A stretch of DNA of 64,000 nt, taken from assembly GCF_007004765.1 (NCBI RefSeq), contig NZ_VIKR01000003.1, forward strand, positions 124,001 through 188,000, written 5' to 3'. This document shows positions 1 to 64,000 of this stretch, piece after piece. Below the pieces are notes generated by a model. It was not told the origin of the DNA. It saw only the letters and a list, made by a program, of their open reading frames with translations, and did not search any database. Every line of letters starts with the position of its first letter. Within the stretch, counting starts at the first letter, position 1. A program made the translations under genes and the position numbers. This stretch comes from Aliikangiella marina (lineage in GTDB: Bacteria; Pseudomonadota; Gammaproteobacteria; Enterobacterales; Kangiellaceae).

Positions 1-522
1 ATTTGTCGTCGCTTACGGAGCGATGAAAACAGTATTCCAATTATCATGCTCACCGCAAAAGGAGATGATGTCGATCGTATCATCGGACTTGAGTTGGGGG
101 CGGATGATTATTTAGCCAAACCGTTTAATCCACGTGAACTATTGGCTCGAGTTAAGGCTGTTTTAAGACGCAAAACAACCGAGCTTCCAGGTGCGCCAAG
201 TGGTGAGGAAAAGGTCATTGAGTTTGGTCAGTTTAAGCTCAATTTAGCAACCCGAGAAATGACCAAAAACGGCGAACAGCTTACCTTAACCAGTGGAGAG
301 TTCGCCGTGTTGAAATCTTTGGTGACCAATCCACGGCAACCATTGTCGAGAGACAAATTAATGAATCTTGCGCGCGGACGCGATTACAGTGCTTTAGAGC
401 GCAGTATTGATGTCCAAGTATCACGATTGAGACGCATGATAGAGGACGACCCAGCTAAACCTCGTTATCTCCAAACGGTTTGGGGTATCGGCTATGTGTT
501 TGTTCCAGACAGTGATGATTAA
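1..522 (+). CDS. ompR: OmpR-family response regulator, OmpR itself (5' end missing)
   Basis: The frame is open from base 1, so the first roughly 65 residues, including the phospho-acceptor Asp, lie outside the window. What remains is the end of the receiver domain (TAKGDDVDRI, then the conserved Lys in the LAKPFNPRELLARV stretch) and a full winged-helix domain. The linker ELPGAPS, the KLNLATREM and LTSGEFAVLKSLV stretches, PLSRDKLMNLARGR and the end TVWGIGYVFVPD match enteric OmpR closely, more than any other member of the family. OmpR is the cytoplasmic partner of the kinase EnvZ and controls porins and envelope genes. An intrinsic terminator follows at 548-573 and no envZ follows, so the kinase gene is elsewhere. 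Confidence 0.9.
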   Translation: MCRRLRSDENSIPIIMLTAKGDDVDRIIGLELGADDYLAKPFNPRELLARVKAVLRRKTTELPGAPSGEEKVIEFGQFKLNLATREMTKNGEQLTLTSGEFAVLKSLVTNPRQPLSRDKLMNLARGRDYSALERSIDVQVSRLRRMIEDDPAKPRYLQTVWGIGYVFVPDSDD

Positions 523-547
523 CCGAGAGTTAGCCTATAGAAGAACT

Positions 548-573
548 AAAAAGCCCGCGAATGCGGGCTTTTT
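548..573. terminator. bidirectional intrinsic terminator
   Basis: An AAGCCCGC / GCGGGCTT stem with a four-base loop is flanked by an A run on the left and a T run on the right. It can end ompR transcription rightward and the zinc-ribbon gene (612-848) leftward. Confidence 0.9.
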
Positions 574-611
574 CATGTTTTTAAGCTGATTGTGATTCTT
601 GGTTTGAGCGA

Positions 612-848
612 TTAAGCTGTGATAAAAAATCCTATCGAAAAAATGATGCTAATCCCAACCACCAAGCGAGTCATTAATACAGCTTTGTTTTGTTGTTGAT
701 TGAGCGACTGTTTAAATCTCGAATACTCGTCGTTGACCGGTGAGCTACAATGATGGCAATGGGTTTGCTCTTCATTGATGGTGTTGTGACAGTGATAACA
801 CTGTGCTTCTTGTTTCATGAATCGATCGACAAAACTAACTGCTTGCAT
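612..848 (-). CDS. small zinc-ribbon membrane protein, unknown function
   Basis: A 78-residue protein with two CxxC knuckles (CYHC near residue 17 and CHHC near residue 31), spaced like a rubredoxin-type zinc ribbon. A hydrophilic stretch follows, then one hydrophobic segment at about residues 58-77 that ends the protein. It is therefore probably a tail-anchored protein with a cytoplasmic zinc ribbon. The ATG at 848 has a good Shine-Dalgarno (AGAGGTAGG) just upstream. I do not recognise a specific family. It is transcribed toward the shared terminator at 548-573. Confidence 0.7.
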   Translation of the reverse strand: MQAVSFVDRFMKQEAQCYHCHNTINEEQTHCHHCSSPVNDEYSRFKQSLNQQQNKAVLMTRLVVGISIIFSIGFFITA

Positions 849-1017
849 AACGCCTACCTCTTGTTAATGGCCCATGCTCATTTTTGATATTTCATGGACT
901 TATCCCGTCGATTAAGTATAAGGAAAGTTGATTGTTTTCTGTACAGCTAAAGTGCCAAACTGCGCACAGTCTGGAACGAAATCATTAAAGTTTTTCCGGT
1001 GAGCAAGTTTTGGACGT

Positions 1018-1449
1018 TTAAACCTCTTCTTCTTCCCCGTCGATAATGAAACCAATTCGGCGCTTGGGGGTTTCTTTTTCGACCTTTTTCACAAAGCAGA
1101 GTAATTGGACGGTTGATTGATGTGCCAGCAACATACAAGGGCTGCCATTCATATTGCCTTCGATTCGAATGCCATGAAAGCTTTCTTGCGCAAGTCTTTC
1201 AACATTTATTTGGATGCCACCGTACATAACCGCTAAAATTGCTGGCTCTTCGTCTTCTGGCAGTTGCTCGCGCCATTGAATAATCGTATCTGCGAGTCGC
1301 CGCATTAACATTCCCGCCGACTGGTATTCATTGGCTTCGCGCAGCCCCGGATCTTTTTTAGGAACGTGCAGCATAGGCAAAGGACGTTGTTGCACCACAT
1401 GTTTTTTCAGGATTTGTTGAGTATTCTCATATTCGGTATCGATTGCCAT
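1018..1449 (-). CDS. conserved hypothetical protein, 143 aa
   Basis: A soluble, mixed alpha/beta protein without signal peptide or membrane segment. It has a basic N-terminal third (KKHVVQQRPLP), a predicted helix around MLMRRLADTIIQWREQL, a central MYGGIQINVERLAQ stretch and an acidic end (DGEEEEV). The ATG at 1449 is preceded by GAGGAG at good spacing, so the start is well supported. I do not recognise the family. It stands alone on its strand, about 95 bases beyond the end of the isomerase gene. Confidence 0.65.
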   Translation of the reverse strand: MAIDTEYENTQQILKKHVVQQRPLPMLHVPKKDPGLREANEYQSAGMLMRRLADTIIQWREQLPEDEEPAILAVMYGGIQINVERLAQESFHGIRIEGNMNGSPCMLLAHQSTVQLLCFVKKVEKETPKRRIGFIIDGEEEEV

Positions 1450-1543
1450 GAGCCAAACTCCTCGTTGATTAAAATGTTAACTGAATCGGATTTAACAGCA
1501 TCCTAGCGTGTTCCTCTCGAAATGAGAAACTCGCCGCACCAAG

Positions 1544-2185
1544 CTACCTTTTACGTTGGATACCTTCGGGGAGATTTTTGAGTCGTTGCATCTCAGGAGA
1601 CTCGAAAAATTGTTTGCTCTGTAGGTAATCCAACAACATGTCAAACGCATCAAGTCCCCAAAACATCATTTTATTGGTATCTTGAGTGACAAAACTTGGT
1701 ACACCAAAGACTTGCTCGGCGGCCGCTTGTTCAGTGTTTGTTCGGAGTCGCTCCTTAACATTGGTATTTGCTGCTGCTGATTGAATGTTCTTGAGCGGGA
1801 GGTTTGCTGCTAAATAACTTTCAGCTTCGCGAGAATTAAGATCCATACCTTCCTGCCAAATAACATTAAAAATTGTTTCGATAGCACTGGGGTCGTTTTC
1901 ACAGGCGATGGCGAGGCGCAGTCCGAGTAGCGAATTAAAGGGATGGTTGGGTGGCATCTTGAAGGAAATATTCAGTTGATGAGCTCGCCAATGACAGTGT
2001 TGATAAGTAAAGGTTCTTTTGGGGGGAACTTCAGCGGGGCCAACATTATTCCAGTGTTTGAGCAGTCCGGCTAATAGTATTGGCTTTAATTCAAGCTGTG
2101 TATCATCAGGAAGTCGCGAAAATTGCTTAAATTGGATATAAGCAAAAGGTGAGATAAAATCAAAATACCAAGTAAGCTTTTGCAT
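1544..2185 (-). CDS. DsbA-fold isomerase, 2-hydroxychromene-2-carboxylate isomerase / GST-kappa family
   Basis: 213 residues, the usual length for the family. It opens with WYFDFISPFAYIQF, the signature of HCCA isomerase and kappa-class glutathione transferases, in which the Ser of SPFAY is the glutathione-activating residue. The thioredoxin-fold cis-Pro motif is present as VFGVPSFV near residue 160, followed by MFWGLD. Family members use glutathione to isomerise or conjugate aromatic substrates; the substrate here is unknown. It lies 19 bases downstream of the DUF1244 gene on the same strand, so the two are probably co-transcribed. It has no signal peptide and is cytoplasmic. Confidence 0.85.
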   Translation of the reverse strand: MQKLTWYFDFISPFAYIQFKQFSRLPDDTQLELKPILLAGLLKHWNNVGPAEVPPKRTFTYQHCHWRAHQLNISFKMPPNHPFNSLLGLRLAIACENDPSAIETIFNVIWQEGMDLNSREAESYLAANLPLKNIQSAAANTNVKERLRTNTEQAAAEQVFGVPSFVTQDTNKMMFWGLDAFDMLLDYLQSKQFFESPEMQRLKNLPEGIQRKR

Positions 2186-2204
2186 GAACCGATCCTAATG
2201 CGTT

Positions 2205-2495
2205 TTATGAATTTTTATTTCTTGCTTCGAACGCTGCAAGTTGTTCTGGCGTTGCTTTGGTTTGATATTTTTCTTTCCATTCAGCGTAAGGCATTCCATA
2301 AACGTATTCACGCGCTTGCTCATAGTCAATTTCTACACCGTTTTCTTTTGCCTCAGCAACAGTCCATTTTGCTAAACAGTTACGACAAAAATCAGCGAGT
2401 ATCATTAATTCGATATTCTGTACTTCCTTATGGTTATCAAGGTGATTGAGTAAACGCCTGAAAACGGCCGCTTCGATTTCTGGTTTTAGTTCCAT
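2205..2495 (-). CDS. DUF1244 domain protein
   Basis: A 96-residue protein that is DUF1244 from end to end. The family signature is visible: AAVFRRLLNHL, then VQNIELMILADFCRNCLAKW with two conserved Cys, then the YGMPYAEWKEKYQ stretch. DUF1244 proteins are small helical proteins of unknown function in proteobacteria. The ATG at 2495 follows an AGGCGA Shine-Dalgarno. It is the first gene of a probable two-gene unit with the DsbA-fold isomerase. Confidence 0.85.
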   Translation of the reverse strand: MELKPEIEAAVFRRLLNHLDNHKEVQNIELMILADFCRNCLAKWTVAEAKENGVEIDYEQAREYVYGMPYAEWKEKYQTKATPEQLAAFEARNKNS

Positions 2496-2603
2496 AATGT
2501 TCGCCTAATTAAAAGTGTTATTTGATTAAAAAAGTGAATCTAAATCACCGAGTTTATGCGTGTTAGCTGATAGTCGAAATGGTATGATTTTCGCTCAAGT
2601 CAG

Positions 2604-3053
2604 TTAACCCCGCTTGCGCATTTCTACTTGGTCGAGCCCCTCGGCAATCCCATTAACTGTCGTCTCCATGGTCTCAAAACCATAATGTCGGAAAAAACCT
2701 TGGGCAGCACTGGATGTAGTAATTAAAACATCGACATCACCACAGTCAGATTTGATTTTATTCAATCGAAATTCAAGAAGTTGACGACCCAGACCTAGTT
2801 TATGTTTACCTTTATCAAGCATGCCCCAGCGTAAATAACAGCCATCGGATTTTTGTCCCCAGCCGCCACTACAAACAACTTGGTTGTCGTATAAACCAAC
2901 GTAATACTGATCCTCGTCGGTTAATTGGTTGAGAAAATCAATAAAGTCTTGTCGCTCGTGAAGCGCGAAATAATCTCCAATATTGCTGTCGAATATTTGC
3001 AAGCAAGTATCGAAGAATTGTGGCTGATAACGGGTAAACTGTATTTTTTGCAT
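2604..3053 (-). CDS. GNAT family N-acetyltransferase
   Basis: About 149 residues starting at MQKIQFTRYQPQ. The open frame extends upstream to 3161, but that extension does not look like GNAT sequence and would run into the divergent ung gene, so I chose 3053. The acetyl-CoA binding motif A is visible as KHKLGLGRQLLEFRL, preceded by a beta strand (YLRWGMLD) and followed by the family's ending with FFRHYGFETM. GNATs move an acetyl group from acetyl-CoA to an amine; the substrate cannot be told from sequence. It is divergent from ung. Confidence 0.8.
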   Translation of the reverse strand: MQKIQFTRYQPQFFDTCLQIFDSNIGDYFALHERQDFIDFLNQLTDEDQYYVGLYDNQVVCSGGWGQKSDGCYLRWGMLDKGKHKLGLGRQLLEFRLNKIKSDCGDVDVLITTSSAAQGFFRHYGFETMETTVNGIAEGLDQVEMRKRG

Positions 3054-3183
3054 GCTCCGATTATCCTTGCTACCGCAATAGGTTGTCCAGTATTCAGCTA
3101 TGATGATTTTGTAATCGAATATATTCTCGCTCAAATTATCCTGAGGCGGGTTACTAGGCAAAGTATGAGTGAATGTGCATAAT

Positions 3184-3888
3184 ATGCCGCTAATAATTCA
3201 CTCTGATGACGAACTGATGACTAGCTGGACAGATATTCTTGCCGCCGAAAAATCACAAGATTACTTTCAACAAACCTTAGACTACGTCGCGCAACGAAGA
3301 CAAGCGGGGATCACTGTTTACCCGCCACAACCGGAAGTTTTTAATGCCTTTAAAGTCACGCCTTTCGAGTCTGTCAAAGTCGTTATTTTAGGACAAGATC
3401 CCTATCATGGTCCGAACCAAGCGCACGGATTATGTTTCTCAGTGAAACCTGGTGTACCAGCGCCGCCATCGCTAGTGAACATATATAAAGAGCTTTCAAC
3501 GGACATTCAAGGATTTAATATTCCTAATCATGGCTACTTAGAGTCATGGGCGGAACAAGGTGTTTTGTTACTAAATACCGTACTGACGGTTGAACAAGGG
3601 AACGCACATTCTCACAAACACCTTGGCTGGGAGCAGTTTACTGATCGCGTAATTCAAGGTTTGAGTGACCAGGGAGAAGGAATCGTCTTTTTATTGTGGG
3701 GGGCTCATGCGCAAAAGAAAGGGAGAGCTATCGACCAGACTAAACACCATGTGTTGCAAGCACCACACCCCTCGCCATTATCTGCACACCGTGGTTTCTT
3801 GGGGTGTCGGCATTTTTCAAAAGCAAATGAATTGCTTAAGCAGCAAAACAAATCGGAAATTGACTGGCGACTTCCTGCAATTGAGTAA
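3184..3888 (+). CDS. ung: uracil-DNA glycosylase
   Basis: Family 1 uracil-DNA glycosylase, which removes uracil from DNA to start base-excision repair. The water-activating motif GQDPYHG, the uracil-binding region ([11 protein letters not shown]), [11 protein letters not shown] and the DNA-intercalation loop [14 protein letters not shown] are all intact. The protein is about 234 residues, close to the 229 of E. coli Ung. I take the ATG at 3184; a GTG at 3169 would add five residues and cannot be excluded. It stands alone as a rightward gene between leftward neighbours. Confidence 0.95.
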
Positions 3889-3957
3889 ACATCACTGATG
3901 TATGGTTCAATAGCGCATAAGTGGGTTACAAGTATATTGATTGCTTATTTTCGGTTT

Positions 3958-4815
3958 TTAGCTTTGCAGAAAGTCGTAATGTTTATCGAGAAAATCTCGG
4001 GTGAGTTGTGGCTGTTGATAAAATGCAAAGTGACCACCGTCTGGATACCACTCTACCTCCATCGTATCGTAGGCAGGTTGCATTACTTTGACTAGCGCCG
4101 CCGGAATAATATCTTCTTCTTGACCATGCAAGACTAAAATCGGTAGTTGTTTCTCGGCGAGTTGACTTCGAACATTATAGTCTTTTAACGTTGTTAAGTT
4201 TATCTGGTTGGCGATGGGATGCGTGTATCGTCGATTAAATATTGCGATTAGTTCATCCTCAAGTGATAAATTGCTAAAGAAGTCGTATTTCTTAGGGCCT
4301 TTATACAACTTAAATGCTTCGGCAATATATTGATCGAGACTGCTAAAAATTTGTTGGGCTTCAGCGTTTTGGCTTTGCGCAAGGGCGGCTTGTACTGGAC
4401 TCGCATCATAACTTCCACAAAATATTAAACTACTTGCCGATAAGTTTTTATCAACAATTGTCGCAGCTTGAATCATTCCGCCGAGTGAGTGACCACATAA
4501 AATGGGCTTGTTGAGGTCAAGACTTGTAATAATTTGCTGGTTAAGCGTCACAAGATCATTGAAATGATAGTCTTCTGCTTGCATCGGTGAATCGCCATGT
4601 CCAGGTAAATCGTAGGCAATAACGTCGTGTCCTCGGTGATAAAAATAATCGAACAAATCTCGACCACACGAGGTGTTTTGACTGTTGCCATGAATGAAAA
4701 CAAAAGGGGGCAAGTGCGATTTATTCTGATGAGTCTTATTCTCAAAAGCGATTTTGTTAAGGTCAAAAATTGGTGTATTTTGACGTGATTTGGAAGTCTT
4801 TGGTGGGGTATTCAT
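3958..4815 (-). CDS. alpha/beta-hydrolase fold protein
   Basis: 285 residues with the alpha/beta-hydrolase landmarks in order: oxyanion region FVFIHGNSQNTS, DLPGHGDSP, the nucleophile elbow GHSLGG, the acid in LHGQEEDIIPA, and the catalytic His in DGGHFAFYQQP. The N-terminal 30 residues are polar and not a signal peptide, so it is cytoplasmic. The substrate is unknown; closest in style are small esterases and lipase-like hydrolases. It starts 6 bases after the stop of the gamma-glutamylcyclotransferase-like gene and is probably translationally coupled to it. Confidence 0.85.
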   Translation of the reverse strand: MNTPPKTSKSRQNTPIFDLNKIAFENKTHQNKSHLPPFVFIHGNSQNTSCGRDLFDYFYHRGHDVIAYDLPGHGDSPMQAEDYHFNDLVTLNQQIITSLDLNKPILCGHSLGGMIQAATIVDKNLSASSLIFCGSYDASPVQAALAQSQNAEAQQIFSSLDQYIAEAFKLYKGPKKYDFFSNLSLEDELIAIFNRRYTHPIANQINLTTLKDYNVRSQLAEKQLPILVLHGQEEDIIPAALVKVMQPAYDTMEVEWYPDGGHFAFYQQPQLTRDFLDKHYDFLQS

Positions 4816-4821
4816 TGTTGT

Positions 4822-5325
4822 TTAAAATCTACTCTTATTATAAATAGCCAATTCTTTAACATGTCTTTCACGGTTGTTATCAAGAGAAGTCTTAACTTGA
4901 TACAGTTTTTCCAGATAATCGCTGGGTAGGTCTGCCTCTTGAGCACCTCTGAGCACATGATGATGGTACCATGAGAAAGGCCGTAAATTATTAGTGAATC
5001 GGGTCGCTTCATAAGTGATAGCTTTAAACTGATTTCCGTATCCATCAGTGACATTGACGGTTTCGAGTCGATAACCCTGGCCTAACCCCTCAAATCGATC
5101 TAAGTTTAATTTATCTTGGTTTTTAATATCAAAGACAACACCATAGGTTTGAGACTCAGATTCTCCAGTATAATTAATGCTGCACTTGGCCGAACCGTCT
5201 TGTCCAAGCTTGTTAAATCTAAGGTCATAGCCGTAAAGTACGGCGCTAGAAATAATTCTCGGTTCATCAACTCTTGCTGCGATTCGCTGCAATGACATAT
5301 TAGAACCATAAGCAAAATATAACAT
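4822..5325 (-). CDS. gamma-glutamylcyclotransferase-like (AIG2/GGCT fold) protein
   Basis: 167 residues beginning MLYFAYGSNMS, the substrate-loop signature (YGSNM) of the GGCT/AIG2 fold. The conserved catalytic Glu lies in LDRFEGLGQGYR near residue 80. Family members cleave gamma-glutamyl amines to 5-oxoproline. Length and motif spacing fit the GGCT family better than ChaC. It is first of a two-gene unit with the alpha/beta hydrolase, which may act on related amide or ester substrates (inference). Confidence 0.85.
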   Translation of the reverse strand: MLYFAYGSNMSLQRIAARVDEPRIISSAVLYGYDLRFNKLGQDGSAKCSINYTGESESQTYGVVFDIKNQDKLNLDRFEGLGQGYRLETVNVTDGYGNQFKAITYEATRFTNNLRPFSWYHHHVLRGAQEADLPSDYLEKLYQVKTSLDNNRERHVKELAIYNKSRF

Positions 5326-5509
5326 GATAAAAGGTCGCGGTTAGACAAAGTTCAATTTTATCATCGGGTGATTTAATAATATGGATGTTTTATTGTACAA
5401 AAGCCATCCTGACAAATCATCGATTACAGCGGTTTATTAAATCCGCTAGAATGAGTGCTATGTATGTCGCATATTGAGCGACAGCGATAAGCAAGGCGAA
5501 GAGTCAGCC

Positions 5510-7831
5510 ATGGAAAGATATTTATATCCTTTTTACAGCAAAGTCCTAGCGTCACCAATTAAAACTATCATCATTGCCTTGGTGTTTTTGATTGCTTTGT
5601 TCACGGGGTTACCCAACCTTAGCATAAGCAATGACTTTCGGGTCTATCTCAGTAAAGATAACCCGCAATTACAAGCGTTTGAGCAATTTGAAAGAGATTA
5701 TGTTAAGTCAGATTCGGCCACCTTTGTCGTCACCGCGAAGGAAGGAGATGTTTTCACTCGAGCGGGTTTAACATTAATTGAAGAATTGACGGAAGCATCT
5801 CAGCAGGTTGCTTATGCCTATCGAATTTCCTCACTCACTAATTATGTTTATTCGACGTCTTCAAACGATGAGATTGAGAGCAGGTATTTAGTTGAGCAGG
5901 CTTCATCGCTTTCTGATCAGCAAATAGCGGCGGTCAGAGAAATTGCCTTCGCTGAAAAGCGTCTTATTAAAAATTTTATGACCGCCGATGGTAAATTAGC
6001 TTTAGTATTTATTATCTTGAATTTACCCAAAGACGAGGCCGATCCTTCGCTCAAGGTCACCGAGCAAATGGAAACAATTCGCGATAAGTTTCGAAAGCGA
6101 TATCCGCAATTCCAAATTGATAATGGGGGATCAACTGCGCTCAATGCCACACTGGCAAGAGCTGTAGCAAGCGACCTAACAACCCTTGTACCGCTGAGCT
6201 ACATCATTGTCTTTACAGGATTATTTTTATTTCTAAGAAGTATGGTTGGGACAATTGCGATCTTCATTTTAATCACGAGCTGCTTGTTAGCGACATTTGG
6301 TTTTTTTGGATGGGTTGCTCCGTTATTAACGCCAATCGCAGGGTTTGCCCCATCGGTTTTATTGTCAATTATGGTCGCGGATAGTGTTCACATATTAGTG
6401 ACTTATTATCACCAGCTGCATGATAACAAAGATCAAAAAACAGCAATGCTGGAAAGTTTAAAGATCAACTTTATGCCTGTCTTTATTACCAGTATCACGA
6501 CAATCATTGGTTTTTTGAGTCTTAATTTTAGTACTTCACCACCGTATCGGGATCTGGGAAATATGGTCGCATTTGGTGTTTTTATCGCTCTCCTCTTTAG
6601 TGTGACTCTATTGCCCGCACTTATGATGGTGTTACCGGTCGGTAAAGCTGCAGATAAACCGCATCGACACTTTATGAGCGATTTTGCTGAGGTAATTATA
6701 CGCTATAAGAAGCGTTTTTTAATCGTTATGAGCTTGCTAACCATTGGGCTTGTGTATTTTATTCCGAATAATAAACTCAGTGATAATTGGTCGACTTATT
6801 TTGACGATAGTTTTGAGATTATGCAGCTTGTTAAAAGAATAGACGGATATCTGAGCGGTATCAATGTACTGGAATACTCGTTTCAATCAAATACTGAACG
6901 CGGTATTTTTGATCCGAAATTTATGCAACAACTGGAAGCGTTTGAGGCTTGGTTTGAAACACAAAACAAAGTCGTTAAAGTAACTTCAATCACTCATTTG
7001 ATGAAAGATCTCAACCAATTAATGCATAATGATAATAGTGACTTTCATCAAGTACCCGAATCAGCAGAACTTGCTGCTCAGTATTTACTATTTTATGAGT
7101 TTGGCTTACCTGCAGGTGTTGATCTCACCAACCAAATCACAATGGACAAAAGCGCAACTCGTTTTTCGGTTTCAATATCTGAAGCCGGTTCCGATGAGTT
7201 GTTAGCGCTAGATGCTAAGGCGCAGCAATGGCTGCAAGAAAATGCACCAGCAATTAAACTTTCTCCTGCGACAGGGCTAGGCGTCGTATTTGCGCATATC
7301 GCACAACGAAATATTGTGAGCTTGCTGCAAGGAACGCTGTTAGCCTTAGTCGGGATTTCATTAATTCTTATCGTGGTTCTTAAATCAGTGAAGTTTGGAA
7401 TGATAAGTCTCGTCCCAAACTTGATCCCGGCGGCAATGGCTTATGGCTTGTGGGGAATGACGTTTGGCTATGTTGATATCGCGTTGTCTATCGTCGCATG
7501 CTCTACTTTGGGGATTGTGGTAGATGATACAGTTCATTTTCTGCATAAATATATACTCGCACGGCGTGCTGGAAATTCTGCAGAAGATGCGTTGCGGAGT
7601 GCATTTAAACGGGTAGGTATTGCATTATTAACGACGACCACAGCTTTAGCTGGTGGGTTTTTGATCCTTGCTATTTCTCATATGAATAGCTCCGCAACGA
7701 TAGGTATCCTTATGGCAGTAACCTTAATATTTGCACTAGTTGTCGATTTTCTATTGTTACCTCCGCTTCTGCTTTATTTTGATAAAGGAAAATTAAAACG
7801 CTATTCACTTTTTAACTCGCTTGTTCGCTAA
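5510..7831 (+). CDS. MMPL/RND-superfamily exporter with sterol-sensing-like domains
   Basis: About 773 residues with the RND layout: a TM helix at residues 20-40, a large periplasmic loop, five clustered TM helices, a second TM and loop, then a final five-helix bundle. The TM4-type motif SIMVADSVHILVTYY and its C-terminal copy (CSTLGIVVDDTVHFLHKY) carry the Asp residues that relay protons in this superfamily. These patched/MMPL-type proteins move hydrophobic molecules such as hopanoids or lipids across the inner membrane; the cargo here is unknown. A TTG at 5474 would add 12 residues; I prefer the ATG at 5510. No membrane-fusion protein or outer-membrane channel gene is adjacent. Confidence 0.88.
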   Translation: MERYLYPFYSKVLASPIKTIIIALVFLIALFTGLPNLSISNDFRVYLSKDNPQLQAFEQFERDYVKSDSATFVVTAKEGDVFTRAGLTLIEELTEASQQVAYAYRISSLTNYVYSTSSNDEIESRYLVEQASSLSDQQIAAVREIAFAEKRLIKNFMTADGKLALVFIILNLPKDEADPSLKVTEQMETIRDKFRKRYPQFQIDNGGSTALNATLARAVASDLTTLVPLSYIIVFTGLFLFLRSMVGTIAIFILITSCLLATFGFFGWVAPLLTPIAGFAPSVLLSIMVADSVHILVTYYHQLHDNKDQKTAMLESLKINFMPVFITSITTIIGFLSLNFSTSPPYRDLGNMVAFGVFIALLFSVTLLPALMMVLPVGKAADKPHRHFMSDFAEVIIRYKKRFLIVMSLLTIGLVYFIPNNKLSDNWSTYFDDSFEIMQLVKRIDGYLSGINVLEYSFQSNTERGIFDPKFMQQLEAFEAWFETQNKVVKVTSITHLMKDLNQLMHNDNSDFHQVPESAELAAQYLLFYEFGLPAGVDLTNQITMDKSATRFSVSISEAGSDELLALDAKAQQWLQENAPAIKLSPATGLGVVFAHIAQRNIVSLLQGTLLALVGISLILIVVLKSVKFGMISLVPNLIPAAMAYGLWGMTFGYVDIALSIVACSTLGIVVDDTVHFLHKYILARRAGNSAEDALRSAFKRVGIALLTTTTALAGGFLILAISHMNSSATIGILMAVTLIFALVVDFLLLPPLLLYFDKGKLKRYSLFNSLVR

Positions 7832-7981
7832 TTTGACTTCGATAGGAAAATTAGTTTGGCCAAATTTGACAGCTTTGAGTTGTCGGTATACGCTGATGAA
7901 AAGGGGATTTCATTTTAGTCAAACAATCAGGTTGGTTAAAATGCTAAGGAAGGATGTACGGACTTATATAGAGTACGACTC

Positions 7982-8464
7982 ATGGATTTAACGCGCTTTC
8001 ATCAAGTAGAAGATTATTCGATATTAGACTGCCTTACGACCCATGCTGATCAGGTAGGAGAGTTGTTTTCGGTATTTAATGATTTACCTATTTTGACCTT
8101 AGTGGTCAATCAAGAGGCGAAAATGGCCTATTTGAATCCCGAGGGGGCTTCGATGTTAAATATACCGATTCAGCAATACCATGGAGAGTGTTGGTTGACC
8201 AAGTTCATTCCCGGTGAACAGCGGCAAGAGATTATCATGGTTTTTGAACAGGTTATTAATGGAAACATAGCGCCTTACTCGACCAATACTAATGATGTTT
8301 TAACCGCCGATGGCAGTATTATCCCCTTCAAATGGACCAACCATTTATTGACAACTAAAGACGGTACGGTTAAAGGCGTTTGTTGTTTTGGAAGTGACTC
8401 TCGCGATCCACACAATGAAGTTGATCACTTTGTTGATTTGAGTTTCCCGAGTTCGCTCAAGTAG
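7982..8464 (+). CDS. stand-alone PAS domain protein
   Basis: 160 residues, mostly one PAS domain: LPILTLVVNQEAKMAYLN near residue 35, the CWLTKFIPGEQRQEI stretch, and the paired strands SIIPFKWTNHLL and GVCCFGSDSRD. No output domain (kinase, GGDEF, HTH) follows, so it would act by binding a partner or as an orphan sensor. It has no membrane segment. The upstream gene is the MMPL exporter, about 150 bases away, and no clear Shine-Dalgarno is visible. Confidence 0.75.
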   Translation: MDLTRFHQVEDYSILDCLTTHADQVGELFSVFNDLPILTLVVNQEAKMAYLNPEGASMLNIPIQQYHGECWLTKFIPGEQRQEIIMVFEQVINGNIAPYSTNTNDVLTADGSIIPFKWTNHLLTTKDGTVKGVCCFGSDSRDPHNEVDHFVDLSFPSSLK

Positions 8465-8527
8465 ATCCGTTTAGTCGAAACAGCTTGTCATAAAAACAGT
8501 TAGCTGATTAAAACAGGTATATCACGT

Positions 8528-9067
8528 ATGCAATGGCAGGATGTTATTCGATTTTGGTTTGAGGAAATTGAACCCGCTAGTTGGTTCAAAAAAGATCGGA
8601 ATTTTGATCAAATTATCAGAGAGCGTTTTCTAGAAACTTATTACCAAGCGACTCGTTGCGAATTAAGTGAATGGCGAGATTCTCCGCAAGGAAGGCTTGC
8701 CGAGATTATTGTTCTAGATCAGTTTTCTCGAAATATGTTTAGGGATTTACCCCAAGCGTTTAAGTTTGATGCACTCGCCGTTGCGCTCACTCAAGAAGCA
8801 GTTCGAGTGGGTGATGATATCAAGCTTGAAATTAATCAACGCAAGTTTCTCTACATGCCATTAATGCACTCAGAATCATTCATGGTACACCAGCAGGCAG
8901 TAGAGCTATTCAGTCAGCCGGGACTTGAAGATAATTATGATTATGAACTTAAACACAAAGTCATTATTGAAAAATTTGGTCGATACCCGCATCGCAATCA
9001 ATGTTTAGGAAGAGAGTCGACAGCTGAAGAACTTGAATTTCTTAGCCAACCCGGCTCTTCTTTTTAA
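8528..9067 (+). CDS. DUF924 family protein
   Basis: 179 residues matching DUF924 throughout: the start VIRFWFEEIEPASWFKK, the RLAEIIVLDQFSRNMFR motif, the FLYMPLMHSES stretch and the end KFGRYPHRNQCLGRESTAEE. The family folds as a TPR-like helical bundle and is widespread in proteobacteria without an assigned biochemical role. It is cytoplasmic and lies about 60 bases after the PAS gene. Confidence 0.85.
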   Translation: MQWQDVIRFWFEEIEPASWFKKDRNFDQIIRERFLETYYQATRCELSEWRDSPQGRLAEIIVLDQFSRNMFRDLPQAFKFDALAVALTQEAVRVGDDIKLEINQRKFLYMPLMHSESFMVHQQAVELFSQPGLEDNYDYELKHKVIIEKFGRYPHRNQCLGRESTAEELEFLSQPGSSF

Positions 9068-9122
9068 GGTGATGTAAATTAGTTAGGAAATGTAAAACTA
9101 AAAAGTGAAATTGGAAAAATAA

Positions 9123-9548
9123 ATGTCAGAACTAAAGACCCGAAAAAACAACACCTCAGTCACCAGTTTTTTAAACTCAGTCGAAAATGAAAAGCGTCGT
9201 AAGGATGCCAAGCAAATTTTAAAAATGATGAAAGATATTACGGGTGAAAAAGCGGTAATGTGGGGAACTAGTATGGTTGGGTTTGGCAGTTATGACTATA
9301 AGTATGCCAGTGGTAGAGAAGGTACCTGGATGAGAATAGGCTTTTCGCCGAGAAAGGCCAACACAACACTTTATATTATGAACGGCTTTTCTCAATACAA
9401 TGAGTTGTTAAGTCAACTGGGTAAATACAAGACTGGTAAGAGCTGCCTCTATATCAATAAGCTTGAAGATGTTGATATCGAAGTCCTCAAAAAAATGATT
9501 AAGCACGCTTATTTTGATGCTAAGCTAGGAAGTGAGAAGTCAGCGTAA
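9123..9548 (+). CDS. DUF1801 (YdhG/YjbR-like fold) protein
   Basis: 141 residues with DUF1801 features: VTSFLNSVENEKRRKDAKQI at the start, GEKAVMWGTSMVGFGSYDY in the middle and GKSCLYINKLEDVD near the end. Proteins of this fold are small cytoplasmic proteins of unknown function. It lies 55 bases after the DUF924 gene on the same strand. A long non-coding leader for the TonB receptor follows. Confidence 0.85.
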   Translation: MSELKTRKNNTSVTSFLNSVENEKRRKDAKQILKMMKDITGEKAVMWGTSMVGFGSYDYKYASGREGTWMRIGFSPRKANTTLYIMNGFSQYNELLSQLGKYKTGKSCLYINKLEDVDIEVLKKMIKHAYFDAKLGSEKSA

Positions 9549-9734
9549 TCGTCAAGTCGTCGTACATTGCCAACAAAGCATCCAGCAGAATAAAACCCGC
9601 CAATAATTTTTATTAAATCAAAATTCAATATTTCAATGGATATTTAATGAACATTAAATTTCCACGCTATTGTTCTAATAATTCAATTAGTTTTTCATAG
9701 AACTGTCTTGTGAAAACAAGATTCCCTGGTTGTT

Positions 9735-9783
9735 GCGGCCAAAGGAATCAATCTGCCAATTAATTCTTCCAGGCCGCTTTTTT
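9735..9783 (+). promoter_or_regulatory. terminator-type hairpin in the leader of the TonB receptor gene
   Basis: GCGGCC at 9735-9740 pairs with GGCCGC at 9772-9777, GGAA pairs with TTCC inside, and six T follow at 9778-9783. It ends only 36 bases before the receptor ATG, which leaves no room for a promoter after it. It therefore probably lies inside the receptor's 5' leader and could act as an attenuator. An alternative is that it ends readthrough from the DUF1801 gene. Confidence 0.6.
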
Positions 9784-9818
9784 CTCTAACTCCTAGCTAA
9801 TCAAGAGTGAATATAACA

Positions 9819-12656
9819 ATGAAAACGATTGAATTAAGAAAGCTGATAAAAAGTATGCGAAATACGCTACTGGTATCAGCGAGTTTGTCTTTAGCTGCGC
9901 CAGTGGTAGTAATCGCCCAAGAAGCAGAAGAAGACGAAGCACAAAAGATTGTGGTTACCGGCTCAAGAATCAAACGAGCTGATATTGAAGGGGCGAACCC
10001 AGTGACGGTTATCGAGCGAGAAGCACTCGAATTATCAACGGCGAATAATTTAGGTGAATTCTTACAAACCTTACCTTCTTCAAGTGGTTCGCCGATCGGC
10101 ACCAAAACAAACAATGGCGGTAGTGGTGCAGTAACCGTTGACCTCCGAGGTATGGGCGCCGCACGAACATTAACTTTGGTTAATGGGCGGCGTGTCGTGG
10201 ATGGGGGAGATCTGCAAACGATACCGCTGACTATGGTTGAACGGGTTGAAGTATTGAAAGATGGTGCTTCTGCCGTTTACGGCGCTGATGCAGTTGCTGG
10301 TGTTGTCAATATTATCACTCGTCGCGACTTCAGCGGCTCAGAAGCAACTGTTGAGATTTCGCGTTACCAGGATGTTGATGGCGGCGGTCAACGAATTCGA
10401 ACGGGTTTAATCAATGGGGCAGATTACGAAAAAGGAAACATCACTTGGGGGCTAGAGTGGGACCGACAAGATGAAATCTTTCAAGGTGACACTAAATACG
10501 ATATGTACAATTATCCGCTATTTGTTTTTGACCCGACCCTTTATACAAGCTACCGGTTACCATCGGTTAACGACCCTGCTGTTGTCGAGTTTGGGAGTAC
10601 AAGGAATTTCCAAGGCGTTTTTGATTTAGCCAGTGGGGGCGGTCCGATCACTTTAATTGATGGCGCTTCGGGGACATCGCCAAGTGACTTTAGACCCGCT
10701 AACCTGAGTTTGGCACCAGGTAACGATTTGTGGAACTATGCGCCGGTTAATTATATTCAAACACCATTTGAAAGGGTTTCATTCTTTGCATCTGCGGATT
10801 ATGAAGTTAACTCATATGCCAATCTATATATGGACTTTCGTTACAATGATCGCGGGTCAGAAACCTTACTGGCGCCATCACCTTATGATACTTCGAGTAA
10901 CCCAGGTTACACCTTAGCAAATGGCGCTCAAGGAATTTCTGCCGATAACTATTACAATCCGTTTGGCGAGGATGTGGTAAGGGTAAGACGACGTATGTTG
11001 GAAACGGGTGGTCGTCGATTTAATACAGATGTTAATCAATATCAAGCGACACTTGGTTTAGAAGGCAATATTGGAGATACCTCGTGGGCTTATGATATAT
11101 CGCTTACCTCAGGTCAGCGCTCGCGAATTGATACCGATTTTGGGCAATTCTCAGGCGCGCGTTTGCAAAGTGCTTTGGGCCCATCATTTATGGATGCTGA
11201 AGGAAATATTGTTTGCGGAACGCCAGGTAATGTAATCGCAGGTTGTGTTCCGTTGAATCTATTCGGCGGTGGTGGCACTGTGACTCAAGATATGCTCGAC
11301 TACATCAGCGTGACCTTAAATGATCGTTTTGATACGGAGCTGGATATCTGGAATGCAACATTCACTGGAGATGTGATTGAACTTCCTGCGGGCACTTTGT
11401 CTGCAAGTATTGGTATCGAGAACCGAACGGACTGGACTCGCTTTATTCCCGATTCAGCGAAGTCACTTGGGGCGGTAACCGGTGGTACGGCTGCTGCACG
11501 TCAAGGTAGTTACAAAACGGATACGATTTTTATGGAGGCCGTGGTTCCAATTCTAAGTGATGTTGCCGGCGCGAAGTCGCTTGAATTAGATATCGGTGCG
11601 CGTTCCGATGACAATACTATTTTTGGCGAGCAAACAACCGTTCAGTTTGGTATTCGTTGGCAACCGACCGATGGACTCTTGATAAGGGCGACCACTTCTG
11701 ATGTGTTTAGAGCACCGACAATATCTTCACTCTTTGCTGGGCAAAGCCAAGGCGCAACACCAACGGTTTCGGATCCCTGTAGAGCAAGCAATTGGTCGAC
11801 TTTAACGCCAACACAGCAATCAAACTGTATTGGTCAAGGTGTACCAGATGGCGGCTGGAATCAACAAGATACTCAGTTCACCCAAACCAGTGGTGGTAAC
11901 CCCAACCTACAAGCAGAAGAAGGTACAACGAAAACTTTTGGTATTGCGTGGTCACCTGATTTTGTAGATGGGCTTAATTTAACATTAGACCATTGGGAAA
12001 TTGAATTGGATGGTGGTATTCAATCTATTTCAGCTCAAAATGCATTAAACTTGTGCGCTAATTTTAATCAACTTTGTGACAATATTACACGTGATGTTAC
12101 CGGTGTTTTAGGAAACCCAGGTGCAGTGACTAACGTGAATGCATTTTTGCAAAATGTTGCGTTTGAGAAAGCCGAAGGGATTGATCTTGAAGCTAATTAT
12201 CAGTTTGAGACCAGCATTGGTTCGTTCAATACTCGATTGATCTACTCGCATATGATTGAGAGAACTCAGGTGCCTTTTGAAGGCGGAACTCCGCTTAATC
12301 TTGAGGGTACTTACAATAGTGGCCTCGATGCGAGCTTCCCGGAAGATAAGTTTAAGCTATCTGCTGACTGGCGTTTAGATCAATTCTCGGCAAGTTTATC
12401 GATGGACTACATCAGCAAATTAACAGTGCCATTAACTTTCTTCGCGAATACTTATGAAACTGAAAATGTGTACTATTTTGATGCACATACTAGTTATACG
12501 CTTCCAGAAGGCGATACAAAGTTTACTTTTGCGATAGCGAATTTGTTAGACCAAGATCCCATTTATATCGAGTCCGGGTTTAACACTAACTCTGATGAAG
12601 GTACGTTTAGAACCTTAGGACGACAATTTTTGTTAAGAGTAAGCCATACTTTCTAA
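9819..12656 (+). CDS. TonB-dependent outer-membrane receptor
   Basis: About 945 residues. A signal peptide ends near residue 35 (SLAAPVVVIAQ), followed by an acidic stretch and KIVVTGSRIKR, typical of a TonB-box region in the Alteromonas/Xanthomonas-type receptors. The plug follows (TVIEREALE, DLRGMGAARTLTLVNGRRV, ERVEVLKDGASAVYGADAVAGVVN), then a 22-strand barrel ending LLRVSHTF with the usual terminal Phe. Such receptors import sugars, peptides or other nutrients with energy from TonB/ExbBD; there is no SusD, glycosidase or iron gene next door to name the ligand. The ATG at 9819 is preceded by AAGAG; a GTG at 9807 is possible. A terminator follows at 12678. Confidence 0.93.
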   Translation: MKTIELRKLIKSMRNTLLVSASLSLAAPVVVIAQEAEEDEAQKIVVTGSRIKRADIEGANPVTVIEREALELSTANNLGEFLQTLPSSSGSPIGTKTNNGGSGAVTVDLRGMGAARTLTLVNGRRVVDGGDLQTIPLTMVERVEVLKDGASAVYGADAVAGVVNIITRRDFSGSEATVEISRYQDVDGGGQRIRTGLINGADYEKGNITWGLEWDRQDEIFQGDTKYDMYNYPLFVFDPTLYTSYRLPSVNDPAVVEFGSTRNFQGVFDLASGGGPITLIDGASGTSPSDFRPANLSLAPGNDLWNYAPVNYIQTPFERVSFFASADYEVNSYANLYMDFRYNDRGSETLLAPSPYDTSSNPGYTLANGAQGISADNYYNPFGEDVVRVRRRMLETGGRRFNTDVNQYQATLGLEGNIGDTSWAYDISLTSGQRSRIDTDFGQFSGARLQSALGPSFMDAEGNIVCGTPGNVIAGCVPLNLFGGGGTVTQDMLDYISVTLNDRFDTELDIWNATFTGDVIELPAGTLSASIGIENRTDWTRFIPDSAKSLGAVTGGTAAARQGSYKTDTIFMEAVVPILSDVAGAKSLELDIGARSDDNTIFGEQTTVQFGIRWQPTDGLLIRATTSDVFRAPTISSLFAGQSQGATPTVSDPCRASNWSTLTPTQQSNCIGQGVPDGGWNQQDTQFTQTSGGNPNLQAEEGTTKTFGIAWSPDFVDGLNLTLDHWEIELDGGIQSISAQNALNLCANFNQLCDNITRDVTGVLGNPGAVTNVNAFLQNVAFEKAEGIDLEANYQFETSIGSFNTRLIYSHMIERTQVPFEGGTPLNLEGTYNSGLDASFPEDKFKLSADWRLDQFSASLSMDYISKLTVPLTFFANTYETENVYYFDAHTSYTLPEGDTKFTFAIANLLDQDPIYIESGFNTNSDEGTFRTLGRQFLLRVSHTF

Positions 12657-12677
12657 TATTCGGTTGTTAGAAAGCTA

Positions 12678-12707
12678 AAAAAGCAGCGCTTAGGCGCTGC
12701 TTTTTTT
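12678..12707. terminator. bidirectional intrinsic terminator
   Basis: AAGCAGCGC / GCGCTGCTT with a short TTAG-type loop, an A run on the left and seven T on the right. It ends the TonB receptor transcript and may also end the leftward winged-helix gene. Confidence 0.92.
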
Positions 12708-12788
12708 ATGAATACCACAAAAAGTTGAGGTGCGCGTTAAAAGCCATTTCAAAGTTCCTATCTCGGTATACCAGGTTTTGTTTGTCAT

Positions 12789-13190
12789 TTAATCCTGAGT
12801 CACAATCTCCTTGGTTATAGCGCTTGCCACGTTATTGACGACGAGTCGATATCCTGTTTTGCTAATGGTGATGATTTGAACACTTTGCTCTGGATCTTGA
12901 TTGAATATCTTTCTTAACATACAAATTGAATGAGTAAGACTCTTTTGTCCCACATGCTCATTATTTCGCCAAATGCTATTAATTATCACATCTCGCGGGA
13001 TCAGTTTTCCATCCGAGTAGGCTAAAAAACTCATAATTGAAAAAAGCTTATTGCGTAGTTCAAAGGTGTGATTATTCAGTCTCAAAACGCGGTAATCTTC
13101 ATCAAAATCAAAGTTACCAATTGGAACGATACTATTGAATGCGACAGTTTTATTAAGCGTCTTTTGAATATCAAATTTTGTAAGTGTCAT
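12789..13190 (-). CDS. stand-alone winged-helix transcriptional regulator (OmpR/CadC type DNA-binding domain)
   Basis: 133 residues consisting of an OmpR/CadC-type winged helix and little else. VLRLNNHTFELRNKLFSIMSFL is the first strand-helix region, VIINSIWRNN and SLTHSICMLRKIFNQD are the recognition-helix region, and ISKTGYRLVV is the wing. There is no receiver domain before it and no membrane segment after it, so it lacks a visible sensory part. It is divergent from the larger CadC-like gene at 13513, and the 320-base AT-rich gap between them probably holds operators for one or both. Confidence 0.8.
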   Translation of the reverse strand: MTLTKFDIQKTLNKTVAFNSIVPIGNFDFDEDYRVLRLNNHTFELRNKLFSIMSFLAYSDGKLIPRDVIINSIWRNNEHVGQKSLTHSICMLRKIFNQDPEQSVQIITISKTGYRLVVNNVASAITKEIVTQD

Positions 13191-13512
13191 TATGAAAATA
13201 CTCCTATCATACTGGCTAACTAATTCCCTGGGACATTTAAATTTGAGATTTCTATGCTATTGAAAGCAACTAGCCAAATGCAGAGGATTTATCGGTGAAA
13301 AGCCTGAATTTTGCTTGAAAAAGCCTTCTCACAATAGACTCATGTCTTTGATTCTTATATATTTATAGACTGTAAAACAAGCAAATTTAATAAATGTTGA
13401 ATTTGAGCATTTAAATTTAATTCTCGTTGATTGTGCTTATTTTTTAGTTTAACAAAGACAACCAGTCGGTACGCCTTAGTTATATGAGTGACCTCACAAG
13501 CAAGCAGTGGTA
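13191..13512. other. intergenic region between divergent winged-helix genes
   Basis: AT-rich, no coding frame. The 11-mer CATTTAAATTT occurs twice (starting at 13234 and 13409) and could be an operator for either regulator, although AT richness makes chance repeats plausible. Confidence 0.4.
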
Positions 13513-15609
13513 ATGCAAGAAGATAAACAAACACAGACCATTTATATTTATCGATCCCTCAATTCGATAAAAATTAATCAAGAGTCAATTCGGTTAGCGC
13601 CTAAAGAGTTTGAGCTGTTATTGCTAATGGCTGACAGCTATCCACTGCCCGTCAGTAAAGAATCAATAATAAAGGCTATCTGGGGCGAAAAAATCAATGC
13701 CGATGAACTGGTTACTCGGCTAATGGCCGACTTGAGAAAAAAGTTAGGTGATTCACCGAGAAATCCTCGATTCATTGAAACCGTCATTAAACAAGGGTAC
13801 CGGGTAATCGCGCCAATCGAATTTGCCGATTTACAACCTGCAAAATCGACTATCGCAGAATCACCTCAAACGCGAACTTATCTTAGCGGTTTGAGAATTT
13901 ACCTAGCGGTTGCCGTATTATTGATAGCAACTGTCTTGCTTTTAATCTGGTTTCAATCGTCCCCAAAACAAACCGAGCAGGTCAATATTCAACAACTTAA
14001 AAAGTCGAGACTCATCGGTAGCTTAGACGCCGAAAGAAGGCCTAGGTTTGTCAGTGGGGCGAACGTTGTTGTAAGCGAAAACTATTCAAGTGAACAATAC
14101 AACATTTCGGTCACTGAATTAGACTCTCGTCAAACGAGTTCGATAATTTCCGCATTGTCACTTGAAAAACAATTGCTTAGTCCGAGCATTTATCAAAATA
14201 AACTGGCTTATGTTGTATGGAATGAAAGCGGTCAGTGTGAAGTCCGAGTACGCAATTTATATAACCAAAAAGATCGAATGTTGATTGGTTGCAGGGGCGG
14301 TTTTCCACCGAATATCGATTGGATCGATGATGGTAAAAGCATTGTTTTAATGACCTATGCGAACATTGATAACCAGATCAACTCTAATATTCAAATAGTA
14401 GACTTTTTGTTTGGAGATGTCGTTGATCGGGTTTTTTTGCCCGATGCCAATCACTCATTACTTTTTCCAAGAGTCGGACCGGCTAACCGATTAATTGCAG
14501 CGGTGAAAAGAGATTACGTATTAAAAAATGAATCGCTAGTTTTATGGGATCGAGAAACCAAGTCATTGAGAGCGGTCTATGAGTCTAAGGATTCGATATT
14601 TCAAGTCGTTTGGCAGGATGCTCAGACCCTCATGTTTTCTGAATTTTACGCCAACCAGCAAGGCATCTACCGCATCGATATTGAAAGCGGAGTCAAAGAA
14701 TTGGTGTATCAGGGGGCAGTATTAGATTTTGATTACGATCCTCTTAATAAGCTAATCGTTACTTCGGAAAATAGTTGGAACCATGAGATTATGCGTTTGG
14801 ACCACAACACGCGTAACGAGTCTAATTATTCCAAGTCGACAGTCACTGAGATTCAACCCTATATCTTTCCGAATGGTCAATGGATTTCATATGTGAGCAA
14901 TAAGAATGGTAAATTTAACATTTACAAGAAAAACCTCGAAACGCAAGAGGAGGTTTTGCTAACAGATCTTAATGGCGAGTTTATTTTTGAATATCAATGG
15001 TTCGATAATCACAGCAAATTATTGGTCAGTCTATCTGCAAAAGGAGACGTTTCAGCCATCGAAATTGATACGCAAACTAAGCAAGTCATAAATTCACATC
15101 AGCAACCGGTTTATATCGAAGAGCGAGAGGGCGTTGTTACTCGATACCATTTAACCAACCAGTCAAATGGGGTAAACATTACCGATGGGAGCGGAAATGA
15201 TTTTTTTATTCCAGACACACAAAGTCTGTATCGGTTTCAAGTTAAGGATGGTTTTTTAGTTTTTCAACGGGTTGCTCATGGACGAATTACGGTTATCAAT
15301 CCAAAAGGAGAAATGCGTACCATTGATGATGGTTTAGGACTAGTTCATTGGTATATCGTGGATAAATTCTTGTATTATTCTTTTATTACAACGCGCGATT
15401 CTGAGCAAACAGCAAAGGTGAACATCGCGAGGCTAGATCTAGATGACTTTGAAGGTCAACAAGCGCTTATTGCAGAAGAGTTACAAAGTCTGTTCTTGCG
15501 CGGACTAAGCAGTTTTAATATAAACCCACAAACCCAAGACATTTACTTTGCAGGGGGAAACCAGAGTAAGAGCCCTGCTATTTATTTGCTGGAACCAGTT
15601 AACGAATAA
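13513..15609 (+). CDS. CadC-like membrane regulator: winged helix, one TM, periplasmic TolB-like beta-propeller
   Basis: About 698 residues. Residues 1-100 are a winged helix (SIRLAPKEFELLLLMAD, VTRLMADLRKKLGDSP, VIKQGYRVIAP). A single TM helix lies at about 126-148, and the rest is periplasmic. The periplasmic part is rich in WD/PD40-type blades (ISYVSNKNGKFNIYKKNL, FYANQQGIYRIDIESGV), so it should fold as a TolB-like propeller. The layout is that of one-component regulators such as CadC and ToxR, which read a periplasmic signal and bind DNA directly. GTG at 13507 is an alternative start. It precedes a secreted DsbA-like gene by 43 bases and may control the downstream oxidoreductase genes (inference). 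Confidence 0.85.
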   Translation: MQEDKQTQTIYIYRSLNSIKINQESIRLAPKEFELLLLMADSYPLPVSKESIIKAIWGEKINADELVTRLMADLRKKLGDSPRNPRFIETVIKQGYRVIAPIEFADLQPAKSTIAESPQTRTYLSGLRIYLAVAVLLIATVLLLIWFQSSPKQTEQVNIQQLKKSRLIGSLDAERRPRFVSGANVVVSENYSSEQYNISVTELDSRQTSSIISALSLEKQLLSPSIYQNKLAYVVWNESGQCEVRVRNLYNQKDRMLIGCRGGFPPNIDWIDDGKSIVLMTYANIDNQINSNIQIVDFLFGDVVDRVFLPDANHSLLFPRVGPANRLIAAVKRDYVLKNESLVLWDRETKSLRAVYESKDSIFQVVWQDAQTLMFSEFYANQQGIYRIDIESGVKELVYQGAVLDFDYDPLNKLIVTSENSWNHEIMRLDHNTRNESNYSKSTVTEIQPYIFPNGQWISYVSNKNGKFNIYKKNLETQEEVLLTDLNGEFIFEYQWFDNHSKLLVSLSAKGDVSAIEIDTQTKQVINSHQQPVYIEEREGVVTRYHLTNQSNGVNITDGSGNDFFIPDTQSLYRFQVKDGFLVFQRVAHGRITVINPKGEMRTIDDGLGLVHWYIVDKFLYYSFITTRDSEQTAKVNIARLDLDDFEGQQALIAEELQSLFLRGLSSFNINPQTQDIYFAGGNQSKSPAIYLLEPVNE

Positions 15610-15652
15610 TTACGTACTATTGAATAGCTATAAATTAAAATAAGAGCCTAAT

Positions 15653-16255
15653 ATGCGATTAAAACTAAAGCTTCTAAAAAAAGACGATATAATAAAGCGC
15701 TGTTTTGTTTTACTGCTTTTAAGCATGTCGTTATTCGTTAAAGCGGAAGAGTCTGTGCTAGGTAACACAGATAGTCCCGTTACCTTAATTGAGTATGGCT
15801 CATTGACTTGCGATCATTGTATCGGCTTCCATCGTAAGGTGCTCCCTAAAATAAAAGAGGCCTACATAGATACGGGCAAAGTAAAATTCATTTATCGACA
15901 TTTCCCGACAAGTAAAATAGCTTTACAGGCAGCAGTAGCCGCGGAGTGTTCTGGCGATAAATACTATGAAGTGCTTGACAGTTTGTACAACAATATTCGC
16001 GAATGGTATATCGCAAAAGATAAATATAGTGTGTTTAAAAAGCATTTGATTAAAGTGAATGCTGATGTTGCTAATTTTAAACAGTGCTTTGAAAATGAGA
16101 ACACTGTAAAAAATATTTATGCAATGCAACGAGCGGCAATCGCAAAATATGATGTACAAGGCACACCAACTTTTATCGTCAATGGTAAGGTTATTAAAGG
16201 TGAGCACAGTTTTGAAGAGCTAAAACGAGAAATTGATGCTGCTTATTCTCAATAA
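15653..16255 (+). CDS. secreted DsbA-family thiol:disulfide protein
   Basis: 200 residues: a basic start and hydrophobic segment ending near residue 31 (signal peptide), then a thioredoxin fold with an inserted helical domain. The active site is CDHC within YGSLTCDHCIGFH, and the cis-Pro loop is VQGTPTFIVNG. It belongs to the DsbA/DsbG-like thioredoxin_4 group acting in the periplasm. It follows the CadC-like gene by 43 bases and precedes an exported GMC oxidoreductase with about eleven cysteines in its mature part, which is a plausible client (inference). Confidence 0.88.
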   Translation: MRLKLKLLKKDDIIKRCFVLLLLSMSLFVKAEESVLGNTDSPVTLIEYGSLTCDHCIGFHRKVLPKIKEAYIDTGKVKFIYRHFPTSKIALQAAVAAECSGDKYYEVLDSLYNNIREWYIAKDKYSVFKKHLIKVNADVANFKQCFENENTVKNIYAMQRAAIAKYDVQGTPTFIVNGKVIKGEHSFEELKREIDAAYSQ

Positions 16256-16521
16256 AATAGATAACACAACAAAAAATAGTTTCTTGTAAGACTTCTATCT
16301 CACTACCAAGATAATCATCTTGATAGAACACATCTTAATCTAAAGTTAAGCAACTTGGTGACTTTGAGACAAGCAATTGACACGTGACGTCAAACTTGAA
16401 CGGGATTAATCCCTTAGATTCATGAGCTGAAACTTCGATAAATCAATTTTATGGTTTACTGATACCTAGTGAAGCTTTGTGGTTTATCGAAGGCAGAAAA
16501 TAAAGCCTTGGGAAAACTACA

Positions 16522-18765
16522 ATGAATTTTTATCTAACTAAAATAAATTACTTCAATCGTCTATCGATCGCGTTACGCAAAACCGGCAAAGCGCTGTTCA
16601 CTGCTTGCCTACTATTTTGCACAATAGTTTCATCACAAGTCTTTTCAAATAGCGAGCAGTTACTCGAGGAAAAGTATCGGAAAATTCAACTGTCTAACAG
16701 CCCTCAAGACTCACATCCTTTGTCAAAAACACAAGTTGAAGACGAGTACGAGTTTATCATTGTTGGTTCAGGTGCTGGTGGTGGTCCCTTAGCAGCTAAG
16801 TTAGCAAGAGCGGGACATACTGTTCTTTTATTAGAGGCTGGAAAAAATAAAGGATCTTGGCCCTTTTATGGGATACCAGCCGGGCATGCAAGAGCCTCTG
16901 AAGATGCTTTTTTAAGTTGGAACTTTCACGTCGACCATTATTCAACGAATCAGCAAGCTGTTCGTGATAGCAAATTGATGTGCAGTAATGATCGCGGTGC
17001 CGTAAAGCGTTGTGTAATGAGTGCTAATGGAGACAGTTGCACTTGCCCTAGTTCACACCCAAATTCTCATGGATTATTTTATCCAAGGGGAAGCGCACTT
17101 GGTGGATCAACTGTCAATAATGCAATGATAACGGTTCTACCTAAAAATAGTGATTGGAACTATATCGCCCAATTGACGAGTGACCCTAATTGGCAATGGA
17201 CAAATATGAGCCGATATTATGAAGAAATAAAAAATGAACTCGGTTTGCAAGTCAGTCATCCTCAGCCAGAACAGTTTCTTAATATGCACGGAAGTCAAGT
17301 CAAACAGATTATCGACGCTTCAATAAAAACCGGTTTTGATGGTAATGAGATCCCTAACATACCGCCGGAAGCTACTGCAGAGGATGCGTTAGTTGGAGAT
17401 ATTAATCAAGCGATTGCGAATGATCAGGCAACGGGAATTTGGTCTATTCCTACTGCGACAAACCGAGGACAAAGAAATGGTACTCGCGAAATGGTATTAA
17501 GATCGGCTTGTATAAAAGATAACATAGCAATTCCTGCACAGTCGCACTATTCAGCTAAGCGCTATTGTGAGGAACACAATCTTATCAATCCAAAAACGAA
17601 CAAACCCTATCTAACGGTAAAAACATCGGCTTTTGTAACCAAGGTTCTCTGGCAAGAGGAGCCCACCTTCGATGAACAAACGCAAAGCTGGCAATGTGCC
17701 GAAAGTTGTCGTAAGGCAGTTGGTGTCGAGTTTATTGATAGGAGCAATGTTTATAAAGCTGATCGCTTGTATCGTCAATCCGATGCGGCTCCGCGAGTTG
17801 AAGTTCGCGTATCGAAAGAAGTCATTATAAGTGCTGGTACATTCAATACGCCTCAAATTTTAATGTTGTCGGGCATCGGTCCGAGAGAAGAGCTCGAAAG
17901 AGAAGACCTTAATATTTTTACGCGTGTCGATCTTCCAGGCGTAGGAAAAAATTTACAAGATCGTTATGAAGTCGCCGTCATTAATCAAGCGGCTCAAAAA
18001 TTTAAAGTTCATCAAACTTGTAATATTAACAATATCCTCACCGATCCCTGTTTATATCAATGGTTGGCGAGTCGTATCTTCTTACAGCAAGGCTCTGGAT
18101 TCTATGCGACCAATGGAACGGTTTTTTCAATGGTTAAAAAATCTGCGAATAGTCAAGAAGAAGACCTTCATATGTTTGCCGGTCCGGTCGACTTTAGTGG
18201 CTATTTTAATCAATACAGCCAAGCGCATCAGAGTGGTGACAAGTGGAGTTGGTTAATCCTGAAAGGCCATACAGAAAATCGTGGTGGAGTCGTCACTTTA
18301 GCTTCCGCTGACCCTACCGATAGGCCGAAAATTAATTTTAATTATTTTGAAGATGGTAACGAGGGAACTCAAGCACAGGGTGGGCCCGCTAATGCTAGTG
18401 ACTTAGATTTGCAAGCCGTAATCGAAGGCGTTAGGCATGTGAGAAAAATTAATCAAATGATTGAAGAAAATGGATTTAGTTTTACTGAAGTTCAGCCTGG
18501 CTCTGATTTACAAACGGATGAAGAAATCGGTCAATGGATAAAAGATGAATCATGGGGACATCATGCCTGTGGGACTGCAAGAATGGGAGGAGATGATGAC
18601 CAGCTTGCGGTATTAGATGGGCAGTTTCGAGTAAGAGGGACTGAAGGGCTTCGAGTCGTTGATGCATCAATATTTCCTCGAATACCGGGGACTTTTATCG
18701 CACTTCCGATTTACCTTGCGAGTGCAAAAGCGGCTGATGACATTATCACTGAATATCAAGAATAA
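16522..18765 (+). CDS. exported GMC-family FAD oxidoreductase (cysteine-rich)
   Basis: 747 residues. A Sec-type hydrophobic segment (ALFTACLLFCTIVSSQVFS) ends near residue 42. The Rossmann FAD motif is YEFIIVGSGAGGGPLAAKLA, followed by LLLEAG, the GMC signature PRGSALGGSTVNNAMI, the second signature SAGTFNTPQILMLSGIGP, and the catalytic region WGHHACGTARMGG. The end reads PGTFIALPIYLASAKAADDI, where most GMC enzymes have an Asn or His as second catalytic residue; none is obvious here. The mature part has about eleven Cys, several in an insert near residues 155-180. GMC enzymes oxidise alcohols, sugars or sterols. The partner gene is the Tat-exported GMC at 18818. Confidence 0.88.
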   Translation: MNFYLTKINYFNRLSIALRKTGKALFTACLLFCTIVSSQVFSNSEQLLEEKYRKIQLSNSPQDSHPLSKTQVEDEYEFIIVGSGAGGGPLAAKLARAGHTVLLLEAGKNKGSWPFYGIPAGHARASEDAFLSWNFHVDHYSTNQQAVRDSKLMCSNDRGAVKRCVMSANGDSCTCPSSHPNSHGLFYPRGSALGGSTVNNAMITVLPKNSDWNYIAQLTSDPNWQWTNMSRYYEEIKNELGLQVSHPQPEQFLNMHGSQVKQIIDASIKTGFDGNEIPNIPPEATAEDALVGDINQAIANDQATGIWSIPTATNRGQRNGTREMVLRSACIKDNIAIPAQSHYSAKRYCEEHNLINPKTNKPYLTVKTSAFVTKVLWQEEPTFDEQTQSWQCAESCRKAVGVEFIDRSNVYKADRLYRQSDAAPRVEVRVSKEVIISAGTFNTPQILMLSGIGPREELEREDLNIFTRVDLPGVGKNLQDRYEVAVINQAAQKFKVHQTCNINNILTDPCLYQWLASRIFLQQGSGFYATNGTVFSMVKKSANSQEEDLHMFAGPVDFSGYFNQYSQAHQSGDKWSWLILKGHTENRGGVVTLASADPTDRPKINFNYFEDGNEGTQAQGGPANASDLDLQAVIEGVRHVRKINQMIEENGFSFTEVQPGSDLQTDEEIGQWIKDESWGHHACGTARMGGDDDQLAVLDGQFRVRGTEGLRVVDASIFPRIPGTFIALPIYLASAKAADDIITEYQE

Positions 18766-18817
18766 CTCATTACAAGCAAAGATAAAAATAATCGTTTGAG
18801 TAAAAAAGGATCAAAGA

Positions 18818-20698
18818 ATGAATAATAATGATGATCAGAAAAACATACTGGGGGAATCTCACAATGATTCTTATGATATCGACAAGGTAGCGACAAGTAA
18901 TCACCAGTCCGACTTAAAACGTCGCGACTTTGTCGGTGCAATGGTCGGCACAATTGCTGCGGCTTCGATGGTGAGTAGTACACAGGCGAAAGGAAAAACC
19001 GCTGAGAAAAATGAAGAGCCACTCAACATCGCTGATTTTCCATTGTCGATAGAGGAGTATGACTATGAAGTTGTGATCGTCGGTTCTGGTTTTGGTGGCG
19101 GAGTTGCCGCGGCCAGAGCCAGTAAACGTTGGCCGGGGAAAGTTTTGATGGTCGAGCGTGGCAAGCGCTATGGGCGTAATGATTTTCCGCGAACATTTAA
19201 AGAGTTGAGCAATGGATTTTGGCGGATTCCCGGCGATAATGTTCCTCGTCTTTTTCCGCTTTGGGGCGAGCAGCGCGGTGTTTTTGATTTTCGTAGTTAC
19301 GATCATATGGATACATTGGTTGCTGCGGGTTATGGTGGTGGTTCGCTGATTTATGGCGGCGGGATCATCGAGCCGGTGAGTGAAGACTTTGATCAAACTT
19401 GGCCAGAGTCTATAAAGCGAGCAAAACTCAAACCTTATTTTGAGTTATTTAAATCTTGTTTAGGTGCCAATCAATTACCCAAAACCGATGAACCGGAAAG
19501 GCAACTTAGCCGCCAAGCCCTTTTCGAAACGATTGCTAGCGATGCTGGCAAGCATAGAGTTGATGTTGATGTTGGTGTATTTTTTGGTAATGATCCTGCC
19601 AATCCGACACCCGCTGGAACAATTGACGAAAATCGTTATGGTGCTGAGCAAACTTCGTGTAACTATTGTGGGGAATGCATTGTTGGTTGTAATTATCAAT
19701 CAAAGAATTCTTTAGATCTAAATTATCTTTATGTTGCCGAAAATTATTTTGGTATGCAGGTTCAAACAGAGCACCTAGTCGAAAAAATTGTTCCGCTCAA
19801 TGAACTCGGAGAAGAGTCAAAGCGCGCGGATGGTCGCTATGGGTTTCATATTTATATGGTTGATCTCATCAGCAAAACAGCCAAGCGAGTAAAAAGTCAG
19901 CGAGTGATTTTAGCAGCTGGTACCTATGGCTCGAGCGAAATTCTCTTCAAAAATAAAAAAGCTTACAAAACCTTACCCAGAGTGAGCGATCAACTCGGAC
20001 AAAAATACTCAGGTAATGGCGACTTTATTACTCTTGCGTGGGGATCAAAAGTTCCCACTGATGTTTCAAGAGGGCCAACGATTGTTCAGTACATCGACCA
20101 CACAAGCGATCAACCAATTAAAGCGAAACAATTTATCGCAGAAGATATGGCTATCCCGCTGAGCATTTTAAGCGATATCGTCGAGCTCACATCGCCTAGC
20201 TATTTAGTGAAACGCCATTTAAAACAAATGCTAGCGAAAGACGATGGCAATCAGGATATTTTAGTTCAAGTACACGTAGGGTTAGATAATGCCGCTGGTG
20301 AGGTTTCTCTTAACTGGTTTAACGGCTTACGATTAAATTGGCCTTACTATGAGAATATGAGTTTATATGAGGATATTATTGAAGCGACCAAACAAGCGAA
20401 ACGAGCAATTGACGCTAAACAAGCCATTGCATTTCCGACATGGACCTGGCCCTTTCGACGAAATTTAACGGTCCATCCATTGGGCGGGTGTGTAATGGCT
20501 GACTCAAGTGATGAGGGTGTGGTGAGTGCAGCGTTGGGAGAAAGAGGCAGAGTATTTAATTATCAGAATCTTTTTATTGCCGATGGTTCTGTGATCCCTT
20601 CGTCGCTTGGCGCTAATCCTGCGATTACAATTGGGGCCTTAGCAGAAATGATTGCTGAGGACATTACCGGAATAGTACCAACAAAAAATTTAATTTAA
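18818..20698 (+). CDS. Tat-exported GMC oxidoreductase, cholesterol-oxidase-like
   Basis: 626 residues. A twin-arginine motif LKRRDFVGAMVG near residue 32 is followed by a short hydrophobic stretch and an SSTQA-type cleavage site. The FAD motif is YEVVIVGSGFGGGVAAARA. A four-Cys cluster in NYCGECIVGCNYQSKNSLDL resembles the cysteine motif of cholesterol-oxidase-like GMC proteins. The end carries the catalytic pair HPLGGCVMAD and SLGANPAITIGALAEMIAEDI. Tat export implies that it folds with FAD in the cytoplasm first. A good Shine-Dalgarno (AAGGA) precedes the ATG. It lies 52 bases after the other GMC gene and is followed by a sterol-desaturase-superfamily gene, so a sterol, isoprenoid or long-chain alcohol substrate is likely (inference). 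Confidence 0.88.
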   Translation: MNNNDDQKNILGESHNDSYDIDKVATSNHQSDLKRRDFVGAMVGTIAAASMVSSTQAKGKTAEKNEEPLNIADFPLSIEEYDYEVVIVGSGFGGGVAAARASKRWPGKVLMVERGKRYGRNDFPRTFKELSNGFWRIPGDNVPRLFPLWGEQRGVFDFRSYDHMDTLVAAGYGGGSLIYGGGIIEPVSEDFDQTWPESIKRAKLKPYFELFKSCLGANQLPKTDEPERQLSRQALFETIASDAGKHRVDVDVGVFFGNDPANPTPAGTIDENRYGAEQTSCNYCGECIVGCNYQSKNSLDLNYLYVAENYFGMQVQTEHLVEKIVPLNELGEESKRADGRYGFHIYMVDLISKTAKRVKSQRVILAAGTYGSSEILFKNKKAYKTLPRVSDQLGQKYSGNGDFITLAWGSKVPTDVSRGPTIVQYIDHTSDQPIKAKQFIAEDMAIPLSILSDIVELTSPSYLVKRHLKQMLAKDDGNQDILVQVHVGLDNAAGEVSLNWFNGLRLNWPYYENMSLYEDIIEATKQAKRAIDAKQAIAFPTWTWPFRRNLTVHPLGGCVMADSSDEGVVSAALGERGRVFNYQNLFIADGSVIPSSLGANPAITIGALAEMIAEDITGIVPTKNLI

Positions 20699-20771
20699 GT
20701 TGGTGCAACAATAATCGCGCTAGATTGTTATTCAATTGTCAGATAGCCGAGTAACGGGAAATAGGAAACAA

Positions 20772-21638
20772 ATGACAGCTGTTGAAACTTTATCCGCTTA
20801 CTATGTACCCATGCTAGTGACCTTAATTCTGATCGAAATGTTAGTCCGGTTGTTTGTTAATCGCAGTCAGTTTAATTTTTCTGATGCGTTCGCTAACATC
20901 TTTGTCGGGGTCATTGGTCGAGTGCTGCAAAAAGTAGCCTGGATACCGATTACCTATTGGGGGTTCAGCTTTTTTCATCGTTTTGCACCTATGAGCATCG
21001 ACATGAGCTATTGGTGGGCATGGCCTTTGATTATTTTATTGGCGGATCATTTTGGCTATTGGCAGCACCGCTCATTTCATATGGTGAGGATACTCTGGGC
21101 AACGCATAGCACTCACCATACGTCAGAACACTTTAATTTTTCAACCTCAGTGAGACAGTCGGTGATTGAGTTGGCCTATCGCTGGCTTTGGTCTGCCCCA
21201 TTGACGGTCATAGGATTTGATCCGGTGTCCTGTATCTTAGCGATGGCATTAATACGCTATTATCAATTTTGGATACATACCGACTATATCGGAAAAATTC
21301 CACTCGTGGATGGTATTTTCAATACCGCTTCCAACCATCGAGTACATCATGCGATTAACCCACAGTATATCGATAAGAACTTTGGTTTTATGTTTATTAT
21401 TTGGGATAAACTTTACGGGACTTATGCTCGGGAAGCCGAAAAGCCTGTTTATGGCACAACAAAATTGATCAATTCTAAAGAGCCAATTTCATATAATCCA
21501 ATAACGATTAACTTTCGGGAATTTAAAGATATTTATCGCGATATTAAAGCTGAACCAAGCTGGAAAAATAAATTATTCTATTTAGTCAAGGAGCCAGGGT
21601 GGGAACCGAAAAATCAAGAAGCGGTAAAATCACGATAG
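20772..21638 (+). CDS. sterol desaturase / fatty acid hydroxylase superfamily membrane oxygenase
   Basis: About 288 residues with four to five TM helices and the di-iron histidine clusters of the superfamily: DHFGYWQHRSFH, WATHSTHHTSEHFN and NTASNHRVHHAINPQYIDKN. FGFMFIIWDKLYGTY near the end is typical. Family members hydroxylate or desaturate sterols, fatty acids or carotenoids using oxygen. I chose the ATG at 20772, which has AGGAAA before it; a TTG at 20736 would add 12 residues. It directly follows two exported GMC oxidoreductases, so the three may modify one hydrophobic alcohol in sequence. Confidence 0.9.
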   Translation: MTAVETLSAYYVPMLVTLILIEMLVRLFVNRSQFNFSDAFANIFVGVIGRVLQKVAWIPITYWGFSFFHRFAPMSIDMSYWWAWPLIILLADHFGYWQHRSFHMVRILWATHSTHHTSEHFNFSTSVRQSVIELAYRWLWSAPLTVIGFDPVSCILAMALIRYYQFWIHTDYIGKIPLVDGIFNTASNHRVHHAINPQYIDKNFGFMFIIWDKLYGTYAREAEKPVYGTTKLINSKEPISYNPITINFREFKDIYRDIKAEPSWKNKLFYLVKEPGWEPKNQEAVKSR

Positions 21639-21784
21639 TTTGGTGCTTTTACCGGGTTCTCATTAAAGCAAAGCTTTAGTATTATCAGGTTCACAATCAC
21701 GCTTCCACCCCGCTATAATTTATTGATGTATCGTTTTTCTTTATTTATCTGCGATTGTGATAAGTTATCGTTAACTCACTTACA

Positions 21785-22210
21785 ATGAATCTTCAATTCG
21801 GCGTCGAAGACGCATCTTATCAAGCCGCGGGCCAACAAGCCGGAATTAGTCAGCTAGTCAGTGATTTTTATCGCTTAATGGATTCACAACCGGAATATCG
21901 ACAATTAAGGAATTTACACACTACCGATCTTCAGCAGTCCGAGGATAAGCTGGCTGTGTTTTTAACCGGTTGGTTAGGGGGACCTCGGTTGTATCGTGAA
22001 AAGTATGGGCCGATCAGTATACCGATAGTTCATCAACACCTTAATATCACCCGTGATACACTAGAGCAATGGATGTCCTGCATGATCCAAGCTATTAAGC
22101 TGCAAGACTACTCAGATGAGTTTTCAGATTACCTGATTACTCAGTTACGAGTTCCTGCAGAGCGAATATTGATGGTAATTGAAGCGCGAAAGCCGACCAA
22201 TCAAGAATGA
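21785..22210 (+). CDS. group II truncated haemoglobin (TrHbO type)
   Basis: 141 residues. The family motif FLTGWLGGPRLYREKYG is intact, followed by IVHQHLNITRDTLEQWMSCM in which the His of HxxLxI is the proximal haem ligand. Tyr and Trp residues expected around the distal site are present (FYRLM, EQWM). Group II proteins bind oxygen or NO and are linked to NO and oxidative stress defence. It stands about 100 bases before a methyl-accepting chemotaxis gene on the same strand. Confidence 0.9.
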   Translation: MNLQFGVEDASYQAAGQQAGISQLVSDFYRLMDSQPEYRQLRNLHTTDLQQSEDKLAVFLTGWLGGPRLYREKYGPISIPIVHQHLNITRDTLEQWMSCMIQAIKLQDYSDEFSDYLITQLRVPAERILMVIEARKPTNQE

Positions 22211-22307
22211 CTTCATCGTCGCTGTATTCAACCAATTAGGCCCACAGATTTTTCGTCACTTCACTTTCAATCGACTATATTTAAAAAGGATTTGAAGAGG
22301 ATAATTG

Positions 22308-23534
22308 ATGCAAAAACTCGCAATAGCCCTAATTTTACTAGTCGTTCCCGTCATTTTAACAACATTTGGCTACTTTTTAGCCCCTGAGACGATATTGGGG
22401 TGGGCTGCATTCTCTCTATGGGCAGTGCTGCTTGTGCTTGTGCCTGTTACTTGGTTAGTGAAGATGGCTATCAAACCTTTTTATCGTGTCGTGAATGATG
22501 AAAGTGTTGATACCTTGAGTTTTATCAACACGGTGGATGAAGCGGAGGTTTTGCCTTTTATCCGCAATTTAGCGAGAAGTGTGAATAAACGACTTAATCG
22601 AGCGGATGATACCTTAGTCTCGATACGCCAGTCGGCCGCGAGACTCCAGCCTATGTCAGAGGCGGTAAGAGACGGAAATCTGCAATTCGAACAAAGCGCT
22701 ATTATCAACCAAAAGCGCAACGATAATATTTTTCAAGGCATCAACTCGATTCGTATTTCGAATACCGAAGTATCTGAAGATATTCAGTCAGCTTTTGAGA
22801 GTATAAAAGAAGAGAAGAAACTGGTCGATGAATCCAAGTCAGTCATCGAAAGTGCTGTTAAAAGCATTAATTCCTTGGTCTCTAACGTAAAATTTGCGAG
22901 CGGCAAAATTGGCGAACTTAAAGACGCCAGCGAGCAAATTAGTCATATCATTCAAGTCATCAGCACGATTGCAGAGCAAACTAATCTATTGGCGTTAAAT
23001 GCCGCGATTGAAGCGGCGCGAGCCGGTGAGTCCGGTCGAGGGTTTGCGGTAGTGGCTGATGAAGTAAGAGCGCTCGCGAATCGAACTCATGAGTCTACTG
23101 AGGAAGTTCGCCAAAATATCGAACGTATTCAAGACCTGACTCAACAAAGCTACGACAGAATGCAACAAGGCGAATCTTATTCGGAAGATGCCGTCAATCA
23201 AACCACGCTGAGTAACGACTATCTCAACAAAATCTCTAATGCTCTCGATAGAATTTCTGTGACTGCCGATCATATGCGAGCGTCTTCTGAGCGGGAAAGA
23301 ATTGCTACCAGTGAGGTCGTCAAAAATATTGAAGAGTTAGTTTTGTTTAATCAAAATGCTTTGGATAGCTCAAAGGATTCAACTTTATCGGCTGACGATT
23401 TAATAAAGCTGAGTCAAGTGATCAATGATAAGCTCAAAGTTTTTGAGATCAGCGATGTTGAAGTGAATACTTCGATGAGAACTCGCCGGCGAGAGGATTC
23501 CGGCAAGTTACGAGATATCGTTGAATTATTTTGA
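22308..23534 (+). CDS. methyl-accepting chemotaxis protein without a periplasmic sensor domain
   Basis: About 408 residues. Two TM helices (residues 4-25 and 31-52) are separated by only a few residues, so there is no periplasmic ligand domain and no clear HAMP. The rest is a long cytoplasmic coiled coil with the conserved signalling tip [19 protein letters not shown] and [15 protein letters not shown] that binds CheA and CheW. The ATG at 22308 is preceded by GAAGAGG. Such receptors sense internal or membrane-borne signals. The neighbouring truncated haemoglobin could supply a gas or redox signal, but nothing in the sequence proves this. Confidence 0.88.
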
Positions 23535-23568
23535 TAAAACCTGATATATATCGCACTTATTTTACCGA

Positions 23569-24273
23569 TTACAGACTTTCTCGATGTGTGATTAGTAGCC
23601 GCTCAATTTGGTGTTTTAACGGTCTCAAGATAAGTTCTGCTAGCATTGCTGCGTAGAGAACAGTGAGTAAAGCAATGCCTATTCCCATAGCAAGGGGATT
23701 TTTTGCCTCCGGTTCAAAATTATAGACATATGAGTCGGCTGTCATCAGCACTGCAATTATTCCTACCAATGCAGAAACTGCTCTCGCGACATGACAATAC
23801 AGAATGTAATGTTTTAGATAAGGTAGGTTGTTTTGTAAGCCTGTCTCATTTTTAGGGAGTAAAATCACCCAGCGCATTAAGTAAATAGTTGTTAAGGTTT
23901 TATCGAGGCCGAATGAAATCGCCGACATAGCAAATGGTAGTCCGATAACCAGTAGTATACTGACAGCATCAAAGTAAACCGCACCGCCGAGTATAAATTG
24001 CAAACCCATTAACGCGACACACAGTAAGACTCCTACAACCCCACTCCAGTTTATACCTCCCGAGCCAACTTCAATATCGTGATCGTTCATCAGATCGACT
24101 GGCGAAACATTAAATGCGGTGGCTATAGCGAGTTGCGACTCTAAGGATGGATTATCGCCATTTTCAATGCGCTGAATCGTTCTTAAACTTAAACCGCTGA
24201 TTTCAGCTAACCGTTCTTGCGACCAACCACTATTTAGGCGTAACTTTTTCATTTTTTCGACTGAAAGACTCAT
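23569..24273 (-). CDS. XRE-type HTH protein with C-terminal membrane domain
   Basis: 234 residues. Residues 8-62 form a lambda-repressor-type HTH (WSQERLAEISGLSLRTIQRIENG). About five hydrophobic segments follow, the second including FDAVSILLVIGLPFAMSAISFG. This places the DNA-binding head on a multi-pass membrane domain of unknown sensory function. GGAG precedes the ATG. It is convergent with the MCP gene. A second gene of the same general type, but with a different membrane part, lies at 57714. Confidence 0.75.
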   Translation of the reverse strand: MSLSVEKMKKLRLNSGWSQERLAEISGLSLRTIQRIENGDNPSLESQLAIATAFNVSPVDLMNDHDIEVGSGGINWSGVVGVLLCVALMGLQFILGGAVYFDAVSILLVIGLPFAMSAISFGLDKTLTTIYLMRWVILLPKNETGLQNNLPYLKHYILYCHVARAVSALVGIIAVLMTADSYVYNFEPEAKNPLAMGIGIALLTVLYAAMLAELILRPLKHQIERLLITHRESL

Positions 24274-24579
24274 TGACTACTCCAATATTGCGTTTTAAGT
24301 AGAAGCCTATGATTAATCGGGTAACACCGCTACGACACGGATGTGATAGTGTTCCGTCACTCAGTCGAAATCTTGGTTTTTCTTAAACACTTGGTTTTTC
24401 CTAAATAGAAATGCGGTAACACTAATATTGACTAATCATAGAATATATCAGCAACGATTGCCTGTTCGGGATGATGTTGTTTATCTTCTCATGGAGAATG
24501 AACCTGATTGTATCCGGTAGATAGAGTCAGTATGATTGAAACGTTAACCCGATGAAGTTGTCATTGCTGGCGGCTTATT
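24274..24579. other. intergenic region between divergent XRE/membrane and GNAT genes
   Basis: No coding frame seen. It holds the promoters of both neighbours and a short imperfect tandem repeat, CTTGGTTTTTC(T/C)TAAA, at 24372-24387 and 24390-24405. Confidence 0.4.
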
Positions 24580-25092
24580 ATGTGTGAAGTGAATAATGTG
24601 ATAAAACTTAGAGAATTTGAAGAAAAAGACACTCAGCGATTAGTCACCTATTTAAATGACCTTGATGTGGTTAAATATTTATCCAGTAAAATCCCTTTAC
24701 CTTATACCAAAGCCGATGCCGACTGGTGGATCAATGAAGGAAGTAAACAAGATTTCGTTCGAGCGATAACTATTAACGATGAGTTGATTGGTTGTATTGG
24801 TGTTAATCGAGGAGAGTTTGAATATAATCGTTCTGGTGAGATTGGATATTGGATCGGTCGAGACTATTGGCGACAAGGTTTTGCACACGCGGCGCTTTTA
24901 CAAATGACAGAGATAGTTTTTTCGACAACGAATATCGTGCGTATTGATGCTTCAGTCTTTTCCGATAACCGACCCTCGATGAATTTGCTGCATAAATCTG
25001 GTTATCAAGAAGAAGCGATCTTAAAAACTGCGATGTACAAACATGGCAAGTTTTTTGACAAGCATATTTTTAGTCGACTGAAGCCCGATTAG
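24580..25092 (+). CDS. GNAT acetyltransferase of the RimJ/RimL type
   Basis: 170 residues. The RimJ/RimL-like layout is visible: LREFEEKDTQRLVTYLND at the start, IGYWIGRDYWRQGFAHAAL (acetyl-CoA motif A) in the middle, RIDASVFSDNRPSMNLLHKSG toward the end and the final F.KHIFSRL stretch. The family acetylates ribosomal protein N-termini, small amines or antibiotics; the target is not identifiable. A GTG at 24598 is a possible alternative start. Confidence 0.85.
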   Translation: MCEVNNVIKLREFEEKDTQRLVTYLNDLDVVKYLSSKIPLPYTKADADWWINEGSKQDFVRAITINDELIGCIGVNRGEFEYNRSGEIGYWIGRDYWRQGFAHAALLQMTEIVFSTTNIVRIDASVFSDNRPSMNLLHKSGYQEEAILKTAMYKHGKFFDKHIFSRLKPD

Positions 25093-25222
25093 AGTGATTA
25101 TGCTCTCTGGTGATTGCGGTGTCATCTTTTCGAGTGGATTACCGATGTGATTACAGAGTTGATTAACCAGTTAACCACTGAAATAAGTGTTTAGAATGTG
25201 AATACTTTAACAAACGGTGCTT

Positions 25223-25627
25223 ATGAGTATTAAATTAGACGACTTAGCCTGGCCAGAAGCGACGCTTTTTAATTTAAGTTTTGATGGTACAGTGCTTAGC
25301 TTTACGATGACTGATATTCAATCTTACATCGAACCAATAAAATTTGAAGAGGTCGATGTCCGTATCACTGATATTAGTGCGCTTAGAGTGACACTAAGAC
25401 CATTTATTGACGGGAAATATTCAGCGAAGGAACTTGTCGTTGATATCGGCGATTTTGCAGAAACTGGTGAGGTTATTGAAGGCATCGTTCGGCAGAATCC
25501 ACTGACGGATACTAATGCTGAGTATTTTTGGCTTACAGGCGAATTGAAAGCTGCCGATATAGTGATAAAAAGAACCGGCAATTATCAATACAAAACAAGA
25601 AAACACCCAACTCTGAGTAGTAAATGA
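25223..25627 (+). CDS. hypothetical protein, 134 aa
   Basis: A soluble acidic, beta-rich protein without signal peptide. It has alternating strands such as ATLFNLSFDGTVLSFTMTD and SALRVTLRPFIDGKYSAK, and a region near the end AEYFWLTGELKAADIVIKR. I do not recognise a family. Its last four bases overlap the start of the FG-GAP gene (ATGA), so the two are translationally coupled. ATG at 25223 chosen; a GTG at 25217 adds two residues. Confidence 0.6.
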   Translation: MSIKLDDLAWPEATLFNLSFDGTVLSFTMTDIQSYIEPIKFEEVDVRITDISALRVTLRPFIDGKYSAKELVVDIGDFAETGEVIEGIVRQNPLTDTNAEYFWLTGELKAADIVIKRTGNYQYKTRKHPTLSSK

Positions 25628-26760
25628 TTCTGTTGACGAAAAACACTAAAGCCCTATTGATTTCTGTTGGGCTATTAAATTTTATCTCTCAAGCTAACAG
25701 TCTTGAGTTAGCAAATACAACATACTCAAAGACGTTACTGAGTATCGGAGCAGGACAAGCCGCAATGACCTTTTGTGACTTTGATGCCGATGGAAATCAA
25801 GATATTCTCATTGCCAATTACTCTGATAATAATATGGTTGTTTTACGTGGTGATGGTAAAGGAAAAGTATCTGAGTTGAGGCGGATTTCTGTTGGAGAAA
25901 ACCCCACTGGCATAGCGACTGCGGATATCAACGGTGATGGTAAAGTTGATGTTGCTATCGCAAATCATGAAACATCTTACGTTACTTTACTCTTTGGTGA
26001 TGGTGATGGAAATTTTCAGAAGTTATCCGGATCTCAATTTGAACTTGATATTAGCCCGCATCCTCATGAAGTTAAGCTAGTTGATTTAGATGGAGATAAT
26101 AAAACTGATTTGATTGTCGATAGCCGTGATGATGACGGAGTGCGATTCTACAAAGGCGCGGATAATGGTGGTTTTGTTTTGCCGGGAAAGGTCGTTCAGA
26201 GCGGAGGCGATCCATATAGAGGATTTGCAATAGGGGATATCAATAATGATGGTTCGCCTGACCTGGTTACACCCAATCTAACTAACGTAGGAGTACTACT
26301 CAACACTGGCAATACGGCTCTTCAATTTTCACTTAGTAAAATAGCGCATTCTGATTCTCCTTTTACGGTCGAATTAGCGGATCTAAATGGAGATAATAAT
26401 AGGGATTTAATCGTTGCTTCGAATAATCGACTAGTCGCAATCTATCCTGGAAACGGGAAAGGTGATTTTGATACAAGAAACAAAATTGAAATCGGCTTAA
26501 ATATCGGTGCGAAGCAAATCGCAATAGGTGATATTAATGGTGATGGTATTCAGGACGCTATTTTAACTAACTGGGCGGGAGAGTTAATTGCTATTATGGG
26601 GAGTACAAGTAAGATAGAAACGATTCTGTTTCACCACCCGAAGATTTCCAATCCGTGGGGTGTCTTACTAGCTGATATGAATGGTGACGGTCATGACGAC
26701 TTTATCGTTGCTGACGGGCGAAGTAATTCTGCGATCTTATACTTGAGCGCAATCAACTGA
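25624..26760 (+). CDS. secreted FG-GAP/VCBS repeat beta-propeller protein
   Basis: 378 residues: a signal peptide ending near residue 26 (LLNFISQANS), then seven repeats of the DxDGDGxxD type, for example DFDADGNQDILIAN, DINGDGKVDVAIAN, DLDGDNKTDLIVDS, DINNDGSPDLVTPN, DLNGDNNRDLIVAS, DINGDGIQDAILTN and DMNGDGHDDFIVAD. Seven repeats predict a closed seven-bladed, calcium-binding propeller of the integrin-alpha/FG-GAP type, exported to the periplasm or outside. It is a binding scaffold rather than an enzyme. It is coupled to the preceding unknown gene by a 4-base overlap. Confidence 0.88.
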   Translation: MILLTKNTKALLISVGLLNFISQANSLELANTTYSKTLLSIGAGQAAMTFCDFDADGNQDILIANYSDNNMVVLRGDGKGKVSELRRISVGENPTGIATADINGDGKVDVAIANHETSYVTLLFGDGDGNFQKLSGSQFELDISPHPHEVKLVDLDGDNKTDLIVDSRDDDGVRFYKGADNGGFVLPGKVVQSGGDPYRGFAIGDINNDGSPDLVTPNLTNVGVLLNTGNTALQFSLSKIAHSDSPFTVELADLNGDNNRDLIVASNNRLVAIYPGNGKGDFDTRNKIEIGLNIGAKQIAIGDINGDGIQDAILTNWAGELIAIMGSTSKIETILFHHPKISNPWGVLLADMNGDGHDDFIVADGRSNSAILYLSAIN

Positions 26761-26896
26761 AATAACCGATAGTGTAAGTTAGCACTCATTCAATCCCGTT
26801 CTCCGCTAGTGTCGGCGTGCTATCTGTTCAGATTTAATCGACACACTGATTAAATAAAAGCCAAGCGCGTTAAGCGCTATCGAATATTAATTGGCT

Positions 26897-29800
26897 TTAT
26901 TCTGCATGAAAATCTTTTGGTGATACATTAAATTGTGCTTTAAAGCATTTGCTAAAATAACTTTGAGATGAAAAGCCAACCTCAAAAGCGACATAGCTTG
27001 AACTATTGCCGTCTGCTAATAATTGCTTAGCCTTCTCCAGTCTAAACCTTCGAAGATATTCTGCTGGTGTCATATCCAACACTGATTTGACCTTTCGGAA
27101 TAACTGTCTTCTACTCATATGAATTGATTCTGCTAACTCATCCATCGATAGATTGGCATTGCAATGGAGCTTCTCGAGTGAGCAATTAATTTTATCGAGG
27201 AAATCGCATTGCTGATTGCGTTTGTGAACCTGTAAATCATCAGATCGAACACTATTATTGTGATTTTTATCTTCATTAGCCGTAAACAAATTTGCGGCAA
27301 AACATTTTTTAAGTATATCTCTTATATCGAGTAAGTTTGCTAATCTTAGATTGAGTTCTTCCGGATCAAATGGTTTAGTTAAGTATTCATCGGCATTTTC
27401 TTGCCAGCCTCGTAGACGGCTGTCACGATCACCTCGAGCTGTTAACAAAATTATCGGGATATGATTGGTGACGGGATTCTTGCGGAGAAGTTGGGTTGTT
27501 TGAAATCCGTCAATATCTGGCATCATAATGTCACTAACAATTAAGTCCGGGACTTCATTGACGGCAATTTCTATACCTTCTTTTCCATTTTTAGCGGTTG
27601 TTACATTGTATTGAGGAGAAATACTTTGCGCGATGTACTGCCGCATATCATCGTTATCCTCTATTACAAGGATTGTTGGCAAGTGGGCTGTGTCTTTTGA
27701 TATTCGTTCGCTATCACTTGAAAAATTTTCCGATTGCTTGACACTCATAAATTCTTGTTTAATAAGCTCTTGATCGAGATCGTTTGATAAATCATAGCTT
27801 GTTGTTTCATTAACAATAGGCAAGCAAACGGTAACAACGGTTCCTTTCTCTGGTTCGCTTTTCAAAGATATTTCACCATCATGAGTCAACACGAGCTCTT
27901 TAACGAGCGACAGGCCTATACCTGCGCCAGTTATTTGTTCGCTATGCTCGTTCAGTACGCGATGATACCTGGTAAATACTAAACTCTGGTGTTCAGGAGG
28001 AATACCAATTCCAGTATCAATAACCTCTATTTGAAGTTGTCTCTCTGTGCGGTTGGTTAATAGCGTGATTGACCCACCAGGTTTTGTGTACTTTATCGCA
28101 TTTGACAAGAGATTAAGTAATATCTTTTCAAATGCATCCGGTGTAAATTCGAAATTCAGCTCGAAATACTCAGGCTCATTGAACCTAATGTTTTTGTCAT
28201 GAGCTAATGTGGCAAAGGATTCGCTAAGAAATTTAATGATTCTTCCAATAGGCTGAGTTGATTTTTTAGCGATACTTTTGATTCTAAAAGTCTCTATGTT
28301 GAGCAATTGGTTAACCATTCTGAGTAGCCGGAAAGTATTTCTCTGGACAATATTGAGTTTATTTGTGTCCTGCTGACTTAGCTCTGATTTGAGTACTTGA
28401 CTCAATGGTCCAAGAATTAAGGTTAATGGCGTTTTGAATTCATGAGATAGATTCGCAAGCTCTTGATTCTTTTTTGACAGCAGCTTTTCAACTTTGTTTT
28501 TTTCATGGCTTAAAGCTTTAGTCCTTTTTTCAACCTCTAGTTCCAATGCTGTCGCTCTCGCTTTTATAAGGCGTGTGCGATAGATAATGGCAGCGTACAA
28601 AAAAACTAAAATACCGATGAGAATGAAGACTCTGAATTCGTTTGATTGCCACCAAAGTGGAATAACAGTGAATTCAAAATTGAGCGGAGTACTCCAAATT
28701 CCATCGTTATTTGATGCTCTGAATTGAATGACATAGTCACCGGGTGCAAGTTCCTCAAAAATTACGTCGCTAGTTATATTAGAGATACTTACCCACTTAT
28801 TTGCTTTATTAACAATTCGATATTGGTAACGGTTTCTAGACTGTTTTAGATAGCTCGATGAGGATAGCTGAATCTTGAGTGGAAACTGTTTAGGTTTTAT
28901 CGATATTGCCTCTTCTTCTAATGCAGAGAGCTTAACATCGGCGAGTTGGATAGAATCTATTTTTATTGTCGGTTGTATCTTATTCTGAATCGTTGAACTC
29001 GCATTGAACGTGTATATTCCTTCGAAACCGCTAAAGTAAATTACTTGCTGATGGCGTTTACATACCTTGCCATTGAGCCCACCTCTCGGTAAGCCGTCGA
29101 CCTGATCAAAGCTTAACAACTCATTTTTTTTCCATTGAAAAAGTTTTCCCTTAGTTTGTACTATTAACCACGAGTCATTATAGCGAATGAAGCAACCAGT
29201 ATTGACTATGTTAATATTGAGCCGCGTTAAATGCGCTTTATCTAAATCATATACGTATAAATTATCATTGGTCGTAATGAGATTTAAGGCGTTTTTATCT
29301 CGAAGAACTTTTGCCAGTTTAACGCCTTCTTTCTTTAGCGAAACAAGACTACTCATCGCCATTGACTGGTAATTGAATTTATATAATGCATCTTCTGTAA
29401 AGAATAGAATCGAATTAGCTGAATCATGCATTGTAAATCGTGTGCTAACAATAACGTCGATTGGGATGTAAGGACTAATATCTATCGGCTGAATTTTGTT
29501 GTCTATTATTTCCAGATATTTAAGCCCGGTTTTTTCAGAGGCTACCCAAAAGTGATTTTTTCTGCCTTCCGTAATACTAATAATTTTGTCATTGGTATAA
29601 TAGGAGTTTTTAGAGATAGCGAACTCAATGTCTGAACCGCCCTTTTCTACTGATATTAACTTTCCTAAAGAACCCAGTAATAGCTTGTCATTGGTTTGAA
29701 GCGATGAATAACTCGGAGACATAAGTGTACGTTCAAGATTTGAAATGTATGTTGTGTCTTTATTACTCAATATAAAATTTGTCTTGTCATATAGTTCAAT

Positions 29801-30871
29801 GTGTTGACTGTTTTTTTGCTCGGGAGAACCGAGGTCGACTTTTTGAATAATGTTTCGACTGGGATGGTAGGAAAATAACCCCTCATCCTTTATCGAAAGC
29901 CAAAGGATGCTTTCGTTATCAAGATACAAGTCATTGATAGTAATCTTATCATTACTCAGAGGTGATTTTGTTTTGATTATAATTGGATTTAGCTCGTGGT
30001 TAGAGATATTCAGTCGCCAAACTTTCGAATCTGTCACGAGATAGATAATAGGGCTTAAATGATCAGTTCGAATACTTTTGATATCTTCGTCTAATTTTAA
30101 TTCCTTAAGTAGAATGTTGGATTTTAAGTCCCATATTGAAAGTTTATTTCCAACTCCGATTAGCGTTTTGTTTTTAAAGGTTGTGATGGTCTGTGCAATA
30201 GCTTGATCTTTTAATGTGTTTATCAATGAACTTATTTCTAAGTTTGGCGTAATTTCTAGTAAACCAAATGAATAAGTGCTTATTAGTAAATTATTATTTG
30301 AATCAACCGTGGCCGCGATTGGAAGCGGTGATGATACATCATCGTCAATCAGATTATCTGGAAATATAATTGGCTCGATTACAAATGGCTGCTTAATTCG
30401 ATAAACAGAAAGAAATGATACCACCCACAGTTCATCGTTTAAGCCTTTGTCTAAAAATACAATTTGGTCATTTTCGTTTAAATTGATGGGTAAGCGATTG
30501 ATTCTTTGTTGAGTATTTGAGTAGCCAAACAACTCATTACCGATGGAAAAATAGACTTGATTTGAAAGTTCAGTAACGTTGATATCGAAGCTGGCTTTGT
30601 TTTGGTAAGCTGATAACTTGCTATAGGAGAAAGTTTGTTGGCTATTTCCTGAAATGATTGTTAGCGATTTTTCAAAAAATAGCCAGATATCTCCATCGCT
30701 AGATTTGAATACTCGCTTTGGAGAGCTAAATGCTGAAACCTGATCAGACAGTGCTTTTTCAAAGTAAAATGCACCATTCATGTCAGCGCTGGCGTGTGCG
30801 CTTGAGGTACTGAAGTACAATACGGCCAGTAGTACCCCATATATGATTGAACAGCGTCGATTTAGAATAAA
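26897..30871 (-). CDS. hybrid two-component system protein: periplasmic propeller, histidine kinase, receiver, AraC HTH
   Basis: About 1324 residues, the classic HTCS layout. There is a signal sequence (1-28), a large periplasmic two-component propeller of about 600 residues, a Y_Y_Y domain near 660-724 and a TM helix at about 744-768. The kinase has its phospho-His in LSHEFKTPLTLILGP near 809 and an ATPase domain with NLLSNAIKYTKPGG, DTGIGIPPEHQ and GAGIGLSLVKEL. A receiver follows with its Asp in PDLIVSDIMMPDIDGF near 1114, then a C-terminal AraC HTH (1227-1324; MSRRQLFRKVKSVL, VGFSSQSYFSKCFKAQF). It would sense a periplasmic ligand and regulate DNA directly. I chose the ATG at 30871 because a signal peptide starts there; TTG at 30919 is an alternative. 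It lies downstream of a small secreted protein and is divergent from the peptide genes. Confidence 0.92.
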   Translation of the reverse strand, partial: FILNRRCSIIYGVLLAVLYFSTSSAHASADMNGAFYFEKALSDQVSAFSSPKRVFKSSDGDIWLFFEKSLTIISGNSQQTFSYSKLSAYQNKASFDINVTELSNQVYFSIGNELFGYSNTQQRINRLPINLNENDQIVFLDKGLNDELWVVSFLSVYRIKQPFVIEPIIFPDNLIDDDVSSPLPIAATVDSNNNLLISTYSFGLLEITPNLEISSLINTLKDQAIAQTITTFKNKTLIGVGNKLSIWDLKSNILLKELKLDEDIKSIRTDHLSPIIYLVTDSKVWRLNISNHELNPIIIKTKSPLSNDKITINDLYLDNESILWLSIKDEGLFSYHPSRNIIQKVDLGSPEQKNSQHIELYDKTNFILSNKDTTYISNLERTLMSPSYSSLQTNDKLLLGSLGKLISVEKGGSDIEFAISKNSYYTNDKIISITEGRKNHFWVASEKTGLKYLEIIDNKIQPIDISPYIPIDVIVSTRFTMHDSANSILFFTEDALYKFNYQSMAMSSLVSLKKEGVKLAKVLRDKNALNLITTNDNLYVYDLDKAHLTRLNINIVNTGCFIRYNDSWLIVQTKGKLFQWKKNELLSFDQVDGLPRGGLNGKVCKRHQQVIYFSGFEGIYTFNASSTIQNKIQPTIKIDSIQLADVKLSALEEEAISIKPKQFPLKIQLSSSSYLKQSRNRYQYRIVNKANKWVSISNITSDVIFEELAPGDYVIQFRASNNDGIWSTPLNFEFTVIPLWWQSNEFRVFILIGILVFLYAAIIYRTRLIKARATALELEVEKRTKALSHEKNKVEKLLSKKNQELANLSHEFKTPLTLILGPLSQVLKSELSQQDTNKLNIVQRNTFRLLRMVNQLLNIETFRIKSIAKKSTQPIGRIIKFLSESFATLAHDKNIRFNEPEYFELNFEFTPDAFEKILLNLLSNAIKYTKPGGSITLLTNRTERQLQIEVIDTGIGIPPEHQSLVFTRYHRVLNEHSEQITGAGIGLSLVKELVLTHDGEISLKSEPEKGTVVTVCLPIVNETTSYDLSNDLDQELIKQEFMSVKQSENFSSDSERISKDTAHLPTILVIEDNDDMRQYIAQSISPQYNVTTAKNGKEGIEIAVNEVPDLIVSDIMMPDIDGFQTTQLLRKNPVTNHIPIILLTARGDRDSRLRGWQENADEYLTKPFDPEELNLRLANLLDIRDILKKCFAANLFTANEDKNHNNSVRSDDLQVHKRNQQCDFLDKINCSLEKLHCNANLSMDELAESIHMSRRQLFRKVKSVLDMTPAEYLRRFRLEKAKQLLADGNSSSYVAFEVGFSSQSYFSKCFKAQFNVSPKDFHAE

Positions 30872-30934
30872 CATACTCTTCGAGAGCTGGCACACCAGCT
30901 CTATATTAGATATTAGCAAATTGAGTGTTCGATA

Positions 30935-31222
30935 TTAATCTACGATGAAGTCTCCTGGCGGCGGTTCAATAGCTGCGGGTCGATAACACGCCTGAGGCTT
31001 TACTCGGCAGATATTTTTACTGTGTTCTGGTGTTTGCGGAATAGGGATATAAAAGTCTAGCTCGTTCTCTGTTTTATCATATTCTAAAGTGACCAAGTAT
31101 AGAGTGTGCGGGTGTAGTTCATAAATAAATGGTGCTGGCTGTCCTTGGGATTGTAGATATGAGGCTTGAACCGAAAGGGCAAACGTCAAAATTGCAATTA
31201 GTATAGTTTTTAGTGATTTCAT
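30935..31222 (-). CDS. small secreted protein, unknown, upstream of the hybrid regulator
   Basis: 95 residues: a signal peptide (KSLKTILIAILTFALSVQA), then a mature part of about 75 residues with strands (HTLYLVTLEYDKTENELDFYIP) and a Pro-rich end containing CRVKPQAC and PPPGDFIVD. The only two Cys are in C-x3-P-x2-C and could form a disulfide. It is the first gene of the leftward unit with the hybrid regulator (stop 63 bases before its ATG), so it may tune or feed that sensor (inference). The same C-x3-P-x2-C spacing occurs in the peptide at 32980. I do not recognise a family. Confidence 0.65.
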   Translation of the reverse strand: MKSLKTILIAILTFALSVQASYLQSQGQPAPFIYELHPHTLYLVTLEYDKTENELDFYIPIPQTPEHSKNICRVKPQACYRPAAIEPPPGDFIVD

Positions 31223-31777
31223 AATTTTTCCCTTCTGAAAAATAAGTTTTATTCACAATATAATTATTATAACGATGTGAATTAATTCAGATGCTTCTGA
31301 TAGCATCGTTTTTCGATGTTGTTCTATTGTAACTTCTCGATAAAACCGAGCGGCTGTGATTGTCCCAGAATCAATACAGTTTGCAGTAATAATGGTAATC
31401 AATAATGTCACTTTATTAATACAATTAGAATGCCACAGATTATTACTTGCGTGCCAAAGCATACTAACAATGAATCTAGTTTAAGGAATAACATTTTTAT
31501 CAAATTGTTGGTTTATCACAAAAAAGACCTACAAAACAATGATTTAAATAGATGAAAAAGCATGGGTTTTCACACCAAATAAAAGTCACTCTTGAATAAC
31601 GCTGGTGTTTTCATTACGTCCCAAAAGTACTCGCATGTTTCACTCAGAAACAGAGTTGTTTCTATAAATCGGCACTACTTAAACAACCCTCGGCACTGAT
31701 CTGGTAGTGGCTTATCCTAATTTTCTGAGATGCTTGGTCGCAAGTTAATGCATACCCAATGACTAGAGGCATCTCTT
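31223..31777. other. divergent regulatory region of the peptide locus
   Basis: AT-rich stretch of 555 bases between the leftward small secreted protein/hybrid regulator and the rightward acyltransferase-like gene. It contains an inverted repeat GATGCT/AGCATC around 31290-31310 and a direct repeat of TCGGCACT (listed separately). A weak leftward reading frame of 69 codons is not convincing as a gene. Confidence 0.5.
31669..31697 (+). promoter_or_regulatory. candidate AraC-type operator: two TCGGCACT direct repeats 21 bp apart
   Basis: TCGGCACT occurs at 31669-31676 and 31690-31697, in the same orientation, with start-to-start distance 21 bases (two helical turns), the geometry of AraC-family half-sites. 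A possible -10 (TATCCT, 31713-31718) would put the second copy over the -35. The repeat lies about 80-110 bases before the ATG at 31778. Binding by the hybrid regulator is inferred. Confidence 0.45.
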
Positions 31778-32929
31778 ATGGTTCAAGAATACAAATATTA
31801 CTCGAAAGATGTTGGCGATGAGTCACAGTACTTTGTGAATTACCTTGCAATCTTTGGTGAACTGATGTCGGTCAAGAAGATAAAGGCAATTTCGAAGGAA
31901 GCAGCATTGAAGCGAGTTTCTGAGATAGATAGCTTTGAAAATACATGGAATAAAAAGAATCGGCAGCTTGAAACAATAAGCCACCAGGATGCTAATTCCA
32001 TTCGTAAAACCCACGCAGCGCATAAGCGGCTTTTGATCGCGATGTTCCATTATGGCTCTCACCGACAAATAATGCTTGAGTTGAGTGAGCATTTGATTCA
32101 AACGACCTTTCCATTTGCAAAGGGAGCTTATCAAAATGCGATGGCGGATATCGCAAAAAACAATGCGGAAAAAGGGAAGTGTTACCAGCTTCTCGATGTT
32201 GAAAGTAGAAACGTCGGATTACAGTTAGCTAGAGCCATACGCCGAGGAAGAATAGGCTTAATCTATGTCGATGGTAATTTAGGGCCCGAAGGGGCTTCGA
32301 TGGATAAGGAAGATACAATCGTCAGTTTTTTCCATCGGGAAATGAAAGTTAAGTCTGGTATTGCGAGACTCGCTCATAGTTGCGATGCCGCTATTCTCCC
32401 AATATTTGCAGGCGGTAAAGAAACCCCGAAGCTACATATCGGAAAGGTAATTGCGTCCCCCCGTCATAATTCACAAAAGCTCACTGAGGAGGAGTTATCG
32501 CAATTTTCCCAGTCTACGATGCAAAGTATTTATGACGAATTAGAGAGAATTGTTCATCAGAGCCCCAGTGATTGGGAGTTTGCCTTTTGCTTACACCGCT
32601 GGCTGGTACCTAAGATTGATGCTACCGAAAATCTGAAGTCAATTTCCCTTGCTCAAGTTGACTCTGTATCAATTAACGAAAAACGCTTCGTTCCTTACTC
32701 AACGAGCGACAAATGGTACTTTGTAGACGTTGATACACAAAAAGCAATTTCATTGCCATCATGGGCTGCACCTCTTGCACAAGTCTTAAACTATCGACCT
32801 CGAGCATCCGTCGCTGAACTAATCAACGCGGTTGGGGAAAGTCCTGAAAGAACTCAATCAATTCTGTCTGAACTTTGTGAGCGAAATATTTTACAAGGTT
32901 TGTCAGTTAAGAAAGTGCAAACTTTCTAA
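31778..32929 (+). CDS. LpxL/HtrB-like acyltransferase-fold protein fused to a PqqD/RRE-like domain; candidate peptide-modifying enzyme
   Basis: 383 residues, no signal peptide. Residues 80-215 follow the lysophospholipid/lipid A acyltransferase pattern: RLLIAMFHYGSHRQIMLEL (where the family has HX4D/E), ARAIRRGRIGLIYVDGN, and FFHREMKVKSGIARLAHSCD followed by AAILPIFAGG. The acidic residue expected five places after the His is Arg, so activity may differ or be lost. Residues 308-383 (KWYFVDVDTQKAISLP through LSELCERNILQGL) resemble the small winged-helix PqqD/RRE domains that bind RiPP leader peptides. The first 80 residues are unassigned. An AGAGG Shine-Dalgarno precedes the ATG. The next gene, 50 bases on, encodes a RiPP-like peptide, so I infer a role in its modification, possibly acylation. 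Confidence 0.6.
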   Translation: MVQEYKYYSKDVGDESQYFVNYLAIFGELMSVKKIKAISKEAALKRVSEIDSFENTWNKKNRQLETISHQDANSIRKTHAAHKRLLIAMFHYGSHRQIMLELSEHLIQTTFPFAKGAYQNAMADIAKNNAEKGKCYQLLDVESRNVGLQLARAIRRGRIGLIYVDGNLGPEGASMDKEDTIVSFFHREMKVKSGIARLAHSCDAAILPIFAGGKETPKLHIGKVIASPRHNSQKLTEEELSQFSQSTMQSIYDELERIVHQSPSDWEFAFCLHRWLVPKIDATENLKSISLAQVDSVSINEKRFVPYSTSDKWYFVDVDTQKAISLPSWAAPLAQVLNYRPRASVAELINAVGESPERTQSILSELCERNILQGLSVKKVQTF

Positions 32930-32979
32930 TTCAACACTCATAAGAGTAATTTACTTAAAAACAAAAAAGGAGACTCGTC

Positions 32980-33138
32980 ATGAAGCGAGATAAGCTTGAA
33001 GAACTATCTTTAGTCGAACTAGAGGAAAGAATTGAATTTGGTTGTTGCGGCGGTGGCGGTGATGGTGGTGGGGGAGATGATACCTACGACCCATGCAATA
33101 TCGACCCGGCTGAATGCCCGATTGACGATCCGTTTTAA
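32980..33138 (+). CDS. candidate RiPP precursor peptide, 52 aa
   Basis: ATG at 32980 sits 7 bases after a strong AAAGGAG Shine-Dalgarno. The 52 residues divide into an acidic, Leu-rich helical leader (MKRDKLEELSLVELEERIEF) and a core of unusual composition. The core starts GCC, continues with two runs of four Gly separated by Asp, then DDTYDPCNIDPAEC and PIDDPF. It has four Cys (22, 23, 39, 46) and no Lys or Arg after residue 17. This leader/core contrast is the hallmark of ribosomal peptide precursors. It follows the acyltransferase-like gene by 50 bases and ends just before a strong terminator, which would let it be made in excess over the protease gene. Mature product unknown. It is short and easily missed by gene callers. 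Confidence 0.75.
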   Translation: MKRDKLEELSLVELEERIEFGCCGGGGDGGGGDDTYDPCNIDPAECPIDDPF

Positions 33139-33152
33139 TCGTTGATAAAACA

Positions 33153-33188
33153 CCGATAGTGCCTTTTTAAAGGGTACTATCGGATTTT
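33153..33188 (+). terminator. strong intrinsic terminator after the peptide gene
   Basis: CCGATAGT (33153-33160) pairs with ACTATCGG (33176-33183); the inner CCTTT/AAAGG extends the stem with one bulge, and ATTTTAG follows. It starts 15 bases after the peptide stop codon and separates the peptide from the M50 gene. Confidence 0.8.
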
Positions 33189-33217
33189 AGATTGACCAGT
33201 GTAACTAGTTGGCCCTT

Positions 33218-34402
33218 ATGAACCCGATAAAAGATCTTTATATATTAAATCCGCGATTGACGATAAGCGATTTTTCAGCGTTGCGGTCGGAAGATAAAAA
33301 ACTTTATGCATTTGACAATGGAACACTGAGTAAGCGATTTATTGTCTCATCGAGCGGGCACAATTTACTTTCATCATTTGCTTTGCCAAATAGGGTTGAC
33401 ACATATCCCCAAAACAAAGCATTCCTAGCTGCAGCTATTCGCAACAACATTCTATGCTTAAAAAAACAAGTAGCTAACAACGAATTTCAAATTAATAAAA
33501 CTAAGCCGAGTTTTATGTTGTTCAAACTAGAGATATTAAGCCCCAGATTAGTCAACAGGTTAGCAAAAAACCTTGTGCACTTAACGCAACCAATGTCGGT
33601 TAAGCTTTGTCTGTTACTAGTTGCGACCGCCTTATGCCTAGGCTTGTTTTACTCGCCCAAATTTACCTTTATGTTTTATACGTCTATGGATATCTTGTTA
33701 GTGGCGTTTTTAACGATGTTGGCGATACTTATACACGAATTAGGACATGCGATATCCGCCTACAGATATGGTGCTAGAAGAGTATCGATCGGTATTGGCT
33801 GGTATTTTATCTTCCCAGTGGCTTATGCCGACTTGTCTGAGAGTTGGGGGTTTAGTGTGAGGCAACGAATGTTGTCGACGATTGCTGGCGTCTTTTATCA
33901 GGCGGTATTTGGTTCTCTTATTTTCATCGGCTTTTTAGTCACTGAGAATATGTGTTTTTATTCCGCATCGATTGCCATATTGATTTCAATTTTATGGAAT
34001 CTCAACCCATTTTTAAGACTAGATGGTTATTGGCTTATAGTCGACTTACTTGATAATCCAAATTTGCGCAAAGAGGGTATTACGTCCGCTAAGCGATTGT
34101 TTAAGACGCCTGTTTCTGCTGAGATAAAAAAAACATCGATAATCGTATTAGTTTATGGTGTTATCTCTTTGCTGCTGTTAACCTTCTTACTTGTAAAGCT
34201 CTCGTTAGAGATATATCAAACACAAGGTTTTGGTATTTATGAAATTATTAAGCATGTGGCTACGAGCGACAACTTAGGAATAGCCGATTGGGTTTTATAT
34301 TTTGGTACAAGTTTGTGGAAAGGCTTAGCATTAATTTTTCTTAGTTGGCAAGCTTATTTATATGTTCAGAAGAAATTCATTAAACAGAGAACAAGTCACT
34401 AA
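33218..34402 (+). CDS. M50 (site-2) family membrane metalloprotease, peptide-locus type
   Basis: About 394 residues. The first 90 are soluble and contain a short PqqD-like pattern (KLYAFDNGTLSKRFIVSSSG); the rest has about six TM helices. The zinc site is HELGH near residue 173 in AILIHELGHAISAYRYGARR. The third-ligand motif NPFLRLDGYWLIVDLLDNPN near residue 262 is the family's NPxxxLDGYW form. M50 proteases of this kind (for example YydH in Bacillus) accompany RiPP peptides and may cleave the leader or help export. It follows the peptide gene after a terminator. ATG at 33218 chosen; TTG at 33209 is possible. Confidence 0.85.
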   Translation: MNPIKDLYILNPRLTISDFSALRSEDKKLYAFDNGTLSKRFIVSSSGHNLLSSFALPNRVDTYPQNKAFLAAAIRNNILCLKKQVANNEFQINKTKPSFMLFKLEILSPRLVNRLAKNLVHLTQPMSVKLCLLLVATALCLGLFYSPKFTFMFYTSMDILLVAFLTMLAILIHELGHAISAYRYGARRVSIGIGWYFIFPVAYADLSESWGFSVRQRMLSTIAGVFYQAVFGSLIFIGFLVTENMCFYSASIAILISILWNLNPFLRLDGYWLIVDLLDNPNLRKEGITSAKRLFKTPVSAEIKKTSIIVLVYGVISLLLLTFLLVKLSLEIYQTQGFGIYEIIKHVATSDNLGIADWVLYFGTSLWKGLALIFLSWQAYLYVQKKFIKQRTSH

Positions 34403-34472
34403 TGCTTAAGCAAACTTAAAACTCATTATAGCGCATGGCTGCATAGTCTATGAGATGAAAAAATCAAGAACT

Positions 34473-34497
34473 GAGAAAGGTAGCCTTTCACCTTTTT
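34473..34497 (+). terminator. probable terminator after the M50 gene
   Basis: GAAAGG (34475-34480) pairs with CCTTTC (34484-34489) around a three-base loop, followed by ACCTTTTTG. It lies about 70 bases after the M50 stop codon and before the convergent lipoprotein gene. Confidence 0.5.
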
Positions 34498-34531
34498 GAT
34501 GAGAGGCTAACATCAATAAACTTTTCTAAAA

Positions 34532-36019
34532 CTATTGGCCGATCAACTGCATAGAGTAACCTGAACCTGACTCAACATCTTCTTCGATAATTAAGTACTT
34601 ATCACCGCTATCAGCATCCAAAGTAATCGATTGAAAGTCGAGTAACAATTCGCTGCTATTCACTTGAACGATTAAACTTACATCATAAGTATTATTAGGC
34701 AAAGTAACCGTTCTCGGTGATGCTCTAGACGCGGTTGCTTTGTAATCGGCGGTAGCGACTGTTTCGTTACTTCTTACAAAATACACTTCAATTGCATCAA
34801 AATCATCATCTTGTACTAGATTGATAATTTTTATCTCATGATCGTAAAGGCTGACTCGATTACTATTCTCAACGATTAGACTATTCACATAAACAGTGGT
34901 TTCGTCGGGCGCATCATCGACTTCTTCCGTTTCCTCCGTTAAATAAAGGAAAACAGTTTTATCATCATTGGGATTTAAGCTGATAAAGTGATTTTCTGCA
35001 ATTGGCTCAATTAAGTCGTTAGGAATAATATCCATCGAGTAATCACTTGCAGAAAAAATCATTGTATCGCTCATCGTCCCAATTGCTAGGTCCTCGATTG
35101 ACTGACTCTCTTCAGTACCATCAATATTGACATCTATTACGCCTGTATACTCGGGGAGTAGTTCATGCCCTATGATGCCATTGAATAAGCGTAACTCAGT
35201 TTTAGATTCTTTGTCGGGAAAGTTACTGGTAAAGATATTAGTAATCACATCCACAGTATACTCAGAATCACTCGGACCAGTTTCTTCTCTCAATACGACT
35301 AAATACTGGTAGTTGCTGTTGAAGTCGATGGTATTTGATTCGTAAACAACTGCGTTGCTACCGGTAGCCGTGATGTATATCTTGTAGCTTTCTACATCAT
35401 ACCGCTGTACATCAGAGATCTGTTGATAAATGCTATTGGTAACAAGTTGCGCTTCATTGAAGGTTTCATTTTCTCGCGAGAGATAAACATCAACCCCAGT
35501 AGAGTCCTGATTCGCGTTAATGATTTGGAGAGAAAACTGGTCTTCGTCATCGTCGTCACTTAATGAGTCAATATCTCGATCAAACTCAAAGTAAACCAAA
35601 TCAGGTTGAGAAAAATCACCAGATATTAACACGACATCCACTCGATCATCAGTGACTTGAATATCTCCATCAAAAATATCATTGAATTCATCCTGTGACT
35701 CCTGCCAAGATATAACCATGTCATAGTCGCCACTAGAAATATTTCTAAGCGGTGAGGCAGAACCATAGGGGATCGCATCGACGATATCTGAACCGTCACT
35801 ATCGGTATAGGTTACGCGAATATTCGGTGAGTTTTTAGCAGCATTAATAAACTGTACATAACCTGTCTCATCAACATTACTTGAAGAAGAATCGCATCCT
35901 GATAGAAATGACAAACCGAATAAAGAAACAAGTAAAGTAGTGAATATTTTTAAGTGATTGACCGGATTTTGGGTCGAATTAAATCTTAGGCTTTTATCAT
36001 AAATAGTAAGGCCGCTCAT
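34532..36019 (-). CDS. DUF4397 domain lipoprotein
   Basis: About 495 residues. A lipoprotein signal ends with the lipobox FLSGC (Cys near 42) followed by a Ser-rich tether. The body is a repeat of DUF4397-like beta domains, recognised by openings such as VQFINAAKNSPNIRVTYTD, LQIINANQDSTGVDVYLSR, LRLFNGIIGHELLPEYTGV and IKIINLVQDDDFDAIEVYF. DUF4397 proteins are anchored, probably surface or periplasmic, with no assigned enzymatic role. The protein is very acidic. GGAG precedes the ATG at 36019. It is convergent with the M50 gene, and there is no evidence that it is part of the peptide locus. Confidence 0.88.
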   Translation of the reverse strand: MSGLTIYDKSLRFNSTQNPVNHLKIFTTLLVSLFGLSFLSGCDSSSSNVDETGYVQFINAAKNSPNIRVTYTDSDGSDIVDAIPYGSASPLRNISSGDYDMVISWQESQDEFNDIFDGDIQVTDDRVDVVLISGDFSQPDLVYFEFDRDIDSLSDDDDEDQFSLQIINANQDSTGVDVYLSRENETFNEAQLVTNSIYQQISDVQRYDVESYKIYITATGSNAVVYESNTIDFNSNYQYLVVLREETGPSDSEYTVDVITNIFTSNFPDKESKTELRLFNGIIGHELLPEYTGVIDVNIDGTEESQSIEDLAIGTMSDTMIFSASDYSMDIIPNDLIEPIAENHFISLNPNDDKTVFLYLTEETEEVDDAPDETTVYVNSLIVENSNRVSLYDHEIKIINLVQDDDFDAIEVYFVRSNETVATADYKATASRASPRTVTLPNNTYDVSLIVQVNSSELLLDFQSITLDADSGDKYLIIEEDVESGSGYSMQLIGQ

Positions 36020-36113
36020 CAAATTGCTCCATAAATAAAATTAGCTTAACGAGCGATATAGAATTTCGTTGACAGGAAAAGTTCCGACTTTTACGGTAAT
36101 TTACGTTTCTTTA

Positions 36114-36144
36114 CATTGGCTAAAAAATTATTTTTTAGCCAATG
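36114..36144. terminator. perfect 14-bp inverted repeat, probable terminator
   Basis: Arms CATTGGCTAAAAAA (36114-36127) and TTTTTTAGCCAATG (36131-36144) are exact complements around TTA. The A/T runs lie inside the stem. It sits downstream of the leftward gene ending at 36209 and upstream of the lipoprotein gene, so it most likely ends the former; a protein-binding palindrome is also possible. Confidence 0.6.
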
Positions 36145-36208
36145 AACTTTCCGTAACGAGGTCAGTCTGAGTAATGTTGATGCGACTGGTGACAAACTTA
36201 GGTAAACG

Positions 36209-36730
36209 TTATTTGATTTTAAACACGGCCTTATAACGAGGCTTTTGGTGTCTTTCAAGGTAGTAGATAAATTGTTTTTTCTCAGGGTCAAAAGTTAATT
36301 GCCAAACATTAGTTTTTGCCGCTGGAATTAATTGTGCCGTGTAGTCATCAGCAGGAAAATTTTGTGAGAGTGTATTGCCTTTGTCGTCAGCATAGCCTCC
36401 ATACATTGTTATTTCGTCAGGTGTTCCATCTTTATGGCGATGATCATGCTTAAACAAAAGTCCTTTATCCGTCTTGCTAATAATCCACGTTCTTGAAGTG
36501 TCTTCACCCACCTTAAAAGGAATACGGATTTCTTCATCGGTACAGTCTTTAATATGCATTTCAAGTGCTTCACCGGCGAAGTCATGGCTAGGGTCATCGG
36601 GAAATATGGTTTCGCCGTAGTATTTTTTTCCACAGTGAGAGCTAAGGGTAGTAAAAAACTCGCTATCTTTTTGAGCGGCACAAATTTTTGCTGAAGAGAC
36701 AAGCAATATAATTACGAGTAGCTTTTTCAA
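36209..36730 (-). CDS. secreted hypothetical protein, 173 aa
   Basis: A signal peptide (KKLLVIILLVSSAKICAA) is followed by a compact domain of about 150 residues. Visible features include FFTTLSSHCGKKYYGETIFP, GEALEMHIKDCTDEEIRIPF, the VGEDTSRTWIISKTDKGLL stretch and HDHRHKDGTPDEITMYGG. I recall similar secreted proteins in marine bacteria but no named function. The two mature Cys may form a disulfide. Start chosen at the TTG at 36730 because it begins exactly at the signal peptide; a TTG at 36742 would add four residues. Confidence 0.65.
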   Translation of the reverse strand: MKKLLVIILLVSSAKICAAQKDSEFFTTLSSHCGKKYYGETIFPDDPSHDFAGEALEMHIKDCTDEEIRIPFKVGEDTSRTWIISKTDKGLLFKHDHRHKDGTPDEITMYGGYADDKGNTLSQNFPADDYTAQLIPAAKTNVWQLTFDPEKKQFIYYLERHQKPRYKAVFKIK

Positions 36731-37073
36731 AATAAAGTCCAAGGTTCGAGGTGGATATCAAATGACGAGTTAATAGTTAGGATTCTCATACTAGATAAGA
36801 GTACTATATAATAGATTTAAGGGTCGAGCTAGGCTCAATATTTATTAATGATTATTTGAAGCGCTTTTGGGCTAAGAGAAGTTTGTTAGAAGACTACTTG
36901 AATGGAAGCAAGGTTGAGGGAAAAAAGGTATTAGATTTAAAATTTAGCGACTCAACTATTTCGCGAAAACTGATAGTTAAAGGTGAGGTTATTAATCAGA
37001 GCGTCAGATAAACGCCGACGCTCTGGAGCAACCTTAAATTGATTGCATGATAGGTCTGCCGAGCAGAAATAAC
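36731..37073. other. gene-poor stretch before the secreted protease
   Basis: Contains the promoter side of the secreted hypothetical gene and a hairpin near 37000. A rightward open stretch of over 60 codons ends at about 37011, but it has no ATG and no Shine-Dalgarno. Confidence 0.4.
36997..37025 (-). terminator. hairpin downstream of the secreted protease gene
   Basis: CAGAGCGTC (36997-37005) and GACGCTCTG (37017-37025) form a perfect 9-bp stem, 49 bases beyond the protease stop on the minus strand. No strong U run follows, so termination is probable rather than certain. Confidence 0.5.
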
Positions 37074-39212
37074 CTACTGAGGGCAAACTTGGAGATTATC
37101 GATCCCAGCTTCAATCAGGTCTCCGCCGCCGCTAGCATCGGCTACTCTAACTCTAAACTGCAAAGTATCACCTGCGTTAGCTGTGAAACTTTCTTGAGTC
37201 CAAGCGGCATTCGACTGTACATCACCGATAGAAACTAGCGAACTATAACTTCCGCCATTTACGGAAACTTCGAGATTGAATCCATCGCCTGCGTCGTCAC
37301 CCGCATCTCTTTGTCCGTGGAAATAATGCAAAGAGACATTCGAGTTGGCAGACACATTATAGATTGGTGAAGTAGTGGTACATTCACCGCCGTCTACGTC
37401 ATCACGACCAGCACTTGAATTTGGTTGAGTATACAAAGCGTTACTACCATCTTGCGCTCCACCAACTTGAGTTGTTACACCGCTATTGACGACTTCTGTT
37501 GGCGAGCCTGAAATAAAGGTGCCTGTACTGCAAGAGCCCCCAGTAGTCCAACCTCCCATACCAGATTCAAAGCTTTCTTCAACATCACAGCTTGATGGCG
37601 GAGGTGTTGATCCTTCTGTGTAATTACCCACGAGACTAACGCCACTGAATGAAGAGTAACCATTAATCATCACATAATATGTGCCGGTTTGTGGGCTAGC
37701 AAAATCACAAGTTTCGTTATTACCATTTCTCCATGGTCGGCAGTCATAACTACTGGTTGTCGGTGCAGAACCAAACTTGACATAAAGGTCGGCATCTCCG
37801 CTACCACCTGAAGTTTGAAAGCTCAAATTAGAGGCGCCAGTTGGAATATCCATGGTGTAATTTAATTGAGTGCCTTGGCTGCCAGACAGATTATTTACCG
37901 CGACACCATTTTCAAGTTCGTTGCCTCCAGGCGGTGGTGGTGGAGGTGTGGTGCCACCTTTAAATCCAGCCATTGTTGCTGCCGTTAAATTAAGCACTCT
38001 CGCGTTATCGTGGCGCGTTGTAGTTCCCATAGCCGCACCATTGCGAGTTTTATTTGGATTCGACCACCAGTTAATTCGAGTACAGCTTGGCGAACAGTTA
38101 TAAGCCATAACGGTTCTCCATCCACCACTTGAATAACGATAGCCGTGACCAAATGCGTAAGGCGTATTGGTTGGATCGGCTTCTGGATTATGGCGAGCTG
38201 ACTGTAAATGACCCACTTCATGCGCGAAAGAGTAGTAGCCGGTTGCACAACCGTGATAAACCGCCGCAAAAGCTGTTGCAGAAGTTGCCCCAATCGCCGA
38301 AGCTAAACCACAGTAATCGGTAACATTGGTTATCAAAATTGCAATGTCGGCACCATACTGGTCTCGCTTACCGTGTACTTCATCCATAACACCATCGCTT
38401 GTATTGCGGAAATAAGAGAGATCAGTATTAAAGTTACTTTCATTATAATTAACCTGATAGGTATGAACTAAAGTCATGGTTGCATCAACTGCGGAATTGT
38501 CATATCCCGTATTGGTCTCTGCAACCGCCAACTCGATTAATCCCTGCATATCAGAAACTGCATTGTTAGCTGCGGCAGTATAAGCCACCAGTACTTTTAT
38601 ATCAGGAGCATTTGCTGATGCCAGTGGTGCGATCAAATCGCTACTTAATAAGTTGTTAATGGCCGCTGACTGATTCGCATTTTGCTCTAAGATCTGCATT
38701 TCAGCAGGTGGATGATCATCGGGCATAAGCGCCTCGTTCATCTCGATAATTTCATGAACGCCATTTTTGACGGGTCTAATTTTATACAATTTACCATCGA
38801 CTCTTACTGAACCAGTGATACCAGTCTCGCGTTTGATTAAGATCGTTTCGTTTTGTCTTTGATTAACTAAAGACATCGTCGATTGACTATCTTTTGCCCG
38901 TCGTAAACCTTTCCAAACCAAACTGCCTTGAGCGTTGGTACTCGCAGAAGACTTATCCAAAGTTAAGTTAATTTTATCATTAAGTTTTAGCGTAATTGCT
39001 TGCGTATCTAATGCCAACACGCCCTGGTTGAGTTGCATTTTCCGCATCGTAACTTCACCAGGCTTTTGGCTATTTAATGGCATGGGTTGGGTTTGCATTA
39101 AACTATTTTTTGATGGGTCGATGCCTTTAAATAAAGGCTCTGCTGCGTTGACTGAAAATACAGTCGTACACGCGAGCAGCGCGGTCGCAACACCGAGTTT
39201 TTTGAGTTTCAT
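37074..39212 (-). CDS. secreted metzincin zinc protease with PPC and C-terminal beta domain
   Basis: 712 residues. A signal peptide ends with SVNAAEP. A propeptide-like region follows, then a catalytic domain with the metzincin zinc site HEVGHLQSARH near residue 330 and a Met-turn (TVMAYNC). After a Pro-rich linker comes a pre-peptidase C-terminal (PPC) domain of about 95 residues (GASNLSFQTSGGSGDADLYV) and a final beta-sandwich (VSLHYFHGQRDAGDDAG) of the MAM/jelly-roll type. It should be a secreted reprolysin-like protease that digests extracellular protein. AAGGAGA precedes the ATG. Confidence 0.9.
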   Translation of the reverse strand: MKLKKLGVATALLACTTVFSVNAAEPLFKGIDPSKNSLMQTQPMPLNSQKPGEVTMRKMQLNQGVLALDTQAITLKLNDKINLTLDKSSASTNAQGSLVWKGLRRAKDSQSTMSLVNQRQNETILIKRETGITGSVRVDGKLYKIRPVKNGVHEIIEMNEALMPDDHPPAEMQILEQNANQSAAINNLLSSDLIAPLASANAPDIKVLVAYTAAANNAVSDMQGLIELAVAETNTGYDNSAVDATMTLVHTYQVNYNESNFNTDLSYFRNTSDGVMDEVHGKRDQYGADIAILITNVTDYCGLASAIGATSATAFAAVYHGCATGYYSFAHEVGHLQSARHNPEADPTNTPYAFGHGYRYSSGGWRTVMAYNCSPSCTRINWWSNPNKTRNGAAMGTTTRHDNARVLNLTAATMAGFKGGTTPPPPPPGGNELENGVAVNNLSGSQGTQLNYTMDIPTGASNLSFQTSGGSGDADLYVKFGSAPTTSSYDCRPWRNGNNETCDFASPQTGTYYVMINGYSSFSGVSLVGNYTEGSTPPPSSCDVEESFESGMGGWTTGGSCSTGTFISGSPTEVVNSGVTTQVGGAQDGSNALYTQPNSSAGRDDVDGGECTTTSPIYNVSANSNVSLHYFHGQRDAGDDAGDGFNLEVSVNGGSYSSLVSIGDVQSNAAWTQESFTANAGDTLQFRVRVADASGGGDLIEAGIDNLQVCPQ

Positions 39213-39586
39213 TGCTGTTCTCCTTAAGACTTATTGTTATTAATTGAATATTGAGAAATTTCAATTGATGTTGTTATGTAGGTTTTTTATTGCAGGGTGG
39301 GTCCTAAATCACCACTGCAAATCCATTATTGACAAGGGAATGAACAGTGGCTGTATAAAATTCACGCAAAAAATGTGAATTTTCCACTAGCAACAAGCTG
39401 GGTATCGCTAATACAAATATGATTGATTATTTTACGCCGTAAAATTAAAAAATGATTTGGTTAATGAGATGTTGGCGTTTTGGCAAAGGGAATAGCAGGT
39501 AAAACAATAGATTAAAAGAAAATGAAACTGCTCCAAGCAACTGTTCACTTGGAGCCTATCGTTTTTGACGAGTTTGAAGCATCTAC
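39213..39586. other. intergenic region between the secreted protease and the his operon end
   Basis: No gene seen. Holds the protease promoter on the left and the his terminator hairpin at 39530-39555 on the right. Confidence 0.5.
39530..39555 (-). terminator. his operon terminator hairpin
   Basis: GCTCCAAG and CTTGGAGC (8 bp, exact) around a 10-base loop, 32 bases beyond the hisD stop on the minus strand, followed by a broken U-rich stretch. Confidence 0.6.
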
Positions 39587-40792
39587 TTATTGACAACGCG
39601 CTACGAGACTTTGGAAATGAAACTCCAAACCTTCTGCTTTAGCTAAGTGTTTCGCAGCTTCAGAAAGTGTTTCTCGGCCTTGTTTATTGACCTGTTGAAT
39701 CGTCTGTATTTTCACAAAAGTATTAACGCTAAGCCCACCTGTTTGTTTCGCATAACCTAACGTCGGCAGAGTGTGATTTGGACCACTGATATAATCGCCC
39801 AATGCGACAGCACTATTCGCTCCAATAAATAACGAACCATAATTATTCAGCTCATCTGCCTTAACCGCATTGTGGCATAGCATGAGATGTTCGGGCGCGT
39901 AGTCTTCACTGAAAGCAATCATATCTGCTTTGTTATTTGCATAGACAAGAGCAACTTGCTCATTTTTAATCAGCTCGCGAGTGTCCTTATTTTTTTCCAA
40001 ATAACTGAGCATCTCAGTTAACCAACTTTGACTATCACTGACGATTAATGAACAGGCATTGGGGTCGTGCTCAGCTTGCGCAAGCGCGTCTAAAGCGAGC
40101 CAATCAATAGGCTGCTGATCATCACAAATAGCCATCAGCTCACTCGGGCCAGCAAGACCATCAATTTTAACTTTACTTTGAACTTGACGCTTGGCTTCGT
40201 TCACCCAAGCATTACCTGGGCCGACGATTAAATCAACAGGCTCAATAGATTGATACCCGTTGGTTAACGCGCCAACTGCTTGTACGCCGCCAAGTTTTAC
40301 GAATTGGGTAGCGCCAGCTAAAGAAGCAGCAGCAAGGATCGCCGGGTGATCGGAGGGTGAACAAGCAACACGAGATGAACAACCTACAACCCTTGCTGGA
40401 ATCAATGTCATGAGTGCAGTTGATATTAGTGGGAAACGACCTCCCGGGATATAGGCGCCGACTTTTTCAATCGGCTTAACCGCTTGCCCAAAAAAACCGT
40501 AGTCATCTTCAAACTGTCGACTGGTTAAACTCTCAAACTGAAACTCCGCGAATCGACGAATCCGCTTTGCAGCTAATTGAATAGCATTTGATAACTCAGC
40601 ATCTAACTGATATTCGTCAAATGATTTTAGTTCAATAAACTCCGGTTTTTGACCATCGAATTTCTCAGCATAACGCTCGATTGCTGTATCGCCTTCATCG
40701 GCGATATCATTGAGTATAGTGGCGACTGAATCAATAAGCGTTGAATCGTCTGCAAAGCGAGGTCTTTGCCAATTCTGGGCTTTAGTTATCAT
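39587..40792 (-). CDS. hisD: histidinol dehydrogenase
   Basis: 401 residues, about 30 shorter than E. coli HisD. It carries out the last two steps of histidine synthesis, oxidising histidinol to histidine with two NAD. Visible motifs are KVGAYIPGGRFPLISTALMT, VDLIVGPGNAWVNEAKRQV, IDGLAGPSELMAICDDQQP, DALAQAEHDPNACSLIVSD, the EDYAPEHLML zinc region and YISGPNHTLPTLGYAKQ. The conserved Glu and His residues are kept. It overlaps the end of the hisA/I/E gene by 11 bases and has its own GAGGAG. It is the last gene of the operon, whereas in many gammaproteobacteria it is second. Confidence 0.93.
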   Translation of the reverse strand: MITKAQNWQRPRFADDSTLIDSVATILNDIADEGDTAIERYAEKFDGQKPEFIELKSFDEYQLDAELSNAIQLAAKRIRRFAEFQFESLTSRQFEDDYGFFGQAVKPIEKVGAYIPGGRFPLISTALMTLIPARVVGCSSRVACSPSDHPAILAAASLAGATQFVKLGGVQAVGALTNGYQSIEPVDLIVGPGNAWVNEAKRQVQSKVKIDGLAGPSELMAICDDQQPIDWLALDALAQAEHDPNACSLIVSDSQSWLTEMLSYLEKNKDTRELIKNEQVALVYANNKADMIAFSEDYAPEHLMLCHNAVKADELNNYGSLFIGANSAVALGDYISGPNHTLPTLGYAKQTGGLSVNTFVKIQTIQQVNKQGRETLSEAAKHLAKAEGLEFHFQSLVARCQ

Positions 40793-42017
40793 TAAAGCGA
40801 CTCCTCAGTTCATCATTGATAGCTTTGATATCAACGCCTTTAGCCAGGGCATCAGTCAGCGCAAAGAAGATTAAATCAGCCGCTTCCCAGCGAACCTCAT
40901 CATAGTCTTGGGCTTCGATCAACTCTTCAGCTTCCTCGCGAATTTTTTCAGCTCGCAACTCGGCTGATTGAAAAAGTTTTGCCGAGTAAGAAGCTTCAGA
41001 AGACTCCGTTTTTCGCTTGGTAAGTAAACTGGTTAAGCGGTTAAGATCAAATCCTTTAACTTGCGAAGCAAAACAACTATAACGATCAAAATGGCAAGCG
41101 TTGCCCAATTGCTTTACGCGAAACAAAATGGTATCACCATCACAATCGACATCAGCGCTGATCAATTCTTGCTGATTACCGCTGGTCAGTCCCTTTTCCC
41201 ACAATTCTTTACGACTTCGACTCCAATAGGTCCCTTTACGGGTCGTTAACGCTTTGGTTAAAGAGTCTGCGTTAGAATAAGCCATCATAAGCACTTTGTT
41301 TGTATCGACGTCTTGGACAATAGTTGGAACCAATGGCGCTTTTACGAAATCGACTTGAGTCAAGAAACAGTCGACCAATTTAAGCTTACCGGTATAAATT
41401 GACATGCCGATCTGACCGTTGGCACCTAGCTTAGTAAACCAATCGATATCATCTAAAGTTGTAATACCACCGGCAACTGTTACTGGCACTGGTGAGGTTT
41501 TGACGACTTGTTCAATTCGCTCTCGGTCTAGTCCTTGTAATAATCCTTCTTTTTCGACTTGTGTATACAAAAACTCGCTACAGTTTTGTGCGAGTTCCGG
41601 AATTAAGTCGAGAACTTTTTCACCTTCAGTATTTTTCCAACCTTGAGTCGACCAGTAATCGCCTTTCGCATCGATCGCGAAGATGAGAGATTCTTTGGAG
41701 ATATTTTTTACCCAATCTTGACGACAGTTTGTGCCGATAATAATTTTAGTTGCTCCCGCCTTGATATATTCTTTGGCGGTATCTAAATCACGAATCCCTC
41801 CGCCAACTCGGCAAGGTCTGACATTAAGCAACTGCTTGATTAAATCTTTATTGTTGCCATGGCCGAGCGCAGCATCTAAATCGATGATGGCGACTTCGCC
41901 GTAAATTGAAAATTCTTCGAGTAATTCAAAGACGTCATCACGTTCGAGAACTTTATTTTTACCCTGTTTTAGTTGAACAGCCTTGCCATTCATTAAATCA
42001 ATTGATGGAATTAACAT
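40782..42017 (-). CDS. hisA/hisI/hisE: trifunctional HisA-HisI-HisE fusion (phosphoribosylformimino isomerase, PRA-cyclohydrolase, PRA-pyrophosphohydrolase)
   Basis: 411 residues holding three enzymes. Residues 1-225 are HisA: start MLIPSIDLMNGKAVQLKQG with the catalytic Asp, VGGGIRDLDTAKEYIKAGA, and the second Asp in FAIDAKGDYW. Residues about 226-318 are HisI: DTNKVLMMAYSN, ADVDCDGDTILFRVKQLGNA with metal ligands, and CHFDRYSCF. Residues about 325-411 are HisE: REEAEELIEAQDYDEVRWEA followed by ADLIFFALTDALAK. Together they perform steps 2, 3 and 4 of the pathway. HisIE fusions are common; HisA joined to HisIE in one chain is unusual. AGGAAA precedes the ATG. Confidence 0.93.
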   Translation of the reverse strand: MLIPSIDLMNGKAVQLKQGKNKVLERDDVFELLEEFSIYGEVAIIDLDAALGHGNNKDLIKQLLNVRPCRVGGGIRDLDTAKEYIKAGATKIIIGTNCRQDWVKNISKESLIFAIDAKGDYWSTQGWKNTEGEKVLDLIPELAQNCSEFLYTQVEKEGLLQGLDRERIEQVVKTSPVPVTVAGGITTLDDIDWFTKLGANGQIGMSIYTGKLKLVDCFLTQVDFVKAPLVPTIVQDVDTNKVLMMAYSNADSLTKALTTRKGTYWSRSRKELWEKGLTSGNQQELISADVDCDGDTILFRVKQLGNACHFDRYSCFASQVKGFDLNRLTSLLTKRKTESSEASYSAKLFQSAELRAEKIREEAEELIEAQDYDEVRWEAADLIFFALTDALAKGVDIKAINDELRSRFNDN

Positions 42018-42089
42018 ATTGTTTCCTACGAATTAAATTTTTATTCCCTAATCAAGGGGCAATCAAATATTTTGGTTTGAAGTTAATCA

Positions 42090-42863
42090 CTAGCGCACTT
42101 TCAAACCCTTGTTGCTTAGATATTGTTTTACCTGGCCAACAGTATATTCGCCAGAATGGAACATCCCTGCGGCCAAGCAAGCATCTGCACCATTTTTGAA
42201 TGCATCGTAAAAATGCTGCTCGTTCTTTGCGCCACCAGAAGCGATTACTTGGACAGGGACTTGCTCACTGACTTGATTCGTGAGCTGAGTATCAAAGCCA
42301 GAACCTGTGCCATCTTTATGCATAGCGGTTAAAAGAATTTCTCCTGCGCCTCGCTCTGCAACTTCTTTAGTCCAACTAAAAAACTGATTTTCAACTCTAT
42401 CTCTGCCACCGTTAATGTAAACACCGAGATCATCGCCTTGTTTATCAACATCAATTGCGACGACAACACATTGGCTACCATAAGCGACAGCCGTCTGATT
42501 AATGATTTCCGGTTTTAATATTGCTGTGGTATTGAGCGCAACTTTGTCTGCGCCGGCATCAAGAAATGCCTTAACGTCATCAAGTTTTTTTAAACCGCCA
42601 CCAACAGTAAAAGGGATCGACAAATTCTTAGCAATATCGGTAACTAGTTTTAGTGCGGTTGGGCGTCTTTCATTACTGGCAGAAATATCGAGAAAAACTA
42701 ACTCATCAGCCCCTTGGGCTTCATAAGCAAGTGCAAGCTCGATTGGATCACCCATATCACGTAGCTGTTTGAAGTTGGTACCTTTTACAACCCGACCTTT
42801 ATCCACATCAAGACAAACAATGATACGAGGCATTAAATCATTTTTCGGATCATTAAACTGCAT
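42090..42863 (-). CDS. hisF: imidazole glycerol phosphate synthase, cyclase subunit
   Basis: 257 residues, a TIM barrel. The catalytic Asp residues lie in RIIVCLDVDKGRVVKG and in the GEILLTAMHKDGTGSGFD stretch, where most HisF have NSMDRDGTxxG; here Met-His-Lys-Asp replaces Met-Asp-Arg-Asp, but the final Asp is kept. VGGGLKKLDDVKAFLDAGAD and IASGGAKNEQHFYDAF are typical phosphate-binding regions. With HisH it makes IGP and AICAR. The ATG at 42863 is favoured over an internal Met because AAGGAG sits before it; it overlaps the end of hisH by 11 bases. Confidence 0.95.
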   Translation of the reverse strand: MQFNDPKNDLMPRIIVCLDVDKGRVVKGTNFKQLRDMGDPIELALAYEAQGADELVFLDISASNERRPTALKLVTDIAKNLSIPFTVGGGLKKLDDVKAFLDAGADKVALNTTAILKPEIINQTAVAYGSQCVVVAIDVDKQGDDLGVYINGGRDRVENQFFSWTKEVAERGAGEILLTAMHKDGTGSGFDTQLTNQVSEQVPVQVIASGGAKNEQHFYDAFKNGADACLAAGMFHSGEYTVGQVKQYLSNKGLKVR

Positions 42864-43455
42864 CGTCGGTAACTCCTTCCTTCAGCGACTGATTCAAAGC
42901 CATTGCAATAATCTCACTACCTTGTTGACTAGATTTCTCTGGGTGAAACTGAACACCAATAAAGTTGCCATTTTTAACAGCTGCGCAAAATTGCTCGCCG
43001 TAAGTTGTATTTGCAATTGAATATTCCGACGCCTTAACAGCATAACTATTGACAAAATAAACTTTAGCATTGGGCCATACATTGCTCGTCAGATTAGCCC
43101 ATCCAACCATTGGCTTTTTTGGAAAGTCGAGCGCCTGAGCTTGCCCTTTGAACCAAGCTAACCCGGCAATGCCCGGATCTTCATCACTGGCTTCAAAAAA
43201 GATTTGCATACCAACGCAAATACCAAAAATGGGCAGGTTGGTTTTACGTGCGTCGTTGAGATACTCATCCCAACCATTAGCAATGATATTTTTCATCACG
43301 GTACCAAAGCGACCCTGTCCTGGGATGACAATTGCATCGTATTGCTCGTTCGAAGGGGTCTCTTCAATGGTTGAGAGAAATCCCAAGCGCTCTATAGCTG
43401 CCTGCAAACTAAAAAGGTTACCGGCTTTAGTGTCAATAATGAGTACTTTCTTCAT
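42853..43455 (-). CDS. hisH: imidazole glycerol phosphate synthase, glutaminase subunit
   Basis: About 200 residues, class I glutamine amidotransferase. It starts at MKKVLIIDTKAGNLFSLQAA, as in the family; the open frame upstream runs into hisB. The catalytic Cys is in FGICVGMQIFFEAS, and the His/Glu pair is in VQFHPEKSSQQG. It feeds ammonia to HisF. It begins 7 bases after the hisB stop and overlaps hisF by 11 bases. Confidence 0.95.
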   Translation of the reverse strand: MKKVLIIDTKAGNLFSLQAAIERLGFLSTIEETPSNEQYDAIVIPGQGRFGTVMKNIIANGWDEYLNDARKTNLPIFGICVGMQIFFEASDEDPGIAGLAWFKGQAQALDFPKKPMVGWANLTSNVWPNAKVYFVNSYAVKASEYSIANTTYGEQFCAAVKNGNFIGVQFHPEKSSQQGSEIIAMALNQSLKEGVTDDAV

Positions 43456-43462
43456 AACTAGC

Positions 43463-44053
43463 CTACAGCATTCCCTTAGTTGTATTTTCTCCACTCGCTG
43501 GCGATAAAGCTTCACGCAGCGCATAGGCTACAGCTTTAAAGCATCCTTCAGCTAAGTGATGGTTGTTGCGGAAGTACATCGGTTTAATGTGCAAAGTGAT
43601 TGCCGCATTAGTCGCTAAGGTATTAAAAAAATGTTCGAACATTTCGGTACTGATTGAGCCAAGATTTTCTCGAGTAAATGTTAGCTCGCCGACGTAGATT
43701 CCTCGGCCAGATAAATCCACCGCACACATGATTAATGCTTCGTCCATTGGCAGCAGTCTTTGTCCGTAGCGTTGCATCGAGGCTAAGGCTCGCCAGCTTT
43801 GCTGAAGGGCGTCACCCAAGCAAATTGCGATATCTTCTACCGTGTGATGGTCATCCACATCAGTATCGCCATTGACTTCAATAGATAAATCCCATCGACC
43901 ATGAGAGGCAAGTTGCTCTAACATATGATCGAGAAATCGAATACCTGTATTAATGCTGATTTTTTGTGAACCTTGAATATTGAGAGCTAATTTAATATCG
44001 GTCTCTTTAGTTTGGCGATTCACGACTATTGTTTTTATTACCGAATCGGACAT
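43463..44053 (-). CDS. hisB: imidazoleglycerol-phosphate dehydratase (monofunctional)
   Basis: About 196 residues, the size of stand-alone HisB dehydratases rather than the bifunctional enteric HisB. Metal-binding motifs are intact: RFLDHMLEQLASHGRWDL, DVDDHHTVEDIAICLGDAL and RNNHHLAEGCFKAVAYALRE. It lacks the N-terminal phosphatase domain found in E. coli HisB; a phosphatase is instead fused to HisC just upstream. ATG at 44053 chosen over a TTG two codons earlier; it overlaps the end of hisC/HAD by 16 bases. Confidence 0.95.
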   Translation of the reverse strand: MSDSVIKTIVVNRQTKETDIKLALNIQGSQKISINTGIRFLDHMLEQLASHGRWDLSIEVNGDTDVDDHHTVEDIAICLGDALQQSWRALASMQRYGQRLLPMDEALIMCAVDLSGRGIYVGELTFTRENLGSISTEMFEHFFNTLATNAAITLHIKPMYFRNNHHLAEGCFKAVAYALREALSPASGENTTKGML

Positions 44054-45696
44054 AACCAATCCTCCAGTTCATTGATATTATTGAGTACAACATCGGCACC
44101 GGCTTGATAAAGTGTTGCGGCGTTTTGACTGCCAATACCGATGGCGAGTGAATTCGAGGCGTTGGCGGCTTGCATATCGTCGGGATTGTCGCCGCACATC
44201 CAGCTGAAATTTGAGTATTTGCTTTGTAATTTTTCTATTCCTTCTGGGGAGGGTTTTGCTTCTGTAACATCATCAAGACTAACAATATCGACATCTTCAA
44301 ATCCGACTAATTTCGTCCCTGCATTCGCTTCAAATCTGGGGCGGCCAGTCACAATTGCAAAACGGGTTTCAGATTTGCGGTTAATTTGACTGACTAATTG
44401 AGCATCAATCATTGGCGTTTCATTAGCAACCAGTCCATCATTGTTTTCACCTAAATAGATTTTCTGGAATGCGTCGGTTACCGCGTCTAAAGTAAAGTCA
44501 AAACCCCGATCGCTTAATAATTTTTGAGTAACAATCCAGTCATTATTGTAGCCCCCTGCATTTTTGAGCGACTCGATGTCTTCACTGGTAACCTTAATGT
44601 CGGATAGCAATGCAACGGTCGCAATTATTGTTGCTTCGTAGCTACCAGAAGTATCAACTAAAACACCGTCCATATCGAGACAAATAAGCTTTGGCGCAAG
44701 CGCTTGGTTTAATAAGCTCTGTAACCTTTCAAGCTCATACGGAATGGTAATACGCAAACAATTCTGCATAAGTTCATCAGTGAACGATCGGACTAAAACG
44801 CCATTTTTTGCGAGAAAAGATTTTGTCGCGAGAGCTTGTTGAGCTGGTAAACGTATTGCGACAAAGTTCGCTTCACTGGGCAATACTTCGATACCGAGAT
44901 CATTGAGCCAGCGAGATAGCGTATCGCGGTTTTGTTGAATCGTCTTACAATATTGTTTAACTTCTTCTCGGTTCGACTCTGCCAACGCGGTTTCTGCAAC
45001 AGTCAAACTAGGCTGAGGTACATTGAAAGGCATGCAACGATCGACAAAACCTTTGATCAAGTTTTCGCTCCCAAGTAAATATCCAAGACGAATACCTGCC
45101 AGTCCAAAAGCTTTGGAGAATGTTCTTAAGATAACCAAATTATTGTATCGATTAAGGAGCTCGATTGATTCACTGGGTTTATCAAAAAAGCCGCTGCTAA
45201 ACTCGATATAAGCTTCATCTAAGAATACCCAGCCACCACTTTCTTTTGCGGTTTTTAGAATCGTTTCAACATTGGCTAAACTGATCATTTCTCCTGTCGG
45301 GTTATTGGGGCGAGTGATGATGGTGATTGATGATGAATTTTGTTTAATGGCTTCAAGGGTTGCATTGATGTCAATTGATAAGTCGTCTTGGGGTGCAATC
45401 AATTGCGAATCGAGCTGCCAACTCTCAACTCCCCATGTGTACTGCGAGAAAGCAGGTAATGGTAAGATTAATTTTCCGGTTTCTTTTATCAAGCGCATCA
45501 AAATCATGATGCCCTCATCGCCGCCATTAGTGCATAAAACTTGATTTGCTTGCAAGCCGTTAAGATCTGCAAGCTGTTTTTCAAGTTTGCTACGGTCGGG
45601 ATAGAGCCATAAGTCTCTGCCGTAAATATCATTATTGGCTAATGGACTCGTGGCATCACTGCGTTCATTAAAATCCAACTTAAGCGTTTTAGTCAT
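44038..45696 (-). CDS. hisC: histidinol-phosphate aminotransferase fused to a HAD-family phosphatase
   Basis: 552 residues. Residues 1-335 are HisC, a class II PLP aminotransferase: KLDFNERSDATSPL, ITRPNNPTGEMISL, VFLDEAYIEFS and the PLP-Lys in RTFSKAFGLAGIRLGYLLG. Residues about 336-552 are a HAD-IA phosphatase: motif I LICLDMDGVLVDTSGSY, motif II near FAIVTGRPRFEANAG, motif III in the EAKPSP stretch, and CGDNPDDMQAANAS. The operon has no other histidinol-phosphate phosphatase, so the HAD part is the natural candidate for that step. AAGGAC precedes the ATG; the end overlaps hisB. Confidence 0.93.
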   Translation of the reverse strand: MTKTLKLDFNERSDATSPLANNDIYGRDLWLYPDRSKLEKQLADLNGLQANQVLCTNGGDEGIMILMRLIKETGKLILPLPAFSQYTWGVESWQLDSQLIAPQDDLSIDINATLEAIKQNSSSITIITRPNNPTGEMISLANVETILKTAKESGGWVFLDEAYIEFSSGFFDKPSESIELLNRYNNLVILRTFSKAFGLAGIRLGYLLGSENLIKGFVDRCMPFNVPQPSLTVAETALAESNREEVKQYCKTIQQNRDTLSRWLNDLGIEVLPSEANFVAIRLPAQQALATKSFLAKNGVLVRSFTDELMQNCLRITIPYELERLQSLLNQALAPKLICLDMDGVLVDTSGSYEATIIATVALLSDIKVTSEDIESLKNAGGYNNDWIVTQKLLSDRGFDFTLDAVTDAFQKIYLGENNDGLVANETPMIDAQLVSQINRKSETRFAIVTGRPRFEANAGTKLVGFEDVDIVSLDDVTEAKPSPEGIEKLQSKYSNFSWMCGDNPDDMQAANASNSLAIGIGSQNAATLYQAGADVVLNNINELEDWLCPIR

Positions 45697-45713
45697 GAGG
45701 TCTTGTCCTTTAA

Positions 45714-46562
45714 TTAAAGCGCTTTGCGGATTGGTGTTTCCAGAATATCTGTCGCACCAGCTTCGATTAATTTAGGAATCAAGTTTCGAATTTCACTTTT
45801 TTGAATGGCCGCTTTTACCGCAAATCCTTTATCTTGGTAGAGCGGAGAAACTGTTGGGTAGCGCATCGCAGGCAGTAAGTCGACAATGGAGTTAATTTGA
45901 TCGGTACCACAATTCATTTCTAGTAACACGCGATCTCGACCATTCATAACCGCTTGCATTAAGGTTAATAAGTCCTCGATTTCTTGACGTTTTTTGGGAT
46001 CTTCAAGAGCTTTAGCGTTAGCGACAAATTGAGTTGAGCTTTCCATCACCACATCGACAATTTTTAAGCGGTTTGCACGAATCGTGGTACCGGTTGATGT
46101 GTTATCGATAATCATGTCGGCATCTTCAGGTGGGAAAACTTCAGTCGCACCATATGAGCGAAGTAGTTGATAATCGATGCCGAGATTATTCAGGTAATCG
46201 GTTGCAACATTCTTATATTCCGAAGCAACTATCAGCTTGCGAGACTTCATTTCATTAAAGTCCCAGGTTTCTGGAATACACGTGACAATCTTAACCGGGT
46301 CAAAGCCAAGATCTTTAAGGACGACGACTTCGCTACGACGTTCTTTTATCCAGTCAAGCCCAGCAAATCCAATGTCGTGTTGACCGATTTCTACCAATGA
46401 AGGGATATTTTGGCTTTTGAGGAGTTTAACTTCCAGGTCGAAACCATAGACCTTGGGACGGTAGTTACGCTCGTCGCCGATTAAATCAATGCCACAATCT
46501 GATAAAAGCTTGAGGACTTTGGTGTTAATTCGGCCTTTAGGAAGTACAAGTTTTAAAGTCAT
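45714..46562 (-). CDS. hisG: ATP phosphoribosyltransferase, long form
   Basis: 282 residues. It commits ATP and PRPP to histidine synthesis and is normally feedback-inhibited by histidine. LKLVLPKGRINTKVLKLLSD opens the catalytic part; ADMIIDNTSTGTTIRANRL is the PRPP loop region. The last 75 residues (RVLLEMNCGTDQINSIVDLL, then VSPLYQDKGFAVKAAI) are the ACT-like regulatory domain of the long-form HisG, so HisZ is not needed. It is the first structural gene of the operon, about 165 bases after the leader peptide. Confidence 0.95.
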   Translation of the reverse strand: MTLKLVLPKGRINTKVLKLLSDCGIDLIGDERNYRPKVYGFDLEVKLLKSQNIPSLVEIGQHDIGFAGLDWIKERRSEVVVLKDLGFDPVKIVTCIPETWDFNEMKSRKLIVASEYKNVATDYLNNLGIDYQLLRSYGATEVFPPEDADMIIDNTSTGTTIRANRLKIVDVVMESSTQFVANAKALEDPKKRQEIEDLLTLMQAVMNGRDRVLLEMNCGTDQINSIVDLLPAMRYPTVSPLYQDKGFAVKAAIQKSEIRNLIPKLIEAGATDILETPIRKAL

Positions 46563-46649
46563 TGTTTTAGTCTCAGTTAAGTTTAAATGTTAATACGTAA
46601 ATCGGTTCAGTCTAGTTTCACCGTTTTTTAACACCTTAACCGTAGACAT

Positions 46650-46728
46650 AAAAAAAGCCCCGGTTACGGTGTAAACGGGGCTTTCGAAATCTTTTGTATT
46701 TAGTTACGCATACGCAAAAGCACCGTCA
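46650..46728 (-). promoter_or_regulatory. his operon transcription attenuator
   Basis: The terminator is a perfect 9-bp AAAGCCCCG/CGGGGCTTT stem (46650-46684) with seven U. Upstream, the His codons of the leader peptide can pair as CACCATCATCA with TGATGACGGTG. Alternatives are ACGGTG (46726-46721) with CACCGT inside the terminator loop (46671-46666), and CTTTTG (46720-46715) with CAAAAG (46696-46691). This is the multi-segment logic of the enteric his attenuator: ribosome stalling at His codons frees segments that oppose the terminator. The pairing scheme is by eye. Confidence 0.85.
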
Positions 46729-46785
46729 TCAGAAATGATGATGGTGATGATGGAATTGTGCAGTGACTAAATTTATCGTGTCCAT
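46729..46785 (-). CDS. hisL: his operon leader peptide, six consecutive His codons
   Basis: 18 codons: MDTINLVTAQF, then six His codons in a row, Phe and a TGA stop. The His run is CAT CAT CAC CAT CAT CAT. Such a run directly upstream of hisG, followed at once by a strong terminator hairpin, is the hallmark of hisL. The peptide has no function of its own; its translation senses charged tRNA-His. No good Shine-Dalgarno is visible before the ATG, which is the only weak point. Confidence 0.88.
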   Translation of the reverse strand: MDTINLVTAQFHHHHHHF

Positions 46786-47115
46786 GGGTGCGATAATTTC
46801 AGATGCGGCAAAATTAGGCAAATAACCATTGGTTATATACACTGTTTTAAGGTTGATTAGCTTGCGACTTGTTAGATAAAAGTTAGATGCCTGTTAATAG
46901 GCCAACGCTTTGCAATGATGGACACATTTTATTATCTAGAATAAGATATAGGTTTAAGCGGTATCTTGCTGAATATTAAGTAAATATTGCTGATTTCTTT
47001 TGCTGGCTTTTACGATGGTGATTTTGCCCGTAGCCATGTTGGAGTCGTTTTTGGCAGGGGGCAGTCATCGAATATCGTATGGTAATGCAAGTTAAGTGAG
47101 ATTTAGGAAGAGACT
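46786..47115. other. intergenic region between his operon and pilin gene
   Basis: Carries the leftward his promoter and the rightward pilin promoter; I cannot place either with confidence. No coding frame seen. Confidence 0.4.
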
Positions 47116-47628
47116 TTGCGCGACGCATATTTTAAAGGGTTTACGCTGATTGAGCTGATAGTGGTGATTGCTATTTTGGGCATTATTGCGACATTTGCTG
47201 TGACTCGTTTTGTCGATCTTAAGTCTTCCGCCAGAGTTTCTGTGATCAACAGTATTGCAGGAACCATGAAAACCACCGCAACAATTGTCAGGGCTAAAGC
47301 ATTGACGCAAGGACTCTCCCCGGTTGGCGCTAACCCCGGAGCCGGTCAAGCCAATTATGTAGTCACAACCAACATTGGTAGCGCTGAGGTCGATTGGCGT
47401 AACCTTTGCCCTGAAAGTGTTGCAGAGCTAGCCGACCGCTTGATTATGCTCGACTATGTCGATTTGAGTGTATCGGCAGGACTAACCAGTCAACAAAATA
47501 ATCGGTATACGTTAGTTGGTTACGATATACCTGGGTTTTCCGCACCGACCAATCAGGGGTGTTACGTGATATACGATTCGTTTGGTAACCCCAATTGCAC
47601 CGTTACTCCGGTGACGGTTGACTGCTAA
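47116..47628 (+). CDS. type IV pilin-like (prepilin) protein, MSHA/pseudopilin type
   Basis: 170 residues. The prepilin cleavage site is KGFTLIELIVVIAILGIIA, with cleavage before Phe and the conserved Glu at position 5 of the mature protein, after a 9-residue leader. The mature part has a C-terminal pair of Cys (GCYVIYDSFGNPNC) forming a D-region-like loop, plus one earlier Cys and a final Cys. It starts at a TTG preceded by AGGAAGAG. It stands alone, away from any pilus assembly genes, so it is a minor pilin or an MSHA-like subunit for a system elsewhere. Confidence 0.85.
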   Translation: MRDAYFKGFTLIELIVVIAILGIIATFAVTRFVDLKSSARVSVINSIAGTMKTTATIVRAKALTQGLSPVGANPGAGQANYVVTTNIGSAEVDWRNLCPESVAELADRLIMLDYVDLSVSAGLTSQQNNRYTLVGYDIPGFSAPTNQGCYVIYDSFGNPNCTVTPVTVDC

Positions 47629-50120
47629 AGCTCAAATTCTATCCGCGGCACGCTTTTCGGGTCTTTATCAAATTGTGGCTGACACAACAGCAGTCTGGCT
47701 GATTCAACCCCGCCTTGTTCGACCATCCATCGTTTAAATGCCTGCGCTCTTTCTTCACTAATCTGATTAAGTTGATTCGTTTGAGTTGGGTCGGCAAGGT
47801 TAATGGTAACCCCTGGCATATCATTGACACTGGCAATGCTGCAAACTTTGAGTTGTGATTCCGGTTGGTCTTTCATGAGTTGAACAAGCTGGTTCATATA
47901 GTCCATTTGCTCAGGCAGCAATACCAATTGATTCGGTTGATAATTCAAAGGTTCTATACTGACTTTGAGCATGTAATCACCGGCAGCCATCACTACGGAT
48001 AGGACGTTGGCATAAGGGATAAAAGTTTCCATGAGATAAGATTGCGCCGCCGCCATTATCGCTTTTTTGCTGACCAACGCGATAAAGTTACTGACCCCAA
48101 AATTGGGGTCGCTAACATTGCCAGAAAGCGGTACTTCTAACTCAACATTACCGTTGTCATCTTTAAGCATTCCCAATGCGCTATTGAGTGGCATTGCTCC
48201 GGTGGTGCTCTGTTGGTTGTCTGATTCTGCGGATTGCTCATCGGCACTAGAGAGTTCGATTCCACGCAACTTTAACAGTGTTTTACCTTTTATCTCATCA
48301 TCGACGACGCTTAAATCGATCTCAGTATCAAATTGGCCGCTGAGCATTTCAAAGCCCATCGCTCCTTTTAGATAGGGGGAAACCTTAGGGAGGGAAAACT
48401 CTTTCACTTCGCCTTTCAAGCTTAAATTAAGTTTTTCACTAAATGGTAATAGGTTGCCATTAAAGCGAGTTTCAGCAAACTCATCGGTTTTTACAAGAAT
48501 GTCGAAGTTAGTAATCGCAGTAAAATCTTGGGTATTAATATTTTCGAGTGTCACTTTTTTTAATTCGAGCGCTTGGGTAAAGTTAGGCAGAACACTCTGA
48601 TCGGCAAATGAGAGCCGACTGTTTTCATTAATTTTAAAGTGGTTGAGCTGTACGGCGTAAGCGTTACTCTTCGGTTCTCCTGCTGCGGGTTCATTTAAAG
48701 TTTCATCATCTTCTTGTGGATTGGCGGGTTTATCAGACGCTTGCTGCTCTTCTTCGGCAGGCCCGCTTCTCTCAGGGAGTACTAAGTTCGCTAGCTGTTT
48801 ATTTTTGTCGAGGACGACTTCAGCGGTTAACTCGTCAAAAACGATAGCATTGACGACAAGCTGGTTTTCAGAAACTTCGATGCCGCTTATGTTAAGTGAA
48901 GCAAATTTCGCCAAACTCGGAAGTGCTTGGCTGTTTTCACGGGGAGCAAATTGAGAAATAGTAGCATTCGAAATAATCAAGTCAGCTAGATTGGCTTTTA
49001 TCTCTTGCTCGTTATTGAATCGAAAGTTCCCATTGTTGAGGGCAATTTTTTCAATTTCAGTAATTTTATCCGGACTGTTTGCTGGAGCAACGGCTAACTG
49101 TTCCAGCTGAGTATTCAATGATGTAGACTCGATTGTCAGGTTGGAGTCGACCATATTGATGGTAGCGTTTTTGATAGATTGAGTGAGTTTTTGCAAACTC
49201 ATTTGTACGTTGTTTGAGTCACCCACCAAACTATCTAATTGTAGATTAAGATCTTCTAAGGCAATTGAGGTATGTGACTTATCCATCACCAGTCTGTTTC
49301 TCAATGATACCGATAATTCTCCCGAAGAAATTGTTGAACGGTTGTCAGCAAGGTAAGCATATTTCGATAAGTCGAGGCTCTCTATCGAAAACTGGCTCTC
49401 TATTTCACGTGAATCTTTGCTCAATTTGAGGAGACTTGTGAGGTTCAGTGGTGAACCGTCGATTGCAGCTTCAAGGTCAATTTCGGCTTGCTGTAAATCT
49501 TCAGATACCAAGATGTTACTAATAACGAGCTGATTCACAGAAAAACGATGTGGCTTTCCATGATAGGTAAGATTGAAATCGAACGCGTCTAAATTGACCG
49601 CTTGGCTTTTTATATTCCAGCTGTTTTTCTCGGGGGCTTGAGCCGTCGGGGGGGCATTGTCTGGTTTGGGCGACTCAGCTTGGTGGCCGGTTCGGGGTGG
49701 TTCGGACGAAGAATCTACCAAGGTGACCCCAGCAATTTTGATGTGCTGTTCATTAATTGATGTTTCGACTGAAACTTGTGCTAATAAAAACTGTTGAATC
49801 TCGATTTGGTTAGAAAATAAGGCAAAACCATCAACATCGATTTCAGCATGACCAATTGAGGCGACAACTTCTCTCTCTGTTGCAGTTAAAACTTGTAGTT
49901 CCCAAATAGAGAGTTTTAATAGAAACGGATTGAGACGAATCGAGGTATCGTCGCTTAATTGGACATTTAGCGGTGCTAAGTTTTTATTGATTTGCCATCT
50001 AGCCAGTGGTGGACTAAAAATCCAAATAAACAGGTAGACTAAAAACAACAAACTAAATAGCCAGCTAATGATTGTTTTAAGCACTTTGGCGAGAGGTTTC
50101 TTAGGACTTCCTTGACTCAT
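47625..50120 (-). CDS. DUF748 (AsmA-like) envelope protein
   Basis: About 831 residues. A TM helix lies near residues 12-34 (TIISWLFSLLFLVYLFIWIF), with the rest in the periplasm. The body is long repetitive beta structure in the style of AsmA/DUF748 proteins (TSIRLNPFLLKLSIWELQVL, FNLTYHGKPHRFSVNQLVI, KGAMGFEMLSGQFDTEIDL), with low-complexity acidic spacers. The C-terminal about 90 residues (QMDYMNQLVQLMKDQPESQL to SEERAQAFKRWMVEQGG) resemble an OmpA-like module. AsmA-like proteins bridge the envelope and affect lipid transport. The end overlaps the convergent pilin gene by 4 bases. The open frame extends upstream to 50246; I chose the ATG at 50120 because the TM follows at once. Confidence 0.85.
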   Translation of the reverse strand: MSQGSPKKPLAKVLKTIISWLFSLLFLVYLFIWIFSPPLARWQINKNLAPLNVQLSDDTSIRLNPFLLKLSIWELQVLTATEREVVASIGHAEIDVDGFALFSNQIEIQQFLLAQVSVETSINEQHIKIAGVTLVDSSSEPPRTGHQAESPKPDNAPPTAQAPEKNSWNIKSQAVNLDAFDFNLTYHGKPHRFSVNQLVISNILVSEDLQQAEIDLEAAIDGSPLNLTSLLKLSKDSREIESQFSIESLDLSKYAYLADNRSTISSGELSVSLRNRLVMDKSHTSIALEDLNLQLDSLVGDSNNVQMSLQKLTQSIKNATINMVDSNLTIESTSLNTQLEQLAVAPANSPDKITEIEKIALNNGNFRFNNEQEIKANLADLIISNATISQFAPRENSQALPSLAKFASLNISGIEVSENQLVVNAIVFDELTAEVVLDKNKQLANLVLPERSGPAEEEQQASDKPANPQEDDETLNEPAAGEPKSNAYAVQLNHFKINENSRLSFADQSVLPNFTQALELKKVTLENINTQDFTAITNFDILVKTDEFAETRFNGNLLPFSEKLNLSLKGEVKEFSLPKVSPYLKGAMGFEMLSGQFDTEIDLSVVDDEIKGKTLLKLRGIELSSADEQSAESDNQQSTTGAMPLNSALGMLKDDNGNVELEVPLSGNVSDPNFGVSNFIALVSKKAIMAAAQSYLMETFIPYANVLSVVMAAGDYMLKVSIEPLNYQPNQLVLLPEQMDYMNQLVQLMKDQPESQLKVCSIASVNDMPGVTINLADPTQTNQLNQISEERAQAFKRWMVEQGGVESARLLLCQPQFDKDPKSVPRIEFEL

Positions 50121-50335
50121 AATTTTTATCTGTAAACTGCGAAACTGCTGATAAATCCCTAAACTGTGGGAATGTAGTCTACATAAATCATATAGCAGAT
50201 TAAAGCAGTTTGTCGCTGGCGGTTTTAGAAACAACAAAGCCACCAACTCGCTGATGTTAAAAGTGATAGAACCTCACTTAAAACCGCGGTTCAAGGTTTT
50301 AATGGCGCATTCAGGCACAGGGGAGAGCAGAAACC

Positions 50336-50782
50336 ATGAGAGAAATAGAGGCAAGATTAGTCTCTGGATATCAGATTGCCTCAGGTCTAGCAGATGATTC
50401 TCCTTATCCTAGTGGCTCAATCGAACTTCAGATACCTTATTTTAAGCAACTTGGTCTGGATTTGAGCGATTATTATGCTGCGACACTGAATTTGGACATT
50501 AGCCCGTATGCCTTTGAAATCCGAGAACCCGATTACTTTTTTCCGCAAGTCAAATGGTATCAAGGGGTTTCTGAGAATTTCTTGTTTGTAGAATGTCGAC
50601 TAATTCATCTAAAAAAGGCTCATTCTGGCCATATTTATTACCCAGATCCGAAAACAAAACCAGCCCATTTGCATTCTCGTTCGTTAATAGAAGTTATTGC
50701 ACCATTTATTCCGGGAATCCAAGTTCACGACAAAATGGTTGTAGAGGTTGACGAATCGAAACTGTCCATCTCAATTGCATGA
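50336..50782 (+). CDS. hypothetical protein resembling archaeal CTP-dependent riboflavin kinase (DUF120-like)
   Basis: 148 residues. Three stretches recall archaeal RibK: an opening ...[14 protein letters not shown] (RibK: EGEVVSGLGEG), [14 protein letters not shown] (RibK: GTLNLKLD, with the metal/FMN-binding Thr and Asn), and [20 protein letters not shown] near the end (RibK: [21 protein letters not shown]). The fold would be a cradle-loop barrel. Bacteria normally use RibF, so function may differ. The comparison is from memory and not a search. A good Shine-Dalgarno (GGGGAGAG) precedes the ATG. It lies about 90 bases upstream of hldE on the same strand. Confidence 0.6.
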
Positions 50783-50870
50783 TTTAACGAGTCTTTACAA
50801 GTGCTGCACAGGTTTTGCAGTGAATCTATGGTATTATTCGCGACACAGAAAAATGGTAATTGCTTCTTGG

Positions 50871-52307
50871 ATGAAAATTAATCTTCCTAATTTTACAAAT
50901 GCTCGAATTTTAGTGATAGGCGATTTAATGCTCGATCGCTACTGGCACGGTGGTTCTTCCAGAATATCGCCTGAAGCGCCTGTTCAGGTGGTGAATGTGG
51001 GCCATATCGAGGAGCGTCCCGGCGGCGCAGGTAATGTTGCTTTGAATATTGCCAGCTTAGGGAGTCAAGCGAAGCTCATTGGTATTACCGGAGACGACGA
51101 AGCGGCGAGTAGCCTGCAAACGCGGTTAGAAGCCGCCAATATTGAATGTGATTTTGAGCGAGTTGCAGACGTACCGACTATCACCAAGTTACGGGTTATC
51201 TCAAGGCAGCAACAATTAATTCGTCTCGATTTTGAGGAACACTTCAAAGGTCGTGGTACTCAACAAATCACAACTAAATTAGCACGCCATATTGACGGCT
51301 GCGGTGCGCTGGTTTTATCCGACTATGCAAAAGGCACTTTGGAAAACGCTCAGTCACTGATTGCTTATGCGCAGAAAAAACAAATTCCTGTCCTCGTTGA
51401 CCCCAAAGGGACCGACTTTTCTCGTTATCATGGCGCTACCATCGTCACGCCAAACTTGAATGAGTTTGAAGCGGTTGTTGGTCATTGCGAAGATGAAAAA
51501 ACGCTAGTTCAAAAAGGGACAGAGTTGCTCGAGAAGTACCAATGGCAAGCGCTACTGATAACTCGCGGCGAGCAGGGAATGACTCTGATTCGCAAGGACT
51601 ATCCGGAATTTCATTTGCCCTCTTTAGCCAGTGAGGTTTTTGATGTCACTGGTGCGGGTGACACCGTTATTGCCGCTCTGGCCAGCGCATTGGCAGCAGG
51701 AAGCCCGCTTGAAGAGGCGGTCGCACTGGCAAATATCGCTGCCGGAATTGTTGTTGTTAAGTTGGGTACTGCAACGGTTAGCGCTCATGAAATTCGCCGC
51801 AAATTATTAACCCGTGGAGAATCTGGAACGGGGGTAATGAGTCAGCAACAGCTTAAAGTCGTGGTAGAGGAAGCTAAGGCTCATGGTGAAAAAGTCATCA
51901 TGACCAATGGATGTTTTGACCTTTTACACACGGGCCATGTAACTTATTTAAGGCAAGCTAAAGCGCTTGGAGCAAGACTCATCGTTGCCGTTAATGATGA
52001 TGATTCTGTCAAGCGCCTCAAGGGTGAAGGAAGACCTGTTAATTCTGTTGATAGGCGGATGTCGGTGCTGGCTGCATTGGGCTCAGTCGATTGGGTTGTC
52101 TCGTTTAGTGAGGATACCCCGGCACGATTAATTGAATCGATTATGCCAGATGTCTTAGTCAAGGGTGGTGATTACACGCGAGAACAGATTGCCGGCGCTC
52201 AAGCGGTTATGGAAAACGGTGGTGAGGTTGAAGTTTTACCATTTGTGGATGGTGTATCGACGAGCAACATTATTGAGTTTATCAACCAAGCGAGCGAGTC
52301 AAAATAA
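50871..52307 (+). CDS. hldE: bifunctional heptose kinase/adenylyltransferase
   Basis: 478 residues, as in E. coli HldE (477). The N-terminal PfkB/ribokinase domain phosphorylates heptose-7-phosphate ([38 protein letters not shown], and [13 protein letters not shown] with the catalytic Asp). The C-terminal domain, from about 340, transfers AMP ([20 protein letters not shown] with the HxGH motif, and [15 protein letters not shown]). It makes ADP-heptose for the LPS inner core, so the organism has a heptose-containing LPS. Start chosen at the ATG at 50871 by homology to the MKxxLPxF start; the frame extends further up without support. Confidence 0.97.
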
Positions 52308-52394
52308 GTTACTGAAAACCTCTCCTGAAATGCAAGTTCAGTTTTTGTATTAACGGCGTATTTTTAGAGTTCTGGATAACGAAGAAAAAATAAA

Positions 52395-52802
52395 ATGTCC
52401 TCGCACGAATTGAGTTTAACTAATCGATGGGTGTTAGTCGCAGGCACTGTTTTCGGCCTGTTGTCAGTTATTATTGGGGCATTTGCCGCACATAGTTTAA
52501 AAGGCGCATTAAGTAGTTACTCAATCGGTATCTTTGAAACCGCCGCGCGTTATCAAATGTATCATGCGCTTGCGCTTTGTTGCTGCGGGCTAATACTACA
52601 AAAGGCCAATTTACCCCTTGGTGCTATAAAACTCTTAAAGCTTACTGCGCTGAGTTTTATAGTTGGCATCCTCTTATTCAGCGGTAGTTTATACTTATTG
52701 GCAGTTACCTCAATCAAGTGGTTGGGGATGATTACGCCTATCGGAGGCCTCGGATTGATTATCGGCTGGCTGCTGATGATGATTTCAATTCTAAAAGCTT
52801 AG
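52395..52802 (+). CDS. DUF423 membrane protein (YgdD family)
   Basis: 135 residues with four TM helices. The DUF423 signature is visible: VAGTVFGLLSVIIGAFAAHS then LKGALSSYSIGIFETAARYQ, then MYHALAL, followed by LFSGSLYLLAVTSIKWLGMI and TPIGGLGLIIGWLLM. The family is common in proteobacteria, sits in the inner membrane and has no known biochemical role. It lies 87 bases after hldE. Confidence 0.9.
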   Translation: MSSHELSLTNRWVLVAGTVFGLLSVIIGAFAAHSLKGALSSYSIGIFETAARYQMYHALALCCCGLILQKANLPLGAIKLLKLTALSFIVGILLFSGSLYLLAVTSIKWLGMITPIGGLGLIIGWLLMMISILKA

Positions 52803-52918
52803 CACTCAAACACCATACTTTTCTGGGCCTTTCACAGGGCTTATTTCTCTGGTCTTAGGGACAATTTGTACTATTCTTAGTGTTGTAAAGTCGATTTAAT
52901 AACGCGAGAGATACGATT

Positions 52919-54058
52919 GTGAATGTTAAGCAGTTTCATTTTCACGATGGAGAATGGTTTCCAACACTCCCTCAATCTAATTCAGCACAGCTATTACTCG
53001 TTTTTGGTTGTCGTCATGCCTATCGTAAGCAAACGGATAGCGAAACACTTCGTAAAGCTTTCCCTCGGGCGGATATTATCGGTTGTACCACGAGTGGCGA
53101 GATCCTTGGTACCGAGGTTTATGATGATTCTCTAGTTGTAAGTGCAATTGAGTTTGAGCAAACTAAAGTTGAAGTAATCAGTGCCAATGTTCGAGAGTTT
53201 CAACGAAGTTTTGATGCAGGGATTACGCTTGCTAATGGCTTACTCAAAGACGGTCTTCGCTATGCATTGGTAATCAGTGACGGACAATTGGTTAACGGAA
53301 CAGAATTAGTAGCTGGTATATCTCAGGGCTTACCGGAAAAAACCTTAATTACGGGTGGCATGGCGGGTGATGCGGAAAAATTTCAAGAAACAGTCGTTTG
53401 GCATAACGAAACAGTGGCGCCCGGTGAAATCGTTTTGTGTGGTTTTTATGGTGATTCACTCAAAGTAGGACATGGTACTTTGGGCGGCTGGAGTTCCTTC
53501 GGTCCTAATCGTTTTGTTACTCGCTCCGAAGGTAATGTCCTCTTCGAACTTGATGAACAACCGGCACTCGATCTCTACAAAAAATATTTGGGAGAATTCT
53601 CCGATCAACTGCCGTCATCGGCACTTCGCTTTCCGTTGAGTTTAAAATTGCCTGGAGACGATGAAGCCGTTGTGCGGACTATACTGTCGATTAATGAAGA
53701 CGATAAGAGCATGGTTTTTGCGGGAGATATTCCGCAAGGTGCAACTTGCAAGCTTATGAAAGCCAGCTTCGATAGTTTAGTGGATGGTGCCAATGGAGCT
53801 GCAGAAGGGGCAGTGACGAGTATTCAATCGGATCATGTCAGCTTTGCATTATTAATTTCTTGCGTAGGGCGAAGGTTGGTTCTTGGTCAGCGCGTATTTG
53901 AAGAGCTAGAATCTGTTGAAGATGTGCTTTCTGAAGACTGCCCGTTGAGTGGTTTCTACTCTTACGGCGAAATTTCTCCTTTGCTCAACGGCACTCAATG
54001 TCGGTTGCACAACCAAACAATGACAATCACCACTTTAAGCGAAGTCATTGATGCATAA
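52919..54058 (+). CDS. FIST domain sensor protein (NosP-like candidate)
   Basis: 379 residues made of FIST-N and FIST-C domains. Family features include LLVFGCRHAYRKQTDSETLR, IGCTTSGEILGTEVYDDSL, ITGGMAGDAEKFQETVVWHN and ECPLSGFYSYGEISPL-like ending (CPLSGFYSYGEISPL). Some FIST proteins, termed NosP, bind haem and sense nitric oxide, and are encoded beside c-di-GMP enzymes or histidine kinases. The gene overlaps the start of a PAS-GGDEF-EAL gene by 8 bases, which matches that arrangement. Start GTG at 52919, with GAGAG before it. Confidence 0.85.
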   Translation: MNVKQFHFHDGEWFPTLPQSNSAQLLLVFGCRHAYRKQTDSETLRKAFPRADIIGCTTSGEILGTEVYDDSLVVSAIEFEQTKVEVISANVREFQRSFDAGITLANGLLKDGLRYALVISDGQLVNGTELVAGISQGLPEKTLITGGMAGDAEKFQETVVWHNETVAPGEIVLCGFYGDSLKVGHGTLGGWSSFGPNRFVTRSEGNVLFELDEQPALDLYKKYLGEFSDQLPSSALRFPLSLKLPGDDEAVVRTILSINEDDKSMVFAGDIPQGATCKLMKASFDSLVDGANGAAEGAVTSIQSDHVSFALLISCVGRRLVLGQRVFEELESVEDVLSEDCPLSGFYSYGEISPLLNGTQCRLHNQTMTITTLSEVIDA

Positions 54059-55946
54059 GCTGCTGCTCAGACAGTTAAAACGTAATTACCCCGTTAAAGA
54101 GATTCCTGCGGATTTGCAGCCTCTAGTCAATGCGATTAGTGATGCTTATAAAGATTATGATTATGAGCAACAATTGCTAGAGCGCTCCCTCGAGTTAGTT
54201 TCAGAAGAGCTGAATCTAAGAAATCTGGAATTAAAACAAAAGTTTCAACAGCTTGAAGAAACTCATCAACAGCTTGCTGAATCAGCTGCAGTCTTAGATG
54301 GAATTTTTGACGCTACTGGTGAGGCAATATTTGCATTTGATAGAAAAGGAAGACTGGTTCGTTACAATCAAACAGCAAGAGAAATTCTAAAACTGAAAGA
54401 ATCCGGCGGCGAATATAGCAAGGGGCATATCGCTTATATGTTTCGTAAAATATTAGCTGATCCGAGTAAGTTCTTACATGAATTAAGGCGCCTAAAATCT
54501 TTTCCTAAAAACAACCTGTTTGGTGTGATTGAATTTTCGAATGATAGGCTTTTTGAATATCACTCAACTCCTCAGTTTAGTGGTGAAGAGCTAGTCGGTC
54601 GAGTTTGGTGTTTCAGAAACGTGACTCAAATAAAAGAGAATGAAGCGCTTGTTCAATATCAGGCATTTCACGATAGTTTAACGGGACTCCCAAATAGAGT
54701 GTTGTTACTCGATCGTATTAATCATTCGATTGCATTAAGTGAGCGAAAAAACGAAATGATCGCATTGTTGTTCATCGATCTTGATCATTTTAAAAAGGTC
54801 AATGACACTGAAGGTCATCAAGTTGGCGATGAGTTACTTAAGGAAGTGGCTCAAAGAATTCGTGATTGTTTGCGAGAACATGACACTTTAGCGCGTTTTG
54901 GTGGCGATGAGTTTGTTGTTTTGTTGGATAGTGTGAAAAGTTCCCGTATTGCTGCGAAAACTTCTCGTAGGATCATTGACTCGGTTTCTCAGCCTTACGA
55001 GATTATGGATAAACATTTCCATATTTCGGCGAGTATCGGCGTGAGTATGTATCCTCGTGATGACACTGAACCCCAGGAGCTTATTCGAAAAGCGGATATG
55101 GCAATGTATCATGCGAAGGAACAAGGTCGTAGTAACTATGAGTTTTTTGATAGCCCATTGGAACGGCTCGCTCATTTTCAGTTAGAGCTAGAGAATAAAT
55201 TAAGGCAGGCGATTGCCAATCAAGAATTAACGGTTTTTTATCAACCACAAGTTGAGACTCAAGGTCAAACGATCAAACGAATGGAAGCGTTATTAAGATG
55301 GTTTCCAGTCACAGGTTCTGCGATCTCTCCGGCTGACTTTGTCCCCGTTGCTGAGCGAGCGGGCTTAATTTCTGATGTCGGCTTAATGGTGCTTGAAAAG
55401 GTTTGCGAGACTATTGTTAAATGGCGTCAGCTCGGTGCAGGTGATTTTTGTATATCGGTCAATTTGTCCGCACAACAAATTGCAGAGGGGAATTTAGTCG
55501 AACATATCGAACGCCTTCTTTCTCAATATAATATAAGCGGTCAATACCTCGAGGTCGAAATAACTGAATCGATATTGATGGAAAATCTCGAGAATGTCAC
55601 CGCTGTCCTCAATCAGATTAGAGAGTTAGGTATCACGGTGGCCATCGATGATTTTGGTACTGGTTATTCCTCTTTAAAATATTTACAAAAGTTACCGATT
55701 GATATTTTAAAAATTGATCGCTCATTCATTAACAATGTTCTTGAAGATAAGAATAAACAATCGATCGTTAACGCAATTGTTTTGCTCGGCCATGGACTCA
55801 AATTACAGTTAGTCGCTGAAGGCGCGGAAGATAAACCCACAGTCGATTTTCTGACCGAACTGGGTTGTGAATTTATACAAGGGTTTTATTTTTACAAGCC
55901 AATGCCTGCTCAAGAGATTGAACGCATTTTATTTAAACCCGAATAA
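54051..55946 (+). CDS. PAS-GGDEF-EAL cyclic-di-GMP turnover protein
   Basis: About 631 residues. A coiled coil covers residues 30-85, then a PAS domain (SAAVLDGIFDATGEAIFAFD) to about 195. The GGDEF domain has an intact LARFGGDEFVVLLDS active site near 281. The EAL domain (from about 375) has KRMEALLRWFPVT, NLSAQQIAEGNLV, VEITESILMENLE, AIDDFGTGYSSLKYL, DILKIDRSF and AEGAE (usually AEGVE). Both cyclase and phosphodiesterase sites look active. No TM helix, so cytoplasmic. The ATG overlaps the FIST gene end, so the FIST protein is the likely sensory partner. Confidence 0.93.
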   Translation: MHKLLLRQLKRNYPVKEIPADLQPLVNAISDAYKDYDYEQQLLERSLELVSEELNLRNLELKQKFQQLEETHQQLAESAAVLDGIFDATGEAIFAFDRKGRLVRYNQTAREILKLKESGGEYSKGHIAYMFRKILADPSKFLHELRRLKSFPKNNLFGVIEFSNDRLFEYHSTPQFSGEELVGRVWCFRNVTQIKENEALVQYQAFHDSLTGLPNRVLLLDRINHSIALSERKNEMIALLFIDLDHFKKVNDTEGHQVGDELLKEVAQRIRDCLREHDTLARFGGDEFVVLLDSVKSSRIAAKTSRRIIDSVSQPYEIMDKHFHISASIGVSMYPRDDTEPQELIRKADMAMYHAKEQGRSNYEFFDSPLERLAHFQLELENKLRQAIANQELTVFYQPQVETQGQTIKRMEALLRWFPVTGSAISPADFVPVAERAGLISDVGLMVLEKVCETIVKWRQLGAGDFCISVNLSAQQIAEGNLVEHIERLLSQYNISGQYLEVEITESILMENLENVTAVLNQIRELGITVAIDDFGTGYSSLKYLQKLPIDILKIDRSFINNVLEDKNKQSIVNAIVLLGHGLKLQLVAEGAEDKPTVDFLTELGCEFIQGFYFYKPMPAQEIERILFKPE

Positions 55947-55989
55947 AAGTATACTCGCTAGTATCACAGCGTTTAATTACAAGTTCCTT

Positions 55990-56175
55990 ATGCCTGAGTA
56001 CAAAAATAAGTTAAGCCTCATAGCGGGTTGGATGTTGCTGGCGCTAGGTGTGGTGTTGTACATAGTACCGCTATTTTATGAGCTCTTTGGCTTCCACTCT
56101 GGCTTAATCGCATTTCTTTTTATTTTTGTTGGAATCACTCTCCTAAAATACCGTAAAGATCAGCTGAACAAATAA
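55990..56175 (+). CDS. small two-helix membrane protein, unknown
   Basis: 61 residues starting MPEYKNKLSLIAGWMLLALG, with two hydrophobic segments (residues 8-29 and 34-52) and a basic tail (LLKYRKDQLNK). The frame is open further upstream, overlapping the EAL gene, but that part is not convincing. It is 43 bases downstream of the GGDEF-EAL gene. No family recognised. Confidence 0.5.
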   Translation: MPEYKNKLSLIAGWMLLALGVVLYIVPLFYELFGFHSGLIAFLFIFVGITLLKYRKDQLNK

Positions 56176-56494
56176 AATTATTGATATGGCGGCGATTGAC
56201 CAATTTAAAAATAACGCGAACATAAAAATGTCTATTAAGTCTGTTTGATTAGAAAGCAGTAATTTGCCTAGCGGTTAAATTTTCTCTTTGTGAGATATCT
56301 CTCACGCGGTTGTAGGTAATGTCTGTAAATCGGCTGGGTTTATGACGCTTTCTCGGTAAAGATATTGGTTTATTAGTAAGTTCTAATGTTTTTAAGGTGT
56401 TGAATTTAATAGAGATAATGTCAGTTGTTGCAAAGGCATTATTTTTATAGGTAATTTTTAGTTAAGAAAGTGCATTGTTAAATAATCCAGAGAG

Positions 56495-56660
56495 ATTAAT
56501 CTATCACCAAGCGTTAAGGATAACGCTGGACTTAAAGGACAAACGGAAAAGGAATCCCGATTCAAGGAAAGATGTATAAGGAAATAGCACGGAGCTAAGC
56601 TTTCACTGGATGAAGGAAAAGCATATGAGGGTGACTTCGGTCACCCTCAACTATTTTGGG
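56495..56660 (+). ncRNA. CsrB/RsmZ-type regulatory RNA that sequesters CsrA
   Basis: Ten GGA triplets fall within 100 bases (starting at 56518, 56528, 56537, 56545, 56551, 56566, 56580, 56591, 56608 and 56615), far more than chance, and several are in hairpin loops. GCGTTA-AGGA-TAACGC is a perfect 6-bp stem (56511-56526); TAGC-ACGGA-GCTA lies at 56585-56597 and TTCA-CTGGA-TGAA at 56602-56614. A 10-bp TTCG-loop hairpin closes the 3' end (56626-56649). GGA in exposed loops is the CsrA/RsmA binding code. There is no open frame with a start here. The 5' end is approximate. Confidence 0.85.
56626..56649 (+). terminator. 3' terminator hairpin of the CsrB-like RNA
   Basis: TGAGGGTGAC and GTCACCCTCA pair exactly around a stable TTCG loop. 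The following bases (ACTATTTTGG) form only a short U run. Confidence 0.75.
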
Positions 56661-56661
56661 G

Positions 56662-56808
56662 TTATATTTTTTCCAACCACTCAAATACAACATCGACTAA
56701 CCATTTAGCATTCACTCGTCTGTATCGCGCTTTCGTTAAAATTACTCTCGGTTCATCGGAGCAGTTGTAAAACCCAAGACAACCACTTTTTATTTGTTAG
56801 AATAAGGT
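56662..56808 (-). pseudogene. possible gene remnant, no start codon
   Basis: A leftward open stretch of about 45 codons ends at a TAA at 56662-56664 and reads like protein: DEPRVILTKARYRRVNAKWL then VDVVFEWLEKI. The end loosely recalls the C-terminus of LysR-type regulators. There is no ATG, GTG or TTG with a ribosome-binding site in front, and a stop lies just upstream. It is either the 3' remnant of a lost gene or chance. Confidence 0.25.
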
Positions 56809-56901
56809 CAATTTTAAGCTACTCATTAGTCTAATTGGTCAATTACACAATATGCGCAGGCCAAGTATTCTCAAATGATGAGTAACCGAGAGTCTTAACC
56901 G

Positions 56902-57546
56902 ATGGGTCACAGAATAGAGCAATTACTCGAAAACAATCGTCGCTGGGCAGAAGAGTTTGAAGGCGCTCATCCAGGTATATTCGAAAAACTGTCTAAACAA
57001 CAAAAACCAAAGTTTTTGTGGATTGGTTGCTCTGATAGCCGAGTTCCCGCGAATACAATAATTGGCCTTGATCCGGGTGAAGTCTTTGTCCATCGAAATG
57101 TTGCTAATATTGTTCAGCATACCGATTTGAGCGCTCTCTCTGTTCTTGAGTACTCAGTGAATATTCTCAAGGTAAATAATATTATTGTGTGTGGTCACTA
57201 TGGCTGCGGAGGTATTGCGGCTGCGATTGAAAACACTGAGCATGGATTAGTGGATAATTGGCTTCGCTCAATAAAGGATATTAGGCGCACTCACTACAAA
57301 CATTTTGGTGAAGTGAGTGATGAAAAAGAAGAGATTGATCTCTTATGTGAGCTTAATGTCGTTCAACAAGTAAGAAATGTTTGCCATACACCGATTATTC
57401 AAAACGCCTGGAAAAACGGCCATGAATTGGCGGTACATGGGGTTATCTATGATATAAAAGATGGCATTCTTAAGAGTCTCGATATTACCACCGACTCAAT
57501 AGAGCAGATTGACCCACTCTATCGCTTTGATGTTGAAAAAAGTTGA
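56902..57546 (+). CDS. can: beta-class carbonic anhydrase
   Basis: 214 residues, close to E. coli Can (220). Zinc ligands are all present: Cys and Asp in WIGCSDSRVPAN, and His and Cys in IIVCGHYGCGGIAAAI. GLDPGEVFVHRNVANIV and the LSVLEYSVNIL segment are typical. It converts CO2 and bicarbonate in the cytoplasm, supplying bicarbonate for carboxylases. GAGAG precedes the ATG. It is a single gene. Confidence 0.95.
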   Translation: MGHRIEQLLENNRRWAEEFEGAHPGIFEKLSKQQKPKFLWIGCSDSRVPANTIIGLDPGEVFVHRNVANIVQHTDLSALSVLEYSVNILKVNNIIVCGHYGCGGIAAAIENTEHGLVDNWLRSIKDIRRTHYKHFGEVSDEKEEIDLLCELNVVQQVRNVCHTPIIQNAWKNGHELAVHGVIYDIKDGILKSLDITTDSIEQIDPLYRFDVEKS

Positions 57547-57713
57547 TGTATTAAGCCTATAGTGACAACTGAGTCTTTTCTCGATCGCCTCATTTAGAAA
57601 TATTCCCGTTTATTTTATAATATTCGTTGATATTCTTCTTTTTAGTTATTCAGGAATCTCCAAGAATATTTATCTGAATCAAAGGTTTAGATAAATTTCT
57701 GAGGAGAAAAATT

Positions 57714-58424
57714 ATGCATTTTGGTGAAAAGCTAAGACAACTGCGAAAAGACAAAGAGTGGACGCAACCACAATTGGCTGAGGCTATTGGGATCGAGCAG
57801 TCTTATCTGTCGAAACTTGAAAATGGAAAATCGGCGCCTTCGGCTGACATTTTTCAAATGATTCTCGACGCCTTTCAAGTTGATACGGCATCATTGTTAG
57901 AGGATGTTGACAGTTCGGTTGTTCATCGCCAACTCAGACAAGTACCAGAAGTCGCCAACTACCTCAATCAACAGCAACTAGCGAGTTCTCGTAAAAACCG
58001 TCGCTGGTTAATTTCCAGCGCATTGATGACAACCTTTGGGATTGTACTAGTTTCTTCTAGTTTTATGGGTTTGATATTTCCAGAACTACAATACAATTAC
58101 CAATCTAAAGGTATTGTACTTGCCGGAGAATCAAAAGAAATTTTTAGCAACTACCGTCATCAGATGCCGATGAGCCGAGAAGAGCAAGTCAAAATCGACA
58201 GGGAAATGACCCAACGCCTTGATGAGGTTTATCGAATCACGGATATTTATCGAGGGGATATTTTTAATGTGCCAGTAGAGGGAGGCTCAAGGACTTTCAG
58301 ACTGGTTGATACTCGCCATGAAGACAGGATTGAAAACCGATTTTTGAGTGTCTTTGGTATTTTGTTGACGCTGCTAGGCCTGTTTGGATTTGTATTAGAG
58401 AAGAAGTTGTTTCCAAGGCGATGA
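57714..58424 (+). CDS. XRE-type HTH protein with two TM helices
   Basis: 236 residues. Residues 3-62 are an XRE HTH (WTQPQLAEAIGIEQSYLSKL). TM helices lie at about 100-122 and 212-232, with a periplasmic domain of about 90 residues between them (ELQYNYQSKGIVLAGESKEI, then a conserved-looking NVPVEGGSRTFRLVDTRHED). This is the layout of a membrane-bound regulator in which the periplasmic domain senses and the cytoplasmic HTH binds DNA. A strong GAGGAG precedes the ATG. The ligand is unknown. Confidence 0.8.
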   Translation: MHFGEKLRQLRKDKEWTQPQLAEAIGIEQSYLSKLENGKSAPSADIFQMILDAFQVDTASLLEDVDSSVVHRQLRQVPEVANYLNQQQLASSRKNRRWLISSALMTTFGIVLVSSSFMGLIFPELQYNYQSKGIVLAGESKEIFSNYRHQMPMSREEQVKIDREMTQRLDEVYRITDIYRGDIFNVPVEGGSRTFRLVDTRHEDRIENRFLSVFGILLTLLGLFGFVLEKKLFPRR

Positions 58425-58454
58425 AGCGAGCAAACAAAAAATCTTTGTGGGTGG

Positions 58455-60707
58455 TTAGGAGTCGCCCACGGGGTCGATTTCAACTCGCCACCTGACTTTT
58501 TTGGCGGACGCAAGCGACTCAATATCATTCATTGTTAAACTCAGCAATTGGTGAAGTTGATTTCGGTTAACTGATTGTAAAAAAAGTTGGTAGCGAAACT
58601 TGCCGGCCTTTTTCGTATATAGCGCTGGACAAGGACCCAACAGCTCCACTTTCAAGTTACTATAACGATCGAGAATTTGTTTGGTATCTTGCAAAAAGGT
58701 TTTTACCGGATCAACAAATGGTGCTTCAGCTTGAAACATGGCCGCAAAACTATGCGGTGGCAGCTCCGCTTCGACTCGTTCTTCAATAGCGGATTCTGCA
58801 AAAGTGGCATAGCCTGAGTGGATGATCTGAGACAGCATGGGGTGGTCGCTATGATGAGTTTGGATGATCACTTCACCTGCTTTTGAACTTCGGCCTGTTC
58901 TCCCCGATACCTGAGTAATAAGTTGAGCGGCATATTCTGGTGCTCTAAAATCGGCGCTGTATAGCGCGCCGTCCATATCAATCAAACCGACTAAGGTGAC
59001 GTTTGGAAAATGGTGGCCTTTGGCGAGCATTTGCGTTCCGATTAAAATATCAATCTCGCCGCCTTTTATCGCGTCAACATAATCATTCATTGCAGATTTT
59101 CTGCGAGTCGTATCTCTATCTATACGTGCAATTTTAGCATCGGGAAAAAGCGCCGTAACTGCTTCTGCCAGTCGCTCAGTGCCTAATCCAACGGGAACCA
59201 CTTGCTCGCTTTGACACTGCGGACACTGTGTGGGGGCTTTCCGGTTAGAACCACAATGATGACACTGTAGGTAGTGGCTCTGATGGTGATAGGTATAGTG
59301 AATATCACATCGTTGACACAGGCTACTCCAACCGCATTCATGACAGAGTAATACGGGGGCGTAACCGCGACGGTTGAGGAAGAGTAAAACCTGGCTTTTG
59401 GCATCGAGGTGATGACGTATGCCCGCAATGAGATCGCGCGACAAACCATTGATGAGTGACTGTTTTTTTAAGTCGATTATGCGAAATTTCACATCAGTTT
59501 GAGATTGTGCTTTTTCAGTCAAATCAAGTCTTCTAACTTTATTTTTATCAACATTGATTAAAGACTCGAGAGATGGTGAGGCGCTGCCTAATACGACTGG
59601 AATGTTTTCAAAGCTTGCTCTCACCATAGCAACGTCGCGTGCTGAATAGCGAAAGCCTTGTTGTTGACGAAAGCTTTGATCATGCTCTTCATCAATGATA
59701 ATTATTCCCGGAGAAAATAGCTCACTAAACAGTGCTGAGCGAGTACCAATGATTATTTGTGCGTCGCCACTTTTAGCTTGAAGCCAATTTTGTAACCGCT
59801 GTTGGTCTGTAAGGCCAGAATGCAGAACGACGATATTTACATTAAATCTATCTTTAAATCGTTTGAGGGTTTGCGGTGTTAAGCCAATTTCTGGTACTAA
59901 AACTAGCGCTTGCTTTCCTTGTAAAATCACTTGTTCAATCAGTCTAAGATAAACCTCGGTTTTACCTGATGCGGTTACACCGAATAACAGAAAAGTTTGG
60001 TACTGTTCAAGTGATTGACTGATTGCTTGAATGGCTTTAGTTTGTTGTTCAGTTAGCACTAAATTGTTGGGTAAGTTGGTTATCTGGTCATGGGCGATTG
60101 GTAACGCATCGATAAAGTCTCTTAACACCCAGTTCTTTCCGGCGAGCGTTTTTAAGGTAGTATATTGGATATCATAATCAGCAAGCCTACTATGGAGAAT
60201 GCCGTGTCGGTTCTCATTCAGTTTCGCTAACGTCAGCTTTTGTTTAATTGCATTTTTCGCTACTTGATTACCTGCCAAAGCTTCGCGGCCTTGTTGTGTG
60301 ATTTGCCAGATACTATCGCGTGAACGTTCTGCAGGTTTTCCTTTAGCGAGTTCGCTCGGCAAAATGGTTTGCCAAATTTCGCCAGGGGGGGCGTGATAGT
60401 ACTTTTCCATCCACTGATATAATTTTAAAAGGGACGGGCCAAAGAGACTTTGCTCATCGAGAATGCTCGTTATAAATTTTAATTTCTCGACTGGCAAATC
60501 ACCGTGATAATCTTCAAACGAGGAAATGGCAAGGATAACGCCAGTTTTGGTTTGCTTGCCAAAAGGCACGGTAACTCGCTGGCCAACTTGTGGTGGTATT
60601 GGATAATCCGCCGCTAAGCGATACTCGAACAAACGCCTCAGCGGCACATTGACTGCGACGCTGATAACTTTTTCATGATTTGTTGTGGAGCCGTTAGGTT
60701 TCGACAA
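58455..60707 (-). CDS. priA: primosomal replication protein N' (PriA helicase)
   Basis: 750 residues. PriA restarts stalled replication forks. The N-terminal 3'-binding domain (VNVPLRRLFEYRLAADYPIP, PFGKQTKTGVIL) is followed by a helicase core with Walker A LFGVTASGKTEVYLRLIEQ, a DEEHD box (IIIDEEHDQSFRQQ) and motif V-VI (GRTGRSSKAGEVIIQT). Eight Cys of two zinc knuckles lie in CHECGWSSLCQRCDIHY, LQCHHCG and CPQC. The start is a TTG at 60707 because no upstream or nearby ATG exists; the usual start IxVAVNVPLRR lies within 15 residues. It is convergent with the XRE gene. Confidence 0.96.
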   Translation of the reverse strand: MSKPNGSTTNHEKVISVAVNVPLRRLFEYRLAADYPIPPQVGQRVTVPFGKQTKTGVILAISSFEDYHGDLPVEKLKFITSILDEQSLFGPSLLKLYQWMEKYYHAPPGEIWQTILPSELAKGKPAERSRDSIWQITQQGREALAGNQVAKNAIKQKLTLAKLNENRHGILHSRLADYDIQYTTLKTLAGKNWVLRDFIDALPIAHDQITNLPNNLVLTEQQTKAIQAISQSLEQYQTFLLFGVTASGKTEVYLRLIEQVILQGKQALVLVPEIGLTPQTLKRFKDRFNVNIVVLHSGLTDQQRLQNWLQAKSGDAQIIIGTRSALFSELFSPGIIIIDEEHDQSFRQQQGFRYSARDVAMVRASFENIPVVLGSASPSLESLINVDKNKVRRLDLTEKAQSQTDVKFRIIDLKKQSLINGLSRDLIAGIRHHLDAKSQVLLFLNRRGYAPVLLCHECGWSSLCQRCDIHYTYHHQSHYLQCHHCGSNRKAPTQCPQCQSEQVVPVGLGTERLAEAVTALFPDAKIARIDRDTTRRKSAMNDYVDAIKGGEIDILIGTQMLAKGHHFPNVTLVGLIDMDGALYSADFRAPEYAAQLITQVSGRTGRSSKAGEVIIQTHHSDHPMLSQIIHSGYATFAESAIEERVEAELPPHSFAAMFQAEAPFVDPVKTFLQDTKQILDRYSNLKVELLGPCPALYTKKAGKFRYQLFLQSVNRNQLHQLLSLTMNDIESLASAKKVRWRVEIDPVGDS

Positions 60708-61068
60708 GATTAATAAACTCTGAGTTTTTCTCGGCTGTCAAAGTGGCCAGCTATTGTGCTTTAAGGATATAGATTTCTCAAGCGTTAGCTGAGTGGAATT
60801 TTCTCCAGTGGTAACTGAACATCCCTAATCTTAATATGATTTGTCAATCAACTACTTGGTGTTTTAAACGTTAATGTGCTTGCTAACCCTGCGGTTTTAG
60901 TGACTTGAAATGAGTGACTGTGCCTCGCACTATAACATTAAGTAATAGGTTAATGTTTAAAACGGGCTTATAATCCGCAGACTTTGTGGTTCGGCGTCAC
61001 TTGAACTAGACTTTTGGATAATTAAATAATCAGCTTAAGCTGAGTGTGAAGGAAATTAAGAATCGACT
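60708..61068. other. divergent promoter region between priA and maeA
   Basis: No coding frame. A TATAAT at 60969-60974 could be the -10 of the malic enzyme promoter, but no good -35 is visible. Confidence 0.45.
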
Positions 61069-62763
61069 ATGACAACACCTAATAAAGGCAGTAGACCACT
61101 TTATATCCGATATGCGGGGCCGGTTCTGCTGGAAACCCCTTTACTCAATAAAGGCAGCGCTTTTACAGTAGAAGAGCGCCAAGCTTTCAATCTGGAAGGT
61201 TTGTTGCCCTCTAAAATCGAATCGATAGATGAACAGGCCGACCGCGCTTACCAGCAGTTTTCTGCCTTCGAAGATGATTTAGATAAACATGTTTATCTGC
61301 GGAATATTCAAGATACTAATGAAACGCTTTATTTCAAGCTTATTAATAACCACTTGGTGGAAATGATGCCGATCATTTACACGCCAACAGTTGGTTTAGC
61401 TTGTCAGAAGTTTTCACAAATCTATCGACGTAAAAGAGGGCTATTCATCACTTATCCTGACCGCGACAGAATTGATGATATGCTACAAAACGCGACTAAA
61501 CAGAATGTTAAAGTTATCGTAGTGACTGATAGTGAGCGAATTTTAGGGTTGGGAGACCAAGGCATCGGCGGAATGGGGATTCCAATTGGTAAGTTAGCGC
61601 TCTATTCATCTTGTGGCGGAATCAGTCCTGCTTACACCTTACCCGTTGCGCTCGATGTTGGAACCAATAATCAAGAACTATTAGATGACCCCTTGTATAT
61701 GGGGTGGCGTCATAATCGCATAGAAGGTGAGGAATACTTCGCGTTCGTCGATCAATTTATTCAAAGTGTTCGTCGTCGCTGGCCTAATGCTTTGATTCAA
61801 TTTGAAGATTTTGCGCAAGCAAATGCAACGCCATTGTTAAAAAAGTATCAAGATAAACTGTGCTGTTTTAATGATGATATTCAAGGGACGGCTGCGGTCA
61901 CTGTTGGAACTTTACTCGCTGCTTGCCATTCACAAGGCACGTCACTTAAAGACCACCGTGTTGTTTTTGTTGGTGCGGGATCCGCGGGTTGTGGGATTGC
62001 TGAACAAATAATCGACCACATGGTGGCGGATGGCATTTCTGAAACACAAGCGATCAGCCAGATATTCTTGACGAGTAGTAAAGGCTTGTTGACCGACGAT
62101 CTACCACTCAGGGATTTTCAGCAAAAATTTGCTAAAAAGAAGTCTGATGTTGCTGAATGGAGCAGTAGTGGTGACAAAATTAGTTTGCTTGATTTAGTTA
62201 AAGCTAGCAAGCCGACTATTTTGATCGGGGTATCCGGCGTGGCTGGTTTAATCAGCGAAGAAGTTGTCAAATCGATGTATGAAAGTTGCGAAAAGCCAAT
62301 TGTGTTGCCACTTTCTAATCCAACTTCAAAAGTCGAAGCCTTGCCAAAAGATGTCATCGCTTGGACTGAAGGCAATGCAATTGTTGCCACAGGTAGTCCG
62401 TTTGAACCTGTCGATTACCAAGGCAAGTCATATCCTATCGCACAATGCAATAATAGCTATATTTTCCCAGGCGTGGGATTGGGTGTTATCGCCAGTGGAG
62501 CGACCCGAGTGACAGATGAGATGTTTATGACTTCGAGCGAAGCGTTAGCCGCTTGTTCACCCTTGGTCAAAGGCGAAAATGCTAATTTGCTCCCTGATTT
62601 GGGCGATATCCGTGAGGTAAGCAAATATATCGCGGTACAAGTTGGTCTCAAGGCTATGGAGCAGGGGGTTGCCACTAAGGTCGAGGCGTCCGTACTTGAA
62701 GCCGCTGTCGAGAAAAACTATTGGATGCCGGAATATCGCAGCTATCGCCGCACTTCTTTTTAG
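61069..62763 (+). CDS. maeA: NAD-dependent malic enzyme (SfcA/MaeA type)
   Basis: 564 residues, as in E. coli MaeA (565). It decarboxylates malate to pyruvate. Motifs are intact: [76 protein letters not shown] (metal-binding Glu-Asp-Asp region), [15 protein letters not shown] (NAD-binding) and [23 protein letters not shown] lies about 16 bases before the ATG, a little far. A shared terminator follows at 62799. Confidence 0.96.
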
Positions 62764-62798
62764 TGCGCGTTAAGCTCTCCAGCCTGAATTGCGAGAAA

Positions 62799-62829
62799 TA
62801 AAAAAAGACGCCCTAAGGCGTCTTTTTTT
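62799..62829. terminator. bidirectional intrinsic terminator
   Basis: AAAGACGCC / GGCGTCTTT around CTAA-type loop, with an A run to the left and seven T to the right. It ends maeA rightward and rpmE leftward. Confidence 0.93.
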
Positions 62830-62850
62830 GTATTCGCTTTGAAGTCACAA

Positions 62851-63066
62851 TTACTTCTTAAGTGAACGTGCACCGAAACGCTTACGGAATCTATCAACAC
62901 GACCACCAGTATCAACCATTTTTTGCTTACCAGTATAAAATGGATGGCAAGCTGAACATACGTCCAGGCTGATGTCTTTACATAAAGTTGAACCAACTTC
63001 AACTTTATTACCACAGCTGCAAGTCGCAGTTATGGTCTCATATTTTGGATGGATATCTGCTTTCAT
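62851..63066 (-). CDS. rpmE: ribosomal protein L31 (zinc-binding type)
   Basis: 71 residues. [20 protein letters not shown] opens the protein and [20 protein letters not shown] follows. The four Cys (CSC and CSAC) show that it is the zinc-containing C+ form rather than the zinc-free YkgM paralogue. It ends [13 protein letters not shown]. Convergent with maeA, sharing its terminator. Confidence 0.97.
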
Positions 63067-63299
63067 GATATTTACTCTTACTTACTGTGCATCGCCATTT
63101 GAGCCCTCTATACCCTCTAAGGGTTTTGATTTTGGTCAAACACCATACACCATTTAATGGGACGGGCGATCATACCGATCAAGTAATGCCTTTGCAAGCC
63201 CTATTAATTAAGGGATTTCGCTAAATGATAATAACTGGTTGGAGGAGTCATTGAATTCCAATAGAATGGTCGGTATGCAACTAGAAATAGATTTGAAAA

Positions 63300-64000
63300 T
63301 TGTTAAAAAATCATAGAGTTACGGCCAAAGATGGGGTTTCAGCGGAAATACTTCTCAGCGAGGTAGAATCATCGCAGCAGCCAATTGTCATTTGTTTGCC
63401 CGCAATGGGAGTGTCTGCGCGCAACTACAGAAAACTTGCTGAAGCACTAGTTAGCGAAGGATTAGCATGTGGGCTGTTTGAGATACGAGGCTTGGGTTCA
63501 TCAAGTGTGCGGGCGTCACGCGCTATCGACTATGGTTATCACGAAATTCTTAACCTCGACCTGCCTGCAACGATTGAGTTTGTCAAACAGCTTCACCCGA
63601 GTAATCCCATTTACTTAGTGGGTCATTCGATCGGTGGTCAATTTGGGCTGTTATACATGGCTGAAAATCAACATCAAATTAGTGGTTTAGTAGGGGTTGC
63701 AACGGGGTTACCGCATTATAAACGATGGCCTTTCCCCAAAAGTGTTGGTCTTTGGGTTGGTGCTAAGCTAGTAAGAATAATTGCCAATATCGTTGGCTAC
63801 TATCCAGGAAAAAAACTCGGCTTTGCAGGACGCGAATCAAAGCAAGTGATGAGTGATTGGTCTTATTCGGTGGTTAAAGGAGACTATCGAATTGCTGGTC
63901 AACCGCATCAAATCAATTTAATAAAGAATAATCATCAATCCGCAGCGCTTATTTTAACGATTGAAAAAGATTGGATGGCGCCGCCTCATAGTGCGAAACA
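63300..64000 (+). CDS. alpha/beta-hydrolase, serine-aminopeptidase-like (3' end missing)
   Basis: 233 codons visible before the window ends, frame still open. IVICLPAMGVSARNYRKLAE is the oxyanion region; IYLVGHSIGGQFGLLYMAEN carries the nucleophile elbow GHSIGG. The sequence fits the serine aminopeptidase S33 or COG4757-type hydrolases. There is no ATG in frame before the conserved region, so the TTG at 63300 is the probable start; an in-frame stop lies just upstream. The catalytic acid and His are beyond or near the edge. It is divergent from rpmE. Confidence 0.75.
   Translation, partial: MLKNHRVTAKDGVSAEILLSEVESSQQPIVICLPAMGVSARNYRKLAEALVSEGLACGLFEIRGLGSSSVRASRAIDYGYHEILNLDLPATIEFVKQLHPSNPIYLVGHSIGGQFGLLYMAENQHQISGLVGVATGLPHYKRWPFPKSVGLWVGAKLVRIIANIVGYYPGKKLGFAGRESKQVMSDWSYSVVKGDYRIAGQPHQINLIKNNHQSAALILTIEKDWMAPPHSAK

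Follow-up and report, generated by a model that had tools for sequence, protein, structure and literature searches.

Small peptides can become membrane-active through fatty acylation. In the open PMC literature, as represented by PMC13060382 and PMC12636315, lipidated RiPPs obtain their chains either from GNAT enzymes or through the lipoprotein pathway, and no report of an LpxL-type RiPP maturase was found in that literature among the matches listed. Proteases of the M50 family take part in the maturation of epipeptides and pearlins, and EpeP, the epipeptide M50 protease, is thought to both cleave and export, according to PMC10885120. In the daptides, as PMC10036551 describes them, the leader is cleaved off by a site-2 protease that carries an RRE, and RRE-dependent modification requires residues of the ELExMEAP motif of the leader.

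Here we describe a locus of Aliikangiella marina (GCF_007004765.1, NZ_VIKR01000003.1, positions 124,001-188,000 of the forward strand; this stretch of 64,000 nt is referred to as the window), in which three neighbouring plus-strand genes encode an LpxL/HtrB-like enzyme, a 52-residue precursor peptide and an M50 protease. That the locus belongs to a RiPP pathway is well supported. We further consider it rather probable that it is a minimal RiPP locus, in which an RRE-guided LpxL-like acyltransferase would acylate the precursor from acyl-ACP and the M50 protease would remove the leader.

Results

Overall organization of the locus

The three open reading frames reported in the earlier note are all present and intact. 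The features of the locus, in window positions, are as follows:

31778-32929, plus strand: LpxL/HtrB-like (LPLAT superfamily) protein of 383 residues with a predicted C-terminal RRE, the proposed peptide acyltransferase (PF03279, hhalign)
31982-32578, plus strand: acyltransferase-like domain, residues 69-267 (range of the PF03279 match)
32048-32050, plus strand: codon of His91 of the enzyme (alignment, sequence)
32063-32065, plus strand: codon of Arg96 of the enzyme, where LpxL has Glu/Asp (alignment, sequence)
32270-32272, plus strand: codon of Asp165 of the enzyme (alignment, sequence)
32687-32881, plus strand: predicted RRE-type winged helix, spanning the secondary structure elements in residues 304-368 (Foldseek search with the AlphaFold2 model of residues 289-383)
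32968-32972, plus strand: AGGAG, Shine-Dalgarno-like, 7 nt 5' of the precursor ATG (read from the sequence)
32980-33138, plus strand: precursor peptide of 52 residues (open reading frame; mutual best match with the Thalassotalea loyana precursors)
33153-33183, plus strand: terminator- or attenuator-like hairpin between the precursor and M50 genes (folding, shuffles)
33209-34402, plus strand: M50 intramembrane metalloprotease of 397 residues, the proposed leader peptidase (NF041824, NF058609 and PF02163, all below cut-off)
33734-33748, plus strand: HELGH zinc motif of the M50 protease (sequence)
34004-34033, plus strand: NPFLRLDGYW motif of the M50 protease (sequence)

A Pfam scan of 36 window proteins (E thresholds from 1 to 1e-5) revealed no radical SAM, YcaO or lanthionine enzyme, as had been claimed before, and, adjoining the locus, neither an ACP or ketosynthase nor an arginase, glutaredoxin or exporter. 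No Rfam match reached the gathering score in 30900-34600. A lone GNAT protein is encoded at 24580-25092, about 6.7 kb upstream, with no sign of a link to the locus, and the sole aminotransferase seen (44038-45696, class I/II) sits among histidine genes.

The precursor and the T. loyana locus

The leader of the precursor ends with VELEERIEF and is followed by GCC and then by a Gly/Asp-rich core. Cysteines are located at positions 22, 23, 39 and 46; the core contains no Lys, Arg or Ser, and the C-terminal residue is Phe. No hydrophobic signal stretch is visible by eye in the 52 residues. The hairpin downstream of the gene has 14 pairs and a z of -2.85, with 3 of 200 shuffles folding equally well.

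A second locus with the same three parts was found in Thalassotalea loyana, a member of the same taxonomic order and of another family. It forms a run on one strand that begins with the M50 gene, an arginase, the LpxL-like enzyme, a glutaredoxin and two precursors, continues with an exporter-like group of an HlyD-type adaptor and an ABC ATPase and permease (these last two named by eye), and ends with a ketosynthase, a MaoC dehydratase, an ACP, a TauD-type oxygenase and a short-chain dehydrogenase; a phosphopantetheinyl transferase lies near the run. The order of the parts is therefore different, being enzyme-peptide-M50 in the window versus M50-arginase-enzyme-glutaredoxin-peptide-peptide in T. 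loyana, so it is the set that is conserved and not the order. Of the conservation of peptide and gene order in relatives raised in the earlier note, the former is borne out by the recurrence of the peptide and of the whole set, and the latter is not. Conservation of the three-part set rests on two loci.

The precursors were compared by ranking small frames (stop-to-stop, 30-150 residues), those of T. loyana being drawn from three stretches with a total of 46.5 kb, about 2 kb of it overlapping. Against the first T. loyana precursor, the window precursor ranks first of 903 small window frames (score 50, the next being 36), and against the window precursor, the two T. loyana precursors rank first and second of 666 frames (50 and 43, the next being 31). 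When the window precursor was aligned with the T. loyana precursors, 0 and 2 of 5000 shuffles did equally well. Ten control loci, all located next to long M50 proteins, gave top scores of 36-54 against the window peptide, and in 3 of them a small frame reaches at least 50, so the score of 50 alone proves little; the weight of the match is carried by the reverse ranking and by its position in the leader. Both T. loyana precursors have the leader motif ELExRxE followed by Cys in common with the window precursor, and beyond leader and Cys the T. loyana core (SCTRCC...) differs from the window core. Across these two loci the leader is conserved and the core varies, as expected of a RiPP precursor next to maturation genes.

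The C-terminal domain of the enzyme

The C-terminal 95 residues (289-383) of the enzyme were modelled alone by AlphaFold2 from the single sequence, with a mean pLDDT of 66.9. The predicted fold consists of three strands followed by three helices. When this model was compared with the PDB by Foldseek, the best 12 of 1173 matches were all chains of RiPP maturation proteins (TbiB1, the two sactipeptide synthase entries 5why and 5wgg, ThcOx and a lasso B1 protein), each of which we take to carry an RRE; only two PDB matches have E <= 0.001. Pfam gives no PqqD match for the enzyme at E up to 5, so the RRE is assigned by predicted structure only, and sequence alignments of the RRE parts were too poor for use. 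The model and the Foldseek matches agree with the PqqD/RRE-like winged helix suggested earlier for this end of the protein, and a leader-binding domain is predicted to be fused to the maturation enzyme.

The M50 protease

The M50 gene starts with TTG at 33209 or possibly with ATG at 33218. Both hallmarks of M50 site-2 proteases, HExxH and a distal NPxxxxDG, are present as HELGH and NPFLRLDGYW, which confirms the motifs named in the earlier note. The best NCBIfam match is NF041824 (daptide_HExxH), with 115.5 bits against a cut-off of 300 and covering residues 98-333 only; the T. loyana M50 protease scores almost the same, 116.2 bits. The match to NF058609 (51.4 bits) is also below its cut-off, as is that to PF02163 (21.2 bits, cut-off 27.2). 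A PDB sequence search with the protease at E up to 0.1 gave nothing.

The LpxL-like domain and its active site

The enzyme matches PF03279 (Lip_A_acyltrans) over residues 69-267 with E 4.5e-7 and 29.8 bits, above the cut-off of 22.3. The LpxL-like enzymes of the window and T. loyana are 23% identical, and hhalign aligns the pair with 14 LpxL homologues over 267 columns with a probability of 98.7%. The whole-enzyme structure model has a mean pLDDT of 39.2, its acyltransferase half having failed to model, and a PDB sequence search with the enzyme pair at E up to 1 gave nothing. In the alignment, His91 and Asp165 are located at the positions of the LpxL His and Asp. The acid of the HX4(D/E) motif is replaced by Arg in both enzymes (Arg96 in the window), within a common HxGSxR motif, so the usual His-acid pair is missing. 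The LpxL/HtrB-like pattern described earlier therefore stands at the level of the family, and its HX4(D/E) acid is absent.

As judged from the alignment, this Arg counts against a standard acyltransferase mechanism. It raises the alternative that the locus is indeed a RiPP pathway, with the LpxL fold catalysing some other reaction on the peptide or serving as an RRE-bearing scaffold, and with the acyl-chain genes of T. loyana serving another enzyme. That no acyl-chain genes were found beside the window copy points the same way. However, His91 and Asp165 are both kept, the acid is present in 12 of the 14 aligned LpxL homologues and absent in the other two, and no other acyltransferase candidate was recognised, among the proteins scanned, beside the ketosynthase, dehydratase, ACP and dehydrogenase of T. 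loyana. We consider this alternative unlikely and favour acylation of the precursor by the LpxL-like enzyme, for which the acyl-chain genes of T. loyana argue and which the altered active-site motif weakens.

Distribution of the locus

The enzyme is rare among the genomes sampled and is absent from six other genomes of the same genus. Single-enzyme scans of genome contigs and viral contigs gave no relative, and a scan of genome contigs with the two-sequence enzyme alignment, which relied on just two patterns, both taken from poorly conserved parts, found the T. loyana locus only. Plasmids gave no match to either enzyme at E 0.01. Given the limits of these wide scans, the rarity applies to the sampled whole genomes and not to all databases. 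The weak enzyme matches, with E from 1e-2 to 1e-6, were rejected as ordinary LpxL-type proteins as far as examined: those of L002-L004 end where the RRE would begin, and eight further ones join the LpxL alignment, which L048 did not join and from which L054 was left out.

Alternatively, the window locus could be what remains, in reduced form, of a larger, T. loyana-like lipopeptide pathway, with no mature product of its own. An exporter, an acyl carrier, an arginase and a glutaredoxin were not found nearby, the six related genomes lack the enzyme, and in neither of the two same-genus stretches compared did genes from both flanks occur together. Against this, none of the three frames is broken, the precursor gene is preceded by a good ribosome-binding site and followed by a terminator-like hairpin, and the leader motif is retained. 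We regard a remnant as improbable.

It is highly improbable that the peptide is no substrate at all, the LpxL-like protein acylating a lipid and the small frame being regulatory or arising by chance. Lipid A is the normal substrate of LpxL enzymes, and the A. marina genome encodes three clear PF03279 proteins besides this one, but the enzyme has a predicted RRE fold, and the precursors are mutual best matches beside homologous enzymes in two families.

M50 relatives occur in 57 of 369 genomes, most of the frames being about 690-840 residues long. The long relatives of four plasmid records (714-729 residues) adjoin adaptor genes and giant proteins and were set aside as a different system. The leader-like pattern [LIVMF][ED]x[RH][LIVFM][ED] is present in small frames beside the short M50 proteins of L044, L059, L064 and L060, and was not found in those beside the M50 proteins of L035 and L067; single matches occur at L036, L061, L070 and L072, as well as in non-precursor frames of L044 and L057. 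Counts of this pattern across M50 loci carry no significance. The peptides of L060 and L067 were rejected as relatives of the window precursor, since 1104 and 680 of 5000 shuffles, respectively, did equally well and neither peptide is among the top two frames of its locus.

Discussion

Proposed mechanism

Starting from the computed domains, the predicted RRE fold, the common leader motif, the recurrence of the set and the acyl-chain genes of T. loyana, we infer the acyl donor, the acceptor residue, the order of steps and the cleavage of the leader as follows. The C-terminal RRE would bind the leader through its ELEERIEF motif. Lipid A acyltransferases take their acyl chain from acyl-ACP, and the LpxL-like enzyme would presumably do the same, passing the chain to a side chain of the precursor core. 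The likeliest acceptor would be Cys22 or Cys23, just after the leader, because Lys, Arg and Ser are absent from the core and T. loyana likewise has a Cys at this place after the leader motif. Removal of the leader at the membrane would follow, carried out by the M50 protease, which is homologous to the daptide leader peptidase.

A bolder proposal, which we put forward tentatively, is that the locus represents a new RiPP class, in which an LPLAT maturase with a rewired HxGSxR motif and its own RRE loads the acyl chain from acyl-ACP onto a core Cys as a thioester. Once the M50 protease has cut the leader, the chain may be able to move to the new N-terminus, and in T. loyana the dedicated ketosynthase set might make the chain while the arginase adds ornithine.

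If acylation by this enzyme is true, a lipid A-type acyltransferase with an acquired peptide-docking domain would add another, independent route to RiPP lipidation, and it would connect ribosomal peptides with acyl-ACP in Gram-negative bacteria. It would also provide a searchable signature for more loci, consisting of HxGSxR, LIY[VI]DGN, an RRE, an ELExRxE leader and an M50 protease.

Comparison with known systems

Like the daptides, the locus combines a homologue of the M50 leader peptidase (DapP/MpaP; NF041824) with an ELEx motif in the leader. Different from them, the window precursor ends in Phe rather than Thr and the enzyme is LpxL-like; among the scanned proteins, none beside the locus was recognised as a daptide decarboxylase, class III aminotransferase or methyltransferase. 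The window M50 protease, at 115.5 bits, lies below the NF041824 cut-off of 300 bits. With the M50 score below this cut-off, no daptide enzymes nearby and a C-terminal Phe, assignment as a daptide was rejected.

The M50 protease also recalls the epipeptides (YydH/EpeP) and the pearlins (TglG, TmoG), in which such proteases act in maturation (PMC10885120; NF058609, 51.4 bits). In contrast to these, neither a radical SAM enzyme nor a PEARL ligase was found among the window proteins scanned, and the pearlin M50 proteases cut at the C-terminus, unlike the leader removal proposed here.

With the GNAT-lipidated RiPPs (lipolanthines, goadvionins, lipoavitides, selidamides and nostolysamides), the locus would have a fatty-acylated ribosomal peptide in common. 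The enzymes there are of the GNAT family, whereas the candidate here joins an LpxL-like part to a predicted RRE, and Lys and Arg are absent from the window core; because the candidate enzyme belongs to PF03279 and not to GNAT, this assignment was also rejected. Selidamides can carry the acyl chain on ornithine, according to PMC13060382, and the T. loyana locus has an arginase.

The DAG-RiPPs, which are RiPP-lipoprotein hybrids, are likewise lipidated ribosomal peptides, with the lipid on Cys as PMC12636315 describes. They rely on an N-terminal lipoprotein signal and on Lgt/LspA/Lnt (PMC12636315), in contrast to an LpxL-like enzyme of its own here, and the window precursor, by eye only, has no hydrophobic signal stretch, for which reason a DAG-RiPP was provisionally set aside.

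Finally, the enzyme shares with LpxL/HtrB (PF03279) the fold family, His91 and Asp165 and the proposed acyl-ACP donor, and differs from it in having HX4R in place of HX4(D/E), a predicted fused RRE and an adjoining RiPP precursor.

A RiPP-type locus with an LpxL-like enzyme

The three adjacent rightward genes claimed in the earlier note are present in the window, with a hairpin between the second and the third:

31778-32929, rightward: LpxL-like enzyme (383 aa; PF03279)
32980-33138, rightward: precursor (52 aa)
33153-33183: terminator-like hairpin of 14 pairs, between the precursor and protease genes
33209-34402, rightward: M50 intramembrane metalloprotease (NCBIfam matches)

The suspected LpxL/HtrB-like pattern was borne out by Pfam: residues 69-267 of the enzyme match PF03279, the lipid A acyltransferase family, with an E-value of 4.5e-7 and 29.8 bits against a cut-off of 22.3 bits. 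The protease resembles the daptide peptidase (NF041824, 115.5 bits, below the cut-off of 300) and the YydH/LiaK epipeptide protease (NF058609, 51.4 bits, below the cut-off of 225). An AGGAG lies 7 nt 5′ of the precursor ATG. The hairpin has a z of -2.85, with equal folding in 3 of 200 shuffles, and would fit an excess production of the precursor.

The Pfam scan took in 36 window proteins, including the three of the locus, and left a few without any match; histidine biosynthesis proteins, a hybrid sensor kinase, FG-GAP and M12-type proteins were among those recognized. As claimed before, no radical SAM, YcaO or lanthionine enzyme was found among the 36; ABC exporters and acyl carrier proteins were likewise missing from them. 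A lone GNAT-family acetyltransferase is encoded at 24580-25092, ~6.7 kb upstream of the locus, with no visible link to it; GNATs acylate other RiPPs (PMC13060382). The locus is real and very probably of RiPP type.

The C-terminal part of the enzyme

The enzyme modelled at full length, with two sequences as input, reached a poor mean pLDDT of 39.2, and this model gives no information on the acyltransferase half. The C-terminal 95 residues, modelled separately from single-sequence input, gave a mean pLDDT of 66.9 and three strands followed by three helices. The top Foldseek match in the PDB is TbiB1 with its leader peptide (5v1u, E 6.8e-4, TM-scores 0.55 and 0.61), followed by the sactipeptide entries 5why/5wgg, ThcOx 5lq4 and 8pz5, and the lasso protein 6jx3. 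Every entry from rank 1 to rank 12 is a RiPP maturation protein; rank 13 breaks the series, and a microcin synthetase (6gri) comes at rank 14. Since only 2 of the 1173 matches have E ≤ 0.001, the support for a RiPP recognition element (RRE) lies in the consistency of this list. The PqqD/RRE-like winged helix that had been proposed is predicted to fold as an RRE; Pfam finds no PqqD match in this part.

A second locus in Thalassotalea loyana

Searches with the enzyme, over overlapping genome sets and with E-value limits of 0.001 or 0.01, returned very few genomes. Among whole genomes of relatives, 1 of 149 matched, the window genome itself; the class gave 4 of 369 (the window genome and three weak LpxL-type matches) and the order 3 of 394, namely the window genome, Thalassotalea loyana LMG 22536 (E 1.8e-8 over residues 154-287) and one weak match. 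A profile of these two enzymes found 7 of 398 genomes in the phylum, five of them weak matches besides the same two. Within the genus and family of T. loyana, 1 of 3 and 5 of 236 genomes matched, that is, T. loyana itself and, in the family, four weak matches. Its enzyme (396-397 aa) aligns with that of the window over the full length, C-terminal parts included, at 23% identity. T. loyana shares the order of the window genome and belongs to a different family. Its locus reads:

Gene 1, common strand: M50 protease (116.2 bits to NF041824, residues 38-394)
Gene 2: arginase-family protein (PF00491, 4e-46; N-terminal extension of ~117 residues)
Gene 3: LpxL-like enzyme (PF03279, 1e-5)
Gene 4: glutaredoxin-like protein
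Genes 5-6: two 42-aa peptides, C-terminal ends EVEELEQRLEMSCTRCCISAN and EVEELEQRLEMSCTRCCIELN
After the peptides: HlyD-type adaptor (RND_mfp 90.3 bits, darobactin DarC 79.3 bits, both below cut-off)
After the adaptor: ABC ATPase and permease, named by eye
After the permease: FabF-like ketosynthase, MaoC-type dehydratase, acyl carrier protein
End of the run: TauD-type oxygenase, short-chain dehydrogenase
Far side of the run: Trans_reg_C-domain regulator and phosphopantetheinyl transferase

From the M50 protease through the short-chain dehydrogenase all genes lie on one strand, and because of strand and spacing we infer one operon. This gene set is what would be needed for an exported peptide bearing an acyl chain.

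The precursors

The window precursor, MKRDKLEELSLVELEERIEF-GCCGGGGDGGGGDDTYDPCNIDPAECPIDDPF, was compared with those of T. loyana among stop-to-stop frames of 30-150 aa. Of 903 small window frames it is the top match to the first T. loyana peptide (score 50; next 36). In the reverse direction the two T. loyana precursors take the two top places (50 and 43; next 31) among 666 small frames from three stretches totalling 46.5 kb, ~2 kb of it counted twice. With both sequences shuffled, the scores were reached by 0 and 2 of 5000 shuffles. The precursors have in common [VL]xELE[EQ]R[IL]E[FM]xC. As controls, ten loci with long M50 proteins gave top small-frame scores of 36-54 against the window peptide, at least 50 in three cases; one of these is a Gly/Asp-rich peptide, and therefore a Gly-rich core alone can raise scores. 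This weakness affects neither the ranking by the T. loyana query, a peptide that lacks any Gly-rich part, nor the position of the match, which falls in the leader at residues 6-22.

Putative reaction

LpxL enzymes use an acyl-ACP donor and a His-acid pair, HX4(D/E). The profile of the two enzymes aligns with 14 LpxL homologues at 98.7% probability over 267 columns, with window His91 at the catalytic His and Asp165 at an Asp of a later motif that all 14 possess. The acid of HX4(D/E), present in 12 of the 14 and absent in two, is replaced by Arg96 in the window enzyme and by Arg in T. loyana as well, so that the active-site motif of both reads HxGSxR. Pro and Gln replace this acid in two ordinary-looking LpxL homologues (L002 and L051).

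The arginine implies either rearranged catalysis or a different reaction. Acyl transfer is the best reading because T. loyana has acyl-chain genes and no other recognized chain-mover there, and we consider it moderately likely that the LpxL-like enzyme acylates the peptide. Which group accepts the chain is a guess: with Lys, Arg and Ser missing from the window core, the candidates are Cys22, Cys23, Cys39, Cys46, Thr35, Tyr36 and the new N-terminus. An RRE implies modification before leader removal and thereby favours a side chain; in both loci a Cys stands two residues past the [FM]. The T. loyana arginase could convert the single core Arg to ornithine.

Peptide-M50 arrangements elsewhere

On a Gemmatirosa kalamazoonensis plasmid (L064, 4644-8242), a peptide with LEERIEFQQCGG, resembling the window leader, is the top small frame of its locus (score 63; 0 of 5000 shuffles). 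Its tail is PEP-CTERM-like, below cut-off. It is followed by a 679-aa protein, one part of which resembles squalene-hopene cyclases (7.5e-12) and another, weakly, polyprenyl synthetases (0.05), and by a short M50 protease; the locus may be a RiPP system of terpene type. Two Hymenobacter plasmids (L060, 6007-8334; L067, 5780-8376) encode a 303-309-aa protein, class I isoprenoid synthase-like by eye (weak match, E 0.023, in L067 only), a short M50 protease, and one or two small peptides with ALDQRLETAW, or ALAPRTEIW and VLDPRTEIW, which show no similarity to the window peptide on alignment. A Muribaculaceae plasmid (L059, 6139-9738) encodes a peptide that contains Cys and the stretch SELEEHLE (26 of 5000 shuffles), upstream of a 781-aa frame, outer-membrane protein-like by eye, and a short M50 protease. 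On a Streptomyces changanensis plasmid (L065, 5816-7996), a Gly/Asp-rich 86-aa peptide (FGGGYDGGGYDGGGHDGG) lies directly 5′ of the gene for a 549-aa protein. This protein has a tblastn match to the T. loyana M50 (7e-22) and is not called M50 by Pfam; the two look like another precursor-M50 pair. In genome G380, 9 kb around a short M50 protease with a frame of 451 aa (L035, 121-1473) held no leader-like small frame.

Comparison with known systems

Daptides, discovered via RREs fused to a site-2 protease, have precursors whose leader contains the motif ELExMEAP; two hydrophobic residues within it are required for modification dependent on the MpaB RRE, and the leader is cut off by an RRE-dependent peptidase (PMC10036551). 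The M50 protease EpeP of epipeptides is thought to perform cleavage and export, and those of pearlins cleave at the C-terminus (PMC10885120). Acylation is done by GNAT enzymes in lipolanthines, goadvionins, lipoavitides and selidamides, with ornithine or lysine as the acylated residue in selidamides (PMC13060382), and in DAG-RiPPs the lipoprotein pathway adds diacylglycerol and an acyl group to an N-terminal Cys (PMC12636315). A paper on peptide arginases (PMC12703449) gave no hit for acyltransferase, M50, Thalassotalea, metalloprotease, Kangiella or lipid, and a search of the open PMC literature found no LpxL-type RiPP maturase. This RiPP-type locus, with its unusual maturase, was found in two bacteria of different families in one order. 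Peptide maturation that is guided by a leader and involves an M50 peptidase has precedents; the LpxL-like enzyme in its middle has none, as far as searched.
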